From Clostridia bacterium (GTDB taxonomy: Bacteria; Bacillota; Clostridia; Oscillospirales; CAG-272): a stretch of DNA of 53,120 bases. Positions 1-53,120 of this stretch are shown piece by piece. The number at the start of each line of letters is the position of its first letter. Position 1 is the stretch's first letter. Location: contig JAFUOY010000009.1 in assembly GCA_017481595.1 (NCBI GenBank), positions 1-53,120 on the forward strand. The letters are read 5' to 3'. Under the pieces are notes generated by a model, which saw nothing but the letters and a program-made list of their open reading frames with translations, had not been told where the DNA came from and made no database searches. Both the position numbers and the translations under genes were made by a program.

Positions 1-698
<698 letters not shown>

Positions 699-1193
699 TT
701 ATTTATCCAAAAGCGTTGTGTTACCTCTTTCAAGAGCTACGATACCCGTACGGCATATTTCAATAATGCCAAAGGGGATCATAAGTCTGATAAATGCGTC
801 AATCTTTGATGGGTCGCCTGTAACCTCGATACACATCTCCTCGGGTGTGTAGTCGATAACCTTTGCTCTGTACACGTCTGCAGCTGTGATGATATCGGAT
901 CTTGTATCCTTGGTATAGCCAACCTTTATGAGCATAAGCTCTCTCTTGATACTGTCATCCTCAAGCACGTCAACCTTTTTTACGTTGTGAAGCTTACGAA
1001 GCTGATTTATAAGCTGCTCTCTTGCATAACCGTCACCGCTTAAGCAAATGGTAATTCTTGAATATTCGGATCTTTCCGTTTCACCAACGGTAAGGGCGTC
1101 AATATTGAAGCCGCGGCGCGTAAACATACTTGTTACTCTTGTAAGAACGCCGAATCTGTTATCTACGTAAACTGCAATTACAAATTTGTTCAT
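699..1193 (-). CDS. ilvN: Acetolactate synthase small (regulatory) subunit
   Basis: Regulatory subunit of acetolactate synthase, 164 aa, which binds the large subunit IlvB and confers feedback control by branched-chain amino acids. The N-terminal ACT domain (about residues 1-80) contains NRFGVLTRVTSMFTRRGFNI, followed by the usual second domain that ends near PFGIIEICRTGIVAL. The open frame runs upstream to 1313, but that extension lies inside ilvB and has no ribosome site. The ATG at 1193 follows a near-perfect AGGAGG that is fused to the ilvB stop codon, so I chose it. The 10-nt gap to ilvB implies coupled translation and equal stoichiometry. Confidence 0.95.
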   Translation of the reverse strand: MNKFVIAVYVDNRFGVLTRVTSMFTRRGFNIDALTVGETERSEYSRITICLSGDGYAREQLINQLRKLHNVKKVDVLEDDSIKRELMLIKVGYTKDTRSDIITAADVYRAKVIDYTPEEMCIEVTGDPSKIDAFIRLMIPFGIIEICRTGIVALERGNTTLLDK

Positions 1194-1203
1194 ATTGTCC
1201 TCC

Positions 1204-2886
1204 TTACTTTTCCACGTTGGTAATAATATCGTCAATTGAGCCGCCGGGAGGAAGCATGGGAAGTACCATTTCATCCTTGTCGATAATCGTATCGATAAGC
1301 ACGGGTCTGCCACATCTTACCGCCTGCTCAAACGCGGATCTGAATTCTTCCTTTGTAGCAGCGCGGTATCCGACTGCGCCAAACGCCTCCGCAAGCTTTA
1401 CAAAGTCGGTCTGTCGGTCAAGAACAGTATTTGAGAATCTGCCGCCGAAGAAAAGATTCTGCCATTGACGTACCATACCGAGCACACCGTTGTTTACAAG
1501 AACGATAACTACGGGAAGGTTATACTTAACCGCGGTTGCAAGCTCGTTAAGATTCATACCGAAGGAGCCGTCACCCGTGATAAGCACGGTGGGATCGTTC
1601 GTAGCAACGAAGGATCCGATCGCCGCGCCAAGACCGAAGCCCATAGTACCGAGACCGCCGCTTGAAACGAAGCGTCTGGGTCTGTCAAAGGTGGAATACT
1701 GGGCAGCCCACATCTGATGCTGACCAACGTCCGTAACGGTAATGGTAGCGGGAAGCTTACACTCGTTGATCACGTCGAAGATTCTCTTGGGTGTAAGGGC
1801 GTCTCCCGATTTCTTTTCTATCTCTGCTTCAAAGCCCGCCTCCTCGCTCTTAAGCTGCTCTACTCTTGCGATCCATTCGGGATTGCTCTTTGCTTCGCAG
1901 GCTGATGCGATTCTCTTAAAGGAGTCCTCAACGTCTGCAACGATACCGATATCAACTCTTACGTTTTTGTTTATCTCCGCAAAGTCGGGGTCAAGCTGAA
2001 TTATCTTGCTCTTTTTAGCAAACTTGGATACGTTACCCGTGGCTCTGTCGCTGAAGCGAACGCCAACACCGATAATGAGGTCTGCCTCATTCTGCGCCAT
2101 TGAGGATGCGTAGTGACCGTGCATACCCTGCATACCGAGGAATCTGTCGCATCCGTCTGGAACTGCGGAAAGTCCCATAAACGAGCATCCGATACAAGCG
2201 TCGATCTTGTTGGCAAGCTCTACAACCTCGTCGCCAAGTCCAAGACCTGCCGCTCCGCCGCCTATGTAAATGTAAGGACGCTTTGCCTCGTTTACAAGCT
2301 TGACAGCCTCCTCAATTTGCTCCTCCTTTGCCTTGGGCAAGGGAACCTTTTCCACAATGGGCTGTGGCTCGTATTCGTAGGTGGCAACCTGTATATCCTT
2401 TGGTACGTCCACCAAAACGGGACCGGGACGTCCTGATTTTGCGATCTGGAACGCCTCTCTTATAGAATCTGCAAGATCCTCAATTCTGTTTATAAAATAG
2501 TTGTGCTTCGTAATAGGAAGCGTAACGCCCGTTATATCTATCTCCTGGAAGGAGTCCTTACCGATAAGGCTGCAGGGAACGTTACCCGTAATAGCTACCA
2601 TAGGTATGGAGTCAAGCATCGCGGTAGCAATACCTGTAACGAGGTTTGTAGCGCCGGGACCCGAGGTTGCAATACAAACGCCAACCTTACCCGTCGCTCT
2701 TGAATAACCGTCCGCCGCGTGGGAGGCGCCCTGCTCGTGGGCGGTAAGAACGTGATTTATTTCGTCCTGATACTTATAAAGCGCATCATAAATGTTGATA
2801 ACCTGACCGCCGGGATAACCGAATACGTCGGTTGTGCCCTGCTCGATAAGGGTTCTTATAATAATTTCTGCTCCTGTTAATTTCAT
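1204..2886 (-). CDS. ilvB: Acetolactate synthase large (catalytic) subunit
   Basis: Thiamine-diphosphate enzyme, 560 aa, that condenses two pyruvates (or pyruvate and 2-oxobutyrate) in the first common step of branched-chain amino-acid synthesis. The catalytic glutamate is visible as Glu51 in HEQGASHAADG, preceded by the FGYPGG loop. The ThDP-binding motif runs from GDGSFGMN to NN in the last third, followed by GVLGMVRQWQ. Length is normal for the family. GGAG lies 6 nt before the ATG, and the leuA stop codon sits in that ribosome site, so ilvB is translated directly after leuA. Pyruvate oxidase-type relatives are less likely because ilvN and leuA are adjacent. Confidence 0.96.
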   Translation of the reverse strand: MKLTGAEIIIRTLIEQGTTDVFGYPGGQVINIYDALYKYQDEINHVLTAHEQGASHAADGYSRATGKVGVCIATSGPGATNLVTGIATAMLDSIPMVAITGNVPCSLIGKDSFQEIDITGVTLPITKHNYFINRIEDLADSIREAFQIAKSGRPGPVLVDVPKDIQVATYEYEPQPIVEKVPLPKAKEEQIEEAVKLVNEAKRPYIYIGGGAAGLGLGDEVVELANKIDACIGCSFMGLSAVPDGCDRFLGMQGMHGHYASSMAQNEADLIIGVGVRFSDRATGNVSKFAKKSKIIQLDPDFAEINKNVRVDIGIVADVEDSFKRIASACEAKSNPEWIARVEQLKSEEAGFEAEIEKKSGDALTPKRIFDVINECKLPATITVTDVGQHQMWAAQYSTFDRPRRFVSSGGLGTMGFGLGAAIGSFVATNDPTVLITGDGSFGMNLNELATAVKYNLPVVIVLVNNGVLGMVRQWQNLFFGGRFSNTVLDRQTDFVKLAEAFGAVGYRAATKEEFRSAFEQAVRCGRPVLIDTIIDKDEMVLPMLPPGGSIDDIITNVEK

Positions 2887-2896
2887 ATGGCTCTCC

Positions 2897-4573
2897 TTAT
2901 TTCGAGTCTTGTGTGTCGCATAAAAGTCTGTTTACGGCGCTTACGAGCGCTTTAACGGAGGATACGATAATATCGCTGTCGATACCTGTACCCCAATATG
3001 TCTTACCCCCAAGCTTAACGCTTACGTAGGAGGCTGCCTTAGAGGTCGTCTTTTCCTCAAGGGCGTGCTGAACGTAGGTCTCAAGGCTATAGTCAAGTCC
3101 CGTTATCTCGCGGATAGCGGAGCTTACGCAGTCAAGTCGACCGTTACCGAAGGAAACTGTGTCCTCGTACTTGCCGTTATATTTTAACGTTACGTTACCC
3201 TTGATTCCGCCGTCGTTAAGGTCTGTGTATACTGCCTTGATAACGTCAAGCTTATCTGTGAGGTTAACGAAATCGTTAATAAAGATTTCGTATACCTCCT
3301 TAGGCTGAAGCTCCTTGTGAGCGTGGTCGGAAATGCTCTTTATGTGGTAGCCAAACGCCTCTCTCATCTTTGCGGGGAGATTAAGCTTGAACTGGGTTTC
3401 CATAATATATCCGATACCGCCCTTACCCGACTGTGAGTTGATACGGATAACGTCTGCCTCGTATACTCTGCCAACGTCGCAGGGGTCAATGGGAAGATAA
3501 GGCACTGTCCAAAGGCAATCCTTACCCTCTCTGCACTTCATACCCTTGGCAATAGCGTCCTGATGTGAGCCGCTGAACGCCGCGAATACAAGCTGACCGC
3601 TGTAGGGCTGTCTTTCGTACACGTGCATTCTCGTAACCTTTTCATATATCTTTGTAATTTCGGGAAGATTGTTAAAATCAAGCTCGGGGTCGATACCCTG
3701 CGAATACATATTAAGGGCAAGAGTGATAATATCAACATTACCCGTTCTTTCGCCGTTACCGAAAAGCGTACCCTCTATTCTGTCACCGCCTGCCAAAAGT
3801 CCCATTTCGCTGTCCGCTACTGCGCAGCCTCTGTCGTTGTGGGGGTGGAGGGAGATAATAACGTTTTCTCTGTTCTTAAGATTTTTGTCCATATACTCAA
3901 CCTGGGATGCGTATACGTGGGGCATTGAGTGAGATACGGTAACGGGGAGGTTGATAATGACCTTATCGTCGGGAGTGGGCTCCCATATGGAAATTACCTC
4001 ATTGCATATCTCCTTTGCAAACTCGGGCTCAGTACCCGTAAAGCTTTCGGGAGAGTATTCAAAGGTGATCTTTCCCTTTGCGTTCTTTTTGTATTCCTTA
4101 CAAAGCTTAGCGCCGAATTTTGCGATCTCGATTATTTCCTCCTTGCTCTTTTTGAACACCTGCTCTCTCTGAGCCACGGAGGTGGAGTTGTAAAGATGAA
4201 CCACTGCGTGCTTTGCGCCGTCTATCGCCTCAAAGGTCTTTGCAATAATATGCTCTCTTGACTGAGTAAGCACCTGAATAGTAACATCATCAGGTATCAA
4301 ATTCTGCTCGATAAGGGTGCGGCAAAATTCGTATTCCGTTTCTGAGGCGGCAGGAAAGCCCACCTCGATCTCCTTAAAGCCTATTTTACAAAGGAGCTTA
4401 AAGAACTCCAGCTTTTCCTCAAGGCTCATAGGAATTATAAGTGATTGGTTGCCGTCTCTCAAGTCAACGCTGCACCATATGGGCGCCTTGTCGACAGAGT
4501 CCTTTTTCATCCAATCCATTGTGACTCCTGTGGGAGTAAAATACTGTTTGGTATATTTTTCTGTACCCTTCAT
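2897..4573 (-). CDS. leuA: 2-isopropylmalate synthase (long form)
   Basis: Condenses acetyl-CoA with 2-oxoisovalerate, the first committed step of leucine synthesis; 558 aa. The N-terminal TIM barrel carries APIWCSVDLRDGNQ near residues 30-43, which holds the metal-binding Asp and catalytic Arg, and LHPHNDRGCAVAD with the metal-ligand histidines. The last ~140 residues form the LeuA regulatory domain that binds leucine. The extended N-terminus with the PIWCSVDLRDGNQ block matches the longer actinobacterial/clostridial LeuA subtype rather than the ~515-aa enteric form. AAAGGA precedes the ATG. It is the first gene after a T-box leader, so leucine supply should control it by attenuation and by allostery. 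Confidence 0.95.
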   Translation of the reverse strand: MKGTEKYTKQYFTPTGVTMDWMKKDSVDKAPIWCSVDLRDGNQSLIIPMSLEEKLEFFKLLCKIGFKEIEVGFPAASETEYEFCRTLIEQNLIPDDVTIQVLTQSREHIIAKTFEAIDGAKHAVVHLYNSTSVAQREQVFKKSKEEIIEIAKFGAKLCKEYKKNAKGKITFEYSPESFTGTEPEFAKEICNEVISIWEPTPDDKVIINLPVTVSHSMPHVYASQVEYMDKNLKNRENVIISLHPHNDRGCAVADSEMGLLAGGDRIEGTLFGNGERTGNVDIITLALNMYSQGIDPELDFNNLPEITKIYEKVTRMHVYERQPYSGQLVFAAFSGSHQDAIAKGMKCREGKDCLWTVPYLPIDPCDVGRVYEADVIRINSQSGKGGIGYIMETQFKLNLPAKMREAFGYHIKSISDHAHKELQPKEVYEIFINDFVNLTDKLDVIKAVYTDLNDGGIKGNVTLKYNGKYEDTVSFGNGRLDCVSSAIREITGLDYSLETYVQHALEEKTTSKAASYVSVKLGGKTYWGTGIDSDIIVSSVKALVSAVNRLLCDTQDSK

Positions 4574-4627
4574 AATTTTTCCTTTCGCTAATATGTATCA
4601 TTTGCGGAGATACCAAGGGATATTAAA

Positions 4628-4672
4628 ATAAAAAAGCCTCTTTTACGCAACTTCTCCATGCATAAAAGAGAC
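4628..4672 (-). terminator. T-box regulated intrinsic terminator
   Basis: On the minus strand a stem of CTCTTTTATGCA and TGCGTAAAAGAG is followed by a run of T (AAAAAAG on the plus strand near 4630-4636). It directly follows the conserved T-box sequence and lies just ahead of leuA, as expected for the terminator that competes with the T-box antiterminator. Confidence 0.88.
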
Positions 4673-4885
4673 GAAGTATTCTCCGCGGTACCACTCTGTT
4701 TGACGCCGTAGCGTCCTCTTCAGCCTCGCCATCCAGCGACGCCTCTCTATATCGGGAGAACCCGTTCAAGCCTACTGTGATTTCGGTTGAAAACTCAGGG
4801 AGGAGTTATGCTCGCTTATCGCACGGCTCGCACCAGACGCCGATTCTCTTTGCCGACTACACGATTTTTATTCCCGTCATCGTTT
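4628..4885 (-). ncRNA. T-box leader of the leu-ilv operon
   Basis: A T-box RNA senses uncharged tRNA and prevents early termination. On the minus strand the conserved elements appear in order: an AGAGAAUCGG...GGUGCGAGCC apical segment of stem I, the AGUAGGCUUGAACGGG stretch, a CGGG-UUCU-CCCG hairpin (stem III), and the T-box core AGAGUGGUACCGCG, then a terminator. A CUC triplet at 4805-4803 sits where the specifier codon is expected and would read leucine, which fits leuA. The specifier assignment is by eye and less certain than the T-box itself. Confidence 0.9.
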
Positions 4886-4902
4886 AATATAATATATTAG
4901 TT

Positions 4903-4931
4903 ATTTTATAACAACTGAGCCGTTTTGTCAA
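4903..4931 (-). promoter_or_regulatory. Sigma-A promoter of the leu-ilv T-box operon
   Basis: Minus strand TTGACA (4931-4926), 17-bp spacer, TAAAAT (4908-4903). It lies about 20 bp before the first conserved T-box stem, as expected. Confidence 0.85.
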
Positions 4932-4979
4932 TATGATTTTTTATGCAGATGCTTATTTCGACATTTTAAACAAAAACAA

Positions 4980-5027
4980 ATATAAAATCACGCCTGCCAT
5001 TGTATAGTATACACATATGCAGGCGTG
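4980..5027 (-). terminator. Terminator of ilvE
   Basis: Minus-strand stem CACGCCTGC / GCAGGCGTG (arms 5019-5027 and 4989-4997) followed by an AT-rich tract with T runs. It separates ilvE from the T-box operon downstream. Confidence 0.85.
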
Positions 5028-5055
5028 AAATATATATTAAATATGTATCAAGAAA

Positions 5056-6120
5056 TCAGTTTACCTTAACGATCCAACCGAATTTATCCTCGCGTGTGCC
5101 CCACTGAATACCTGTAAGGATATCGTAAAGCATCTGCGTGGTCTTTCCGATCTTTTCCTCGTTTATTGAGTACTCAACATCCTCGTACATAAGGCGGCCG
5201 ATGGGAGAAACAACTGCGGCTGTTCCGCAACCCCAAGCCTCCTCAAGCTTACCGCTTTTAACAGCGTCCATAAGCTCGTCAACGGACAAGAGCCTTTCGC
5301 TTACCTTGTAGCCAAGGTCCTTAAGTACCTCAATACACGATTTTCTTGTAATACCCGGAAGAATGGAGCCTGTAAGAGCGGGAGTTACAATCTCGCCGTC
5401 GATCTTGAACATTACGTTCATAGCTCCAACCTCTTCAATATATTTTCTTTCAACGCCGTCAAGCCACAAAACCTGTGAATAGCCCTTCTTATTGGCTCTT
5501 TCGCCTGCTCTTGTGGATGCCGCATAGTTACCGCCGCACTTTGCGTAGCCCGTACCGCCTCTTACAGTACGAACGTCCTCCGACTCGATCATGATCTTAA
5601 CGGGGTTAATACCCTCTTTGTAGTAGCTTCCGCTGGGGGAGCCGATAAGCATAAAGGTGGCTCTGCTTACTGCGTGTACGCCAAGATGCTCGTCATTACC
5701 GAACATAAAGGGACGAAGGTAGAAGGAGGTACCGACGGAATGAGGAACAAAGTCCTTTTCAAGCTCTACGAAGGTCTTAAGTATTTCAAGAGCGTCATTT
5801 TCATCAATGGTAGGTAAGCACATTCTCTCTGCGGAATTATTCATTCTTCTGATATTTTCCATAGGTCTGAACATCTGGATGCCGCCGTCTGCTCTGCGGT
5901 ACGCCTTAAGTCCCTCAAATATCTCAGCGCCGTAGTGTAGAACCGTGGACGCGGGATGAAGTGAAATATTTCCAAAGGGAACTATTCTTGCATCGTGCCA
6001 GCCCTTTTCTGTATCGTAATCCATAATGAACATATGGTCGGAAAAATAAGTTCCGAAGCCAAGCTCGTTTTCAGGCACCATCGTCTTGGGAGATGATGTC
6101 TTGGTAATTTTAATTTCCAT
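5056..6120 (-). CDS. ilvE: Branched-chain amino-acid aminotransferase (class IV, BCAT)
   Basis: PLP enzyme, 354 aa, that interconverts leucine, isoleucine and valine with their 2-oxo acids using glutamate. Key signatures are the PLP-lysine region GGTGYAKCGGNYAAS with Lys194 as the likely Schiff-base residue, RKYIEEVGAMNVMF, and the WGCGTAAVVSPIG loop that holds the phosphate. The ~350-aa size and YAKCGGNYA fit the longer BCAT type found in eukaryotes and many Firmicutes rather than the ~300-aa enteric IlvE. A GGAG ribosome site and its own sigma-A promoter are present, and a strong terminator follows. It is therefore next to, but not part of, the T-box operon, and no T-box is seen upstream of it. 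Confidence 0.95.
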   Translation of the reverse strand: MEIKITKTSSPKTMVPENELGFGTYFSDHMFIMDYDTEKGWHDARIVPFGNISLHPASTVLHYGAEIFEGLKAYRRADGGIQMFRPMENIRRMNNSAERMCLPTIDENDALEILKTFVELEKDFVPHSVGTSFYLRPFMFGNDEHLGVHAVSRATFMLIGSPSGSYYKEGINPVKIMIESEDVRTVRGGTGYAKCGGNYAASTRAGERANKKGYSQVLWLDGVERKYIEEVGAMNVMFKIDGEIVTPALTGSILPGITRKSCIEVLKDLGYKVSERLLSVDELMDAVKSGKLEEAWGCGTAAVVSPIGRLMYEDVEYSINEEKIGKTTQMLYDILTGIQWGTREDKFGWIVKVN

Positions 6121-6169
6121 ATTTTTCTCCTTTGCGCGGTATACACCGCATCAAATAATTATACATTAA

Positions 6170-6198
6170 ATCATAGCACAATGCTTTTCCTAAGTCAA
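6170..6198 (-). promoter_or_regulatory. Sigma-A promoter of ilvE
   Basis: Minus strand TTGACT (6198-6193), 17-bp spacer, TATGAT (6175-6170), about 50 bp before the ilvE start. Confidence 0.8.
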
Positions 6199-6354
6199 TA
6201 GCTTTAAATAATTTTTTCTACTTTTTTTGACCCTATTATCCACGGCTTTGTCCTTGATCTGATACATGAATATATTCACTTGCAAATGTATATATTCGTT
6301 TTTTATTCAATAAAGACACGCAAATAAAACTTAATATCAAGCCCGTATTTTCAG

Positions 6355-6383
6355 TTGACTTTACCTCGTTTATATGATACAAT
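6355..6383 (+). promoter_or_regulatory. Sigma-A promoter of the GH38 alpha-mannosidase gene
   Basis: TTGACT (6355-6360), 17-bp spacer, TACAAT (6378-6383), then an AT-rich leader with CGGAGG before the ATG at 6418. The rest of the divergent gap 6199-6354 is AT-rich with no further feature that I can support. Confidence 0.8.
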
Positions 6384-6417
6384 AAAATAAGAAAATTATA
6401 CTCACGGAGGTAAAAAT

Positions 6418-9400
6418 ATGAAGCCCTTATCCGAATCACTAAGAAAAATCAAAACGGTATTAAACATACTTAACGAGCAAAGGCTAACCTTTATTTCTCC
6501 CGTAGAAAACGTAAAATATTGTCCCTGCGGTTACAAAAAGGATATGCCTCTTCCCGACTACAGCTCCTTTGAGCCCTACGTACAGGGCACCGTATGGAGC
6601 GAAAAAATGGACGAGCACGGTTGGTTCTGCTTCACCGTAAACTCCCCCGAGGAAATCGGAGAAAATGAATTTATTCTTCGTATTCGTACGGATGAAACAG
6701 ACTGGGATGCGGTAAACCCGCAGTTTATCGTTTACGTTGACGGCAAGATAACACAGGGACTTGACACCAACCACACCACCGTTCGCTTAAGCGGAAAAAC
6801 TTCCTACAATATTCATATTTATGCATACGCGGGTATGAATTATAAAATAAGAGTAAAGTTTTACGCCGACATAATGGTGGAGCATCCCGATATTACAAAG
6901 CTCTACTACGACGTGCTTATTCCCTCTCAGATACTTGAATACGCGGACGAAAATTCCAAGGAATATCACGAAATTGTAACAAGGCTCAATTCCGCCCTTA
7001 CAAGGCTTGATCTTTTAAAGGTTCCCTCTCCCGAATTTTACGCTTCTATAAAGGATGCGGATGAGTACCTTTCCGAACAGATGTACAAGGAACTTTGCAA
7101 GGACAACGGAGTTACTACCGTTTCTATCGGTCACACACATATTGACGTTGCGTGGCTCTGGAGCCTTGACCAGACGAGAGAAAAGGTACAGCGCTCCTTC
7201 TCTACGGTTATCAACCTTATGAAGCGCTATCCCGAATACAAATTTATGTCCTCTCAGGCGGTTCTTTACAAGATGCTTAAGGAGGACTGTCCCGAGCTTT
7301 ACGCTGAGATCAAGGAAATGGTCAAGGCAGGCAGATGGGAGGTAGAGGGCGCTATGTGGGTTGAGGCAGACTGTAACCTCTCCTCAGGTGAGAGCCTTGT
7401 ACGTCAGGTACAGTACGGAAAAAATTTCTTCAAGGATGAATTTGACGTTGACAGCCACGTGCTTTGGCTTCCCGACGTTTTCGGCTACTCTGCCGCATTA
7501 CCTCAGATACTTCGCAAGAGTAACGTAGACTGGTTCGTAACCTCCAAAATCGGCTGGAACGACGTAAACACAATGCCCTACGATACCTTTATCTGGCGCG
7601 GAATCGACGGTACTGAGATCAATTCTCATTTCCTGACCGCTCAGCCCCAAAAGAAGGGACTGGGCTTTGAAAGATACTCCTCCTACGGACCTATGGCAAC
7701 CGCCCAGGAAACAAACGGCGCGTGGAACAGATATCAGCAGAAGGAGCTTACAAACGAGGCTATTATGACCTTTGGCTACGGAGACGGAGGCGGAGGTCCT
7801 ACTGAGGAAATGCTTGAAAGCATCAGAAGAACGAGCAAGGGTCTTCCCGGCTGCGCAAAGACGGATATCAGATTTGCGGGTGAGTTCCTTGACAAGATAG
7901 CGAAGAATATCAAGAAGCATCCCGAAATGGTACCCTATTGGCAGGGCGAGCTTTATCTTGAATTCCACAGAGGCACCTATACCTCTATTGCAAGAAACAA
8001 GAGGAACAACAGACAGTGCGAATTCCTTATGCTTGATGCAGAGGCTATGGGCGTGCTTATGAACAAGCTTAACGGCACACCCTTCCCGAAGAACGTTCTC
8101 CGTAATAATTGGGAGCTTCTTCTTACAAATCAGTTCCACGATATTATCCCCGGCTCATCCATTCCCGAGGTTTACGAGCGCAGCGATATAGATTACGCAG
8201 AAATCCGCTCTGCGACCAAGGAAATAAGAGAGGGCGCTTACGATTACGTTGCGTCCAAGGTATCGGGCGACGGATACGTAGTGTTCAACCCCCATTCCTT
8301 TAATAACTCCTCAACCGTTAAAATAGACGGCAAGAGCGTATATGTAAAGGATATTCCCGCCAAGGGATATAAGGTTGTAAAGCCTGAAATCAGCGACACA
8401 GGTGTGACGATTTCCGACAAGACCGTATCCACAAAATTCTTTACTGTCAAGCTTGACAACGATTACAATATCACAAGCATATTTGATAAGAAAAATCACC
8501 GTGAGGTAGTAAGAAAGGGCAGAAAGGCAAATCAGCTTATCGTTCTTGAGGACTATAACGACTGCTACCCCACCTGGGAGCTTCAGTTCTCCTCCCGTGA
8601 TAAATCCTATCCTGTAAACACGGTGTCCGACGTTTACGTAATTGACGACGGCGCAAGACAGGGCTTACATATCAAGCGTACACATATGGAAAGCGTAATT
8701 GAGCAGATCATATGGTTCTACAACGATATGCCAAAGATCGACTTTGAAACAAAGGCGGATTGGCATCAGATCAAGCAGATACTTAAGGTGTCCTTCCCTG
8801 TTGATATCAACTCCGACAAGGCAAGCTACGAAATTCAGTTCGGTACTATTGAACGTCCCACACACTTCAACACAACCTGGGATCAGGCAAAGTTCGAGGT
8901 TTGCGGACATAAATACGCCGACCTTTCCGAGGGATGCTACGGTGTCAGCCTTATTAACGATTGCAAGTACGGTCACGATATCCACGAGGGCGATATGCGT
9001 CTTACACTTATCAAGTGCGACTGGAATCCCGGTAATACAGGCGTATATAACGATCAGGGCGAGCACGTATTTACCTATTCACTCTATCCCCACGCAGGTA
9101 ATCTTGCATCCTGTGACGTTGTTAAGTATGCATACGACCTTAATATGCCTATGACAGCGGTTAAGGCGCAGGGCAACGGAGAGCTGCCAAGCGAATACTC
9201 CCTCGTATCAGTAAACAAGGATAACGTAATTATTGAAACTGTAAAGCAGGCTGAAAATGACGAAAAAACCGTTGTACGTATGTACGAAACGAAGAACACA
9301 CGCACAAGAGCAACGGTTAAATTCGGCTTTGACGTAAGCGAAGCGTATATTACCGACCTTTGCGAAAAGGAACAGAAAAAGCTTACGGTTAAGAATAATT

Positions 9401-9453
9401 CCGTAACCCTTGATATAAAGCCCTTTGAAATTGTAACGCTTAAAGTAAACTGA
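6418..9453 (+). CDS. Alpha-mannosidase, glycoside hydrolase family 38
   Basis: Retaining zinc-dependent alpha-mannosidase, 1011 aa, expected to cleave alpha-linked mannose from oligosaccharides. The catalytic domain holds GHTHIDVAW (residues 238-246, zinc ligands His and Asp) and WLPDVFGYS with the likely nucleophile Asp353. NSHFLTAQ and NQFHDIIPGSS follow, all hallmarks of GH38. The C-terminal half is the usual all-beta part of the family. There is no signal peptide or membrane segment, so it acts in the cytosol on imported sugars. It is a single-gene unit with its own promoter and terminator. The exact linkage it prefers cannot be read from the sequence. Confidence 0.94.
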   Translation: MKPLSESLRKIKTVLNILNEQRLTFISPVENVKYCPCGYKKDMPLPDYSSFEPYVQGTVWSEKMDEHGWFCFTVNSPEEIGENEFILRIRTDETDWDAVNPQFIVYVDGKITQGLDTNHTTVRLSGKTSYNIHIYAYAGMNYKIRVKFYADIMVEHPDITKLYYDVLIPSQILEYADENSKEYHEIVTRLNSALTRLDLLKVPSPEFYASIKDADEYLSEQMYKELCKDNGVTTVSIGHTHIDVAWLWSLDQTREKVQRSFSTVINLMKRYPEYKFMSSQAVLYKMLKEDCPELYAEIKEMVKAGRWEVEGAMWVEADCNLSSGESLVRQVQYGKNFFKDEFDVDSHVLWLPDVFGYSAALPQILRKSNVDWFVTSKIGWNDVNTMPYDTFIWRGIDGTEINSHFLTAQPQKKGLGFERYSSYGPMATAQETNGAWNRYQQKELTNEAIMTFGYGDGGGGPTEEMLESIRRTSKGLPGCAKTDIRFAGEFLDKIAKNIKKHPEMVPYWQGELYLEFHRGTYTSIARNKRNNRQCEFLMLDAEAMGVLMNKLNGTPFPKNVLRNNWELLLTNQFHDIIPGSSIPEVYERSDIDYAEIRSATKEIREGAYDYVASKVSGDGYVVFNPHSFNNSSTVKIDGKSVYVKDIPAKGYKVVKPEISDTGVTISDKTVSTKFFTVKLDNDYNITSIFDKKNHREVVRKGRKANQLIVLEDYNDCYPTWELQFSSRDKSYPVNTVSDVYVIDDGARQGLHIKRTHMESVIEQIIWFYNDMPKIDFETKADWHQIKQILKVSFPVDINSDKASYEIQFGTIERPTHFNTTWDQAKFEVCGHKYADLSEGCYGVSLINDCKYGHDIHEGDMRLTLIKCDWNPGNTGVYNDQGEHVFTYSLYPHAGNLASCDVVKYAYDLNMPMTAVKAQGNGELPSEYSLVSVNKDNVIIETVKQAENDEKTVVRMYETKNTRTRATVKFGFDVSEAYITDLCEKEQKKLTVKNNSVTLDIKPFEIVTLKVN

Positions 9454-9461
9454 TATTGTTT

Positions 9462-9510
9462 AATTTTAAAAGCAGTCCAGCCTTTATTTACCTTGGACTG
9501 CTTTAAAATT
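9462..9510 (+). terminator. Terminator of the alpha-mannosidase gene
   Basis: Stem AAAGCAGTCCA / TGGACTGCTTT with AT-rich flanks, about 15 nt after the stop codon. Confidence 0.85.
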
Positions 9511-9556
9511 ATAGAAAATGAATATAAGCTTCAAAAAACCATTTATATCTAAAATT

Positions 9557-9645
9557 CTCGCATTTCGGGAGAGATTCCTTCGCTTGAGGGTGGTATTCCT
9601 ACTGACGGAATGATAGAATTACATCATCAATAATCGAAATGCGAG
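9557..9645 (+). promoter_or_regulatory. Long-range inverted repeat pairing with the ribosome site of the membrane XRE gene
   Basis: A perfect 11-bp inverted repeat, CTCGCATTTCG (9557-9567) and CGAAATGCGAG (9635-9645), is separated by 67 nt that contain a smaller ATTCC/GGAAT hairpin. The right arm runs into the ribosome site GAGGAGG just before ATG 9656. In RNA the pairing would cover part of that site, so translation control is plausible. It could instead be a protein operator. Confidence 0.55.
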
Positions 9646-9655
9646 GAGGCATTTT

Positions 9656-10969
9656 ATGGAAAAGAAAACCATAGGCAAATTCATATCGGCGTTGAGAAAG
9701 GCGAACGGTATGACACAAAAGGAGCTTGGCGAAAAGCTCTATGTTTCGGATAAAACGGTTAGCCGTTGGGAGTGCGACGAATGTACCCCGGAGCTTTCCT
9801 TGATACCTTCAATAGCGGAAATATTCGGCATCACCACCGACGAGCTTCTGCGCGGAGAACGAAACAACCCCGACCGAGAATCGGTATCGGAAGATACGGC
9901 AAGTAAGCAGAAATCAAAAAGCGATAAGCAATTCAAGCTTATGCTTGATCGAACAAACCGCAAATACAAAAACCTTACTTTAATATCAATTGGTATAACT
10001 ATCTTTGGCTTTATTGCCGCAATCATAGCCAACGTAGGATTTTCAGAAGCCTTGATTGCTTTCTGTCTTGCAACCGCCTTTTGCGTTGCAAGTGAGATAT
10101 GTCAGATATGCTTCACCATAAACGCACGTATTACGCCCGACGAGGACGATGATACTTACACCGACAAAATACAAGCAGCAAATACGGGTGTGATTAAAAC
10201 CGCAACAACCGTCACCTTTGTAAACTTACTTTTGTTTGCGTTCTGCTTACCCCTTGTAACGATTATATACGGTGTGAATTATGGCTTGTGGTTTGGAGAT
10301 TGGCTTGGCTATGGACTTTTGTATGCAGCTATTGCTTTTATTATCTGCTATCTGATTTATACAATTTTTGTACGTAAGGCTCTTTGTTCACGACATATAA
10401 TTGTATTTAATGAAAATCAAATTGAAGAAATTGAAAAAAGAAACAAGCTACTTAAAAAAACTATCCGTAGTTCTGTATTTGTTGCCCTTGCTTTAGGCGT
10501 TTGTATAGGCGTTTGGAATATCATCGGTTGGCAAACCTTTTTGAAAGAATACACCTTTGATAACTGTGCGGACTTTAAAGAGTTTATGGAAACCGATTAC
10601 GATAATTGGTTCTGGGACACCTACGGGCGCGTCCTCGTTAACGGCGAAGAGATTGAGATATCACCGAGTGACCCCGATTATCCACACGCTGTACCCGGGC
10701 ACAGTAAAATATACGGGTCAATACAGAACTCAAACGGTGAAGAAATCTGTATGTATTGCTATAACCCTGACCTCTATTGGAGAATAGAGTTTACCGCATC
10801 GGCAGACGATAAAATGCCCGTCACAGTCGTTACCTGCGAATCCGTTGCCAATGCCCGAGATATTTTCTTCACAATAGAAAGCGTGCTTTATATATTTATT
10901 GTGATTGATTTTGTTGTTGCGGCAATTGTTTATATTATCAAAGCTAACAAAAATAATAAAAAAGCATAA
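9656..10969 (+). CDS. Membrane-anchored XRE-family transcriptional regulator
   Basis: A 437-aa protein with a cytoplasmic N-terminal XRE helix-turn-helix (about residues 5-62; MTQKELGEKLYVSDKTVSRWE is the recognition region). A charged linker follows, then about five hydrophobic helices between residues ~100 and ~300. After an apparently external segment of ~110 residues (about 305-410) comes a last membrane helix near the C-terminus. This layout suggests a one-component system in which a membrane-exposed part senses a signal and the HTH binds DNA. The signal and targets are unknown. It sits directly upstream of an ABC exporter operon but is separated from it by a terminator. GAGGAGG precedes the ATG and may be masked by an inverted repeat. 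Confidence 0.8.
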   Translation: MEKKTIGKFISALRKANGMTQKELGEKLYVSDKTVSRWECDECTPELSLIPSIAEIFGITTDELLRGERNNPDRESVSEDTASKQKSKSDKQFKLMLDRTNRKYKNLTLISIGITIFGFIAAIIANVGFSEALIAFCLATAFCVASEICQICFTINARITPDEDDDTYTDKIQAANTGVIKTATTVTFVNLLLFAFCLPLVTIIYGVNYGLWFGDWLGYGLLYAAIAFIICYLIYTIFVRKALCSRHIIVFNENQIEEIEKRNKLLKKTIRSSVFVALALGVCIGVWNIIGWQTFLKEYTFDNCADFKEFMETDYDNWFWDTYGRVLVNGEEIEISPSDPDYPHAVPGHSKIYGSIQNSNGEEICMYCYNPDLYWRIEFTASADDKMPVTVVTCESVANARDIFFTIESVLYIFIVIDFVVAAIVYIIKANKNNKKA

Positions 10970-10974
10970 TCACA

Positions 10975-10998
10975 GCCCTCGCTCATTTGAACGAGGGC
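10975..10998 (+). terminator. Hairpin after the membrane XRE gene
   Basis: Perfect stem GCCCTCG / CGAGGGC just after the stop codon, followed by an AT-rich stretch without a long T run. It is a probable intrinsic terminator. Confidence 0.65.
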
Positions 10999-11021
10999 AT
11001 AACTATCTAAAAAGCAAAAAG

Positions 11022-11053
11022 CAATTTATCCCTAAAAAAATACAATTCGTCCC
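11022..11053 (+). promoter_or_regulatory. Direct repeat with 21-bp period, LytTR-type site upstream of the ABC operon
   Basis: CAATTTATCCC (11022-11032) and CAATTCGTCCC (11043-11053) match at 9 of 11 positions and start 21 bp apart, each followed by an A-rich tract. Paired direct repeats at about two helical turns are the known layout of AgrA/ComE/BlpR-class LytTR binding sites. A LytTR regulator gene lies 4.5 kb away, facing this operon. Binding is an inference. Confidence 0.55.
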
Positions 11054-11123
11054 AAAAATACCATAAGGCAAAAAAACTGTGGTAAAGTCAAATCAACAAA
11101 TACATATGAAAGGTGTGACTTAC

Positions 11124-12989
11124 TTGAAAACTAAAAATAAGGAAAAGGAGCCGAAGCAAAAGCCTAAATTCGGTACTCTTTCCTGCGTTCGCTTTATGTG
11201 GCGGCTGGCATTAAAGCACGAGCCGATGATTATCTGGATAGGTATGATTACAATTACTCTGTTATTCGTTTTGAATAATCTGATAGGCTTGTTTTTATCC
11301 CCAATGATAATCTCATCCATTGAACAATCCCTGCCTGTTTATAAGGTTATTATCACTATTTTGATCTTTGTTGGCGCAGGTATGCTTGTTGACGGATTAA
11401 AAAATTACCTCGGAGGCTTTGAATGGTACTCCCGTATAACGTTGCGCTCTATCTTAACAAGTATGGTAAGCGAGAAATGCGCCCGTACCTCTTACCCTAC
11501 TTTTATCGATGACAAAAGCTTTGGCGAGGCACGTCGAAAATCATCAAGCGCACTGGGAAGCAATTCTGGTGCGGCAGAGGCTATATGGCAAACCATCCAA
11601 TCGCTTATGGTAAACATTATTAACTTTGCGATATATGTGGTAATGCTTACCGCTATAAATCCAATTTTGCTTATAATAATTCTTGTGACAACAGTACCCG
11701 GCTATTTTTACAGTAAATACATTAACGAATGGCACTACAGGCACAGAACAGAGCATATCGAGATCAACCGTGGACTTGAATGCGTTCTTCAGGAATCTGC
11801 AAATATACACTCTGCCAAGGATATTCGTATGTTCGGTATTCGCCCCTGGTTTGATGATATGTATAGGTCAGGTATGAGGCTCTCAGAAGCCTTCCACAAC
11901 AGAGGCGCAAGAGTGTATATATGGAAAAATATACTTGACATAATATTCACGTTTTTGCGTAACGGAGCGGCTTATATTTACCTTATAGCTATGGTATTGG
12001 ATAATGGAATGGAAGCATCGGAATTTCTTCTCTACTTCACCATGGTTGGCGGTTTTTCGGGCTTTGTATCGGGTATTCTCGGCGGCATGTCCGATCTGCA
12101 TAATAAATGCCTTGATATCTCCGCAATCCGCGAGGTGCTTACCTATCCCGATGCCTTCCCATTAGACGAAGGTAAAGATGTGCCCCACACAGGACGCCCG
12201 GGTGTAATCCGATTTGAAAACGTATCTTTCCGTTATCCCGGCAAGGAGGACAACCCCTACGTACTTAAAAATATAAGCTTTACCCTATCTCCCGAAGAAA
12301 GATTAGCTGTTGTCGGTTTAAACGGCGCGGGAAAAACCACACTTATTAAGCTGCTTGTAGGCTTCTATGACCCCACCGAAGGACGGATAACGTACAACGG
12401 TGTAGACCTTAAGGACCTTAAAAGGCGGGAATACTATAAGGAATTTACCGCTGTATTCCAGGATATCAACATCTTTGCGGGAACTGTAGCGGAAAACGTG
12501 GCGTCCTCTATGATAAACGTAGATAAGGAAAGGGTAAAAAAATGCATCGCATACGCAGACCTAACAAAAAAGATTGAATCTATGCCTATGGGCTACGATA
12601 CTCTTCTCAACCGTAACGTATATGAGGATGCCCAGGACCTTTCGGGTGGTGAAAAGCAACGCTTGGTTTTAGCTCGAGCTCTTTATAAGGAAGCTCCAAT
12701 TTTACTCCTTGACGAACCGACGGCAGCGCTTGACCCTATTGCGGAATTCGAAATATACAACAAATACAACGATATGACAAACGGTAAAAGCGCGGTATAT
12801 ATATCTCACCGTTTAGCGTCTACCCGATTCTGCGATAAAATACTGTTAATTGACAGAAACATAATTGCCGAGGAGGGCAGCCACGAGGAGCTTATGCGCC
12901 TTGGAGGTAAGTACGCTGAGCTATACGAGGTACAAAGCAGCTATTATCATAAGGATCATAAAAATACCGAGGGAGGTGATAGCAAATGA
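11124..12989 (+). CDS. ABC transporter half-exporter, permease-ATPase fusion (first subunit)
   Basis: About 621 aa with an N-terminal six-helix membrane domain and a C-terminal ATPase. The ATPase shows Walker A GLNGAGKTT, signature LSGGEKQRLVLARA, Walker B ILLLDEPTAALDP and the H-loop in YISHRLAS. It should pair with the next gene product as a heterodimeric exporter of a peptide, lipid or drug; the substrate is unknown. I chose the TTG at 11124 because AAAGGTG lies 8 nt before it, whereas the in-frame ATGs at 11106 and 11079 have no ribosome site. If ATG 11106 is used, six residues are added. The operator-like direct repeat upstream suggests control by the nearby LytTR regulator. Confidence 0.88.
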   Translation: MKTKNKEKEPKQKPKFGTLSCVRFMWRLALKHEPMIIWIGMITITLLFVLNNLIGLFLSPMIISSIEQSLPVYKVIITILIFVGAGMLVDGLKNYLGGFEWYSRITLRSILTSMVSEKCARTSYPTFIDDKSFGEARRKSSSALGSNSGAAEAIWQTIQSLMVNIINFAIYVVMLTAINPILLIIILVTTVPGYFYSKYINEWHYRHRTEHIEINRGLECVLQESANIHSAKDIRMFGIRPWFDDMYRSGMRLSEAFHNRGARVYIWKNILDIIFTFLRNGAAYIYLIAMVLDNGMEASEFLLYFTMVGGFSGFVSGILGGMSDLHNKCLDISAIREVLTYPDAFPLDEGKDVPHTGRPGVIRFENVSFRYPGKEDNPYVLKNISFTLSPEERLAVVGLNGAGKTTLIKLLVGFYDPTEGRITYNGVDLKDLKRREYYKEFTAVFQDINIFAGTVAENVASSMINVDKERVKKCIAYADLTKKIESMPMGYDTLLNRNVYEDAQDLSGGEKQRLVLARALYKEAPILLLDEPTAALDPIAEFEIYNKYNDMTNGKSAVYISHRLASTRFCDKILLIDRNIIAEEGSHEELMRLGGKYAELYEVQSSYYHKDHKNTEGGDSK

Positions 12990-14863
12990 GTAAAAAGAAA
13001 GCTGAAAAGATGCCTAACCGCGAAATGCTGAAAATAACCAAAAGGGCATTTCTGACTCTCTACCGTATGCACCCCCTTGTAATGGTATCCGGACTTCTCC
13101 GTACAGTATGGGGCGCTCTTACCCCCTATGTTGGAATATACCTTTCTGCTCAGCTTATAGGAGAATTGGCAGGCAGCCGCAACCCCGAAAGACTGCGTAC
13201 ATTAGTATTATGGACCCTGATCTCCGCGGCCGCCATAGGAATTATCGGTTCTATACTTGGCAGATGGAACGATGCCCAATGTCGTAAAATATGGTGGGAA
13301 AACGACCATATGATTATCGAAAAGGGTCTTTCTATGGACTTTGTCCGTGTGGATGACAGTGAAACTCAAAAAATGCTCTCTACAATAAAACAAAATCAAA
13401 ATGGCGGTGGTTGGGGACTGACAAAGGTAATAGGACAGATAGAGGGTGTTATTCACAATATTTTCTCTATTGCCGGCGGTATTGCATTATCCGTAACTCT
13501 TTTTACTACACCTGTACCCGAGTCGGCAGGAAAATGGACAATACTTGACAGCCCGGTGTTTTTAATTTTTATTATTGCCGCTATGTTTATAATCCCGGCT
13601 ATATCGGCAATTATTTCAAATAAAGCAAATGCCGTATACGCCAGAGGCTCTACAGACCATAATCTTGCCAACCGTCTTTTCGGTTACTTCTGTTATATGG
13701 GTATGAATTATCAAATGGCAACAGATCTTCGTATGTACGAGGGTTGGGCAAGCACCTCTATGGCGCACACGTTAAAAAAAGACGGCTTGTTCAACTCAAA
13801 AGGAGAGAGAGCAAAGCAGGCAAAGGGCAAGGTAGGACTTCTTCACACCCTATCGGGAGCCGTGTCCAAGCTGTTTCAGCTTATTGTTTATCTCTACGTT
13901 TGCTTGAAAGCAAGGGCAGGCGCCTTCGGTGTCGGTGGCATCTCCCAATACGTAGCTGCCGTTACCGCTGTGGCAACGGGAGCATCAAAATTTATTTCCC
14001 TGTGGGGCGACCTTAAAAATAATGCCATGTTTGTCAAGCTGGTATTTGAATACCTTGATATACCAAACGAAATGTATCAGGGCAGTCTTTCCACGGAAAA
14101 GCGCAGAGATGCAGATTATGAAATTGAGTTCCGAAACGTATCCTTCAAGTACCCCGGTGCTGACACTTATGCCCTTAAAAATGTAAATATGAAATTCCGC
14201 GTTGGAGAAAAGCTTGCATTGGTAGGACGTAACGGCTCCGGAAAAACAACGTTTATAAAGCTACTCTGCCGTCTGTATGACCCCACAGAGGGACAGATCC
14301 TGTTAAACGGTATTGACATACGAAAATATGATTACGACGATTACAGAAGCGTATTTGCCGTAGTATTCCAGGATTTTAAGCTCTTTGGTTATACTATAGG
14401 ACAAAACGTAGCTGCGGCTGAAAAATACGATGCCGCAAGGGTAAAGGATTGCCTTATTAAAGCGGGATTTGAGGAAAGGCTCAATACTCTGCCTGACGGT
14501 ATGGAAAGCTATATCGGTAAGGCAAGAAGTGATACAGGCTTTAATTGCTCGGGGGGTGAGGCGCAAAAAATAGCCTTGGCGCGTGCGTTATATAAAAATT
14601 CTCCATTTATAATTCTTGACGAGCCTACAGCAGCGCTTGACCCGATTGCGGAGGCTGAGGTATACACAAACTTCAATTCCATCGTGGGAGACCGCACCGC
14701 TATATACATCAGTCACCGACTCTCAAGCTGTCGTTTCTGTGATGAAATTGCAGTTTTTGATGAGGGTACAGTAGTTCAAAAGGGAGGGCACGAGGACCTT
14801 GTTTCCGACGAATCGGGAATTTATGCAGAGCTTTGGAATGCACAGGCTCAATACTATGAATAA
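12986..14863 (+). CDS. ABC transporter half-exporter, permease-ATPase fusion (second subunit)
   Basis: Partner subunit, 625 aa, whose ATG overlaps the stop of the previous gene by 4 nt (ATGA), so the two are translationally coupled. It has a six-helix membrane domain and an ATPase with Walker A GRNGSGKTT, signature CSGGEAQKIALARA, Walker B FIILDEPTAALDP and H-loop YISHRLSS. The signature motif begins with Cys rather than Leu, and Gln is replaced by Ala after GGE. Slight motif asymmetry of this sort is common in heterodimeric exporters, where one ATP site is degenerate. A ribosome site GGAGGTGATAGCAA lies within the end of the upstream gene. Substrate unknown. Confidence 0.9.
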   Translation: MSKKKAEKMPNREMLKITKRAFLTLYRMHPLVMVSGLLRTVWGALTPYVGIYLSAQLIGELAGSRNPERLRTLVLWTLISAAAIGIIGSILGRWNDAQCRKIWWENDHMIIEKGLSMDFVRVDDSETQKMLSTIKQNQNGGGWGLTKVIGQIEGVIHNIFSIAGGIALSVTLFTTPVPESAGKWTILDSPVFLIFIIAAMFIIPAISAIISNKANAVYARGSTDHNLANRLFGYFCYMGMNYQMATDLRMYEGWASTSMAHTLKKDGLFNSKGERAKQAKGKVGLLHTLSGAVSKLFQLIVYLYVCLKARAGAFGVGGISQYVAAVTAVATGASKFISLWGDLKNNAMFVKLVFEYLDIPNEMYQGSLSTEKRRDADYEIEFRNVSFKYPGADTYALKNVNMKFRVGEKLALVGRNGSGKTTFIKLLCRLYDPTEGQILLNGIDIRKYDYDDYRSVFAVVFQDFKLFGYTIGQNVAAAEKYDAARVKDCLIKAGFEERLNTLPDGMESYIGKARSDTGFNCSGGEAQKIALARALYKNSPFIILDEPTAALDPIAEAEVYTNFNSIVGDRTAIYISHRLSSCRFCDEIAVFDEGTVVQKGGHEDLVSDESGIYAELWNAQAQYYE

Positions 14864-14884
14864 GGTATTTTGCTAATATAAACA

Positions 14885-14923
14885 ATACATCCCCAAGTCG
14901 GTTTTATCGGCTTGGGGATGTAT
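14885..14923. terminator. Bidirectional terminator between the ABC operon and the GHKL kinase gene
   Basis: Perfect 13-bp stem ATACATCCCCAAG / CTTGGGGATGTAT with T-rich sequence on both sides, placed between convergent genes. Confidence 0.9.
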
Positions 14924-14926
14924 ATT

Positions 14927-15589
14927 TTATTGTAACGGTAAAAGAATTTCTGTTGTAAATGCTCCGTCCTCACTGTTTCTGTTCACGTAGCCACCGTATT
15001 TTTCCACTATATTGTCAATTCTGATGAGACCAAATCCGTGTCCGTCTCCGCGGCGGGACAAAAATCTTCCGTTTACCTTTGTCATTTTTTTACCCTTACA
15101 CAAATTTGTAACGGAAATATATAAATGAGTCTCCTTAATATCCATATAGATGCGTACCATTCTTTCACCCTGGGGTAATGTCAGGCTTGCGTCAATGGCG
15201 TTATCAAGCAGATTGCCAAGTATTACGCATAGATCAAGCTCGGGAATACTCAGACGCATAGGAATATGTACGGACGTCTTTACAGGCACGCCCTTACTCA
15301 TAGCAAGATTTAATTTGCTGTTAAGAATAGCATCTGCCACAGGATTACCCGTTTTTACAACCGTATCCACCGTGGAAAGGTCGGTTTCAAGCATATCAAG
15401 ATACTCTCCAAGCTCATCAAAATTGCCCTGACGGTACAGATTTTTCATTACACTTATATGATTGCGGTAATCGTGGCGCCACCCCCGCATTTTTTTGTAC
15501 ATCGTATCTACCTCTCGGTAGTGAATATCAATAAGCTCACGCTGATAAGCGGCAATTTTTCGGTCTGCATTTTTTGAAAAAAGTCCCAT
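14927..15589 (-). CDS. GHKL (AgrC-like) histidine kinase lacking a membrane sensor domain
   Basis: A 220-aa protein with only the transmitter part of an AgrC/LytS-class kinase. The phospho-accepting motif RHDYRNH has His39, the N box is LGNLLDNAIDAS (about 124-135), and the G region is GDGHGFGL (about 181-188). The usual multi-helix sensor domain is absent: only ~36 polar residues precede the H box, so this is a cytosolic kinase or it works with a separate sensor. AAGGAGG precedes the ATG, and the gene starts 9 nt after the LytTR regulator gene, giving a two-component pair. Its convergent neighbour is the ABC exporter operon, which makes regulation of that exporter plausible. Confidence 0.88.
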   Translation of the reverse strand: MGLFSKNADRKIAAYQRELIDIHYREVDTMYKKMRGWRHDYRNHISVMKNLYRQGNFDELGEYLDMLETDLSTVDTVVKTGNPVADAILNSKLNLAMSKGVPVKTSVHIPMRLSIPELDLCVILGNLLDNAIDASLTLPQGERMVRIYMDIKETHLYISVTNLCKGKKMTKVNGRFLSRRGDGHGFGLIRIDNIVEKYGGYVNRNSEDGAFTTEILLPLQ

Positions 15590-15598
15590 AGATCCTCC

Positions 15599-16303
15599 TT
15601 AAAGCTTTTTGATTATAGCTTGATTTATGGTGCCGTAGTACCCTCTCGGCACAGGAAGAACGGACCCGTTTGGAAAGGTCATTTCCGTTTTTGAAATCCT
15701 GCGGAGCTTTGTCAGGTTTACAAGATAGGAGCGTCCCACCCTCATAAATCGGGAATCCACTTGGTCTTCATATGAGCTTAACGTTCCTCTTATCGTATAA
15801 ATTTTTCCATCCTCGGTAACTGCGTTAACATAGTTTCTGAAGGATTCAAAATAACATATGCAGCTTAAGGAAATACATACCGTTTCGCTATTGGCTTTAA
15901 ATATTACGGTTCTGTCCTCCATTTGCCGACGGGAAAGAGCCCTGTCGAGGACCTGCTCAAACTTTTCCTTTGATACGGGCTTCATAAGGTAATGAAGAGC
16001 GGAAACATCATATCCTTCCCCGATATAATCTGAATATCCTGTAATGAATACGATGCTTATCTTCTCGTTTTTGCTCCTGATGTGCTTTGCAAGAGTTACC
16101 CCGTCCATCCCGGGCATTTCTATATCGAGAAGCAGAAGATCGCAGGTTTTATCCTCCTCGTAACAAAACAGAAAGGACTCCGCCGAGGAGTGATGTCTTA
16201 TATCAAAGTCCAGCCCGCGTTTTTTAGAAAAATCTTCGGTCAAGCCTAAAAGATATTCTGTATCCGAGGGACTATCATCCACTATATGAATACGGTAAGC
16301 CAT
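15599..16303 (-). CDS. LytTR-family response regulator
   Basis: A 234-aa response regulator with an N-terminal receiver domain (Asp60 in LLLLDIEMPGMDG is the phosphorylation site; FITGYSDY and the LMKPVSKEKF Lys complete the active site). The C-terminal LytTR DNA-binding domain (about 135-234) shows ICYFESFRNYV, RGTLSSYE and FMRVGRSYLVNL. This class binds pairs of short direct repeats, and such a pair lies upstream of the ABC operon at 11022-11053. The gene is followed after 9 nt by its kinase and preceded after 45 nt by a HAD phosphatase gene without a visible terminator, so all three may be one transcript. Confidence 0.92.
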   Translation of the reverse strand: MAYRIHIVDDSPSDTEYLLGLTEDFSKKRGLDFDIRHHSSAESFLFCYEEDKTCDLLLLDIEMPGMDGVTLAKHIRSKNEKISIVFITGYSDYIGEGYDVSALHYLMKPVSKEKFEQVLDRALSRRQMEDRTVIFKANSETVCISLSCICYFESFRNYVNAVTEDGKIYTIRGTLSSYEDQVDSRFMRVGRSYLVNLTKLRRISKTEMTFPNGSVLPVPRGYYGTINQAIIKKL

Positions 16304-16348
16304 ATTTTATGTCCTTTCCTGAATTTTTGTTTTTCGCTCTTTAACGCC

Positions 16349-17002
16349 TTAATTCAGCAAAATATCAGCCACGTCGGAGGGGGTGCTGACTATATATTCT
16401 GCTCCGTACTGCTCAAATTCCTCCCGGGAGCCGTAGCCGTAGAGGACGGCGATACACTCCATACCAAAGTGCTTTGCGCCCTCAATGTCGAAAAGGCGGT
16501 CGCCAACCATAATTACGTCCTTTGGCAAAACGCCACAGGAGTCAAAGGCGTACTGCATTATCTCTATTTTGTTTGATCTGGTCTTTTCATCTATGGTGGC
16601 GCCTGCTATAAAGTCAAAATACTTTGCAATACCGAATTTTTCAAGCACCATTTTGGCAAATACCTCAGGCTTGGAGGTAGCTACCATAATTTTCTTGCCT
16701 GAAGCCTTAAGCCTTTTCAAGCACTCCTCAATTCCCTCGTACACGTATCCCTCAAAAATGCCCTTTTCCTTGTAATATTCACGGTAAAAAGCCACACCTG
16801 TGTCTGCTTTTTCATCATCAAAGCCGTAAAAGGTCTTAAAGGAAACCGTAAGAGGCGGACCGATAAAGCAGCTTAAGCTGTCCTTATTCTCTACCTCAAT
16901 GCCAAATTTATTAAGCGCGTAAACAACGGAATTGCGCACACCCTCACCCGAATCCACAAGAGTTCCGTCAAGGTCAAAAAATACCGTACTGTAGTTTTTC
17001 AT
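16349..17002 (-). CDS. HAD-family phosphatase, phosphoglycolate phosphatase-like
   Basis: A 217-aa haloacid dehalogenase-type hydrolase. Motif I is DLDGTLVDSG with nucleophile Asp10 and Asp12, motif II is VATSKP, and motif III/IV is MVGDRLFDIEGA. An alpha-helical cap domain lies between motifs I and II, as in the Gph/PgmB branch. Likely substrates are small phosphate esters such as phosphoglycolate; specificity cannot be read from sequence. AAGGAG lies 7 nt before the ATG. It is the first gene of a possible three-gene unit with the LytTR regulator and kinase. Confidence 0.85.
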   Translation of the reverse strand: MKNYSTVFFDLDGTLVDSGEGVRNSVVYALNKFGIEVENKDSLSCFIGPPLTVSFKTFYGFDDEKADTGVAFYREYYKEKGIFEGYVYEGIEECLKRLKASGKKIMVATSKPEVFAKMVLEKFGIAKYFDFIAGATIDEKTRSNKIEIMQYAFDSCGVLPKDVIMVGDRLFDIEGAKHFGMECIAVLYGYGSREEFEQYGAEYIVSTPSDVADILLN

Positions 17003-17048
17003 ACACGTCTCCTTAATTTTCTATACCTATATTTTATCATACTTATAA

Positions 17049-17086
17049 GGAAAAATCCACAGTTAAACCTAAATTTAACTGTGGAT
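17049..17086 (-). terminator. Terminator of the sodium:alanine/glycine symporter gene
   Basis: Stem ATCCACAGTTAAA / TTTAACTGTGGAT followed on the minus strand by TTTTT. It starts 6 nt after the symporter stop codon. Confidence 0.88.
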
Positions 17087-17092
17087 AAATTA

Positions 17093-18577
17093 TTATTTGT
17101 TTATATCAAGCTTACCGTCAACGGATATTTCGTTCTTATTCTTCTGGAATCTGCCGTAGACCATAGAACCGAGAGCAAAGAGAGCGAGTACGTTAGGTAT
17201 AACCATAAGGTTATTGAACAAGTCGGAAAGACCCCAAACAAGGTCGTTTGATCCGATGGAGCCAAGGAATACGCATCCGATGGAAAGAACGGAGTAAACT
17301 ACAAGCGCCTTCTTACCGAAGAGGTAGTTAAAGTTTACCTTACCGAAGAAGTTCCAGCTGATGATAGTTGAGAATGCAAAGAAGAACAAGCATACTGCAA
17401 CGAAGATACTACCGATAATATCTCCTGCCGCTGCGCCAAAGAGCTTACCAAAGGTCATCTGGAATGCGTGCTGAACCATATTGCCGTCCGTATATCCAAC
17501 AGCGCCTACGATATCCTTAAAGGACTTACCCGTAAGGTCAACAAGGTCGCCTGAAATATTGGCAAAGGGACCGTCACCTGTGTAAAGTGTGCAAAGAACG
17601 ATAAGAGCCGTCATTGTAAGAACAACGAATGTATCGATAAACACACCGATCATAGCTGCAACACCCTGATCGTGAGGGTCCTTAACGTCTGCCTGAGCGT
17701 GAGCGTGAGGTGTTGAACCCATACCTGCCTCGTTGGAGAAAAGACCTCTCTGCGCACCCTTCTGAATAGCCTTAACGATTGCAGCGCCAAAGCCACCGCC
17801 GATAAGAGCCTGGGGAACGAAGGCATACTTGAAGATGATACCGATAGCGGCAGGAACGTTCTTAATATTTACGCAAAGAACCAAAATACCGCCGAGAAGG
17901 TACAAAACTGCCATAATGGGAACTATCTTTTCAGTAACGGATGCAATTCTCTTGATACCGCCAAGAACGATAGCAGCCGCAAGAGCGGCAAGAGCTATAC
18001 CGATGATCCAGGTATAATCTGAAATGTTAACGTCAAAGGATTTAAATACGCCTGCAACATTTGAGGTAATAGAGTTGGACTGTACCATAGCTCCAATAAA
18101 GCCAAGAGCGATAGTAATAGCTACTGCAAAGAATCCTGCAAGGAATTTGCCGCCCTTACCTGTAAATGCCTTTTTGATGTAGTATACAGGACCGCCGTGT
18201 ACCTCGCCGTTTTCGTCAACGACCTTAGTCTTCTGAGCCAATACAGCCTCTGCGTAGTTTGTTGCCATACCGAGGAATGCGATTATCCACATCCAGAAAA
18301 TAGCGCCGGGACCGCCAACAAGGATAGCGCCGCAGGCACCTACGATATTACCTGTACCAACCTGCGCCGCAACCGCAGTTGCAAGAGCCTGGAATGAGGA
18401 AAGACCGTTCTTTCCGCTTCCGTTATTTTTTGAAAATACCTTTTTGAAGCCTTCTCCCAAGCAACGAACCTGAACGAATCTTGTCTTGATGGTGTAGTAA
18501 AGTCCTACCGCAACGAGCAAGAATACAAGAATGTAGCCTGAAAGATAATCGTTAATAAAATTAACTACCTTTAACAT
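17093..18577 (-). CDS. Alanine/glycine:cation symporter (AGCS family)
   Basis: A Na+-coupled alanine or glycine uptake protein, 494 aa, with about eleven membrane helices. AGCS hallmarks are VGTGNIVGACGAI, GGPGAIFWMW, the FLGMATNYAEA block and QRGLFSNEAGMGSTPHAHA. I chose ATG 18577 because AAGGAG stands 7 nt before it; the frame is open further upstream into the leader, but that part has no ribosome site. The leader contains a tandem glycine riboswitch and a terminator hairpin, so glycine is the likely ligand and also the likely cargo. Confidence 0.94.
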   Translation of the reverse strand: MLKVVNFINDYLSGYILVFLLVAVGLYYTIKTRFVQVRCLGEGFKKVFSKNNGSGKNGLSSFQALATAVAAQVGTGNIVGACGAILVGGPGAIFWMWIIAFLGMATNYAEAVLAQKTKVVDENGEVHGGPVYYIKKAFTGKGGKFLAGFFAVAITIALGFIGAMVQSNSITSNVAGVFKSFDVNISDYTWIIGIALAALAAAIVLGGIKRIASVTEKIVPIMAVLYLLGGILVLCVNIKNVPAAIGIIFKYAFVPQALIGGGFGAAIVKAIQKGAQRGLFSNEAGMGSTPHAHAQADVKDPHDQGVAAMIGVFIDTFVVLTMTALIVLCTLYTGDGPFANISGDLVDLTGKSFKDIVGAVGYTDGNMVQHAFQMTFGKLFGAAAGDIIGSIFVAVCLFFFAFSTIISWNFFGKVNFNYLFGKKALVVYSVLSIGCVFLGSIGSNDLVWGLSDLFNNLMVIPNVLALFALGSMVYGRFQKNKNEISVDGKLDINK

Positions 18578-18606
18578 TTCTTTTCTCCTTAAAAATAAAT
18601 TTGTAG

Positions 18607-18642
18607 AAAAAAGCGGAGTGGTACCGTACGATATCACTCCGC
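18607..18642 (-). terminator. Expression-platform terminator of the glycine riboswitch
   Basis: Minus-strand stem GCGGAGTG / CACTCCGC (arms 18635-18642 and 18613-18620) followed by TTTTTT, between the second aptamer and the symporter ribosome site. An upstream hairpin ACAAGCG...GCTTGT (about 18664-18684) may be part of the switch. Confidence 0.85.
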
Positions 18643-18701
18643 GAAATTTTAAAAATCCATACAATACAAGCAAAAGCGCTTGTAGTTAAAGGAAATTATA
18701 A

Positions 18702-18860
18702 AACTCTGTCCTTTTGCCTGAGAGATTGGCGATTGCTCGCTTTGCCCCTTCGGCACTCACTCAAGGTGAGATTCTCCGGAGTGCTATCAAATTACAGTTC
18801 CCGATCTTAAGATCACCTGAGAGTTTCGCTCCTTCGGTCGCGCTTTGCGTCTTCTGCAAT
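18702..18860 (-). ncRNA. Tandem glycine riboswitch
   Basis: Two glycine aptamers on the minus strand. The first (about 18860-18790) has GGAGCGAAACUCUCAGGUGAUC and AUCGGGAACUG. The second (about 18780-18702) has CCGGAGAAUCUC, GCCGAAGGGGCAAAG and the signature CUCUCAGGCAAAAGGACAGAG segment. The core CUCUCAGG is present in both, as in known two-aptamer glycine switches. It leads the AGCS symporter gene, a known target type for this class. Confidence 0.93.
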
Positions 18861-18889
18861 TTTCACTTAGCTTTTTTATAACGCTGACA

Positions 18890-18918
18890 ATTCTATCACA
18901 GAAAATTTCTTTTGTCAA
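18890..18918 (-). promoter_or_regulatory. Sigma-A promoter of the glycine riboswitch / symporter transcript
   Basis: Minus strand TTGACA (18918-18913), 17-bp spacer, TAGAAT (18895-18890), about 25 bp upstream of the first aptamer. The span 18578-19050 therefore holds a promoter, the riboswitch and a terminator rather than genes. Confidence 0.85.
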
Positions 18919-19050
18919 TACGTATAACGATTTTTTTCGATTTTATTTTTTCCGTCCTTACGGCAAGTGACAAAATGCGACATTTTTTCATATTCTGTAA
19001 TGAAGGCGCAAAGCCTTCAAAGAGTTAAAATAACAAGAAAGGAATATTAT

Positions 19051-19902
19051 ATGGCTCAATTCACAAATCAGGCTCAGCTTTCCTACAACAACACGGTTAC
19101 CAATTCCAATATTGCGGTAGGCGAGATAGTAGGCTCCCTTACTATATCGAAAACAGCGGTAAACGAGACCTATACGCAGGGCGACACCGTAACCTACGTA
19201 ATAAATATAGTAAGCACGGGTACGGCGGCAAACGGCCTTACATTATCTGACGACCTTGGCGCTTACACCTTCGGTCAGAGCACTCTTGTGCCTCTTACCT
19301 ACGTTGACGGCTCAGTTAAATACTTTATTAACGGTATTTTACAGCCTCAGCCCACGGTAACTCAGGGCGGTACAGATCTTATAATCTCGGGTATTAACGT
19401 GCCCGCAGGCGGCAACACCGCAATAGTATACGAGGCATTGGTCAATCAGTTTGCTCCATTGGATAGCGGCAGCGAAATAACCAACACCGCAACTCTTTCG
19501 GGTACGGGTATAACTCCCATAACCGCAACAGAAACCATAACGGTACAAAGCGGACCCTTACTCACCATTACTAAATCCATTTCTCCCGTTCCCGTAGCCG
19601 AAAACGGAACGGTAACCTATACCTTCCTTATACAGAATATAGGTAATACGGAGGCATCTACCGAGGATAACGTGATCCTTACTGATACCTTTGATCCCAT
19701 TCTTACAAACGTTACCGCAAGTTATAACGGTACTGCGTGGACGGAGGGTACGGAATACACCTATAACGACGTGACGGGACTATTCTCCACAACGTCCGGC
19801 GCAATTACTGTTCCCGGGGCTACCTACACTCAGGACCCTGTAAGCGGCGTATGGCAGCTTACACCCGGCTCTGTAACTCTTACAGTAACGGGAACGATTT
19901 AA
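19051..19902 (+). CDS. DUF11 repeat-domain protein without a signal peptide
   Basis: A 284-aa protein rich in Thr, Val and Asn, with at least two DUF11-type beta-sandwich repeats (about residues 28-170 and 175-284). The diagnostic pattern is KTAVNETYTQGDTVTYVI and KSISPVPVAENGTVTYTF: a helper Lys, then G/N-x-V-T-Y-x-hydrophobic. DUF11 domains usually occur in cell-surface or S-layer proteins. This one begins MAQFTNQAQLSYNN, with no signal peptide, membrane helix, LPXTG or S-layer motif, so its location is unclear. AAGAAAGGA precedes ATG 19051; the frame open upstream to 18967 has no ribosome site. It is a single-gene unit with a strong terminator. I cannot assign a role. Confidence 0.8.
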   Translation: MAQFTNQAQLSYNNTVTNSNIAVGEIVGSLTISKTAVNETYTQGDTVTYVINIVSTGTAANGLTLSDDLGAYTFGQSTLVPLTYVDGSVKYFINGILQPQPTVTQGGTDLIISGINVPAGGNTAIVYEALVNQFAPLDSGSEITNTATLSGTGITPITATETITVQSGPLLTITKSISPVPVAENGTVTYTFLIQNIGNTEASTEDNVILTDTFDPILTNVTASYNGTAWTEGTEYTYNDVTGLFSTTSGAITVPGATYTQDPVSGVWQLTPGSVTLTVTGTI

Positions 19903-19920
19903 TTAAACCCCAAGTAAAGC

Positions 19921-19950
19921 AAAAGCCTTCCCGAGTTTGGGAAGGCTTTT
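19921..19950. terminator. Bidirectional terminator between the DUF11 and VanZ genes
   Basis: Perfect 12-bp stem AAAAGCCTTCCC / GGGAAGGCTTTT with a 6-nt loop, between convergent genes. Confidence 0.92.
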
Positions 19951-19958
19951 GTACTTTA

Positions 19959-20522
19959 TTAAAGGTATAAAGAGATATAAGAGTCCAGATTTATAAGCGT
20001 ATTGAACACTCCGTAAAGCGCTATGGGAGTTAAAAATACATAACAAATAATTATAAAGGATTTTACAAGAGTATTTTGAACCTTTTGGCTACCTTGTTTT
20101 AAGTAATGCATTACTAAAGCAAAGGCAAGAAATCCGAGTAGTCCGCCGAAGGTATTGCATATAAGATCTATGGTGGCAAATCCGCCTATTGCCGTAAAAA
20201 CTTGAATAATTTCAAAAATCAAGGACAGTAAGAAAGAAGAAAAAGCCGTCTTTATAAGGGTTCTATTTTCAAAAATCGCCGACGAAAGAAAGCCAAAGGG
20301 AATAAAAGCGAAAATATTCAAATAATTCTCTCTGATGGTTGTTGCGTGCATCGAAAATGGGTTCAATGAATATGTAAGCCGCGAAAAAAGGTCCAGCTTG
20401 ATCATATATTTAAAATTATGCTCGATCAGTCCGAATCGATTCATTTTCAAAAGTATTCCCCATACCATAATTGCAACGTAGATAGATGTAAGAATAATAA
20501 AATGTAATTTTTCCTTTTTCAT
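19959..20522 (-). CDS. VanZ-like membrane protein
   Basis: A 187-aa membrane protein with about five hydrophobic helices. It matches the VanZ-like pattern: NIFAFIPFGFL near the middle, SFLLSLIFEIIQVF and a following TIDLICNTFGGLLGF. The VanZ family is named for low-level teicoplanin resistance; the biochemical role is unsettled. ATG 20522 follows GGAGG at 6 nt, so the extra 26 residues of the longer frame are not counted. A consensus promoter drives it, and the divergent small XRE regulator probably controls it through TGTCAAC-type elements in the shared gap. Confidence 0.82.
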   Translation of the reverse strand: MKKEKLHFIILTSIYVAIMVWGILLKMNRFGLIEHNFKYMIKLDLFSRLTYSLNPFSMHATTIRENYLNIFAFIPFGFLSSAIFENRTLIKTAFSSFLLSLIFEIIQVFTAIGGFATIDLICNTFGGLLGFLAFALVMHYLKQGSQKVQNTLVKSFIIICYVFLTPIALYGVFNTLINLDSYISLYL

Positions 20523-20542
20523 TTTTACCTCCGTACTAAAAT

Positions 20543-20623
20543 AGTCAACTTTTACAGACATTTTTTGTAAAATTATATCATTACTTTTCACGTTTGTCAA
20601 CTATTTTAATACTTTCTGTCAAC
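20543..20623. promoter_or_regulatory. Three (A/T)GTCAAC elements in the VanZ / XRE divergent gap
   Basis: AGTCAAC (20543-20549), TGTCAAC (20595-20601) and TGTCAAC (20617-20623), all in the same orientation. The middle copy overlaps the VanZ promoter -35. The same core occurs as GTTGAGTTGTCAAC at 21260-21273 beside the next promoter. They are candidate operators of the XRE protein encoded at 20674; this is an inference. Confidence 0.45.
20572..20600 (-). promoter_or_regulatory. Consensus sigma-A promoter of the VanZ gene
   Basis: Minus strand TTGACA (20600-20595), 17-bp spacer, TATAAT (20577-20572): an exact consensus. Such a strong promoter normally needs a repressor. Confidence 0.9.
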
Positions 20624-20673
20624 CATAATAATACTAAATAGTGATAAACTTTATTATGACAGGAGGTACGATT

Positions 20674-20970
20674 ATGGTTGATTTTGGTAATATTTTAAAA
20701 AAATTAAGAAACCAGGAAAAAATGACTCAGCAGCAGCTTGCTGACAGGCTCGGCGTTACGAAATCCGTCGTCAGCTATTATGAGCTTCAAGAGCGCTATC
20801 CGTCACCCGACGTTCTTATTAAGCTTGCCTCGATCTTTCGCGTTTCAACAGATTACCTCTTGGGGCTTGCAAAAGAAGAAAGCATTTCTCTTTCAGGCTT
20901 GGATTGCGACGATATAATACTTGTTAAAAATCTTGTGTCCCACCTGAAAAATAAAAATTCAAGCAAATAA
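20674..20970 (+). CDS. Small XRE-family transcriptional regulator
   Basis: A 98-aa DNA-binding protein with a single helix-turn-helix: ILKKLRNQEKMTQQQLADRL followed by KSVVSYYE as the recognition helix, then the typical VSTDYLLG end at about residue 60. A short C-terminal tail (about 35 residues) may dimerise. AGGAGG lies 7 nt before ATG 20674; the longer frame from 20641 begins inside the promoter region. It is divergent from the VanZ gene, which has a consensus promoter. Repression of that promoter and of the orphan promoter at 21244-21272 is plausible but unproven. Confidence 0.88.
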   Translation: MVDFGNILKKLRNQEKMTQQQLADRLGVTKSVVSYYELQERYPSPDVLIKLASIFRVSTDYLLGLAKEESISLSGLDCDDIILVKNLVSHLKNKNSSK

Positions 20971-21003
20971 AAAAGATGATGCCATGGTGGCATCATCTTT
21001 TTT
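20969..21003. terminator. Bidirectional terminator between the small XRE gene and the orphan minus-strand transcript
   Basis: Stem AAAAAGATGATGCCA / TGGCATCATCTTTTT with a 3-4 nt loop. It has T runs on both strands and could end transcripts from either side. Confidence 0.92.
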
Positions 21004-21238
21004 ACATAATATATTTTTGTGAGGTAAAACCAAGCACAAAATTAAAAAGGAGAACGATTGTAATATTTCCAGAGAAATAGTTCTTTTAAATATATGATTA
21101 TCTGTACATATGTTTATATTATTTGTTTCCCTTTATTTTCGAGGATTTTCAGCCCATAAAACTTGTCTTCCATGCTTTAGAAAGAATTTCTTTCTCGTGA
21201 ATTTTTAATTGATTTTACTTTTGTTGACATCTCAACGT
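21004..21238 (-). ncRNA. Candidate small RNA transcribed from an orphan consensus promoter
   Basis: This gap has no gene, yet on the minus strand a consensus promoter (21272-21244) fires into it. The transcript would run about 235-265 nt to the terminator at 20969-21003. The only open frame with an ATG is 19 codons (21173-21114, starting MEDKFYGLK) and lacks a convincing ribosome site. A 17-bp palindrome, AGAAAGAATTTCTTTCT, lies at 21179-21195. It is either a regulatory RNA or a leader of a very small peptide. Confidence 0.45.
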
Positions 21239-21273
21239 TTATGATTATACCATACATTTGTTGAGTTGTCAAC
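21223..21273. promoter_or_regulatory. Paired operator-like sequences flanking the orphan promoter
   Basis: GTTGACATCTCAAC (21223-21236) and GTTGAGTTGTCAAC (21260-21273) are near-palindromes with GTTGA/TCAAC or GTTGA/GTCAAC arms, centred 37 bp apart. One covers the -35 of the minus-strand promoter and the other covers its expected start site, a classic repressor layout. Confidence 0.55.
21244..21272 (-). promoter_or_regulatory. Orphan consensus sigma-A promoter
   Basis: Minus strand TTGACA (21272-21267), 17-bp spacer, TATAAT (21249-21244). No known gene lies downstream before the terminator at 21003. Confidence 0.82.
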
Positions 21274-21301
21274 GTATTTTTGAAAAAATTTTATTTTTGT
21301 C

Positions 21302-21344
21302 AATAAAAACATCGCCGCAGAGCCATTTTACAAGCTCTGCGGTG
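21302..21344 (-). terminator. Terminator of the extended sigma-factor gene
   Basis: Minus-strand stem CACCGCAGAGC / GCTCTGCGGCG (one G-T pair) followed by ATGTTTTTATTG, about 17 nt after the stop codon. Confidence 0.85.
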
Positions 21345-21360
21345 ACGCATTATGTAAGAT

Positions 21361-22920
21361 TTAATCGTAAAAATGAAGTGAAATACCTATTGTTGTTTTT
21401 TCGGGATGCTCGGGAACAATAAGATTCTTATCATCAATAGTTTCCTTAAGACACAACCCGCGAAGTCCAAGTATGCTCATTGATGCGTTATAAAATAACT
21501 GATCGTGAAGCGCTTGATTGCTTTCCTTTTTCAAAATAGCTACTATTTCGTCAAATACGCTCTGAACCATATTCTCGAGCTCTTTATAATTGGAATGAGA
21601 TTTCAAAATATTTCTTACCTTGTCCTCATATCCCTTAAGAAGAACGATAACGTCGGGAATAATATTTCCGTCCTCATCAGTATGGGCGAATTTATTTTCT
21701 ATCCTTGCATAGATATCCTTCTCCGTTCCTGAAAGGTCCGAAACTTTTTTACCCTTAGCTGCAATATCACTTAGAAGAACCACATTCTCATAATCGTGTG
21801 ATTCGGGAATTTTATTCCACATATCCCCTACGCCTATTTTATAGTGCCATAAAGTAGTTCCGCGCCAGCTTGAGCCGTTTTGACCCATACCGATGCTGTC
21901 TTTAAGGTCCTCATTTACCTCATATCCTACAAATCCCCAGGTTTCTCCTTTTCCCTCTCTCTTTACGGGGAAATTAAGGCTCCAGCCCTTGGCTCCCTTT
22001 GCGCACAGATCTACAAGATAAATGTATACCCACCATTTAAGGTCGTTGCCACTCATATTGTTTCTGACAACGCCAAGAGCGCGTATTTTATCAAGTGAGT
22101 CTGTTGAGATCCTGTTTACAAGCTCCGCCATTTTCTTTACGTTTCTTTTCTTTGCAAAATACAATGAGTTCTGGCACTCCTTACTTTGAATAAAGAAATT
22201 GGTAATATATTTGTCCTCTATTTTCTTAAGAAGAGTTGCCTTATGTAAAATATCAACCTCTTCCTCAATATAGGGAAGCGCAATACCAAGCTCAACGGAA
22301 AGCTCCTCCAAGGTGGATGGGTTATTGCTTGCCTCAAGTAATATGTTTTTGGGGATTTTTCTTGTTATAGCGCTCCAAGGAAGACCGCTTGGCTGGTTTC
22401 CGCTTGCCGCAAAGCTTACCTCCTCGGGTCTGTAGCTTCTTTTACCGAATTCTCTTGCCATATTCATACCTTCTTTCAGTTTTTTTCTTGCGTAGAACAG
22501 CTTTGATTTGACCGTTCCCTCAGGAAGACCTAAAGATGAAGCAATATCCTTTAATTTTCTGTCCTCTATGTAGTAGGGCACTACAATTTCTCTGTATTCC
22601 CTTGAAATAAATGCTAGCTCACGGCGAAGAAACGAGAGCTCTTCGTTTAAAATGATATCATTTTCAATATTAGCTTCTCCGTCTGCATAATCAATCTCAA
22701 GTGGATCGTCAAGAGATGTATTTTCACTTGTAATATGCTTCCTTTTTGCCCACAGATAATATCTGTTTCTTGCTATTTTCCATACCCAAGCCGAAAAGCT
22801 ATCGGGAATGTGACCCTTTTTTAGCCCGTAAACTACGTTAAGGGTTACATCCTGCGCAAGATCCTCTGCCTCGTGGGTATTACCTGTTTTTCTTAAGCAG
22901 AAATAAAACAGCTTTTCCAT
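21361..22920 (-). CDS. ECF-type sigma factor with a long C-terminal extension; start disrupted by an in-frame amber codon
   Basis: A 519-aa frame from ATG 22920. Residues 1-150 are an ECF sigma factor: region 2 shows NTHEAEDLAQDVTLNVVYGL and SFSAWVWKIARNRYYLWAKR, and region 4 ends with LGLPEGTVKSKLFYARKKL. About 360 more residues follow, beginning with a winged-helix-like part (TLEELSVELGIALPYIEEEV) and then a Trp-rich region of unknown fold (WWVYIYL, GSSWRGTTLWHYKIG). This could be a built-in sensor; anti-sigma genes are not adjacent. ATG 22920 has no ribosome site and would cut region 2. The natural start seems to be ATG 22983 next to AAAGGAGG, but that frame has a TAG at 22959-22957 after eight codons. 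It may be an inactivated gene or read through. I give the uninterrupted frame. Confidence 0.75.
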   Translation of the reverse strand: MEKLFYFCLRKTGNTHEAEDLAQDVTLNVVYGLKKGHIPDSFSAWVWKIARNRYYLWAKRKHITSENTSLDDPLEIDYADGEANIENDIILNEELSFLRRELAFISREYREIVVPYYIEDRKLKDIASSLGLPEGTVKSKLFYARKKLKEGMNMAREFGKRSYRPEEVSFAASGNQPSGLPWSAITRKIPKNILLEASNNPSTLEELSVELGIALPYIEEEVDILHKATLLKKIEDKYITNFFIQSKECQNSLYFAKKRNVKKMAELVNRISTDSLDKIRALGVVRNNMSGNDLKWWVYIYLVDLCAKGAKGWSLNFPVKREGKGETWGFVGYEVNEDLKDSIGMGQNGSSWRGTTLWHYKIGVGDMWNKIPESHDYENVVLLSDIAAKGKKVSDLSGTEKDIYARIENKFAHTDEDGNIIPDVIVLLKGYEDKVRNILKSHSNYKELENMVQSVFDEIVAILKKESNQALHDQLFYNASMSILGLRGLCLKETIDDKNLIVPEHPEKTTIGISLHFYD

Positions 22921-22983
22921 ATAGTTACCGGTAAACTCTGAAATAAGCTTCTCTGCCTAATCTGTGTAGGACTCATCTTTCAT
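22921..22983 (-). other. Upstream in-frame start region of the sigma gene, interrupted by TAG
   Basis: On the minus strand ATG 22983 opens MKDESYTD, then TAG (22959-22957), then AEKLISEFTGNY running in frame into MEKLFYF of the annotated CDS. The residues after the stop look like the usual start of sigma region 2. A C in place of T would give CAG (Gln) and a 540-aa protein. A second ATG at 22976-22974, well spaced from GGAGG, opens a different frame of only 27 codons. Confidence 0.65.
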
Positions 22984-23085
22984 CCTCCTTTCGTTCATAT
23001 AGTGTACGAATATAAAATTCGGTTGAAAAGTTTTTTTACTTTTTTCTAAATTCATTATAACACGAGGACACCATAATATAAAAGT

Positions 23086-23119
23086 AAAAATGCAAGAGAA
23101 TTTGTTCTCTTGCATTTTT
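23086..23119 (-). terminator. Terminator of the ECF-serpin operon
   Basis: Perfect 15-bp stem AAAAATGCAAGAGAA / TTCTCTTGCATTTTT with a 4-nt loop, 4 nt after the serpin stop codon. Confidence 0.92.
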
Positions 23120-23123
23120 GTAT

Positions 23124-24566
23124 TCAGTTAGGATTATTTACAACTCCGATAAACAACGGCAAGCCGTCGGGGCTTGTTACCACGAATATAAAGGGTCTGT
23201 CAAGGGTAAAATCAATTATTTCATTGGATGGAGCTGCAGAGCCACTTAAATGAAGATCAGTATACGCGGCGCCCTCACATCCGGTTTCATCCACCTTTAC
23301 TCTTACACCGTGCTCCACCTTAGATACGGCAACACCCCCTGCCATATCGGTAAGAATATTGGAAAAATCAGCCGAATTCTCATTAAAACAGTCGGTAATA
23401 CCCATTTTTTCAAGGGCTGAGACTATATCCTGCTTTTGAGAAATATCGAATTTAGGCATTGAAAGATTTATTTTCCTTTCTATTCTATCTTTCCATTTTG
23501 ATGGCGCGGACATAAAATCAAGAGCTGCTTCATCATTTATTAAATCGGCTACGTTATACCCTTCGTCGGGAAGGATCAGATACATATTTCCATCATTTTT
23601 AAGCGGCTTTGTCACGGCAGAAAACTTATCTCCATAGTAATACATTCCTTGCTCTTCGATGTACATAAAATCGCATTTCACATCGCGGTCTGGAGTGTGG
23701 AAAACGTCCTTTTTTGTAAGCTCCTTTTCAAATTCCGTTTCCCATCCTGCGCTAAAATACAGAGTGGATGCAATAGCCAATACGGTTTCGGCATCAAACT
23801 CTTTGTTTTCAAGCATTTTATCAAGAAGTCCGCCCGTTTCCTTTTTCAGCCACTCGCGGTAGCATTTATTATACTCGGTTGAATCCATATCCCCTTGAAA
23901 TACGGATGCGTAATAATGAGACGACAAGGTATTGACTGTCTGTGTGTTATATCCCATATTGTCCTTTAGCCAAAGTGAATTTGCCATTTTACTTATTGTT
24001 TTTCCGTCGTCACGGTAGCAGGCGTTCCACACAGAATGTACCTGTGTACGAAGTGAGTCAATATTTTCAGCGCAAAGAGTATCAAGAATTTGATTTCTCG
24101 TTTCTCCCCCGCTTACCTCCGCAAGCATTGAAAGAGCCATATATACGTTTACAGGGGAAAACACTTGATTTTCATCTGAAGTCCCCGCCAGCATTGTTTT
24201 TATACTGTTTTCAAAAAATACGTTCAGATTTTTTCCTGCGCCGTAATACTTGCGTTGCTCCTTAATACTGTCGTGCCATTTTATTATTTCATCGCCAATG
24301 GGAAGATTCGGATAGCTTTCCATTTTTGGATACTCCGGAGTTGATACCGCATAAGATGTCATAACAAGCCCGGGACCTGAATTTAAAATTATTGCGCCGC
24401 ACAAAATCACGGCAAGAACGGCGGCAACAGAGCCTATCCACTTGGGCTTACGTCTTTTCCTGACCGTTTTAACAGCCTTTCTTTCCTTTTTACTATATGA
24501 CTCGCCCTCCTCAATAAGAGACACATCAATATAGCTCATTGCATCAAACAAATTTTCCCCCTTCAT
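23124..24566 (-). CDS. Membrane-anchored serpin with an anti-sigma-like N-terminus
   Basis: A 480-aa protein. Residues 1-42 are cytoplasmic and charged (NLFDAMSYIDVSLIEEGE, then a Lys/Arg cluster), residues ~43-62 form one membrane helix, and ~100-480 are an extracellular serpin. Serpin marks are VFSPVNVYMALSMLAEVSGG (~135), the hinge VDETGCEGAAYT (~425-437) and the signature DRPFIFVVTSPDGLPLFIG (~456-474). The reactive loop would end near LHLSGSAAP, with P1 probably at or near Ser-Ala. Hinge position P14 is Cys rather than the usual Thr/Ser. Serpins trap proteases by loop insertion. The ATG overlaps the ECF sigma stop by 4 nt, the usual arrangement of a sigma gene with its anti-sigma gene, so it may control that sigma factor. 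An inhibitor-only role is the alternative. Confidence 0.9.
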   Translation of the reverse strand: MKGENLFDAMSYIDVSLIEEGESYSKKERKAVKTVRKRRKPKWIGSVAAVLAVILCGAIILNSGPGLVMTSYAVSTPEYPKMESYPNLPIGDEIIKWHDSIKEQRKYYGAGKNLNVFFENSIKTMLAGTSDENQVFSPVNVYMALSMLAEVSGGETRNQILDTLCAENIDSLRTQVHSVWNACYRDDGKTISKMANSLWLKDNMGYNTQTVNTLSSHYYASVFQGDMDSTEYNKCYREWLKKETGGLLDKMLENKEFDAETVLAIASTLYFSAGWETEFEKELTKKDVFHTPDRDVKCDFMYIEEQGMYYYGDKFSAVTKPLKNDGNMYLILPDEGYNVADLINDEAALDFMSAPSKWKDRIERKINLSMPKFDISQKQDIVSALEKMGITDCFNENSADFSNILTDMAGGVAVSKVEHGVRVKVDETGCEGAAYTDLHLSGSAAPSNEIIDFTLDRPFIFVVTSPDGLPLFIGVVNNPN

Positions 24567-25120
24567 ATTTCTACACCTTCCTTTTCTAAATATTTTTTTA
24601 GCGTATTGCGCGTGCGGTGAAGAATTGACTTTACCGCATTTTCACTAATTGAGAGATTATCCGATATTTCCGATATAGAATCAACGTACCAATATCTTCT
24701 TATAAAGATATTCCTGTTCCTTTCGGAAAGGGAGGACAAAAACATACTGATAGCATTTCCAAGCGCCATACTGTCCACGATGTCAGATGTATCTGCCTTT
24801 GGTATGCACTCACTAAGCTCGTCAATTGCAAGGTCTACTCTTGATGACGTTCTTTTCTCGGAGATATTGTATCTCAACTTATCAATAGCGGTGCTTCTTG
24901 CGATCATTCCAAAATATCCGCACAAGGAATCGGGATTTTTGGGAGGGATAGTATTCCAAGCCTTAAGATAGGTGTCATTTACGATTTCCTTGGCGTCATC
25001 CTCGTTTTCCACTATTCGATACGCTATTGAATAACAGTATTTTCCATACTTTTTCTCCGACTCGGATATTGCCTGCTCCGATCTTTCATTAAACAGATCT
25101 ATTATTTCCTTATCATCCAT
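24563..25120 (-). CDS. ECF RNA polymerase sigma factor
   Basis: A 185-aa group-4 sigma factor. Region 2 carries YCYSIAYRIVENEDDAKEIVND followed by YLKAWNTIPP. Region 4 carries RNRNIFIRRYWYVDSISEIS and SENAVKSILHRTRNTLKKYL, the promoter -35 recognition helix. ATG 25120 follows GAAAGGAGAACC at a normal distance; the 23 extra residues of the open frame to 25189 are ignored. It overlaps the downstream membrane-serpin gene by 4 nt. Upstream lies a GCAACC-N15-CGTCC pair that looks like an ECF autoregulated promoter, so the two genes probably form a self-activating unit. Confidence 0.93.
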   Translation of the reverse strand: MDDKEIIDLFNERSEQAISESEKKYGKYCYSIAYRIVENEDDAKEIVNDTYLKAWNTIPPKNPDSLCGYFGMIARSTAIDKLRYNISEKRTSSRVDLAIDELSECIPKADTSDIVDSMALGNAISMFLSSLSERNRNIFIRRYWYVDSISEISDNLSISENAVKSILHRTRNTLKKYLEKEGVEI

Positions 25121-25156
25121 TTCGGTTCTCCTTTCCTTTCGCCTCTCTACTATTAA

Positions 25157-25182
25157 GGACGAAAAAATTTTAAAAAGGTTGC
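25157..25182 (-). promoter_or_regulatory. Candidate ECF-type autoregulated promoter
   Basis: Minus strand GCAACC (25182-25177), 15-bp T-rich spacer, CGTCC (25161-25157), about 37 bp before the ECF start codon. AAC and CGTC boxes at this distance are typical of ECF promoters. No good sigma-A promoter is seen in the same gap. Confidence 0.55.
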
Positions 25183-25189
25183 GGTGCAA

Positions 25190-25233
25190 TATAAAAAAAT
25201 TGAAAAAGAGGAGAAAAATCCCCTCTTTTTCAA
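25190..25233 (-). terminator. Terminator of the eda-kdgK operon
   Basis: Stem TTGAAAAAGAGG / CCTCTTTTTCAA (25200-25211 and 25222-25233) followed on the minus strand by a run of seven T. Confidence 0.9.
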
Positions 25234-25246
25234 TAATATATGTAGA

Positions 25247-26269
25247 TTATCTCTGTACTCTGCCTGAGCCGTCGCCGCCTGCAAGCTTTTCAACCTCGGA
25301 AACGGAAACTCTGTTGTAGTCACCCTCAACGCTATGCTTAAGAGCGGATGCTGCAACTGCAAACTCGATAGTTTCCTTAGAGGACTTACCAGAAAGGATA
25401 GCGTAGATAAGGCCGCCGCCGAAGGAGTCACCACCGCCAACACGGTCAACAATGTGCAAATGATAGCTCTTTGAGAAGTAGTAGTCCTCTCCGTCGTAAA
25501 GCATACCTGCCCAATCGTTATCGCTTGCGGAAATGGAGGAACGAAGTGTAATAGCAACCTTTTCAAAGCCGAACTTGTCAGCAAGCTGCTTAGCAACGGA
25601 CTTGTAGCCCTCGTGGTTAAGCTTACCGCCGTAAATATCTGTGTTTTCAGCCTCGATGCCGAATACGTCCTTTGCATCCTCCTCGTTGGAGATACATACG
25701 TCAACGTACTGACAAAGGTCTGTCATTGCTTCTCTTGCCTCTGCTCTTGTCCAGAGCTTACCGCGGTAGTTAAGGTCACAGGAGATCTTTACTCCCTTTG
25801 CCTTAGCAGCCTTACAAGCCTCACGGCAGATGTCAACTACGTTAGGACCGAGAGCGGGTGTAATACCTGTAAAGTGGAACCAATCAGCTCCCTCAAAGAT
25901 GGAATCCCAATCGAAATCAGCTGTGGAAGCCTCCTGAATTGCGGAGTGCGCTCTGTCGTAAATACATACGGAGCCTCTCTGGGATGCGCCCTTTTCAAGA
26001 TAGTAGATACCTACTCTGTCGCCGCCTCTTACGATCTTGGATGTGTCAACTCCGAAGTAACGGAGGGAGTTAACCGCTGCCTGACCGATAGCGTGCTTGG
26101 GAAGCTTAGTTACGTAAACGCTGTCCATACCGTAATTAGCAAGGGAAACCGCTACGTTAGCCTCACCGCCGCCAAAAGTAGCCTGCATCTGATCGTTCTG
26201 GAAAAATCTGTAGTAACCGTTGGGAGCGAGTCTTAACATGATCTCGCCGAATGTAATAATTTTAGCCAT
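25247..26269 (-). CDS. kdgK: 2-keto-3-deoxygluconate kinase (PfkB family)
   Basis: Phosphorylates 2-keto-3-deoxygluconate to KDPG; 340 aa. The PfkB fold is shown by the N-terminal FGEIMLRLAP and GGGEANVAVSLA substrate-binding glycines, CDLNYRGKLW and the C-terminal DRVGGGDSFGGGLIYA with the catalytic Asp. The start overlaps the eda stop by 8 nt, so the kinase is translated right after KDPG aldolase. The pairing makes KDG kinase far more likely than ribokinase or fructokinase. Together they carry out the last two steps of hexuronate breakdown to pyruvate and glyceraldehyde 3-phosphate. No uronate isomerase or dehydratase genes are visible here. Confidence 0.9.
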   Translation of the reverse strand: MAKIITFGEIMLRLAPNGYYRFFQNDQMQATFGGGEANVAVSLANYGMDSVYVTKLPKHAIGQAAVNSLRYFGVDTSKIVRGGDRVGIYYLEKGASQRGSVCIYDRAHSAIQEASTADFDWDSIFEGADWFHFTGITPALGPNVVDICREACKAAKAKGVKISCDLNYRGKLWTRAEAREAMTDLCQYVDVCISNEEDAKDVFGIEAENTDIYGGKLNHEGYKSVAKQLADKFGFEKVAITLRSSISASDNDWAGMLYDGEDYYFSKSYHLHIVDRVGGGDSFGGGLIYAILSGKSSKETIEFAVAASALKHSVEGDYNRVSVSEVEKLAGGDGSGRVQR

Positions 26270-26906
26270 TGTTTCTTGCCTCCTTAACTATTTCCGCAGA
26301 TTTGCGGCAAAGCTCTGTAATTTCATCCCACTTGCCATTTTCAATAAGGTCTGCAGTAACCATATAAGAGCCACCGCAAGCGCAAATTACGGGGCAAGAG
26401 AGATACTCTTTAAGATTTTTAAGTGAAATTCCGCCTGTGGGCATAACCTTAAACATGGGGAAGGGCGCGCTCATAGCCTTGATTTTAGCGAGTCCGCCTG
26501 ACTGCTCTGCAGGGAAGAACTTAAGCACCTTAAGTCCAAACTTATAAGCCGCGTGGTAATCTGTGGGGGTTGTACAGCCGGGATAGATAGCAATTCCCTT
26601 TTCCTGACAGTATGCAACAAGCTCGGGGTCGAAGCCGGGAGTTACGATAAACTCTGCGCCTGCGGCAATAGCCTTATCGATCTGCTCTGTGGTCATTACC
26701 GTTCCGGCGCCGCAAAGCATCTCGGGGCAAGCCTCCTTCATAAGCTTGATAGCTGTGTCTGCGCCTGCCGCACGGAAGGTAACCTCTGCAATGGGCACAC
26801 CGCCTGCAGAAAGAGCCTTAGCCAAGGGAGCCGCATCCCTTTCGGGATTACTGAGCTTGATAACAGGCACTACGCCTATTTGTTCAACTCTTGTGTTAAT
26901 ATCCAT
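26262..26906 (-). CDS. eda: KDPG / KHG aldolase
   Basis: Class I aldolase, 214 aa, that splits 2-keto-3-deoxy-6-phosphogluconate into pyruvate and glyceraldehyde 3-phosphate. Active-site pieces are AEVTFRA (Glu and Arg), CGAGTVMT, PGCTTPTDY and KFFPAEQSGG with the Schiff-base Lys. ATG 26906 stands 9 nt after GGAG; a TTG two codons upstream is too close to it. It is the first gene of a two-gene operon with kdgK, read from a sigma-A promoter. Confidence 0.95.
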   Translation of the reverse strand: MDINTRVEQIGVVPVIKLSNPERDAAPLAKALSAGGVPIAEVTFRAAGADTAIKLMKEACPEMLCGAGTVMTTEQIDKAIAAGAEFIVTPGFDPELVAYCQEKGIAIYPGCTTPTDYHAAYKFGLKVLKFFPAEQSGGLAKIKAMSAPFPMFKVMPTGGISLKNLKEYLSCPVICACGGSYMVTADLIENGKWDEITELCRKSAEIVKEARNNG

Positions 26907-26940
26907 AAACAAATTCTCCTTTGTTAATTTATCTTCTTTT

Positions 26941-26969
26941 ATTTTACCACTATTTTACTCTAATTTCAA
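26941..26969 (-). promoter_or_regulatory. Sigma-A promoter of eda-kdgK
   Basis: Minus strand TTGAAA (26969-26964), 17-bp spacer, TAAAAT (26946-26941), about 35 bp before eda. Confidence 0.78.
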
Positions 26970-27011
26970 TATATTTTATTTAGAATAAAGGAAAATAACT
27001 TAAAACGAGCT

Positions 27012-27051
27012 AAAAACAGGGGGTGTTGTATATACAGCGCCCCCTGTTTTT
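27012..27051 (-). terminator. Terminator of the XRE gene at 27060
   Basis: Perfect 12-bp stem AAAAACAGGGGG / CCCCCTGTTTTT with an AT-rich loop, 9 nt after the stop codon. Confidence 0.88.
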
Positions 27052-27059
27052 AAGTAATT

Positions 27060-27905
27060 TTATTTAAAATACGGCGTTTTTCTGTTTTCGCAATAATAAG
27101 CAAAATGATTTGGCTTCTCTATTATTTCTCTTGCAAATATTAAAAGCGCAGGGAAAGAGGGAGTTGGGGAAAAGCGGTATATGATCTGTACCTCGTCATC
27201 CAATTCCACCTCCGTTGAATTTACCAAATGATATTTTAAGAGAATGCTTATAATTTCATTTGCCTTATCCAAGGAAACTCCCAAGCTTTTAACAAAAAGG
27301 TTTTTCGTAAATCCCTTTTTGTAATCTCTTTTATTGAGCATAACAAAGGCGTCAAATACGTCCTTATCCGAAAGCTCCTTAAAAAGCCCGGTGTAATCTA
27401 CGTTGTCAAAATACGCCTTTTCGCAATTTTCAGGATCGGGAACTACTAAAAAATATTGCAATCTGTTGGCTATTCCCATATGGGTAAAGCCATTGTCCGT
27501 AAGCATGGACGAATACATCTGGTCGTCTTTTCTAAGATCGTTTTCATACTCTGCAAGGTCCCCCGTATCGTTTGATTTTGCATAAGGCATAATTGCCTTT
27601 TCCATTATCCAGCAATACTCTAAGGTCTCTTTTATCTTTTTATCCGCAGGCGTATCCATCAGCTTTTTTGTAAGCGCGGTCTTAAGATCTGTATAATCGG
27701 TTATCGTGCGACCAAAAAGGTAATCAATGGAAACGGAAAAGAACTCCGCTATCTTTGGTAAAAGCTCAATATCGGGAACCCCTCCGTTTTCCCACTTGGA
27801 AACCGCCTGTGGGCTTACCATAACGTAATTTGCAAGCTCCTCTTGCTTTATTCCGCGTTCCTTACGCATAGTGGCAATTTGTTTTCCTATCATTTCTGTA
27901 CTCAT
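27060..27905 (-). CDS. XRE-family regulator with a C-terminal effector region
   Basis: A 281-aa regulator. The N-terminal helix-turn-helix (about 5-62) contains KQEELANYVMVSPQAVSKWE and ends FFSVSIDYLFG. The remaining ~215 residues are mixed helical with no motif that I recognise; they include a winged-helix-like stretch near LKYHLVNSTEVELDDEVQII. ATG 27905 follows GGAGG at 6 nt; the longer frame to 27959 lies in the promoter. GTTGATTTCAAC overlaps the -35 box and may be its own operator. Targets are unknown. It lies next to a second XRE gene with a different C-terminal region. Confidence 0.82.
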   Translation of the reverse strand: MSTEMIGKQIATMRKERGIKQEELANYVMVSPQAVSKWENGGVPDIELLPKIAEFFSVSIDYLFGRTITDYTDLKTALTKKLMDTPADKKIKETLEYCWIMEKAIMPYAKSNDTGDLAEYENDLRKDDQMYSSMLTDNGFTHMGIANRLQYFLVVPDPENCEKAYFDNVDYTGLFKELSDKDVFDAFVMLNKRDYKKGFTKNLFVKSLGVSLDKANEIISILLKYHLVNSTEVELDDEVQIIYRFSPTPSFPALLIFAREIIEKPNHFAYYCENRKTPYFK

Positions 27906-27947
27906 ATTTATCCTCCGTAAAATGTTGAAAGCCGCTTTCTTGATTAG

Positions 27948-27977
27948 ATTGTACCACAATCCTTAGTTGATTTCAAC
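27948..27977 (-). promoter_or_regulatory. Sigma-A promoter of the XRE gene with an overlapping palindrome
   Basis: Minus strand TTGAAA (27976-27971), 17-bp spacer, TACAAT (27953-27948). The inverted repeat GTTGA-TT-TCAAC (27966-27977) covers the -35 box, suggesting autorepression. Confidence 0.72.
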
Positions 27978-28013
27978 GGAGGCGTTATTGATAAAAACAA
28001 ACCGCGGTTGATT

Positions 28014-28802
28014 TTACTCACGCAATGCTTTTATTATAACGTCAAGCTTTATCTGAAACTCATTATCTTTTGTAAAATCAAATGTGCCGTTATTATCCTT
28101 TAACTGTAAAACGCTTAAATACAGATACTTAGTCAATTCTTTTATATTTTTTCTTATAGCTTTGATAAGCTCCTCTCCCTTAAGAATGTTGGCGAGACGC
28201 CATCCCACAGTATCACAAATATCGCAGCTCTGAGATGCAATTTTCAACGCCTTTTCGTATCTTCCGCTATCGTTATAAATCATACATAAAATAGATTCGG
28301 CGCAATTTCTATACATAGTTTCCGTACAGCTCTGCATTATTCTGTCACATAGGATTTCCGCTTCCTCAAGAAGCTTTAGCTTCTCTGCGCCTTCGCAGCC
28401 TTTTGACTTCCACCATAAATCAGAGGCAAGCAGCTGCATAAGCCAATAGTCGTTTGGGAATTCCTTAAGCGCGTTTCTTATAAGCTCAATTCCATTATCT
28501 AACCCCTTCTCCTTCAAAAGCACGCCGTCAGACTGTTTTTCAGCTCTTATTTTGTAATAAGTATCAGATATTTCTCTTATCCTTCTCTGCTTTTCGATTT
28601 CAGAAACACCAAAAAGCGTGTCGATAGTTACGGAATAGTATGACGCGATCAACGGTAGCAGTGTAATATCGGGGTGCCCGTCTCCGCACTCCCACTTGCT
28701 AACAGACTGAACGGATATATTAAGGAATCTTGCGAGCTCTTCCTGGGTATTACCCTTTTGCTTTCTTAACACTCTTAAATTTTCATTAAAATCAGTAATC
28801 AT
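28014..28802 (-). CDS. XRE-family regulator with TPR-like C-terminal domain
   Basis: A 262-aa regulator with an N-terminal helix-turn-helix (GNTQEELARFLNISVQSVSKWE, ending YYSVTIDTLFG). The following ~190 residues are helical and resemble tetratricopeptide-type repeats (YWLMQLLASDLWW, MYRNCAESILCMIYNDSGRYEKALKIA). Such domains often bind peptides or partner proteins. GGAG precedes the ATG. It has its own promoter and lies between another XRE gene and a MATE exporter on the same strand, so control of the exporter is possible but not shown. Confidence 0.83.
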   Translation of the reverse strand: MITDFNENLRVLRKQKGNTQEELARFLNISVQSVSKWECGDGHPDITLLPLIASYYSVTIDTLFGVSEIEKQRRIREISDTYYKIRAEKQSDGVLLKEKGLDNGIELIRNALKEFPNDYWLMQLLASDLWWKSKGCEGAEKLKLLEEAEILCDRIMQSCTETMYRNCAESILCMIYNDSGRYEKALKIASQSCDICDTVGWRLANILKGEELIKAIRKNIKELTKYLYLSVLQLKDNNGTFDFTKDNEFQIKLDVIIKALRE

Positions 28803-28844
28803 ATTTTTCTCCTAAAATAAAATCAATGGGCCCCTTGTAATTTA

Positions 28845-28873
28845 ATTATATCAGCTCATTTTTATTTTTACAA
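28845..28873 (-). promoter_or_regulatory. Sigma-A promoter of the XRE-TPR gene
   Basis: Minus strand TTGTAA (28873-28868), 17-bp spacer, TATAAT (28850-28845). A 9-bp hairpin AACAGTGGA / TCCACTGTT lies just upstream at 28891-28913. Confidence 0.72.
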
Positions 28874-28934
28874 TAACCGCAAAATGGATAAACAGTGGAA
28901 TTTATCCACTGTTAGTTGATATCGGATAAACACA

Positions 28935-28958
28935 AAAGAGCAGGTAAACCTGCTCTTT
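28935..28958 (-). terminator. Terminator of the MATE exporter gene
   Basis: Stem AAAGAGCAGGT / ACCTGCTCTTT with a 2-nt gap, so the true loop is slightly larger, followed by TGTGTTT on the minus strand. Confidence 0.82.
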
Positions 28959-28967
28959 ACGTCTTAA

Positions 28968-30347
28968 TTATATGTCTTCAGCCAATGCCTTGCGCTTTTG
29001 CCATCTGCCTGCCAGAAAATAGATCATACTCGGGATGGCGTAGCCGTAGGGGGCAAGACCGTAACCGAGGACGAAGCCGAAGAAGCCCCAACCAAGGAAG
29101 ATACCGAAAAGCCAGCTTAAGCCTATTCGAAGCACTACTCCGTCAAGGATAGCGAGGCACATACTCAATTTTGCATTGCCGATTCCCTGTACGAAGGCTC
29201 CGCTTCCGCGCATTACCGCAAAGGCGGGGAACATCCACAAAATGGCGCGGATAAATTCCGACGACATTTCGTGTACTAATGGGTCGTCGGAGAATATCAT
29301 AAACAGATATTTACCGAGGGTAAGGTACAATATCATAAAGAATATAGTAAGAATTACGGAATAAACGATTGCAAAGCGAACTACCTTCTTTGCGCGGTCG
29401 TTATTGCCCGAGCCAATATTCTGACTTATCATAGGCACGGCGGCATACTGAATACCCTGTGATATTTTATTTACGATATCGTCAATTCTTACACCGACGC
29501 CAAATGTTGCGGACGCTACAACTCCAACGTCGTTTATAAGGGAGTTTACGACTAGCATTGAAAGGTTTATGCATCCCGACTGAATAGCCATAGGAGTACC
29601 AAGACCCGTTATCATACGGATATATTTTCCCTTGGGGATAAAGCTTTCCTTTTTAAAGTCAAAGCCGAAATCATAACGTCTTTTGTAAAGATAGAACAGG
29701 GAGAAAATAAAGGATACTGCCTGTCCGATAATGGTTGCCCACGCGGCGCCTGCAACTCCCCAACCGAGAACGCCCGTAAAAATTATATCAAGCACAAGAT
29801 TTATAGCAGATGCAATACCGATAAACAAAAAGGGGCGCTTTGCATCTCCCATTCCACGAAGGACGGCAGAAACAAGGTTATATCCTGCGGTAAATATAAG
29901 ACCGAGAGTACAGATCACAAGATACTCCCTTGCCATTTCATATGATTCCACAGGGATGTTCATAGTATCAAGTATCCAATTTTGCAGCGCCATGATAACA
30001 CCGCTGAATATAACGGCAATAACGGAAACGTAGATAAATAGCGTACCGATTACGTCGTTCATTTCCTTCTTCTTGCCTGCGCCAAGAGCCTGAGCAAGAA
30101 GCACCTGTCCCGCATTGGAAAAGCCAAGGCACACCATTGTGGCAAAGTTGACTATCTGGCTGCTTTGGGATACGGCGGAAAGACCCGGAGTGCCAACGTA
30201 CTTTCCTACTATTATCATATCTATGGTGCTATAAAACACCAAGAGCGCGTTTGACGCCATAAAAGGAAGTGCAAACAAAAGCAGCTGCTTTGCTATATTG
30301 CCACTAGTAAAATCCTTAGAAAGACTTTTTCCTTTAATATCTACCAC
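28968..30347 (-). CDS. MATE-family cation/drug antiporter
   Basis: Multidrug exporter of the MATE type, 459 aa, with about twelve membrane helices in two homologous halves. The N-terminus shows LLLFALPFMASNALLVFYSTIDMIIVG, with the family-typical P...N...Y..D pattern; LVSAVLRGMGDAKRPF is the conserved helix-5 loop, and its counterpart in the second half is GSGAFVQGIGNAKLSM. The only possible start with a ribosome site is GTG 30347, which overlaps the GGAGG itself; an in-frame TGA lies four codons further upstream. An ATT four codons in would have better spacing. The substrate is unknown. Confidence 0.9.
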   Translation of the reverse strand: MVDIKGKSLSKDFTSGNIAKQLLLFALPFMASNALLVFYSTIDMIIVGKYVGTPGLSAVSQSSQIVNFATMVCLGFSNAGQVLLAQALGAGKKKEMNDVIGTLFIYVSVIAVIFSGVIMALQNWILDTMNIPVESYEMAREYLVICTLGLIFTAGYNLVSAVLRGMGDAKRPFLFIGIASAINLVLDIIFTGVLGWGVAGAAWATIIGQAVSFIFSLFYLYKRRYDFGFDFKKESFIPKGKYIRMITGLGTPMAIQSGCINLSMLVVNSLINDVGVVASATFGVGVRIDDIVNKISQGIQYAAVPMISQNIGSGNNDRAKKVVRFAIVYSVILTIFFMILYLTLGKYLFMIFSDDPLVHEMSSEFIRAILWMFPAFAVMRGSGAFVQGIGNAKLSMCLAILDGVVLRIGLSWLFGIFLGWGFFGFVLGYGLAPYGYAIPSMIYFLAGRWQKRKALAEDI

Positions 30348-30372
30348 CTCCGTAAAGTCTCATAACAGATTT

Positions 30373-30401
30373 ATTATACCATATTTTCTATTTAAAGTCA
30401 A
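30373..30401 (-). promoter_or_regulatory. Sigma-A promoter of the MATE gene
   Basis: Minus strand TTGACT (30401-30396), 17-bp spacer, TATAAT (30378-30373). Confidence 0.83.
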
Positions 30402-30444
30402 TAAAGGTAAGCTATTCCTTTTTTACGGTAATAAAAATAAAATA

Positions 30445-30473
30445 TTGAAATATCATAGGTAATATGATAAAAT
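30445..30473 (+). promoter_or_regulatory. Sigma-A promoter of the M50-like / CapA-like operon
   Basis: TTGAAA (30445-30450), 17-bp spacer, TAAAAT (30468-30473), about 35 bp before the start codon. Confidence 0.8.
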
Positions 30474-30508
30474 ATCCTTGTAGATATTTGTCTTTTAAGG
30501 AGGAAGAA

Positions 30509-31657
30509 ATGAGTAAAAAATCGAAAAAGAAATCAAATTTCGGCGCGTATTTTCAGATTTTGCTTTGGATGATAGTCGGAGGTGTGTGCGGATTTTTGTT
30601 TATAAAGTATTCCGAAAATTATTTGGCTGATGCTAAGCTTTCAATAAAGCTGTTAAGCGTTGTCGCTATGGTAATATGCCTTTACGCATCCATGATCTTT
30701 AATTTAATCGTTCACGAGGCGGGGCACCTTATCTTCGGGCTTATGACGGGATACAAATTCGGCTCCTTCCGTATATTTAATTTAATGCTACTGAAAGCGG
30801 ACGGCAAGCTTAAGCTTAAAAGACTCAGCATTGCGGGTACGGGCGGTCAATGTATTATGTGTCCACCCGATATAGTGGACGGAAAAATGCCTGTCGTCTT
30901 ATATAATTTAGGCGGCTCCATTATAAATTTATTCTTCGGCGCGGTATTTCTTTTAGTGGCGATACTGTGCAAGCATATTCCCGTTTTATTTATAGTATCG
31001 GTTATTTTTTCCTTGGTGGGATTTGTAACCGCTCTTATGAACGGAATTCCCTTAAGCACGGATATTATAAACAACGACGGCTACAACGCAATTTCCTTAA
31101 GGAAGGACCCGTTGGCTATGCGTTCCTTTTGGGTGCAGCTTAAAACCACCGAGCAAATTGCAAAGGGCGCAAGACTCAAGGACTTGCCAAAGGAATGGTT
31201 TATTATTCCTACAGATGAGGAAATGAAAAACAGTATGGTATCCGCCCTTGGCGTTTTTGCCTGCAATAAGCTGATGGACGAGGGAAAATTTGAGGAAGCG
31301 GATAACCTTATGGCTCATTTTTTGGAAATTGAAAGCGGTATTGTAGGCTTGCACCGTTTCCTTATGGTATGCGACAGAATATACGTTGAGGCAATAGGTC
31401 AGTGCCGTGTTGACGTAATAGAGAAAATGATGAGCCCTGAGCAAACAAGATTTATGAAGCAGATGAAATCATTCCCATCCGTTATCCGTACGGAATACGT
31501 ATACGCCTTACTTTGTGAGAAAAATCACGCAAAGGCCGATGGCATTATGGCATTTTTTGAAAAGATGGGTAAAAAATATCCGTATCCTCAGGATATAGAG
31601 TCCGAAAGAGAGCTTATGGAAATAGCAAAGGAAAAATATTTCAGTAAAAACGCGTGA
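30509..31657 (+). CDS. M50-like (site-2 protease-type) membrane metalloprotease
   Basis: A 382-aa protein with about four to five membrane helices in the first 180 residues and a soluble helical C-terminal half. The zinc site HEAGH (69-73) lies in a membrane helix (FNLIVHEAGHLIFG). A second motif, NGIPLSTDIINNDG (178-191), supplies the Asp ligand, as in the M50 LDG motif. This is the layout of intramembrane or membrane-embedded M50 peptidases; the C-terminal ~190 residues are unlike the PDZ or CBS domains of classical members. ATG 30509 follows AAGGAGG. It is joined to the CapA-like gene by a 16-nt gap. Its substrate is unknown; anti-sigma cleavage is one known role in this family. Confidence 0.78.
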   Translation: MSKKSKKKSNFGAYFQILLWMIVGGVCGFLFIKYSENYLADAKLSIKLLSVVAMVICLYASMIFNLIVHEAGHLIFGLMTGYKFGSFRIFNLMLLKADGKLKLKRLSIAGTGGQCIMCPPDIVDGKMPVVLYNLGGSIINLFFGAVFLLVAILCKHIPVLFIVSVIFSLVGFVTALMNGIPLSTDIINNDGYNAISLRKDPLAMRSFWVQLKTTEQIAKGARLKDLPKEWFIIPTDEEMKNSMVSALGVFACNKLMDEGKFEEADNLMAHFLEIESGIVGLHRFLMVCDRIYVEAIGQCRVDVIEKMMSPEQTRFMKQMKSFPSVIRTEYVYALLCEKNHAKADGIMAFFEKMGKKYPYPQDIESERELMEIAKEKYFSKNA

Positions 31658-31673
31658 AATCAAGAGGTACGTT

Positions 31674-32750
31674 ATGAGAATATCAATATGCGGTGACATC
31701 TCCGTAAAGGCGGACTGCTACGATTTATTTGCACAGGGTCGGGGAAAAGAGCTTTTTGCCGACGTTTGCGACGTGTTCAAATCCTGTGACAAAGTCATTG
31801 TAAATCTTGAATGTGCAGTCACGGAAAAGAACACGCCAATAAAGAAAATAGGTCCTAACCTAAGTGCGCCTTTAAATACCGTAAAGGCGCTTAAGGATGC
31901 GGGGGTAACGGACTGCTCTCTTTCCAATAATCATATATTTGATTTCGGAAAGGAAGGCATTTACGACACACTGAACGAGCTTAAAAAACACGGAATAAAC
32001 TACACAGGGTTCGGTAAAAACGAGGATGACTCCCGCAAAAATATGATAATTACAGACGGTAATATCAAAATTGCCGTAATAGCGGTTTGTGAGCACGAAT
32101 ACTCCTACGCCCTAAAAAACAGAATGGGGTCGCGCCCTTACGATCCATACGATACCAACGACGATATTGCGGAGGCAAAAAAGGATGCGGACTACGTAAT
32201 AGTAATTTACCACGGCGGTAAGGAGGAATGCAGATACCCTTCCCCAAGGCTTTTAAAGGCTTGCCGTTCTATGATCAAGCACGGTGCGGACGTGGTTTTG
32301 TGTCAGCACAGCCATTGTATCGGTTGCTACGAGGAATATATGGGCGCTCACATCCTTTACGGTCAGGGCAATTTCCATTTTATCTGTAAGGAATACGAAA
32401 GCCCCGAGGATAACGGATATATGTGGAACACGGGCCTTCTTGCCGTAATTGACGTAAGCGACAAATTAAGCGTAAATTTCCTACCCTGTGTGGCAGATTG
32501 CGACCATATAAGACTTGCAAACGAGGAAGAAAAGACACAAATTCTTTGCGAGCTTTACGAAAGAAGCAAGAGTCTTAACGATGAAAGCTGGTATGACGAG
32601 TGGAGAAAATTTGCCCTGTCACAAAGCAGATACAAGGTGTTTTCTCCCGATTTGTACGAGTACATAGCCCACTATTTCGATTGCGAATCTCATACTGATG
32701 CCTGCAAGGAAATATACCAAACCTATAATATGACAAATGAGCGTGAATAA
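31674..32750 (+). CDS. CapA-like metallophosphatase-fold protein
   Basis: A 358-aa protein of the PGA_cap/CapA family (calcineurin-like phosphoesterase fold). Family marks are the start ISICGDIS, VNLECAVT, SLSNNHIFDFG with the Asn-His pair, and CQHSHCIGCYEEYMGAHILYGQGNFHF near the end of the domain. CapA proteins are linked to poly-gamma-glutamate export, but many clostridial homologues have unknown roles. It lacks a signal peptide and membrane anchor, unlike classical CapA, so it may work in the cytosol. It shares a transcript with the M50-like protease gene. Confidence 0.85.
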   Translation: MRISICGDISVKADCYDLFAQGRGKELFADVCDVFKSCDKVIVNLECAVTEKNTPIKKIGPNLSAPLNTVKALKDAGVTDCSLSNNHIFDFGKEGIYDTLNELKKHGINYTGFGKNEDDSRKNMIITDGNIKIAVIAVCEHEYSYALKNRMGSRPYDPYDTNDDIAEAKKDADYVIVIYHGGKEECRYPSPRLLKACRSMIKHGADVVLCQHSHCIGCYEEYMGAHILYGQGNFHFICKEYESPEDNGYMWNTGLLAVIDVSDKLSVNFLPCVADCDHIRLANEEEKTQILCELYERSKSLNDESWYDEWRKFALSQSRYKVFSPDLYEYIAHYFDCESHTDACKEIYQTYNMTNERE

Positions 32751-32752
32751 AT

Positions 32753-32781
32753 AAAAATGCGACACCACGTGTCGCATTTTT
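32753..32781. terminator. Bidirectional terminator between the CapA-like and DUF6259 genes
   Basis: Perfect 13-bp stem AAAAATGCGACAC / GTGTCGCATTTTT with a 3-nt loop, between convergent genes. Confidence 0.92.
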
Positions 32782-32782
32782 A

Positions 32783-34837
32783 TTATTTTACTATTAAAAT
32801 TGCGTTAAGTGAAGGGGCGGTATATGTGTCATCACCTATGGTAAATTTAACCGCCTCATCCTCGGGATTTACAACTATATACGCGGTTTTTCCGTCCTCT
32901 GCCTCCCACATAGATGAAAGAAGTCTTGGAAGAGCCGCTTCCTTACGTCCTCTGAAAAGAGGAATTACAATTTCTCCGCTTTCAACCTCCTCGGCAATTT
33001 TCATCTTACCGCAGTAAAGATATTTTTTGCCTTCCCTATTATAAAAGCTCATTACGTTTTTAATAAACAAAAGAGTCTTTTCCATATCGGGACAATGCTC
33101 AAAATCGTGAGTGCCCCAATGTGTCATAAGATTTCCGTTGGGAGCAAGGACGAGAGTCATAATATCACCGATGGAAAAGGAGTACGCAAGACGGTAACGG
33201 AGTGTATCAACGGATGGCTCAAAGGGACATCCGCATTGGTTACCCATAAAGTTCCTTACGTATTCGTGATAGATATATGCATAGACGGGCGTGGGTGTTC
33301 CGAAGGGATAATTGAGCTCAAATCTGTTATCGCTCATTAAAAGATTACCGATAAAGGGCTCTGCCGCGGCGCTTTCGCATCCGAAAAGCATATGGGGGGC
33401 TTTATTATTCCATTCATCAAGCATATTTTGAAGATTTGACGTCATCCACTCTCCCGGCATTGGGGGATGATCATGCTCTCTTGCGAAGCACATATACTGT
33501 CCTCCGCCGTGGTTCTGGTCAAGGATCTGGGCGTAGTCAACACTGCTTTCAAGAACTGGATAGTATCCCTCGCGAAGTATCTCCCGACCGCGCTTTGACG
33601 CGGGGCAGATATCATAGCCATAGCGCTGATACGGTGTACATGTAATACCGCGCTCAGGCTTATTTTCGGGTGAATGGCACACACCCTCAAGAACGTTTTC
33701 GTTTTTTATTCTTTCCTCACAGTTATAGCTGTCCACCAAGGTGCTTTGCAGAGTGTATCCAAGTCCCGAGCAATAAACACCGAGAAGGTCTCCGTTTTTA
33801 TGTAAGGCGTCTCTGAATTCGTTAAATACATCCACTCCACCAAAGGGTGGCCACATATAGGGGGGAGCCCAAGGAGCCGTACCCTCCCAATGCATAAGAA
33901 GTGACATTATTCTGCACCCTGTGGCTGATTTTATCTTATTTAACACAGGAAGCGCGTTTGTATAAGGAAAAAGCGCGTTTGGCTCCATTATGTCCATATC
34001 GTGTATTCCGCGAACGGGATATGTAACTATCAAGGGGGATTCCTCGTACCATTTTGGCAAGACTTTGTTTTCCCTTATTGCCTTTAAATTATGGGGCAAA
34101 TTCTTTTCAAACCAGCGTCTGTATATTTCTGCGGCGCTTTGCCAATTACTGCCGCATATTTGCCATATAACGGGGAAATCCGACTTATAGTCCTTGCCAA
34201 AATCTGCCCCTGTATAAAGACGCATCTGCATTGAGATTCCGTCACCGCATCTGTAAAAATCTACGCCCTTAAATCCTCTTTTACTATCGTGGGCGCCAAT
34301 ATAAAGACCGCAGTCGTCAAAAAGGTAGGAGATAAACTGTGAGCAAACCTTGTTCGGAAAAATGAAGTATGATCCCGACATAGGAAACTCGGGCTCGTAT
34401 CTTGGCAGAAGTGTTTCATCAGTCAATAAAATGCCCTCGTCATAGGGGAAAATTATTCTGCCGCCGTTTTTATCGTTATCTATAAGACGTGGTAAGCATA
34501 TTTTTGCAAGCTCCACCCATTCCACCGCATAATCACAGGGCACACCGCAAACCATAACCTGCCACTCAATATTGTCCTTGGCTGACACGTATAGCTCAAC
34601 TGTAAGGTCGCAAAATCCCTTTTCAAAACTACAATATGTAATTTTGCCCGTGGACGTGTATGATTTTTTCGCTTTTTGCGGGTCTAATTCAACGGTGCTT
34701 CCATCCCTGTGGCGCAGTCTTACCACAAACAAGGGACACGTATGCGCGCATCTTTCCTTTCCGTTTATAAGCAAGGATGAAATTAAGCCCTTTTCGGTAT
34801 CTACCGTTACTTCAATATTATTAGCCTTGATATTCAT
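32783..34837 (-). CDS. DUF6259-type putative glycoside hydrolase
   Basis: A 684-aa protein that looks like a carbohydrate-active enzyme with an N-terminal beta-sandwich (about 1-240), a TIM barrel (~260-590) and a C-terminal beta domain. Recognisable blocks are WYEESPLIVTYPVRG, LLMHWEGTAPWAPPYMWPP, DILD-like YAQILDQNHGGG, and HMLFGCESAAAEPF, which carries a candidate catalytic Glu. This pattern matches the DUF6259 group as I remember it; catalytic residues and substrate are not established from sequence alone. There is no signal peptide, so it is cytosolic. AGGAGG precedes the ATG. It is divergent from an amidohydrolase gene. Confidence 0.75.
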   Translation of the reverse strand: MNIKANNIEVTVDTEKGLISSLLINGKERCAHTCPLFVVRLRHRDGSTVELDPQKAKKSYTSTGKITYCSFEKGFCDLTVELYVSAKDNIEWQVMVCGVPCDYAVEWVELAKICLPRLIDNDKNGGRIIFPYDEGILLTDETLLPRYEPEFPMSGSYFIFPNKVCSQFISYLFDDCGLYIGAHDSKRGFKGVDFYRCGDGISMQMRLYTGADFGKDYKSDFPVIWQICGSNWQSAAEIYRRWFEKNLPHNLKAIRENKVLPKWYEESPLIVTYPVRGIHDMDIMEPNALFPYTNALPVLNKIKSATGCRIMSLLMHWEGTAPWAPPYMWPPFGGVDVFNEFRDALHKNGDLLGVYCSGLGYTLQSTLVDSYNCEERIKNENVLEGVCHSPENKPERGITCTPYQRYGYDICPASKRGREILREGYYPVLESSVDYAQILDQNHGGGQYMCFAREHDHPPMPGEWMTSNLQNMLDEWNNKAPHMLFGCESAAAEPFIGNLLMSDNRFELNYPFGTPTPVYAYIYHEYVRNFMGNQCGCPFEPSVDTLRYRLAYSFSIGDIMTLVLAPNGNLMTHWGTHDFEHCPDMEKTLLFIKNVMSFYNREGKKYLYCGKMKIAEEVESGEIVIPLFRGRKEAALPRLLSSMWEAEDGKTAYIVVNPEDEAVKFTIGDDTYTAPSLNAILIVK

Positions 34838-34873
34838 TTTCTTCCTCCTATGGGGGTTATTGGTCTTATCTAC

Positions 34874-34902
34874 ATTATAAACAATAAAAGATCCAAAATC
34901 AA
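34874..34902 (-). promoter_or_regulatory. Sigma-A promoter of the DUF6259 gene
   Basis: Minus strand TTGATT (34902-34897), 17-bp spacer, TATAAT (34879-34874). Confidence 0.75.
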
Positions 34903-34921
34903 TAATCTTGCTTATTTTTTA

Positions 34922-34950
34922 TTGACACATATTATAAAAAATGCTAAAAT
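34922..34950 (+). promoter_or_regulatory. Sigma-A promoter of the amidohydrolase gene
   Basis: TTGACA (34922-34927), 17-bp spacer, TAAAAT (34945-34950). It shows that the real start codon must lie downstream, at 34991. Confidence 0.83.
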
Positions 34951-34990
34951 ACCCTTAGACGTATCTATTTTAAGATGGGGGGTAAAGAAA

Positions 34991-36037
34991 ATGAGAAAAA
35001 TTATTGACAGCCATTTACATATTTCAAAATGGGGAGATGAGGATTTTATCTCCTGCTTTGACGAGTATTGTAAGGAACAAAGCATACACGCCCTGAATAT
35101 ATGCGCAATTCCATCAAGACAGTCGAACGTTTGTAATAATATAATTATGGGCTTTTACAAGCTGGCAAGACCGAAGAACTATATCCACGGCGGTATAGAG
35201 CTTATCAATATACCCATAGATAATATGCCAAAGGATATGGATGCGGTAACCCAGTACAGGGAGCTTATGGAAATAGGCTTCGACGGTATAAAAATGCTCG
35301 AGGGAAAACCGACGGAGCACAAAAGAATAGGCAAAGATCTGAATCATCCGTCCTTGAATGCGCTTTACAAGGAGATTGAAAAGGACGGCACTCATCTTAT
35401 TATGCACGTAAACGACCCCGACGAATTCTGGGACCTTAAAAGAGCCCCCGATTGGGCGATCAAGGCGGGATGGACCTATACGGACGGTACGTACTCATCC
35501 TATGAGGATATCCACAATCAGACCTTAAAGGTCCTTGAAGACTACCCGAATATATCTGTTACCATTGCCCATTTCTTTTTCTGCGGCAAGGAGCCCGAAA
35601 TTCTTGAAAGACTTTTCAAGCTTTACCCAAATTTCTGCGTAGATCTTACACCTGGCGGCGAGATGTACGTGGAGTTTCAGAAGAATTACGATTACTACAA
35701 GGAATTTTTCAATAAATACTCCGACAGACTTATTTTCGGTACGGACAGCGCCTATCTAGGAGATAACAAATATGAAAAATGGCTTTTTAACGTGGTAACC
35801 ACCTTTATCGGAACGGATAAGCCTGTTTCAAGCTTTGACGACAAAATTCTTTGCGGTCTTGGTATGTCACAGGAGAAGGTGGATAATATTTTTTACGCAA
35901 ACTTTGAGCGCCGCGTAGGTAAAGAGCCAAAGAAAATCGACAAGGAAAAGTTCAGAGCGTATATTGAAAAATACTCCTTTGCCCTCACCGACGAGGACAA
36001 AAAACGCATTGAGCCACTTATTAAAAAATATTTATAA
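34991..36037 (+). CDS. Amidohydrolase-family metal-dependent hydrolase
   Basis: A 348-aa TIM-barrel hydrolase of the amidohydrolase-2 type. The metal site begins with HLH (His8 and His10 in DSHLHIS), followed by MHVNDP, VTIAHFFFCG with a ligand His, and IFGTDSAYLG with the catalytic Asp. Relatives include decarboxylases and lactonases of aromatic or sugar acids. The substrate is unknown; neighbours point to carbohydrate or organic-acid metabolism. The open frame begins at 34850, but the promoter lies inside that part and the only G-rich ribosome site (GGGGGG) precedes ATG 34991. It is a single-gene unit. Confidence 0.85.
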   Translation: MRKIIDSHLHISKWGDEDFISCFDEYCKEQSIHALNICAIPSRQSNVCNNIIMGFYKLARPKNYIHGGIELINIPIDNMPKDMDAVTQYRELMEIGFDGIKMLEGKPTEHKRIGKDLNHPSLNALYKEIEKDGTHLIMHVNDPDEFWDLKRAPDWAIKAGWTYTDGTYSSYEDIHNQTLKVLEDYPNISVTIAHFFFCGKEPEILERLFKLYPNFCVDLTPGGEMYVEFQKNYDYYKEFFNKYSDRLIFGTDSAYLGDNKYEKWLFNVVTTFIGTDKPVSSFDDKILCGLGMSQEKVDNIFYANFERRVGKEPKKIDKEKFRAYIEKYSFALTDEDKKRIEPLIKKYL

Positions 36038-36040
36038 GCA

Positions 36041-36070
36041 AAAAAGATAGAGCCGAGGCTCTATCTTTTT
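36041..36070. terminator. Bidirectional terminator between the amidohydrolase and AEC genes
   Basis: Perfect 14-bp stem AAAAAGATAGAGCC / GGCTCTATCTTTTT. It overlaps the stop codon of the AEC gene by 2 nt. Confidence 0.9.
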
Positions 36071-37001
36071 ACATTATTAAATCAAACAAGGTAAACATCA
36101 AGGGGATCGTCAAGGCGGAGGCAAGGTGAGACACGATGGCCATACCCGACGCCTCGCTTGTATCCTGTCCGTGAGATTCGGGAATGACTACTCCGTTTAA
36201 GCCAAGGGGCATAGATAAAACGGACAATGCGCATAAGGAAACGCCGTAATCGAATTTATGCACCAGAAGAACGAGCAAGAATATGGACGGAATTATAAGT
36301 AATCTCAAGGCGGACAAAACGTATATGCTTTTTATCTTAAGTACCCTTTTAATATCTATTTTGGCAACGCACATACCCGTCAGCAGCATTGTACTTGGTG
36401 ACATACACTTACTGAGGGAATCTATTGAAACCTCTAAAAACGAGGGAATGGGCAGCCTTGTCATACCTATTATAATACCGATTATCATAGCGATAAACAA
36501 AGGATTCAAAAGGTTTTTAAAGCTGAAGCCCTTCGTTTTTTCACTCGGTATGAGAAGTGCGGGAATTGCCCAGGAGTAATTTACCACCCACATAGGCGTG
36601 CAGAGGATAAGGTAGGACATAAAAAGCTCGGGCATAAGGGTTGATACAACCGCAGTACCCATAAATCCGAAATTTGAAAAGGCAAGACAGTAGCTATGTA
36701 TCTTACGTCTGTAGCTGTCCCTTGCGCTGAAGCGTGAAACGATCAGAGCAAAGGCGATGGAAAGCGTCACTACGATTATACCCGCTAAGGCGTAAGGCCA
36801 GGCGGAGCTGATACGCTCTACGGTAAAGTTTTCCATAAAATTAGTCAGAATCAGGGCGGGCATAAAAAGTGTGCTGACAAGCTTGGAAAGGACGTTTGTC
36901 GCAACCGCAGGCAGCTTACAAAGCTTCATTATGGCAAAGCCTGCTCCGATAAGCAAAAATAAATATGAAATCTGGCTAAGAGTGGTTAAAAAGGTCTGCA
37001 T
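36069..37001 (-). CDS. AEC-family transporter (auxin efflux carrier type)
   Basis: A 310-aa membrane protein with about ten helices. Family marks are ALILTNFMENF near helix 2, SNFGFMGTAVVSTL at the helix 4 region, and MPLGLNGVVIPESHGQDTSEASGMAIVSHLAS in the C-terminal half; I list these as two overlapping pieces, MPLGLNGVVIPESHG and EASGMAIVSHLAS. Bacterial AEC proteins usually carry malate, other dicarboxylates or small acids. It has its own promoter. The neighbouring amidohydrolase and FAD oxidoreductase suggest an organic acid as cargo, but this is only a contextual guess. Confidence 0.86.
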   Translation of the reverse strand: MQTFLTTLSQISYLFLLIGAGFAIMKLCKLPAVATNVLSKLVSTLFMPALILTNFMENFTVERISSAWPYALAGIIVVTLSIAFALIVSRFSARDSYRRKIHSYCLAFSNFGFMGTAVVSTLMPELFMSYLILCTPMWVVNYSWAIPALLIPSEKTKGFSFKNLLNPLFIAMIIGIIIGMTRLPIPSFLEVSIDSLSKCMSPSTMLLTGMCVAKIDIKRVLKIKSIYVLSALRLLIIPSIFLLVLLVHKFDYGVSLCALSVLSMPLGLNGVVIPESHGQDTSEASGMAIVSHLASALTIPLMFTLFDLIM

Positions 37002-37037
37002 ATTTTCCTCCTTATCTTAATTTCCTTAACGTGTGTG

Positions 37038-37066
37038 ATTATAGCATAAAGTCTTTCCTTTTTCAA
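37038..37066 (-). promoter_or_regulatory. Sigma-A promoter of the AEC transporter gene
   Basis: Minus strand TTGAAA (37066-37061), 17-bp spacer, TATAAT (37043-37038). Confidence 0.82.
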
Positions 37067-37107
37067 TAATAAAGTAAAAAATCAAGCTTTAAACAAATAT
37101 AAAACGT

Positions 37108-37138
37108 AAAAAGCAACGCACACAGTACGTTGCTTTTT
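37108..37138 (-). terminator. Terminator of the FAD oxidoreductase gene
   Basis: Perfect 11-bp stem AAAAAGCAACG / CGTTGCTTTTT, 12 nt after the stop codon. Confidence 0.88.
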
Positions 37139-37149
37139 AGATTAAAATA

Positions 37150-38445
37150 TTATTCGCCGACGATCGACTGAATTTCCTTTACGTTAACGTCACGTAATTT
37201 TTTATTCTGCTTTATGGACAGAGCCGCAGCGACACCCGCCGCCTCTCCCAAGGCGATGCAAACCGACATAATTCTGAAATTGGAATGGGCAAGGTGGGAG
37301 CCGCTTATATTTCTGCCCGAAAGAAGTAGCCCCTCTATACTCTTAGGAAGTAAGCATCCGTAAGGGATCGTGTAATCTCCCTGCTGCTTCCAATGCTTTT
37401 GAATGCCCGTCTTATCAAGGCTTGCGCCCGTAAGATTATGCACGTCAAAATTAAACCAAGCCCGTCTTACCACCCAATTATCATAATATTTTGCCTCTAA
37501 GATGTCATCCTTTGAAATAGATTCAAGTCCTTCAAAATGCCTTGTCTCGCGTACGCCTATCAGGGATGCGCTGCTCATAAGCCAACATTTTTCATAACCC
37601 GGGATATATTCACGAAGGAACTTTACGATGGGAATGATCTGTGAACGACAGGTCATAACGCCCTTTGTAAGGCTTTCTCCGTCAGTACCGTCTATCTCTA
37701 TGGCGTTTGTCATATTACAAACAACGGTATCGGGAGTTGGTTGAGTATATAAAAGCACGTGACCCGCAGGAAATGGCAAATGCTCCTTTGCAAGAGCTTG
37801 TATTTCTCCCTTTTCCGTTTCAATAGTCGTTTCAAATGAGGGAGGGAACAAGGCGCGGCTGTAATCAACTCCGCCAATCTTAAACATAATGGAACAGGGC
37901 TGCATTCTGCCGTCCGATTCTCTGCCCTTGAAGTAAGGCACGCCTGCCGAGGCGGCTACGTCGCCGTCACCCGTGGCGTCAACCACTCTTTTGGCTTTTA
38001 TAAATCCTCTGCCGCTTTTATTCTCAACGATCACACCTACTATGGCGCCGTTTTCAACCACTGCCTTGCTTACCCTTGTATAATAAAGAATTTTAATATT
38101 TTCCTTTATCATCATTTCCTCAAGGACGATCTTTTGCACCTCGTGATATATTGCGTCGGGTCCGCAGTGATTATCGTTACACCATCCCACGTCCTGAGCT
38201 TTATTATAGGTCAGGTCAAAGATCTCTTGCATTATTTTGCTTGATGATCTTCCGCCCCAATTGGACATCATTCCTGCGGTGGCAATTCCGCCAATGCAGT
38301 CCTGCGCTTCTACTACCATTACGGATACTCCCTCTCTGGCGGCTCTTATTGATGCGCCGATTCCCGTAGGGCCTGCTCCGCAAACCAATACGTCAACCTC
38401 TGCAATAAGAGGCACTTGATTATTTTCATAAACAAATTCGGACAT
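37150..38445 (-). CDS. FAD-dependent oxidoreductase (FAD_oxidored type)
   Basis: A 431-aa flavoprotein. The N-terminal Rossmann motif is VLVCGAGPTGIGASIRAA (GxGxxG at residues 23-28), followed by IGGIATAGMM, where flavin is often bound. The central VDATGDGDVAASAGVPY and the C-terminal GLLLSGRNISGSHLAHSNF complete the FAD site. This group often occurs with sugar or polyol catabolic genes and lacks a known fixed substrate. ATG 38445 follows AAGGAGAATACCT; a TTG six codons earlier lies upstream of that site. It is divergent from a PocR-type AraC regulator gene with overlapping promoters, so it is the likely target of that regulator. Confidence 0.88.
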   Translation of the reverse strand: MSEFVYENNQVPLIAEVDVLVCGAGPTGIGASIRAAREGVSVMVVEAQDCIGGIATAGMMSNWGGRSSSKIMQEIFDLTYNKAQDVGWCNDNHCGPDAIYHEVQKIVLEEMMIKENIKILYYTRVSKAVVENGAIVGVIVENKSGRGFIKAKRVVDATGDGDVAASAGVPYFKGRESDGRMQPCSIMFKIGGVDYSRALFPPSFETTIETEKGEIQALAKEHLPFPAGHVLLYTQPTPDTVVCNMTNAIEIDGTDGESLTKGVMTCRSQIIPIVKFLREYIPGYEKCWLMSSASLIGVRETRHFEGLESISKDDILEAKYYDNWVVRRAWFNFDVHNLTGASLDKTGIQKHWKQQGDYTIPYGCLLPKSIEGLLLSGRNISGSHLAHSNFRIMSVCIALGEAAGVAAALSIKQNKKLRDVNVKEIQSIVGE

Positions 38446-38456
38446 AGGTATTCTCC

Positions 38457-38485
38457 TTGACAAGCTTTTTTCTTTATTGTATAAT
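38457..38485 (+). promoter_or_regulatory. Sigma-A promoter of the AraC regulator gene
   Basis: TTGACA (38457-38462), 17-bp spacer, TATAAT (38480-38485). It overlaps the -10-like TATACAAT on the opposite strand that probably serves the FAD oxidoreductase gene and has no good -35, as expected of an activator-dependent promoter. Confidence 0.82.
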
Positions 38486-38550
38486 AAAATTACAAAGAAA
38501 ACCTTTATATATTGTTTATTTTTCTTTAAAAAACAACAATGAGGTATATA

Positions 38551-39399
38551 ATGAAAGCTAATATTTTAAAAGACGTTACAGATTATATGGATTTTTTACG
38601 CGGCTGCGGATATAATATTTCCTTAAGCTGCTTTGAAAACAGATTTGAGCCGTATACTGCCGAGCTTTTGCCGTATGAGATCCATCTTCACTCCGTATGC
38701 AGCTATCTGAAGCAAAATACGAAAACCTTGGGTAGATGCGTACAAAACAAACGAAAATTGAACATCGCGCAAATAAAGGAGCCTATATTTTCCTGCTGCT
38801 ACGCGGGTGTCGAGGAATATGTTATACCCATCATTTATGAAGAAAAAACGATTATGTGTGTAAATATTTCCGGATACAGAGGTAATTTGCGAAAATCAAA
38901 ATACAGAATGGAATGCATATCAAAGCTTTGTGGCAACCATTTTATTGAGGCATACAACGAGTTATCCATTTCACCTCCACAGCTCGAACATGTAATGAAA
39001 TTTATAAAGCCACTTAAGTATATGATAATCGAGTTATATAAAGATTGCTTGGAAGCAAGTAATAATAAAACCGCAACCCAAACAAAAATTATTTACTTAA
39101 AAGCTATAGAGTATATTCACGAAAATTATATGCACAAAATTTCCTGTAACTCCTTAGCCAAGGAAATAAATTATTCTCCATCATATTTAAGATATGTATT
39201 TAAAAAGGAATGCGATTCCTCCGTAAATAAGCAAATAAATGAAATACGTTTAAAAAGAGCTAAGCATTTACTTTTAAACACTACACTCAACGTTACCGAA
39301 ATTGCCCTTAGCTGCGGCTTTAGCGATTCAAATTACTTTTCAACCGCATTTAAATCAAAATACGGCTCTCCTCCAAAGATATATAGGAATAAAGGTTAA
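38551..39399 (+). CDS. AraC-family regulator with PocR-type sensor domain
   Basis: A 282-aa transcription factor. Residues ~8-150 resemble the PocR sensor domain, marked by spaced cysteines (RCVQNKRKL and EPIFSCCYAGVEEYVIPI). Residues ~185-282 are an AraC double helix-turn-helix (NSLAKEINYSPSYLRYVFKK and LNVTEIALSCGFSDSNYFST). PocR domains are thought to bind small hydrocarbon or sugar-derived ligands. ATG 38551 is preceded by GAGGT; the ATG four codons earlier has no ribosome site. The divergent FAD oxidoreductase gene and the convergent GH63-like gene are the most likely regulon members. Confidence 0.88.
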   Translation: MKANILKDVTDYMDFLRGCGYNISLSCFENRFEPYTAELLPYEIHLHSVCSYLKQNTKTLGRCVQNKRKLNIAQIKEPIFSCCYAGVEEYVIPIIYEEKTIMCVNISGYRGNLRKSKYRMECISKLCGNHFIEAYNELSISPPQLEHVMKFIKPLKYMIIELYKDCLEASNNKTATQTKIIYLKAIEYIHENYMHKISCNSLAKEINYSPSYLRYVFKKECDSSVNKQINEIRLKRAKHLLLNTTLNVTEIALSCGFSDSNYFSTAFKSKYGSPPKIYRNKG

Positions 39400-39426
39400 T
39401 TTTTATATTTTGATTGCAAGAAAAAG

Positions 39427-39458
39427 CAAAAGCTTAACCCTCTTAGGTTAAGCTTTTG
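39427..39458. terminator. Bidirectional terminator between the AraC and GH63-like genes
   Basis: Perfect 13-bp stem CAAAAGCTTAACC / GGTTAAGCTTTTG with a 6-nt loop, between convergent genes. Confidence 0.92.
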
Positions 39459-39464
39459 TTTGTT

Positions 39465-41081
39465 TTATAATAATCTGTATGCGTTTGCCGTCCAGGTGTA
39501 CGCCTTGCATTTTAAAGCATCGCCTGTCAAGGGATCGTGATTTTCGGGGAAGCCCGATTTTTCCACAGCGCTTTTGTATCTTGCTGCTATCTGCTCGCTC
39601 AATTCCGTTTCACCCATATTACGAAGCGCCAAGCCGAATATGATATGGTCAGGTCCCCAGGCGGGTCCTCTCCAATATCCGTTAGGTGTATACAATGGAC
39701 TGTTTATAGATTCGCTTGCAAGTCCGTAGGGACATAAGAAATCATTTTTAAGACTTGTAAGTATGTATTCTTTTATATCCGCAGGAAGCCTGTTCTCCAA
39801 AACGATCATTCGAAGGGGCATAAGGCTCTTTGTCCTGTATATTTCCTCGGTAATACCGTTACGAACGAACAGCTCGCCGTCAAAGAAATGGGATGTGCAC
39901 TTTTCAAGAAGCTCGTCTGAGAGCATCTTATATATTCTTGCATCGGTACAAAGATTAAGCTTTTCTGCCATTTGAGAAAGCACCTCACATTGAACGGACA
40001 AATACGCAATAAGATCGGGAGACTGAATAATTTCCGTTTTATCAAAGCAGGTCGCGTTATCATTACCCGAATCGTTGCCGTGATAGTAGCAGGGGGTATT
40101 TCCGCGATAATTGAGCCACCAATCCGTATTCTTCTTCATATAATAGTAAAGCTCGTCAATTATCTCTATATCCTCGTATTTCGGATTGCGTTTAACAAGC
40201 TGCTTGTAGATCCAGCCCTGAATGGGAGGCTTTACAAAGGCTTTTTCCATATTTACGGTTGTAACCGTATCAGGAGTTCTGCCGTGGCTATCCATAAATC
40301 TGTAGGGATATATAAGCTGATTATAGGAAAGCTCAAAATCCTTGTCCGCAAGATCAAGGGCGTTAAAGGTATTGTCCCATGACCAAAGCTTGCACATACC
40401 CGATTTACTCATTACGATGGCGTCTCTGTCGTAATTTCCCTCTCCCGATATGATATTGCTCCACAAAATATAGGCGCAATATTTTTCATATTGGGTTTTG
40501 CACCTCATCTGCTCTTCCCATTTAAGAAATTCGTCTTTTCTGTTTTCCATATATTCGTTATAGGTAAGATCAGAATAAACGGATCTTTCGCTTGTACTTA
40601 AACGAAGTGTAAACTCGTATTCTCCGTTTTCGTCGGGTAAAACCGTGATCTTTATATATTTTTTATAAATTCTTCTTTCGCTATCGGGAGCGTCGATCAC
40701 CACATTACCCTTATGGATCTTAAAGGTGTGGAAGGTATTGGTAAAGCAATCGCAGATCTTTATGATATTATTGCCCTCATAAATATAGTTGGCATTGTAA
40801 ACGCCCTGCATATAAATATACTTTAACGAGGGGGAGCTTCCTTTTCCTAAAAAGCATACTCCGTCCTTACCGAAAAGGCACATTTTATGATCCTTATCTC
40901 CTTCTGTAAGCTGCAGCTCCCAGGGTAAAAGCTTTTCCTTTACCGCATTTGAAAAGCCAAGCTCTATCATAGGCACCATTCCGCCGTTGTGAAGGGAGTG
41001 TATAACGTAATTCTCACCCGATTTAGCAACGGAAATCAAGGATGCTCTTGCGCTGAAATGAAATTTATCCAAGTTAAACAT
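39465..41081 (-). CDS. GH63 / MGH1-like (alpha/alpha)6-barrel glycoside hydrolase
   Basis: A 538-aa protein whose first ~175 residues form a beta-sandwich and the rest an (alpha/alpha)6 barrel. The key block KLWSWDNTFNALDLA holds the likely general-acid Asp; NGYWRGPAWGPDHIIFGL and SGFPENHDPLTGDAL follow, the latter with a likely catalytic Glu. These match the mannosylglycerate-hydrolase/GH63-like group that trims alpha-linked glucose or mannose. There is no signal peptide, so it is cytosolic. It has its own promoter and GGAG ribosome site. The substrate remains open. Confidence 0.83.
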   Translation of the reverse strand: MFNLDKFHFSARASLISVAKSGENYVIHSLHNGGMVPMIELGFSNAVKEKLLPWELQLTEGDKDHKMCLFGKDGVCFLGKGSSPSLKYIYMQGVYNANYIYEGNNIIKICDCFTNTFHTFKIHKGNVVIDAPDSERRIYKKYIKITVLPDENGEYEFTLRLSTSERSVYSDLTYNEYMENRKDEFLKWEEQMRCKTQYEKYCAYILWSNIISGEGNYDRDAIVMSKSGMCKLWSWDNTFNALDLADKDFELSYNQLIYPYRFMDSHGRTPDTVTTVNMEKAFVKPPIQGWIYKQLVKRNPKYEDIEIIDELYYYMKKNTDWWLNYRGNTPCYYHGNDSGNDNATCFDKTEIIQSPDLIAYLSVQCEVLSQMAEKLNLCTDARIYKMLSDELLEKCTSHFFDGELFVRNGITEEIYRTKSLMPLRMIVLENRLPADIKEYILTSLKNDFLCPYGLASESINSPLYTPNGYWRGPAWGPDHIIFGLALRNMGETELSEQIAARYKSAVEKSGFPENHDPLTGDALKCKAYTWTANAYRLL

Positions 41082-41114
41082 ATTGGTTCTCCAATCTTAA
41101 TATTCATTTTATTT

Positions 41115-41143
41115 AGTATAGCATATCCTGATTTTTTTGTAAA
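41115..41143 (-). promoter_or_regulatory. Sigma-A promoter of the GH63-like gene
   Basis: Minus strand TTTACA (41143-41138), 17-bp spacer, TATACT (41120-41115). Confidence 0.75.
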
Positions 41144-41245
41144 TAACCGCGCACTAATATTCTGCATTTAATTCATAGTTTTTGCTTGTAAAAGCGCAAA
41201 AAAGTGAAGATAAAAGCATAACTGATGCTCTTAATGTTTTAACAG

Positions 41246-41274
41246 TTGAAATATTCAAAAAAATATGATATGAT
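41246..41274 (+). promoter_or_regulatory. Sigma-A promoter of the ABC-F gene, near-copy of the one at 52132
   Basis: TTGAAA (41246-41251), 17-bp spacer, TATGAT (41269-41274). The 55 bp beginning GTTGAAA and ending AAGAATTTG match the promoter region of the acetyltransferase gene at 43 of 55 positions without gaps. The 5-prime leader is about 50 nt, and the remaining gap 41144-41244 shows nothing I can name. Confidence 0.78.
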
Positions 41275-41332
41275 AAATTAGTTGACAAACAAGAATTTGT
41301 AAGAATCTACCCTACATAGGAGTAAAATATAA

Positions 41333-43249
41333 ATGTTATTACTGAACGGAACCAATATAAGCAAATCCTTTTCGGGACAGACACTTTTTGAAAACGTGTC
41401 CTTTCAGGTTTACGATAAGGACAAAATAGGATTTGTTGGTGTAAACGGCGCGGGCAAATCCACGCTTATTAAAATTATCACGGGGGAGCTTGACTATGAC
41501 GGTGGCGAGCTGACAAAAAGCCGCGAAACGAAGATCGGCTACCTTGAGCAGCATCCCGTATCCGATGGCGCCCGCACAGTAATGGAGGAAATACTGACCG
41601 TATTTTCCGAAATTACAAAAATTGAAGATCAGCTTACGGAAATTGAGCTTGCCATAGAAAGCGGAAGCGGTAATATAAATTCTTTGATTGCCCGTCAAAG
41701 CGCGTTGCAGGAGCGCTTTATGGAGCTTGACGGAACGCATTACAAATCAAAGATAAAAAGCGTACTTAAGGGACTTGGCTTTTCCGAGGACGTTCTTTCA
41801 ATGCCCCTTGGCAACCTTTCGGGCGGTCAGAAGACCCGCATTGCTCTATCTAAAATACTGCTCTCCGACACAAATCTTTTACTCCTTGACGAGCCGACAA
41901 ACCACCTTGACATTGATTCTGTAGAGTGGCTTGAGGACTTTTTGGACAATTACAAGGGGGCTTTTATCGTCATCTCCCACGACAGATTTTTCCTTGACAG
42001 AGTGACAAACAAGACCTTTGAATTGGAAAACAAGCACTTTCGCTCCTTTGACGGCAACTACAGTGAATATATCACCCAGCGCGAAATTGAGCGACTGACG
42101 GAGCAAAGAGATTACCATTGGAAAATGCGTGAAATACACCGTCTTGAAAAGGTGGTTGAGCAGCAAAGGGTATGGAAAAGCAAGAAAAATAAAAAGACCC
42201 ACACCCTTGACAACACAAGAAAAATGATAGCAAGGCTTGAGGAAAGCCTTGTAGAGCCCGAAAAAGGACCGCAATCCATACATTTTCATTTTAAAGCCTG
42301 TCCCGGTGGCGCAAACAACGCCCTTACGACCAAAAAGCTCGGTATGAGCTTTGGCGAAAAGGAGCTGTTTCGCAATATTGACATCCAGATAAAAAAGGGG
42401 GAGAAGGTATTTTTACTTGGCCCTAACGGATGCGGCAAGACCACCCTAATAAGAATTTTAATGGGTCAGCTTCAGCAAACTGCAGGCGACTATCGGATAG
42501 GGGACAACACCTACGTTGGCTACTACGATCAGTTTAAAGAAAATCTGCACCGCGACAAGACCGTTATAGACGAGATATGGGATGAATATCCAAGCCTTAC
42601 GCAGACGGAGGTCAGAAGCGCCCTTGCTCTGTTTTTGTTCCGTGGTGAGGACGTTTTCAAGGATATAAGAACCCTTTCGGGCGGTGAGCTTGCCCGAGTT
42701 GAGCTGACTAAGCTTTTGCTTCAGAAGATAAATCTGCTTATTATGGACGAGCCCACAAACCACCTTGATATTGCCTCCCGCGAGGCGCTTGAATCCTCTC
42801 TTTACGATTACGATGGCACAATGCTTATGGTGTCCCACGACCGTTATTTTATTAACAAGCTGGCGGATAAGATCATTTATCTGACTCGTGACGGCATCAA
42901 GGTGTACGACGGCAATTACGACAGTTACCTTGAGGGGAAGCAAGCCCTTGCATCAGCTGTCAAGCCCGAGGAAATAAAAGAAGAAAAGGGGCTTGAATAC
43001 AAGGAGCGAAAGCGCATAGAGGCGGAAAAGCGCAAGATGCTGAACCGATATAAAAAGGTAGAGGAGCTGATCGAGGCGGGCGAGCAAAGAGTAAGCGAGC
43101 TTGAAAAAGCATTCAACGATCCTGAAATTGCATCTGACTATGCAAAGCTTGGAGAAATATCCTCCGAAATCGACACCCTCCACAAGGAAATTAACGACCT
43201 TATGGAGGAATGGGAAAGCTTGCAGATGAAGATCGACGAAGGGATTTAA
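41333..43249 (+). CDS. ABC-F family ATPase (ribosome-associated type)
   Basis: A 638-aa protein of two fused ATPase domains without membrane helices. Domain 1 has Walker A GVNGAGKST (36-44) and signature LSGGQKTRIALSKILL; domain 2 has GPNGCGKTT and LSGGELARVELTKLLL. Each has Walker B followed by DEPTNHLDI. The ~80-residue inter-domain linker is charged (QRVWKSKKNKKTHTLDNTRK), and the C-terminal ~90 residues form a coiled coil. ABC-F proteins act on the ribosomal E site, either as housekeeping factors or for antibiotic protection. The coiled-coil C-terminus resembles Uup-like members more than resistance factors, but I cannot decide. Confidence 0.92.
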   Translation: MLLLNGTNISKSFSGQTLFENVSFQVYDKDKIGFVGVNGAGKSTLIKIITGELDYDGGELTKSRETKIGYLEQHPVSDGARTVMEEILTVFSEITKIEDQLTEIELAIESGSGNINSLIARQSALQERFMELDGTHYKSKIKSVLKGLGFSEDVLSMPLGNLSGGQKTRIALSKILLSDTNLLLLDEPTNHLDIDSVEWLEDFLDNYKGAFIVISHDRFFLDRVTNKTFELENKHFRSFDGNYSEYITQREIERLTEQRDYHWKMREIHRLEKVVEQQRVWKSKKNKKTHTLDNTRKMIARLEESLVEPEKGPQSIHFHFKACPGGANNALTTKKLGMSFGEKELFRNIDIQIKKGEKVFLLGPNGCGKTTLIRILMGQLQQTAGDYRIGDNTYVGYYDQFKENLHRDKTVIDEIWDEYPSLTQTEVRSALALFLFRGEDVFKDIRTLSGGELARVELTKLLLQKINLLIMDEPTNHLDIASREALESSLYDYDGTMLMVSHDRYFINKLADKIIYLTRDGIKVYDGNYDSYLEGKQALASAVKPEEIKEEKGLEYKERKRIEAEKRKMLNRYKKVEELIEAGEQRVSELEKAFNDPEIASDYAKLGEISSEIDTLHKEINDLMEEWESLQMKIDEGI

Positions 43250-43280
43250 CAGTTGAAAAATCCACTTTACAAAAAATACA

Positions 43281-43315
43281 AAACGAGGACTTACGGAATC
43301 CGTCAGTCCTCGTTT
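43281..43315. terminator. Terminator hairpin after ABC-F, member of the GAGGRCT hairpin family
   Basis: Stem AAACGAGGACT / AGTCCTCGTTT (43281-43291 and 43305-43315) around a TACGGAATCCGTC centre that can pair further. The GAGGACT arm differs by one base from GAGGGCT in three other copies, with the matching change on the other arm. Confidence 0.88.
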
Positions 43316-43332
43316 TTTAAATAGTTTTAATT

Positions 43333-45666
43333 TCAATTCAGAATTACACGCTTAGGTGCGCGCCATACTGTAATTTTCGACGAAAGAAGCTCTTTCTTTG
43401 TAATTCCTTCAAGGTCTTTTAAGGAGTTTACTTCTCTATCGTCTATGGCGACGATTACATCGCAGGGCAAAATACCCTTTGCCGATACGTCTGCAAATTG
43501 GTCAACGTCGCAAACAAGTACTCCGTTATGACCTGCCGTTGCAAATACCGTCATTTCTCCGTCGGTCTCAATATTTTTTATCTTCATATCAAAGAAGGTG
43601 ACAATATTGGACTTGCTCTTTTTCTTATTTTGATTGATTTTAGGAAAATTTGGAGATTTTGCAACCTTTTTAAGTGGCTCGTATCTTACGCCAAACTCAC
43701 GTGGGAAATTTTCAAAGCCCGGAATTTCAGGAGAGATAAGGGTATAGTCCCCGCGCTTTACATCTGCAAAAACGCACCTGGCTTTTATTGAGCTTCTGTC
43801 CATACCCGTAATTTTTTCAAGCTCGGTTGCTTTTTTGATTCCCTTTGTATTTTTGGAATGTAAAACGTTATAATCAATGCTTTTTCCAAATCCGTGCTCC
43901 ATTAAAATCGGTTGATATTCTGTGAAAATAATGTTATTTTCAACCACGTCCCCGCAGTTTTCGTACCAAACGTGTAAATGCACGGAGTTGTTTACCGTTA
44001 TATTATTATGGACGTGTCTGCCAAAGCCCTCTCGCAGCTTTATGCCGCCGTTTAAGCACAGATTATTGTAAATTTCGTAATTTGAGGAGCCGTCGTCAAG
44101 GTCAATATCCCATCCCCTGTCGCAACGGAATCTTGAGTTTCTAATAACCGTTTTTGAAATGCAGTCAAGGTAGGCATATTTGTAAATTTCATTCTGCGCA
44201 AGGTCGCTTAAATGCCAATATCTGTCCCTGCCCCAGGAATTGAAGCTGCCGTGGTCTCCCGTTTCCTTAACCGTGTCAAACACGTCGCATCCGTCGATCA
44301 AATGACCGCCAAAGGTTCCCTCGGAAATATTTATTCCCGCGCGGGACGCATCATAAATACTGGTATTGATAACGCTGATGCCGTAGGACATCGAAATTTC
44401 CACACCCGTAGCCTGCTTTTCCACCATACCGACCCTTTCTATCAAGCAATCTTCAACGGTGCATCCCTTTGGATACTCATTACCCTTGGGGCCTCTTTTT
44501 TTGTCAATTTCTAAAAAGCTTTGGCTCTTTGTAGCCTCAAACAAAGGGCTTCTTACTGAGCTTGGCTTACCGACGAAGCAAACTCCGCTTGCGCCAAGAT
44601 CCTTGAAATGACATTTTGACACCGTAATATTACTGTTTTTGCCATCAACGAAAACGCCATTTGTACCAATATCAAAAAGTGAGCATTCCGCAACTGCGCA
44701 ATCATTTGAATTTGTAAAGTAGATGGCGCCGCCTCTGTAAATTGTCCAGTCGCTTCGTAAAAGGGGCTCGTTTGTGAGCATAAAGGTCCTTTTTGCGCGT
44801 CTTATTTTAATCTTTTCAACTCTTACGTTTTTGCATTTTTTAAATACGAAAAAGCTTGAATTTACGCAAATTTCAGCGTTGTTCAGACTATGCCCCTGCT
44901 TTAAAATTACGTATATGCGCTTGTTTTCCTTGTCGAAATACCACTCTCCGGGCTCTGTCATCTCCTCGCGCACGTTTTCAATGTACTTAAAATCGGAGTG
45001 CATACCCATTTGCCTGTTGTTTTGCCATCCGCCAATATAGGTAAGAGCGCCATTTTCGTCCTTGCCCGTTACCTCGTAGGAAAAGCCACCCCAGTTATGC
45101 AGGTGCATTGCGTGAATGTACGCGCCCTTCGGGTTTTTCCACTTATCAGCCATTTCCTTTGATAAAACATCCCTTGAAAATCCACCGAAAATCTTTATAT
45201 TGGGGTTATATTTGGGAAAACGCGCCATCTGATATTTTTCACCGTTTATATAAAGGGCGTCCGCATCATATTCCGTCACTGCGGAAAATACGCCGTTACC
45301 CTCGTCTGCCCAGTTATCAACCCTTACACAGCCCTGAATTACGGTATTCTCTCCACCGCGAATGGTGATATTTTCACCCTTGACATAAATCGCATCCGTA
45401 AGATTATAAATTCCGTTTTTTAAGGAAATAACCGTTTTTTCGCCCTCCTTATGACAGGTAAAGCCTCCCGCCTTTTTGCTATTTACCAAGGACGAAAGCT
45501 TTTTGAAAGAAAGCTTTTTCAAATATTCCTCACGGCGCTTCGCCTCGTTTTTATCTTCAAATACCTCAAAATAGCAAAGATCGACGGGCAATTCTTTATA
45601 AAGAAGCTCTGAGCATACGCCAAAGCCGTATTTTTCATCGCATTGTGTTAAATAGGTATAAAACAT
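43333..45666 (-). CDS. Fusion protein: GIY-YIG-like N-terminus, right-handed beta-helix, PDZ-like C-terminus
   Basis: A 777-aa protein. Residues 1-66 resemble a degenerate GIY-YIG (YhbQ/UPF0213-type) domain: FYTYLTQCDEKYGFGV at the front and YFEVFEDKNEAKRREEYLKK at the end, but the central Arg/His part is missing. Residues ~75-690 form a parallel beta-helix with repeated N-I-T-I and V-x-N-N-I rungs. The start of this part (NGIYNLTDAIYVKGENITIRG, here given as separate pieces NGIYNLTDAIYV and ENITIRGG) and FPKYNPN resemble GH141-type polysaccharide enzymes. Residues ~692-777 look like a PDZ domain (GILPCDVIVAIDDREV). There is no signal peptide. AGGTGG precedes the ATG, which supports the N-terminal domain being part of the protein. 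Function unknown. Confidence 0.75.
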   Translation of the reverse strand: MFYTYLTQCDEKYGFGVCSELLYKELPVDLCYFEVFEDKNEAKRREEYLKKLSFKKLSSLVNSKKAGGFTCHKEGEKTVISLKNGIYNLTDAIYVKGENITIRGGENTVIQGCVRVDNWADEGNGVFSAVTEYDADALYINGEKYQMARFPKYNPNIKIFGGFSRDVLSKEMADKWKNPKGAYIHAMHLHNWGGFSYEVTGKDENGALTYIGGWQNNRQMGMHSDFKYIENVREEMTEPGEWYFDKENKRIYVILKQGHSLNNAEICVNSSFFVFKKCKNVRVEKIKIRRAKRTFMLTNEPLLRSDWTIYRGGAIYFTNSNDCAVAECSLFDIGTNGVFVDGKNSNITVSKCHFKDLGASGVCFVGKPSSVRSPLFEATKSQSFLEIDKKRGPKGNEYPKGCTVEDCLIERVGMVEKQATGVEISMSYGISVINTSIYDASRAGINISEGTFGGHLIDGCDVFDTVKETGDHGSFNSWGRDRYWHLSDLAQNEIYKYAYLDCISKTVIRNSRFRCDRGWDIDLDDGSSNYEIYNNLCLNGGIKLREGFGRHVHNNITVNNSVHLHVWYENCGDVVENNIIFTEYQPILMEHGFGKSIDYNVLHSKNTKGIKKATELEKITGMDRSSIKARCVFADVKRGDYTLISPEIPGFENFPREFGVRYEPLKKVAKSPNFPKINQNKKKSKSNIVTFFDMKIKNIETDGEMTVFATAGHNGVLVCDVDQFADVSAKGILPCDVIVAIDDREVNSLKDLEGITKKELLSSKITVWRAPKRVILN

Positions 45667-45693
45667 AATTCCACCTCAAAAGCGTTTTTCTTA

Positions 45694-45722
45694 ATTATAT
45701 CGCGAAAGGCAGATAAAGTCAA
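45694..45722 (-). promoter_or_regulatory. Sigma-A promoter of the beta-helix fusion gene
   Basis: Minus strand TTGACT (45722-45717), 17-bp spacer, TATAAT (45699-45694). Confidence 0.83.
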
Positions 45723-45766
45723 TTATACAAAGCAAATATCACTTTAAATTATCTGATGATATTACA

Positions 45767-45795
45767 TTGACCAATAATAAATTCTGTGTTATAAT
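45767..45795 (+). promoter_or_regulatory. Sigma-A promoter of the MFS-GHL10-ADPRG operon
   Basis: TTGACC (45767-45772), 17-bp spacer, TATAAT (45790-45795), about 57 bp before the MFS start. It is back-to-back with the beta-helix promoter, 44 bp apart. Confidence 0.83.
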
Positions 45796-45852
45796 CGAGT
45801 AAAGAAATAATGGAATGTAAATATTTCAGTTTTTAATTTGGGTGAAGTGAGT

Positions 45853-47055
45853 ATGTCAAATATAAAAAAATATTGTATTTATACTACGCTATATAACTTA
45901 GGATTCACGTTTTGCACGGGCGCGATAATGCAAACATTTTTGATTCAAGCGGGATTTTCTGCGCAGCAGGTCTACGTTCTGAATTCGCTTATGCAGATTA
46001 TGCAGGTGATTATGATGCTCATTCTGACCTTTTTATCGGGCAAGATAAAACGCGTAAAAACGGTTACGAGCATATCCTGTTTGTCGCTTTGCGTATTAAC
46101 GGCCGTATTTTTAATGGGCGCAATAAATCCTGAGCTGATAAAACACGGCTACGTCATCGCTGTATTTATCGTTGCGGGCATATCCTACGTGGGCGTAGGC
46201 TTATATACCATTCTTTCATACTGCTTGCCCTATTATATCATAGATATGAACGATTACGGAAAAATGGTGGGTATCAGTACGGCTATCGCGGGGGGCGTAT
46301 CCTTTCTCGTGTCCCTTGTCTATTCCATTCTTTTATCGAAATTCTCCTATATGAAAACAACGGCGTCCTTTTTTGTAATTGCAATAGTATGCTTCATCGT
46401 GACGAGTATCGTATGCGCGTCAATGCAGGTAAAAAGCTCGGAAGCAAAGCAGGAGGACCGTGTAAAAAGCGACGTTGTCGCCGTGTTCAAAAACAAGCAT
46501 ACCTACGTATTACTGATACCGAATTTTGTGCGCGGATTATCGGTGGGCATATTTAACGTAATCGCCACCATTGCCATTTCCGCGAGTATTTTAAACGAAA
46601 CCACCTCCTCCTACGTAAACGTAATTTTACAAATAGCCACCTTCGCGGCTAACCTGCTTTTTGCGGTTGCATACAGAAAGCTTTCTACGAAAAACGTACT
46701 CTTACTTGCTACCCTTGGCGTATGCGTAAGCTTTCCGTTTTCTCTTGAATTTGGTGTAATCGGATTTTTCCTCTGCTTTACCGTCGCCTCGTTTTTCAGA
46801 TTCGTTACCGATACTGCGATCCCCGTTATTATTACTGAAATTATTCCCGAGGAGCAGATCGGCCCGTATACCTCTATACGTATGCTGATCTTTACGGGCG
46901 CGCAGGCTGTGGCGACCTTACTTATAACACCGCTTTATACCAAGGTAGGTTATACGGGTGTTTTGATTTTTGCTACGGTAATGCTATTTATTTGCGGCGT
47001 AACGTATTACGCCGTTGCAAGAAGCGTAAAGCAGTCCGTTGGCAAACGATATTGA
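45853..47055 (+). CDS. MFS transporter
   Basis: A 400-aa protein with about twelve membrane helices and the cytoplasmic loop between helices 6 and 7 (MQVKSSEAKQEDRVKSD) typical of the major facilitator superfamily. The loop after helix 2 is short and basic (SGKIKRVKT), in place of the classical GxxxDRxGRR motif. ATG 45853 follows GGTGAAGTGAGT; a TTG five codons earlier was rejected. It is the first gene of an operon with a GHL10-like hydrolase (19-nt gap) and an ADP-ribosylglycohydrolase (17-nt gap), so it probably imports the glycoside that these enzymes cut. Confidence 0.87.
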   Translation: MSNIKKYCIYTTLYNLGFTFCTGAIMQTFLIQAGFSAQQVYVLNSLMQIMQVIMMLILTFLSGKIKRVKTVTSISCLSLCVLTAVFLMGAINPELIKHGYVIAVFIVAGISYVGVGLYTILSYCLPYYIIDMNDYGKMVGISTAIAGGVSFLVSLVYSILLSKFSYMKTTASFFVIAIVCFIVTSIVCASMQVKSSEAKQEDRVKSDVVAVFKNKHTYVLLIPNFVRGLSVGIFNVIATIAISASILNETTSSYVNVILQIATFAANLLFAVAYRKLSTKNVLLLATLGVCVSFPFSLEFGVIGFFLCFTVASFFRFVTDTAIPVIITEIIPEEQIGPYTSIRMLIFTGAQAVATLLITPLYTKVGYTGVLIFATVMLFICGVTYYAVARSVKQSVGKRY

Positions 47056-47074
47056 TTAAAAGGAGCAAAAGCGA

Positions 47075-48571
47075 ATGAAACAACCGAAATTTATAATTCA
47101 ACTTGATCCCTATACAGGTGAGCTTGCAAATATTCCCGTTGATAAGCTTATGGAATGGCTTTTTTACTGCGTTGACAAAAAAGGCGCAAAGGTAGACGCG
47201 ATTTTTTGGGAGGGACATTGCTTTTTTGATTTGGAGCTACCCTGCTACAATGCGGAAGTATACAGAAAATTCAAGGCTAAGGGCATAAATATTATGGAGC
47301 GCATTATAGACGAATGTCATAAGCGCGGAATCAAAGCATATTGTCATCACCGTTTTTCAGAGGTAGAAATTGATTTATCCTCGGGCAGAAACGAAATAAA
47401 GCAAAAGCACAAGGATTGGGTCATAAAAACCTGGTGGCAGGAGGGGCTATGGAATTTGGCTTCGTCGGAGCTGCAGGAGTTTAAGCTTGATTACATAAAA
47501 AAAATTATGTCCGAATACGCCTTTGACGGAATATGTATAGACTTTTTAAGACACCTTCCCTGCCTTCCCGTAGGTAAACAATGGGAATACAGAGAATGCG
47601 CAACGGAGTTTATGGGCAAGCTGAAGGATAGTATGAACGACCTCGGCCGTCATATCGAAGTAGGCGCAAAGCTTCCCGAAAACGGTGAATCCTGCCGTGT
47701 AGACGGATTTGACGTTGAAAAGTGGGCTAAAAACAATTTGGTAGATTTCGTCATCGGAGGCTCAAGGTCGGTTAATCCCGATATTGACTGGTACAAAAAA
47801 ATCACGGAAGGCACGAATACCCTGGTCTATGCTTGTTGGGATGCGGGCCACGTGGCAGAGGGACATCATAATCAGCCAAGAGATTTTTTCCGCGGAATGT
47901 TATCAAATTGGATACACAAGGGGGCTGACGGAGTCGTTGCTTTTAACTTTGTACCTGCACCTGAAGAGGAGCTTGCAAAATTACTCCCCCCCGAAGAAAT
48001 AATGCATTGTCTGGGACCGGATTACATTGATTTTTATGATATTTTAAGTGATGAAAATTCCGAGGATAAAGCCTTAAGATTCGTTGCGGAGCGAAGAGGC
48101 GGCTATCCGTTTTTAACAGGGTGCGGAGGAAACAACGTTTTTGCGCCGCTTCCTGCACCTATTCCCAACGATGAAACACCGTTGGAAATAAAAATTGATG
48201 TGTGCGGAGATTTTCAAAACAGAAATGCAGAGGTAAGATTTGTTATAACCAATGCAAAATCATCCTGTGATAGATTTAAAATATTCTTAAACGGTACGGA
48301 GATAAGCGATTTTTCGGAGGATTATTGCTATAAGGATCAACAGCTTTTCTGGCCCAAGCCACAGCCCACGATATATACCGCCAACTGCTTAAACTCGGAT
48401 CCTGCGCCTATTTTGGAAATTAAAGCAAAGGCTGACGGAAGCCTTATCAAGAATGGAGCAAACACCCTTTCAATAGCTGTTATTGACAGAATAAATTATT
48501 TTATGTGTCCGGATATAACCGTTGAACGAGCGGAAATCATTATAGAAGCTAAGGATAATACTGAATCATAA
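47075..48571 (+). CDS. Putative GHL10-type glycoside hydrolase
   Basis: A 498-aa protein with a TIM-barrel core (about 1-320) followed by a beta-sandwich domain (~365-495). Recognisable pieces are FIIQLDPYTGE at the first strand, IDECHKRGIKAYCHHRFSE, YAFDGICIDFLRHLPCLP with a likely catalytic Asp, and GADGVVAFNF near the last strand. The DGICIDFLR block is typical of GH10-like/GHL10 proteins, whose exact reactions are poorly known. There is no signal peptide, so it is cytosolic, consistent with an upstream MFS importer gene and a downstream glycohydrolase gene in the same operon. Confidence 0.7.
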   Translation: MKQPKFIIQLDPYTGELANIPVDKLMEWLFYCVDKKGAKVDAIFWEGHCFFDLELPCYNAEVYRKFKAKGINIMERIIDECHKRGIKAYCHHRFSEVEIDLSSGRNEIKQKHKDWVIKTWWQEGLWNLASSELQEFKLDYIKKIMSEYAFDGICIDFLRHLPCLPVGKQWEYRECATEFMGKLKDSMNDLGRHIEVGAKLPENGESCRVDGFDVEKWAKNNLVDFVIGGSRSVNPDIDWYKKITEGTNTLVYACWDAGHVAEGHHNQPRDFFRGMLSNWIHKGADGVVAFNFVPAPEEELAKLLPPEEIMHCLGPDYIDFYDILSDENSEDKALRFVAERRGGYPFLTGCGGNNVFAPLPAPIPNDETPLEIKIDVCGDFQNRNAEVRFVITNAKSSCDRFKIFLNGTEISDFSEDYCYKDQQLFWPKPQPTIYTANCLNSDPAPILEIKAKADGSLIKNGANTLSIAVIDRINYFMCPDITVERAEIIIEAKDNTES

Positions 48572-48588
48572 GAAAGGAAAGTGAAGCT

Positions 48589-50142
48589 ATGAACAAGAAG
48601 ATTTTAAGAGACAAGATACTCGGCTGCTTTAACGGTAAAAACGTAGGCGGAACGCTTGGCGCTCCTCTTGAAGGAAAGAACGGCTTTTTCGATATTGATT
48701 ATTTTATTCAGCCGAATATTATAAATAATCCCATGCCCAACGATGACCTTGATCTGCAGATTTCTTCCTTGAATGCGGTAAGAAGATTCGGAAGAAACGT
48801 AAATTCCGAAATATTGGCGGAGTATTACAATATTTTCGTAAATCCAAGCTGGGCAGAATACGGAGTTGGCAAGGCAAATTTAAGACGAGGTATTCCCACT
48901 CCCATATCGGGATATCATTCCAACAGCTATAAGGATAGCTGTGGCTCGTTTATCCGCAGTGAAATATGGGCGTGTCTTTGCCCCGGTCACCCCGAGCTTG
49001 CATCTCGCTACGCTTACTTTGATTCTTCAATCGACCACGCAGACGAGGGAACCTACGGCGAAGTATTCTTTGCGGCTATGCAAAGCGCCGCATTTGTGGA
49101 AAGCGATATAAGAAAACTGATAGATATCGGTCTTAGCTATATTCCAAGGACAAGCGCCCTTTATAAAGGAATCAAGCTTGTAATAAGCTGTTATGAAAAT
49201 GGAAAGACCTATGAGGAAGCAAGGGATACCGTTTTTAAAGAGGTAGCAGGCGCTTTTTCCTATCAACACACGAAGCTGAAGGATATAAAGCTTACGGAGT
49301 ACACGCCCGCCCCCGCAGGATTTGACGCTCCGCAAAATATAGCTATTGCTATTTTTGGTCTACTGTACGGAGAGGGCGATTTCGGTAAGAGTATGCTTCT
49401 TGCCGTAAACTGTGGCGAGGATGCCGATTGCTCCGCAGGAAGCCTGGCAGCAACCCTTGGAATTATTGCTGGCAATTCTTGTCTTCCCGAAAAGTGGATA
49501 AAGCCCATTAACGACGTAATTATTACCGCATCCCTTAACACCCTTGATTACGGTATGACTATGAATACGCCCTTTTTCCTGCCTCATTCCACACAGGAGT
49601 TAGCGGATGAAATTATAAAATGCATTCCCAAAATGTTAAACGTTGATTCCTACGATATAACGGATGAGGGACTGGAGGTATTTACCAGGGACGATTTTTA
49701 TTGCAACGACATCGAGGACGTTTACTATAAAGGAGCCTTTGGCAACAGAGGACGTGAATGCTTTAACGTAACGGAGCTTTTAAATCTGCCCCACTATTCT
49801 GTATTCAAAGAGTTTTCTCTTTTTAAAATGGAAGCAATTTATGAAAATGATTTCTTTTTTGAAAACGGAAAGGAAACTGCCGTAAAGTTAAAAATTTATG
49901 ACAACGGGGAATCAAAAATTCAACATTGGCTTACCATTCGCGCATATACGTCAAGCGGGGTGGAGGTAAAGGAAAAGACCTGTACTGCTCTTCTTGGTAA
50001 TTGCAACGGCGACGTGCTTGAAAAGACCTTCCACATTCTTCCCGCTCAGGTCGATGGCGATAAATTCGACGTCATTTTCGATATATCAATGGAAGGCCAC
50101 GCAAGTATGAGCTTGCTTAAGTTAAGCTTTTTTGCTAAATAA
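48589..50142 (+). CDS. ADP-ribosylglycohydrolase-fold protein with extra C-terminal domain
   Basis: A 517-aa protein. Residues 1-350 fit the all-helical ADP-ribosylglycohydrolase fold: GCFNGKNVGGTLGAPLEG at the start, the metal-binding PNDDLDLQ (50-57), and VNCGEDADCSAGSLAATLG at about 280-298 with the second Asp-containing metal site. The di-magnesium centre should cleave an N- or O-glycosidic bond. The last ~150 residues form a beta-rich domain that I do not recognise. The genomic setting with a sugar importer and a GHL10-like enzyme suggests that this branch works on a glycoside rather than on ADP-ribosylated protein. Confidence 0.85.
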   Translation: MNKKILRDKILGCFNGKNVGGTLGAPLEGKNGFFDIDYFIQPNIINNPMPNDDLDLQISSLNAVRRFGRNVNSEILAEYYNIFVNPSWAEYGVGKANLRRGIPTPISGYHSNSYKDSCGSFIRSEIWACLCPGHPELASRYAYFDSSIDHADEGTYGEVFFAAMQSAAFVESDIRKLIDIGLSYIPRTSALYKGIKLVISCYENGKTYEEARDTVFKEVAGAFSYQHTKLKDIKLTEYTPAPAGFDAPQNIAIAIFGLLYGEGDFGKSMLLAVNCGEDADCSAGSLAATLGIIAGNSCLPEKWIKPINDVIITASLNTLDYGMTMNTPFFLPHSTQELADEIIKCIPKMLNVDSYDITDEGLEVFTRDDFYCNDIEDVYYKGAFGNRGRECFNVTELLNLPHYSVFKEFSLFKMEAIYENDFFFENGKETAVKLKIYDNGESKIQHWLTIRAYTSSGVEVKEKTCTALLGNCNGDVLEKTFHILPAQVDGDKFDVIFDISMEGHASMSLLKLSFFAK

Positions 50143-50190
50143 AAAACTGCAAAAGAACTCTTAAAAAATTTTCAGATCATTATGCAAAAC

Positions 50191-50217
50191 GAGGGCTGAC
50201 CGAAATGGTCAGCCCTC
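50191..50217. repeat. GAGGGCT hairpin, copy 2 (convergent terminator)
   Basis: Perfect stem GAGGGCTGAC / GTCAGCCCTC with a 7-nt loop (CGAAATG), between the ends of the ADP-ribosylglycohydrolase and DMT genes. It belongs to the family with copies at 43281, 52063 and 52827 and is probably a bidirectional terminator, although T runs are short. Confidence 0.8.
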
Positions 50218-50221
50218 AACC

Positions 50222-51079
50222 TTATGTTTGCCGTTTTCTATATTCCCCAAGCATTGCTCCTCCGATGATAAGCACTGCGCCGATGATCTGTATGGGAAAC
50301 ATTGTTTCCTTCAGGAATATCACCGAGAATACGACCGCAGACATCGGCTCGATATATCCGCATATCGCAACCGTCTGCACAGGCAGCTTCCCGATGGACG
50401 AGAAATAAAAATAACATCCGATGCCCGTATTCAGAAGTCCTAATACAAGAATAGGGATAATGCTTTGCGTGTCGATCTGCATACGGTAGCCTTGCTTGAT
50501 ACCGACAAAGATAGCAACTGTAATAAATGCCATAAAAAGCTGAAGCATCGAATTTTCAAGCCCCGTGATGTCATTCGCCTTCTTGTTGAACATCACCATC
50601 AGCGAATAGCATATCGCCGAGAGCAGACCGCAGGCAAGTCCCAATACGCTCACACCGTTCTCGAATGCCGTTCCGTTGACGAGGAAAATACCGACAAGCA
50701 CCACAAGAAAGCTACACACCTTGATCTTTGTAAGCTTTTCTCCGAACAGTATAGGAGAGAGTATCATCACAATGACAGGTCCACAGTAATAAGCGAGAGA
50801 CGCCAAGCTGACACCGATCTCGTCATATGCCTCATACAAGAATATCCAACTCGTTCCCATTGCAATTCCCGACACAGCAAGGAAGATGCTTTGCGTTTTG
50901 TACTTGTAAAATGTCAGCTTCTCCCTTACAATAAAGAAGATAGCGATCAGTAAAAGGCTACCGATCAATGTGCGCAAAAGCACTATCTCGTAGCTGCTCA
51001 GATGTATCAAACTTGCCACAATGCCGTTTGAGCCAAACAGCAATAGCGCAAAGATATATTTCAAATACGATGCTTTCAT
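50222..51079 (-). CDS. EamA/DMT-family transporter
   Basis: A 285-aa membrane protein with ten helices in two EamA repeats of five. Marks are FGSNGIVASLIHLS in helix 1, SGIAMGTSWIFLYEAYDEIGVSLASLAYYCGP in repeat 1 (shown here as SGIAMGTSWIFLYEA and SLASLAYYCGP), and GYIEPMSAVVFSVIFLKE in repeat 2. Members export amino acids, nucleosides or other metabolites. ATG 51079 follows AGAGGTTCTGAA; the TTG six codons upstream lies before that site. It is divergent from a LysR gene, the usual arrangement for a LysR-controlled exporter. Confidence 0.9.
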   Translation of the reverse strand: MKASYLKYIFALLLFGSNGIVASLIHLSSYEIVLLRTLIGSLLLIAIFFIVREKLTFYKYKTQSIFLAVSGIAMGTSWIFLYEAYDEIGVSLASLAYYCGPVIVMILSPILFGEKLTKIKVCSFLVVLVGIFLVNGTAFENGVSVLGLACGLLSAICYSLMVMFNKKANDITGLENSMLQLFMAFITVAIFVGIKQGYRMQIDTQSIIPILVLGLLNTGIGCYFYFSSIGKLPVQTVAICGYIEPMSAVVFSVIFLKETMFPIQIIGAVLIIGGAMLGEYRKRQT

Positions 51080-51102
51080 TTCAGAACCTCTTGACAATTC
51101 GG

Positions 51103-51126
51103 TGATAATAGTATATCATATTATCA
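51103..51126. promoter_or_regulatory. Inverted repeat over the DMT promoter -10
   Basis: TGATAAT (51103-51109) and ATTATCA (51120-51126), a perfect 7-bp inverted repeat spanning the -10 box of the DMT promoter. Confidence 0.5.
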
Positions 51127-51138
51127 TAAATTACACAA
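51110..51138 (-). promoter_or_regulatory. Sigma-A promoter of the DMT gene
   Basis: Minus strand TTGTGT (51138-51133), 17-bp spacer, TATACT (51115-51110). The weak -35 suits an activated promoter. Confidence 0.65.
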
Positions 51139-51140
51139 GC

Positions 51141-51157
51141 GAATATATCTCATATTC
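51141..51157. promoter_or_regulatory. Candidate LysR operator palindrome
   Basis: GAATAT-atctc-ATATTC, a perfect 17-bp interrupted palindrome just upstream of the DMT -35 and 35 bp before the LysR gene start. It is a likely LysR recognition site; it does not fit the strict T-N11-A pattern about its own centre. Confidence 0.5.
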
Positions 51158-51191
51158 ATCATTACAAAAACGCATAGATAAAGGAATGAAA

Positions 51192-52058
51192 ATGGACACC
51201 AACGTACAAAAATATATGGCGTTTATCAAGACCGTGGAGTACGGCAGCTTTACAAAGGCGGCGGAGATACTCAATTATTCGCAATCGGCTGTAAGCCGTA
51301 TGATAAACGACTTGGAAAAGGAATGGAACGTGACGCTCTTGGAGCGCAACCGCACAGGCGTGAAGCTTACCTCTGACGGAATGAAGATACTGCCAATCGC
51401 GCAAAGCGTATGCCGAGAGTTTGAGCGCTTGCAGGAGCAGATCGACGAAATAAATGGGCTTCAATCTGGACTTATCCGCATTGGTACATTTTCAAGCGTG
51501 GCAACGCATTGGCTCCCGAATATCATCAAGGAATTTCAAAAGGACTATCCCAATATCGACTATGAGCTTTTGCTCGGCGATTACACCGAGATAGAGGAAT
51601 GGATCAGAATAGGACGTGTGGATCTCGGCTTTCTCCGATTGCATACTGTCGATGATTTTGAAACGGTATTCTTGGAGAAAGATAAGCTACTCGTGGTTCT
51701 CCCCGAGGATCACCCGCTTGTAGGTAAAGATAAATTTCCCGTTAAGGCGTTGTGTGACTATCCCTTTATGCTTCTTGAAAAAGGAGCTAAAGCGGAGATA
51801 TCCGAAATATTCGAGAGAAACGGCATTACGCCTAACGTGCATTTTACAACATGGGATGACTATGCGGTAATGTCAATGGTTGAGGGCGGTCTCGGAATTG
51901 CTATTCTTCCCGAGCTGATACTGCGCAGAATACCGTATAAAATCGTGGCAAAAGAGCTTGACGTCCCTGCGTTCAGATGGATAGGCGTGGCTTATCGAAG
52001 CCAAAATGCACTCTCTATTGCCGCCAAGAAATTCATGGAGTATTTGAAATACAGATAA
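51192..52058 (+). CDS. LysR-family transcriptional regulator
   Basis: A 288-aa regulator. The N-terminal winged helix (residues 1-62) contains FTKAAEILNYSQSAVSRMIND followed by LLERNRTGVKLTSDG. The co-inducer domain (~90-288) starts RIGTFSSVATHWLP and has the periplasmic-binding-protein-like fold of the family (LLVVLPEDHPLV, MVEGGLGIAILPE). ATG 51192 sits 6 nt after AAGGA; ATG 51186 is directly adjacent to it and so less likely. It is divergent from the DMT exporter gene, which it probably activates. The inducer is unknown. Confidence 0.92.
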   Translation: MDTNVQKYMAFIKTVEYGSFTKAAEILNYSQSAVSRMINDLEKEWNVTLLERNRTGVKLTSDGMKILPIAQSVCREFERLQEQIDEINGLQSGLIRIGTFSSVATHWLPNIIKEFQKDYPNIDYELLLGDYTEIEEWIRIGRVDLGFLRLHTVDDFETVFLEKDKLLVVLPEDHPLVGKDKFPVKALCDYPFMLLEKGAKAEISEIFERNGITPNVHFTTWDDYAVMSMVEGGLGIAILPELILRRIPYKIVAKELDVPAFRWIGVAYRSQNALSIAAKKFMEYLKYR

Positions 52059-52062
52059 AAAA

Positions 52063-52122
52063 GAGGGCTGACGGAATAAATCGTCAGCCCTCAAAAATTG
52101 CGTCGGAGGAAACAAAGAAAAG
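52063..52122. repeat. GAGGGCT hairpin plus 30-bp tail, copy 3
   Basis: Stem GAGGGCTGACG / CGTCAGCCCTC (52063-52073 and 52082-52092), then AAAAATTGCGTCGGAGGAAA and CAAAGAAAA. The tail is shared with the copy at 52827 with few changes. It lies 4 nt after the LysR stop codon and is probably its terminator. Confidence 0.82.
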
Positions 52123-52131
52123 CCAAATCGG

Positions 52132-52160
52132 TTGAAAAGTTCATAGAAAAATGATATAAT
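52132..52160 (+). promoter_or_regulatory. Sigma-A promoter of the acetyltransferase gene
   Basis: TTGAAA (52132-52137), 17-bp spacer, TATAAT (52155-52160). The surrounding 55 bp match the ABC-F promoter region at 43 of 55 positions. Confidence 0.85.
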
Positions 52161-52197
52161 AAACTCATCGATAAATAAGAATTTGACGAGGTAACAA

Positions 52198-52794
52198 ATG
52201 ACTGAAAAAGAAAAAGCCGCGGCGGGTTATCTATACAACGCCAATTATGACGAAGAATTACTGAACGAAATAGGCAGATGCAATGATTTGTGCCATAGGT
52301 TTAATCAAATAGCACCTTCAAACCGCCAAGCACAGAGTGAGATTTTGAAGCAAATTTTTGGTTCTATGGGAGAACAGGTTACGGTCAATACACCGTTTTG
52401 GTGTGATTATGGATATAACACCTCTGTAGGCAATTATTTCTTTGCAAATCATAATTGTCAGATATTAGACGGTGGGAAGGTTCGCTTTGGCAATCACGTT
52501 TTTATTGCGCCCAATTGCTTGTTCACAACAGCAGAACATGCATTGGATGCTGAACAGCGAAACGAAGGACTTGAAGTCGCGTTGCCTATTACCGTTGGCA
52601 ATAATGTTTGGTTTGGAGCAGGTGTCATTGTTCTTGGCGGTGTAACTATAGGGGATAATGCTGTGATAGGAGCAGGAAGCGTCGTTACTAAAGACATTCC
52701 TTCAAATGTTATCGCACTTGGCGTTCCTTGTCGTGTTGTTCGTGAGATTACGGAAGAAGATAAGAAGCGTTATCAGATCTATCTTGAAAAATAG
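52198..52794 (+). CDS. Sugar O-acetyltransferase (maltose/galactoside acetyltransferase type)
   Basis: A 198-aa left-handed beta-helix acetyltransferase that uses acetyl-CoA. The N-terminal maltose-acetyltransferase cap shows EKAAAGYLYNANYDEEL. The hexapeptide repeats run from about residue 60 to 185 (VTVNTPFWCDYGYN, GNNVWFGAGVIVLGGVTIG, GAGSVVTKDIPSNVIALG), and the likely catalytic His114 is in LFTTAEHALDAEQR. It probably acetylates glucose, maltose or a galactoside, a detoxification step; a xenobiotic acetyltransferase role is less likely because the Maa cap is present. GAGG precedes the ATG. Confidence 0.92.
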   Translation: MTEKEKAAAGYLYNANYDEELLNEIGRCNDLCHRFNQIAPSNRQAQSEILKQIFGSMGEQVTVNTPFWCDYGYNTSVGNYFFANHNCQILDGGKVRFGNHVFIAPNCLFTTAEHALDAEQRNEGLEVALPITVGNNVWFGAGVIVLGGVTIGDNAVIGAGSVVTKDIPSNVIALGVPCRVVREITEEDKKRYQIYLEK

Positions 52795-52826
52795 ACAAAT
52801 TCCAATTTGTCGAGATGATAAAAAGC

Positions 52827-52883
52827 GAGGGCTGACCGAAACGGTCAGCCCTCAAAATTTGCGTCGGTGGAAACAAAGAAAAC
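52827..52883. repeat. GAGGGCT hairpin plus 30-bp tail, copy 4
   Basis: Stem GAGGGCTGACCG / CGGTCAGCCCTC (52827-52838 and 52842-52853) with an AAA loop, then AAAATTTGCGTCGGTGGAAA and CAAAGAAAAC. It is nearly the same as the copy at 52063 and lies 33 nt after the acetyltransferase stop codon. Confidence 0.85.
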
Positions 52884-52926
52884 AACCACTGGGGAATCTC
52901 ACGAAACCTCAGCGGCGTTTTTACGT

Positions 52927-53120
52927 TTATCTGACTACCGAAGAATGACTATAGATATAGAATTCCTCTTGGCTCGGCATCCACTTCTTTTCCTTATGTG
53001 GAAAAGTTGCGTCGAATGCTTCGACCGCAGAGATGTCCTCACAGCAGTCGGCGGCGGTAGATGGAATGTACATCCACTTTCTGCCGTCAAGCGCGTTCGG
53101 CACAAGCTCGCAAACGAGAA
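52927..53120 (-). CDS. Unknown protein, C-terminal part (cut by window edge)
   Basis: On the minus strand an uninterrupted frame runs from the right edge to TAA at 52929-52927 and gives 63 residues. These include ELVPNALDGRKWMYIPSTAA, then FPHKEKKWMPSQEEFYIYSHSSV. The composition is protein-like (Trp, Tyr, Cys and charged residues, no repeats), and the other two minus-strand frames look less coding, one of them stopping early. The stop is about 43 bases from the hairpin repeat at 52827-52883, which could serve as its terminator. I recognise no family. Confidence 0.55.
   Translation of the reverse strand, partial: LVCELVPNALDGRKWMYIPSTAADCCEDISAVEAFDATFPHKEKKWMPSQEEFYIYSHSSVVR

Follow-up and report, generated by a model that had tools for sequence, protein, structure and literature searches.

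Can a serpin serve as the outside domain of a membrane-bound anti-sigma factor, and could the protease that it traps be the signal? This question is raised by a gene pair in a 53,120-nt stretch of DNA from a Clostridia bacterium (Oscillospirales, CAG-272; contig JAFUOY010000009.1 of assembly GCA_017481595.1), hereafter called the window, in which an ECF sigma factor gene is directly followed by a gene for a membrane-anchored serpin. The reading favored here, with moderate confidence, is that this operon encodes an ECF sigma factor together with a membrane anti-sigma factor that carries an inhibitory-type serpin outside the cell, and that trapping of a protease by this serpin frees the sigma factor.

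The sigma-serpin locus in the window

The first-pass annotation of the window described a sigma gene at 24563-25120 that overlaps a membrane-serpin gene by 4 nt, and this was borne out by the open reading frames and by Pfam (Table 1). The stop codon of the sigma gene and the start codon of the serpin gene share the sequence ATGA, so that the locus shows the gene coupling expected of membrane anti-sigma factors. The sigma open reading frame starts with an ATG at 25120, with an upstream TTG start in the mechanical ORF list. Its product has the two regions and approximate length (~190 aa) of an ECF sigma factor, with Pfam Sigma70_r2 at residues 24-84 and Sigma70_r4 at residues 128-176, and scored 70.5 bits against the superfamily TIGR02937 (cut-off 42.9). 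A pfkB-type kinase gene lies on one side of the pair and a sigma-like gene on the other, and the pair is bracketed by hairpins with T-tails; six terminator-like hairpins were found in the whole stretch versus a mean of 2.0 in shuffles. Given these flanking hairpins, the sigma and serpin genes most likely form a two-gene operon between the two neighbors.

Table 1. Features of the sigma-serpin locus (positions in the window; residue numbers refer to the respective protein)
Feature	Position	Strand	Basis
Terminator-like hairpin 3' of the serpin gene	23086..23119	-	Hairpin search
Anti-sigma-like membrane serpin gene, 480 aa	23124..24566	-	ORF, Pfam; start overlaps sigma stop by 4 nt
Serpin domain, residues 123-479	23130..24200	-	PF00079, E 7e-71; solved relatives conserpin and tengpin
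Reactive-center loop ETGCEGAAYTDLHLSGSAAPSNEIIDF, residues 427-453	23208..23288	-	Loop parse
Juxtamembrane segment with YAVSTPEYPKMESYP, residues 62-114	24225..24383	-	Similar stretch also in serpins without sigma
Membrane helix, residues 43-61, with a basic stretch before it	24384..24440	-	Hydropathy 2.6
Putative sigma-binding segment, N-terminal residues 1-30	24477..24566	-	25.4 bits against the non-serpin profile; covaries with sigma
ECF sigma factor gene, 185 aa, regions 2 and 4	24563..25120	-	ORF, Pfam
Sigma residues 121-148 (end of linker and start of region 4), strongest covarying partners	24677..24760	-	Covariation
Promoter-like GCAACC-N15-CGTC between kinase gene and sigma ATG	25158..25182	-	Pattern search
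Terminator-like hairpin 3' of the upstream kinase gene	25199..25234	-	Hairpin search

In the serpin protein, the 19-residue stretch of highest hydropathy (mean 2.6) begins at residue 43; the part before the helix is therefore 42 residues long, as had been reported along with the single membrane helix. This N-terminus, of which FDAMSYIDVSLIEE represents residues 7-20, is rich in Lys and Arg. The PF00079 match covers profile positions 12-370 of 370, as in a full-length serpin, and no other Pfam family was matched at E values up to 0.01. Within that search, the protein contains neither a class I anti-sigma domain (zf-HC2 and kin) nor an RsiV-type lysozyme-binding ectodomain. The N-terminal domain of RsgI represents a Pfam family of its own, which was also not among the Pfam matches of the protein.

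A GCAACC-N15-CGTCC promoter had also been proposed. A GCAACC-N15-CGTC site is present (25182-25158), but among 110 regions upstream of sigma genes only one contains this form (spacer 14-16), and the exact promoter is therefore no feature of the family. A looser -35-like element, GY(A/G)AC(C/T), was found upstream of 64 of the 110 sigma genes versus a mean of 16 in dinucleotide shuffles, and GYAACC-N15-CGTY was found in 3 of the 110 regions versus 0.03 in shuffles. Searches of the genome with a loose pattern (GCAAC-N15-17-CGTC; 36 sites versus 56 for the reversed control) and with the strict pattern (GYAACC-N15-CGTY; 5 sites versus 10) gave no regulon or target beyond the operon. All five strict sites are located within mechanical ORFs of at least 150 aa, four of them inside ORFs of 389-680 aa; the fifth is the site in the window, which falls between the kinase stop codon and the sigma ATG, a gap that two mechanical ORFs happen to span. 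The promoter pattern fits self-regulation without proving it, and the sigma-serpin operon is probably self-regulated.

Occurrence of the pairing and the shared N-terminal module

The sigma-serpin arrangement is widespread and appears to be more than a chance neighborhood, as indicated by its wide occurrence and by a second sigma-serpin pair in the same genome (L002), which is located on another contig and also has a 4-nt overlap. Serpins were present in 113 of 194 related genomes. A total of 149 distinct serpin domains was compiled from the related genomes, which contributed 30 loci with the best serpin matches (L003-L032) and loci picked from lower-scoring matches (L033-L072), and from a scan of named genomes, which contributed 80 loci (L103-L182), the best among 360 relatives of sigma-linked serpins. 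Loci fetched by sigma (L073-L102 and L183 on) were excluded as copies, as were two fragments shorter than 250 residues and rows that did not differ over their first 150 residues.

Among these 149 serpins, 73 directly follow a window-type sigma gene, a proportion that does not represent a natural frequency, as the sample is enriched for relatives of sigma-linked serpins. Another 9 directly follow a different sigma-like gene, in 12 a sigma gene lies further upstream, no sigma gene was found upstream of 49, and 6 are located at contig ends (classed as "edge"; two of these bear the N-terminal motif). For the same five classes, the named set alone (n = 83) gave 57, 1, 1, 19 and 5 serpins, and the 30 best-scoring serpins of the relatives, with a flank of only ~1500 nt, gave 0, 3, 7, 20 and 0. 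With start codons chosen nearest to a 4-nt overlap, the overlap with sigma was exactly 4 nt in 56 of the 73 linked serpins, so that the gene overlap first noticed in the window recurs in other genomes. Judged by record titles, the 57 named carriers are mainly gut Clostridia, including Oscillospiraceae (21), Lachnospiraceae (4), Eubacteriaceae (4), Butyricicoccaceae (1) and 27 without an NCBI family name; among isolates, Flavonifractor sp. AGMB03687, Flavonifractor sp. An112 and Pseudoflavonifractor phocaeensis An507 carry the gene pair.

The 73 linked serpins share a motif around "A(I/M)xxID xx(L/Y)(I/V)xxA", with basic residues and then the membrane helix after it. By sequence, this helix was found in 72 of the 73, and in 72 the net charge is higher before than after it; the predicted topology of the linked serpins is thus that of an anti-sigma factor, with an inside N-terminus, one helix and an outside domain. 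A profile built from these serpins scored all 73 of them but is circular. An independent profile, trained on 39 non-serpin genes located behind sigma genes of the same family and used with a threshold of 3 bits, matched 68 of the 73 sigma-linked serpins (25.4 bits for the window serpin), none of the 9 behind other sigma-like genes, none of the 12 further behind sigma, and 1 of the 49 without a sigma gene found (L046). A lipoprotein-like signal starts 38 of these 49 serpins versus 3 of the 73 linked ones.

A second sample, fetched by sigma and sharing a few places with the earlier loci, contained 86 loci with 87 sigma ORFs, and in all but three of these ORFs (L289, L292 and L301) a partner gene starts near the sigma stop. 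Among the 84 partners, 73 overlap sigma by exactly 4 nt (start codons chosen as above) and 82 bear the motif; 4 have a serpin outside, a number that may be high since the sigma profile used (A2) was built mostly from serpin-linked sigmas. The window genome itself contains six window-type sigma genes, the partners of which comprise two serpins, a beta-propeller (PF09826) and three proteins without a Pfam match (E up to 0.01). As the motif is common to serpin and non-serpin partners, the N-terminus is a shared module to which exchangeable outside domains are joined. Together with the covariation reported below, this indicates that the N-terminus very probably binds sigma, as a segment common to a large family in which the outside domain is exchangeable, in agreement with its initially noted resemblance to the sigma-binding segments of clostridial anti-sigma-like proteins. 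A family of sigma/anti-sigma pairs united by a short N-terminus emerges in this way, and other unexplained sensor domains may be read from it.

These data also bear on the possibility that the N-terminus is a mere signal anchor, in which case there would be no sigma/anti-sigma pair and sigma would be controlled otherwise. While the shortness of the N-terminus and the lack of a Pfam anti-sigma domain in it favor this possibility, the motif derived from the 39 non-serpin partners recurs in the 82 motif-bearing partners of the second sample, including its four serpins, is rare in serpins without sigma and absent from those with plain signals, and contains residues that covary with sigma; we thus consider a mere signal anchor hardly credible.

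Covariation between the N-terminus and sigma region 4

Across 71 serpin pairs, distances between sigma factors track distances between N-termini (rank r 0.44); with the serpin held constant, the partial r is 0.42, and none of 500 permutations gave a value as high. The correlation with sigma distances was 0.06 for the part comprising the membrane helix and linker, and averaged 0.16 (maximum 0.27) for 38 size-matched serpin blocks. At the residue level, the strongest link in 110 pairs was N20/sigma136 (z 11.6 versus 7.7 for the best of 30 permutations), followed by N17/129 and then by N23/147 and N7/146, and 17 of the top 30 links fall in sigma region 4 and 6 in region 2. In the 71 serpin pairs, where N-terminal (n = 30) and serpin (n = 363) columns were placed on a shared scale, N-terminal columns made up 7 of the ten strongest links and 14 of the strongest forty. 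Only N20/sigma136 (z 9.8) exceeded the best serpin column (7.9) in this comparison; the next N-terminal link also had a score of 7.9, and N17/129 was not among the 15 links listed.

The N20/sigma136 link follows a charge rule. In the 110 pairs, sigma residue 136 is basic in 41 of 41 pairs with an acidic N20 and in 3 of 33 pairs with a basic N20. The rule recurred in 66 further pairs that were less than 80% identical (34/35 and 1/6; Fisher p 0.0036 and 0.00016); these represent 66 of 84 new pairs, after 5 rows were dropped because of an old sigma or no motif and 13 because of at least 80% identity. In all 176 pairs, four links were above the best of 20 permutations (7.8), namely N20-136 (13.9), N17-129 (11.8), N23-147 (8.3) and N12-121 (8.2); N7-146 scored 7.7 and is out of line with the otherwise ordered set of links. 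The four links run one way, an order that would be expected if a helix lay along the start of region 4. A test of N20/sigma136 with independent pairs on the sigma tree gave 5.3 agreeing and 0 opposing pairs of 12, with a median p of 0.0625, which is short of 0.05.

A contact between the N-terminus and sigma region 4, examined by covariation only, is supported by these data as a prediction. None of the three outcomes named beforehand as grounds against the anti-sigma reading was thus obtained: the adjacency is conserved in relatives, covariation predicts a contact, and the N-terminus is very probably more than a signal anchor. A charged link to ECF region 4 was likewise found by covariation for the class I anti-sigma domains of RseA, RsiW, ChrR and RskA, according to the consulted sections of PMC7406223; those domains couple mainly to region 2 via their fourth helix, whereas here the links are mostly with region 4. 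Conservation of the pairing, the shared module and covariation all support the initial placement of the serpin in the anti-sigma position of a sigma pair, and the window locus is highly likely to represent a sigma/anti-sigma pair.

The serpin as a possible sensor, product or shield

Serpins had been noted to insert a loop irreversibly when a protease attacks them, and the serpin here keeps inhibitory-type features. The hinge in the window, ETGCEGAAYT, has Gly at P15 and small residues at P14 and P12-P10, and an inhibitory-type hinge was found in 63 of the 73 linked serpins under a strict small-residue rule; the ten misses comprise seven with Ile or Leu at P14 only, two with Met at P11, and L037 with a degenerate loop. 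Among the 49 unlinked serpins, 35 have an inhibitory hinge and 8 could not be parsed (as was the case for 1 of the 12 serpins encoded by third genes); the hinge therefore goes with serpins rather than with the sigma link. By the register of alpha-1-antitrypsin, P1 of the window serpin would be Ser443, with Ser443-Ala444 as the predicted cut bond. This register, with Pro at P3', fits 50 of the 73 loops; 42 of these 50 have Gly at P2, and 44 have Ala, Ser or Gly at P1. Small residues at P1 are of the kind favored by elastase- or subtilisin-like proteases. The bait of the paralogue L002 is unlike that of the window serpin, and the two serpins may thus watch different proteases. The register is a guide only, as the cuts observed in siropins lay at bonds other than P1-P1' and no complex was visible on gels (consulted sections of PMC5127057).

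How a trapped protease might free sigma is suggested by the sigmaV-RsiV system of Bacillus subtilis and Clostridioides difficile, where, in the sections of PMC5014341 and PMC6066255 consulted, RsiV holds sigmaV, binds and inhibits lysozyme, and opens to signal peptidase and then to site-2 protease. The locus in the window would share with this system a membrane anti-sigma factor whose outside domain inhibits an attacking host enzyme, as well as an activation that raises the operon holding both genes. It differs in that the ectodomain is a serpin with no match to the RsiV family, and serpin trapping is irreversible (PMC5127057, in part). The window serpin protein may work like RsiV but is not RsiV, and it is through this analogy that proteases are considered a reasonably probable signal.

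In the proposed mechanism, the N-terminal segment (approximately residues 5-25) would at rest keep sigma region 4 at the membrane, consistent with the covariation. A protease outside the cell that attacks the bait loop would be trapped by the serpin, and the resulting change of shape could be passed on to the juxtamembrane segment, by analogy with RsiV and lysozyme. An EYP..YP stretch just ahead of the serpin core could dock like the N-terminal tail of tengpin, which docks on the serpin body and steadies its native state (PMC8233489, in part), and could let go on loop insertion. The anti-sigma factor would then be cut, at site 1 by some protease and subsequently by an intramembrane site-2 protease, and the freed sigma would make more of the same operon and thereby more inhibitor. 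The M50 family (PF02163, site-2 type) was found in 19 of 20 genomes, including 12 of 12 good ones, but has little weight here as it was also found in 14 of 14 controls; the window assembly (62% complete) gave only weak M50 matches (best E 2.5e-9). An AxA stretch near the membrane was considered as an RsiV-like signal-peptidase site and dropped, since the same stretch is found in lipoprotein serpins without sigma and is therefore no proof of site-1 cutting.

The arrangement could be read in another way, with the serpin as a shield or decoy that disarms low doses of an outside protease and so raises the threshold for a cut in the linker, without any signal from a change of shape. The length of the linker varies widely among 23 aligned members, as if no fixed geometry were needed, and the part comprising the membrane helix and linker does not covary with sigma. 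By contrast, the EYP..YP stretch is common to members with and without sigma, suggesting that this part is probably structured, and a role as a shield seems quite improbable.

Sets of sigma/anti-sigma pairs with different outside sensor domains are also represented by SigI-RsgI of Clostridium thermocellum, where RseP cuts the RsgI anti-sigma factor (PMC12203970 and PMC12484212, in part); unlike the serpin proposed here, RsgI senses polysaccharides. Siropins, tengpin and other bacterial serpins share with the window protein a serpin domain with a small-residue hinge, and siropins from Eubacterium siraeum have been assayed with human neutrophil elastase and proteinase 3 (PMC5127057, in part). 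In the text of bacterial serpin papers that was searched by term, the word sigma appeared only as the name of a supplier. Neither the matches listed in full-text searches nor term look-ups in PMC5127057, PMC6718151, PMC8233489, PMC10059941 and PMC12484212 described an anti-sigma factor that carries a serpin outside the cell. The sigma-serpin arrangement is real and conserved, and is unreported in the literature searched.

Serpins located behind other sigma-like genes have different N-termini (e.g., L044 and L058; L003; L007; L008). Eight of the nine upstream genes (all but L038) were scanned with Pfam; six of these have regions 2 and 4, that of L003 has region 4 only in the ORF read, and that of L049 has a helix-turn-helix domain joined to a region-4-like part. 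On a quick serpin tree with long branches, where counts of changes show repeated gain or loss and not direction, 17 changes are required for the window-type label, at least 11 of them on starred branches, and 6 for the other-type label, at least 3 of them on such branches; the third-gene class showed no clustering beyond shuffles (144 of 500 as low). Other sigma types ahead of serpins and serpins further behind sigma indicate that serpins were tied to ECF signaling more than once, with different sigma types apparently paired with serpins on separate occasions.

Some of these loci are consistent with the serpin being an output only. The protein would then be an anti-sigma factor whose sigma answers another signal (e.g., stress at the membrane or simple linker cleavage), and the fusion would place a protective inhibitor on the surface under sigma control. 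The serpin is encoded by a separate gene further behind sigma in 12 of the 149 cases, with the middle protein bearing the window-type module in 5 of these (L009, L016, L029, L030 and L071), L180 has sigma, a fused serpin and then a second, secreted serpin in a row, and the serpin evolves largely independently of sigma and the N-terminus. However, the serpin is the only outside domain of the fused form besides the linker, the apparently separate joining of different sigma types, although open to either direction of change, suggests that a serpin is useful as an ectodomain, and RsiV shows that one protein can be both sensor and inhibitor (PMC5014341, in part). Overall, we consider an output-only serpin unlikely.

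The favored reading, in which protease capture frees sigma, could tentatively be extended further. The serpin may act as a one-shot suicide receptor, in which each capture of an elastase-like protease, from the host gut or a competitor, uses up one serpin, whose irreversible shape change acts across the membrane to release sigma, transcription counts the hits and refills the inhibitor, and several sigma systems have recruited this role; this extension is possible but rather doubtful. If protease capture does drive the switch, the serpin would be a receptor of a new kind, in which an irreversible inhibitor reports every hit. As a group of serpins in gut Clostridia is wired to its own sigma factor, the question of the stimulus is directly testable. 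Among the individual loci, L046 has the module with no sigma gene found, and L115 has two sigma-serpin pairs in tandem.

Other arrangements of sigma factor and serpin

The three-gene row at locus L041 links serpin and sigma system in a third manner; its membrane serpin does not carry the N-terminal module, i.e., the short putative sigma-binding segment found in partner proteins of the window-type sigma family. At four further loci (L013, L022, L026 and L064), a sigma factor of another type is followed by a membrane protein and then by a lipoprotein-like serpin; the middle membrane protein starts alike in L013, L022 and L026 (MRSFEERKAEIFRRS) and begins with MKTYDERAHDILERR in L064. A similar start, MKNYEETAHDVLLRI, was found in L007, but here it is fused to the serpin.

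Features in the window and at collected loci
Locus	Positions	Strand	Feature	Remarks
L041	2935-5902	-	ECF-type sigma, zf-HC2 anti-sigma-like protein, membrane serpin	
L046	2992-4437	-	Serpin bearing the N-terminal module	
L049	4457-4915	-	152-aa protein	Upstream of membrane serpin
L183 (source assembly, contig 3)	1076-2998	-	Partner of a window-type sigma family member, with beta-propeller outside domain	PF09826, E 4e-63
Window	21361-22983	-	Sigma-like gene	Directly downstream of sigma-serpin pair

Serpins with no sigma gene found upstream or with a possibly altered one

No sigma gene was found upstream of the L046 serpin, which could represent an orphan anti-sigma factor. In the L049 protein, an Xre-type helix-turn-helix precedes a part resembling sigma region 4; the protein is possibly a sigma relative with its front half swapped.

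The gene downstream of the pair

The product of the downstream gene has a sigma-like N-terminus and a long C-terminal part, for which no Pfam match was found above the cut-off. Read from its likely start at 22983, the gene has a TAG in frame as its ninth codon (MKDESYTD*AEKL). Relatives of the C-terminal part were found within sigma-serpin loci L033, L035, L116/L061 (one place) and L125, with weaker relatives in L186 and L026.
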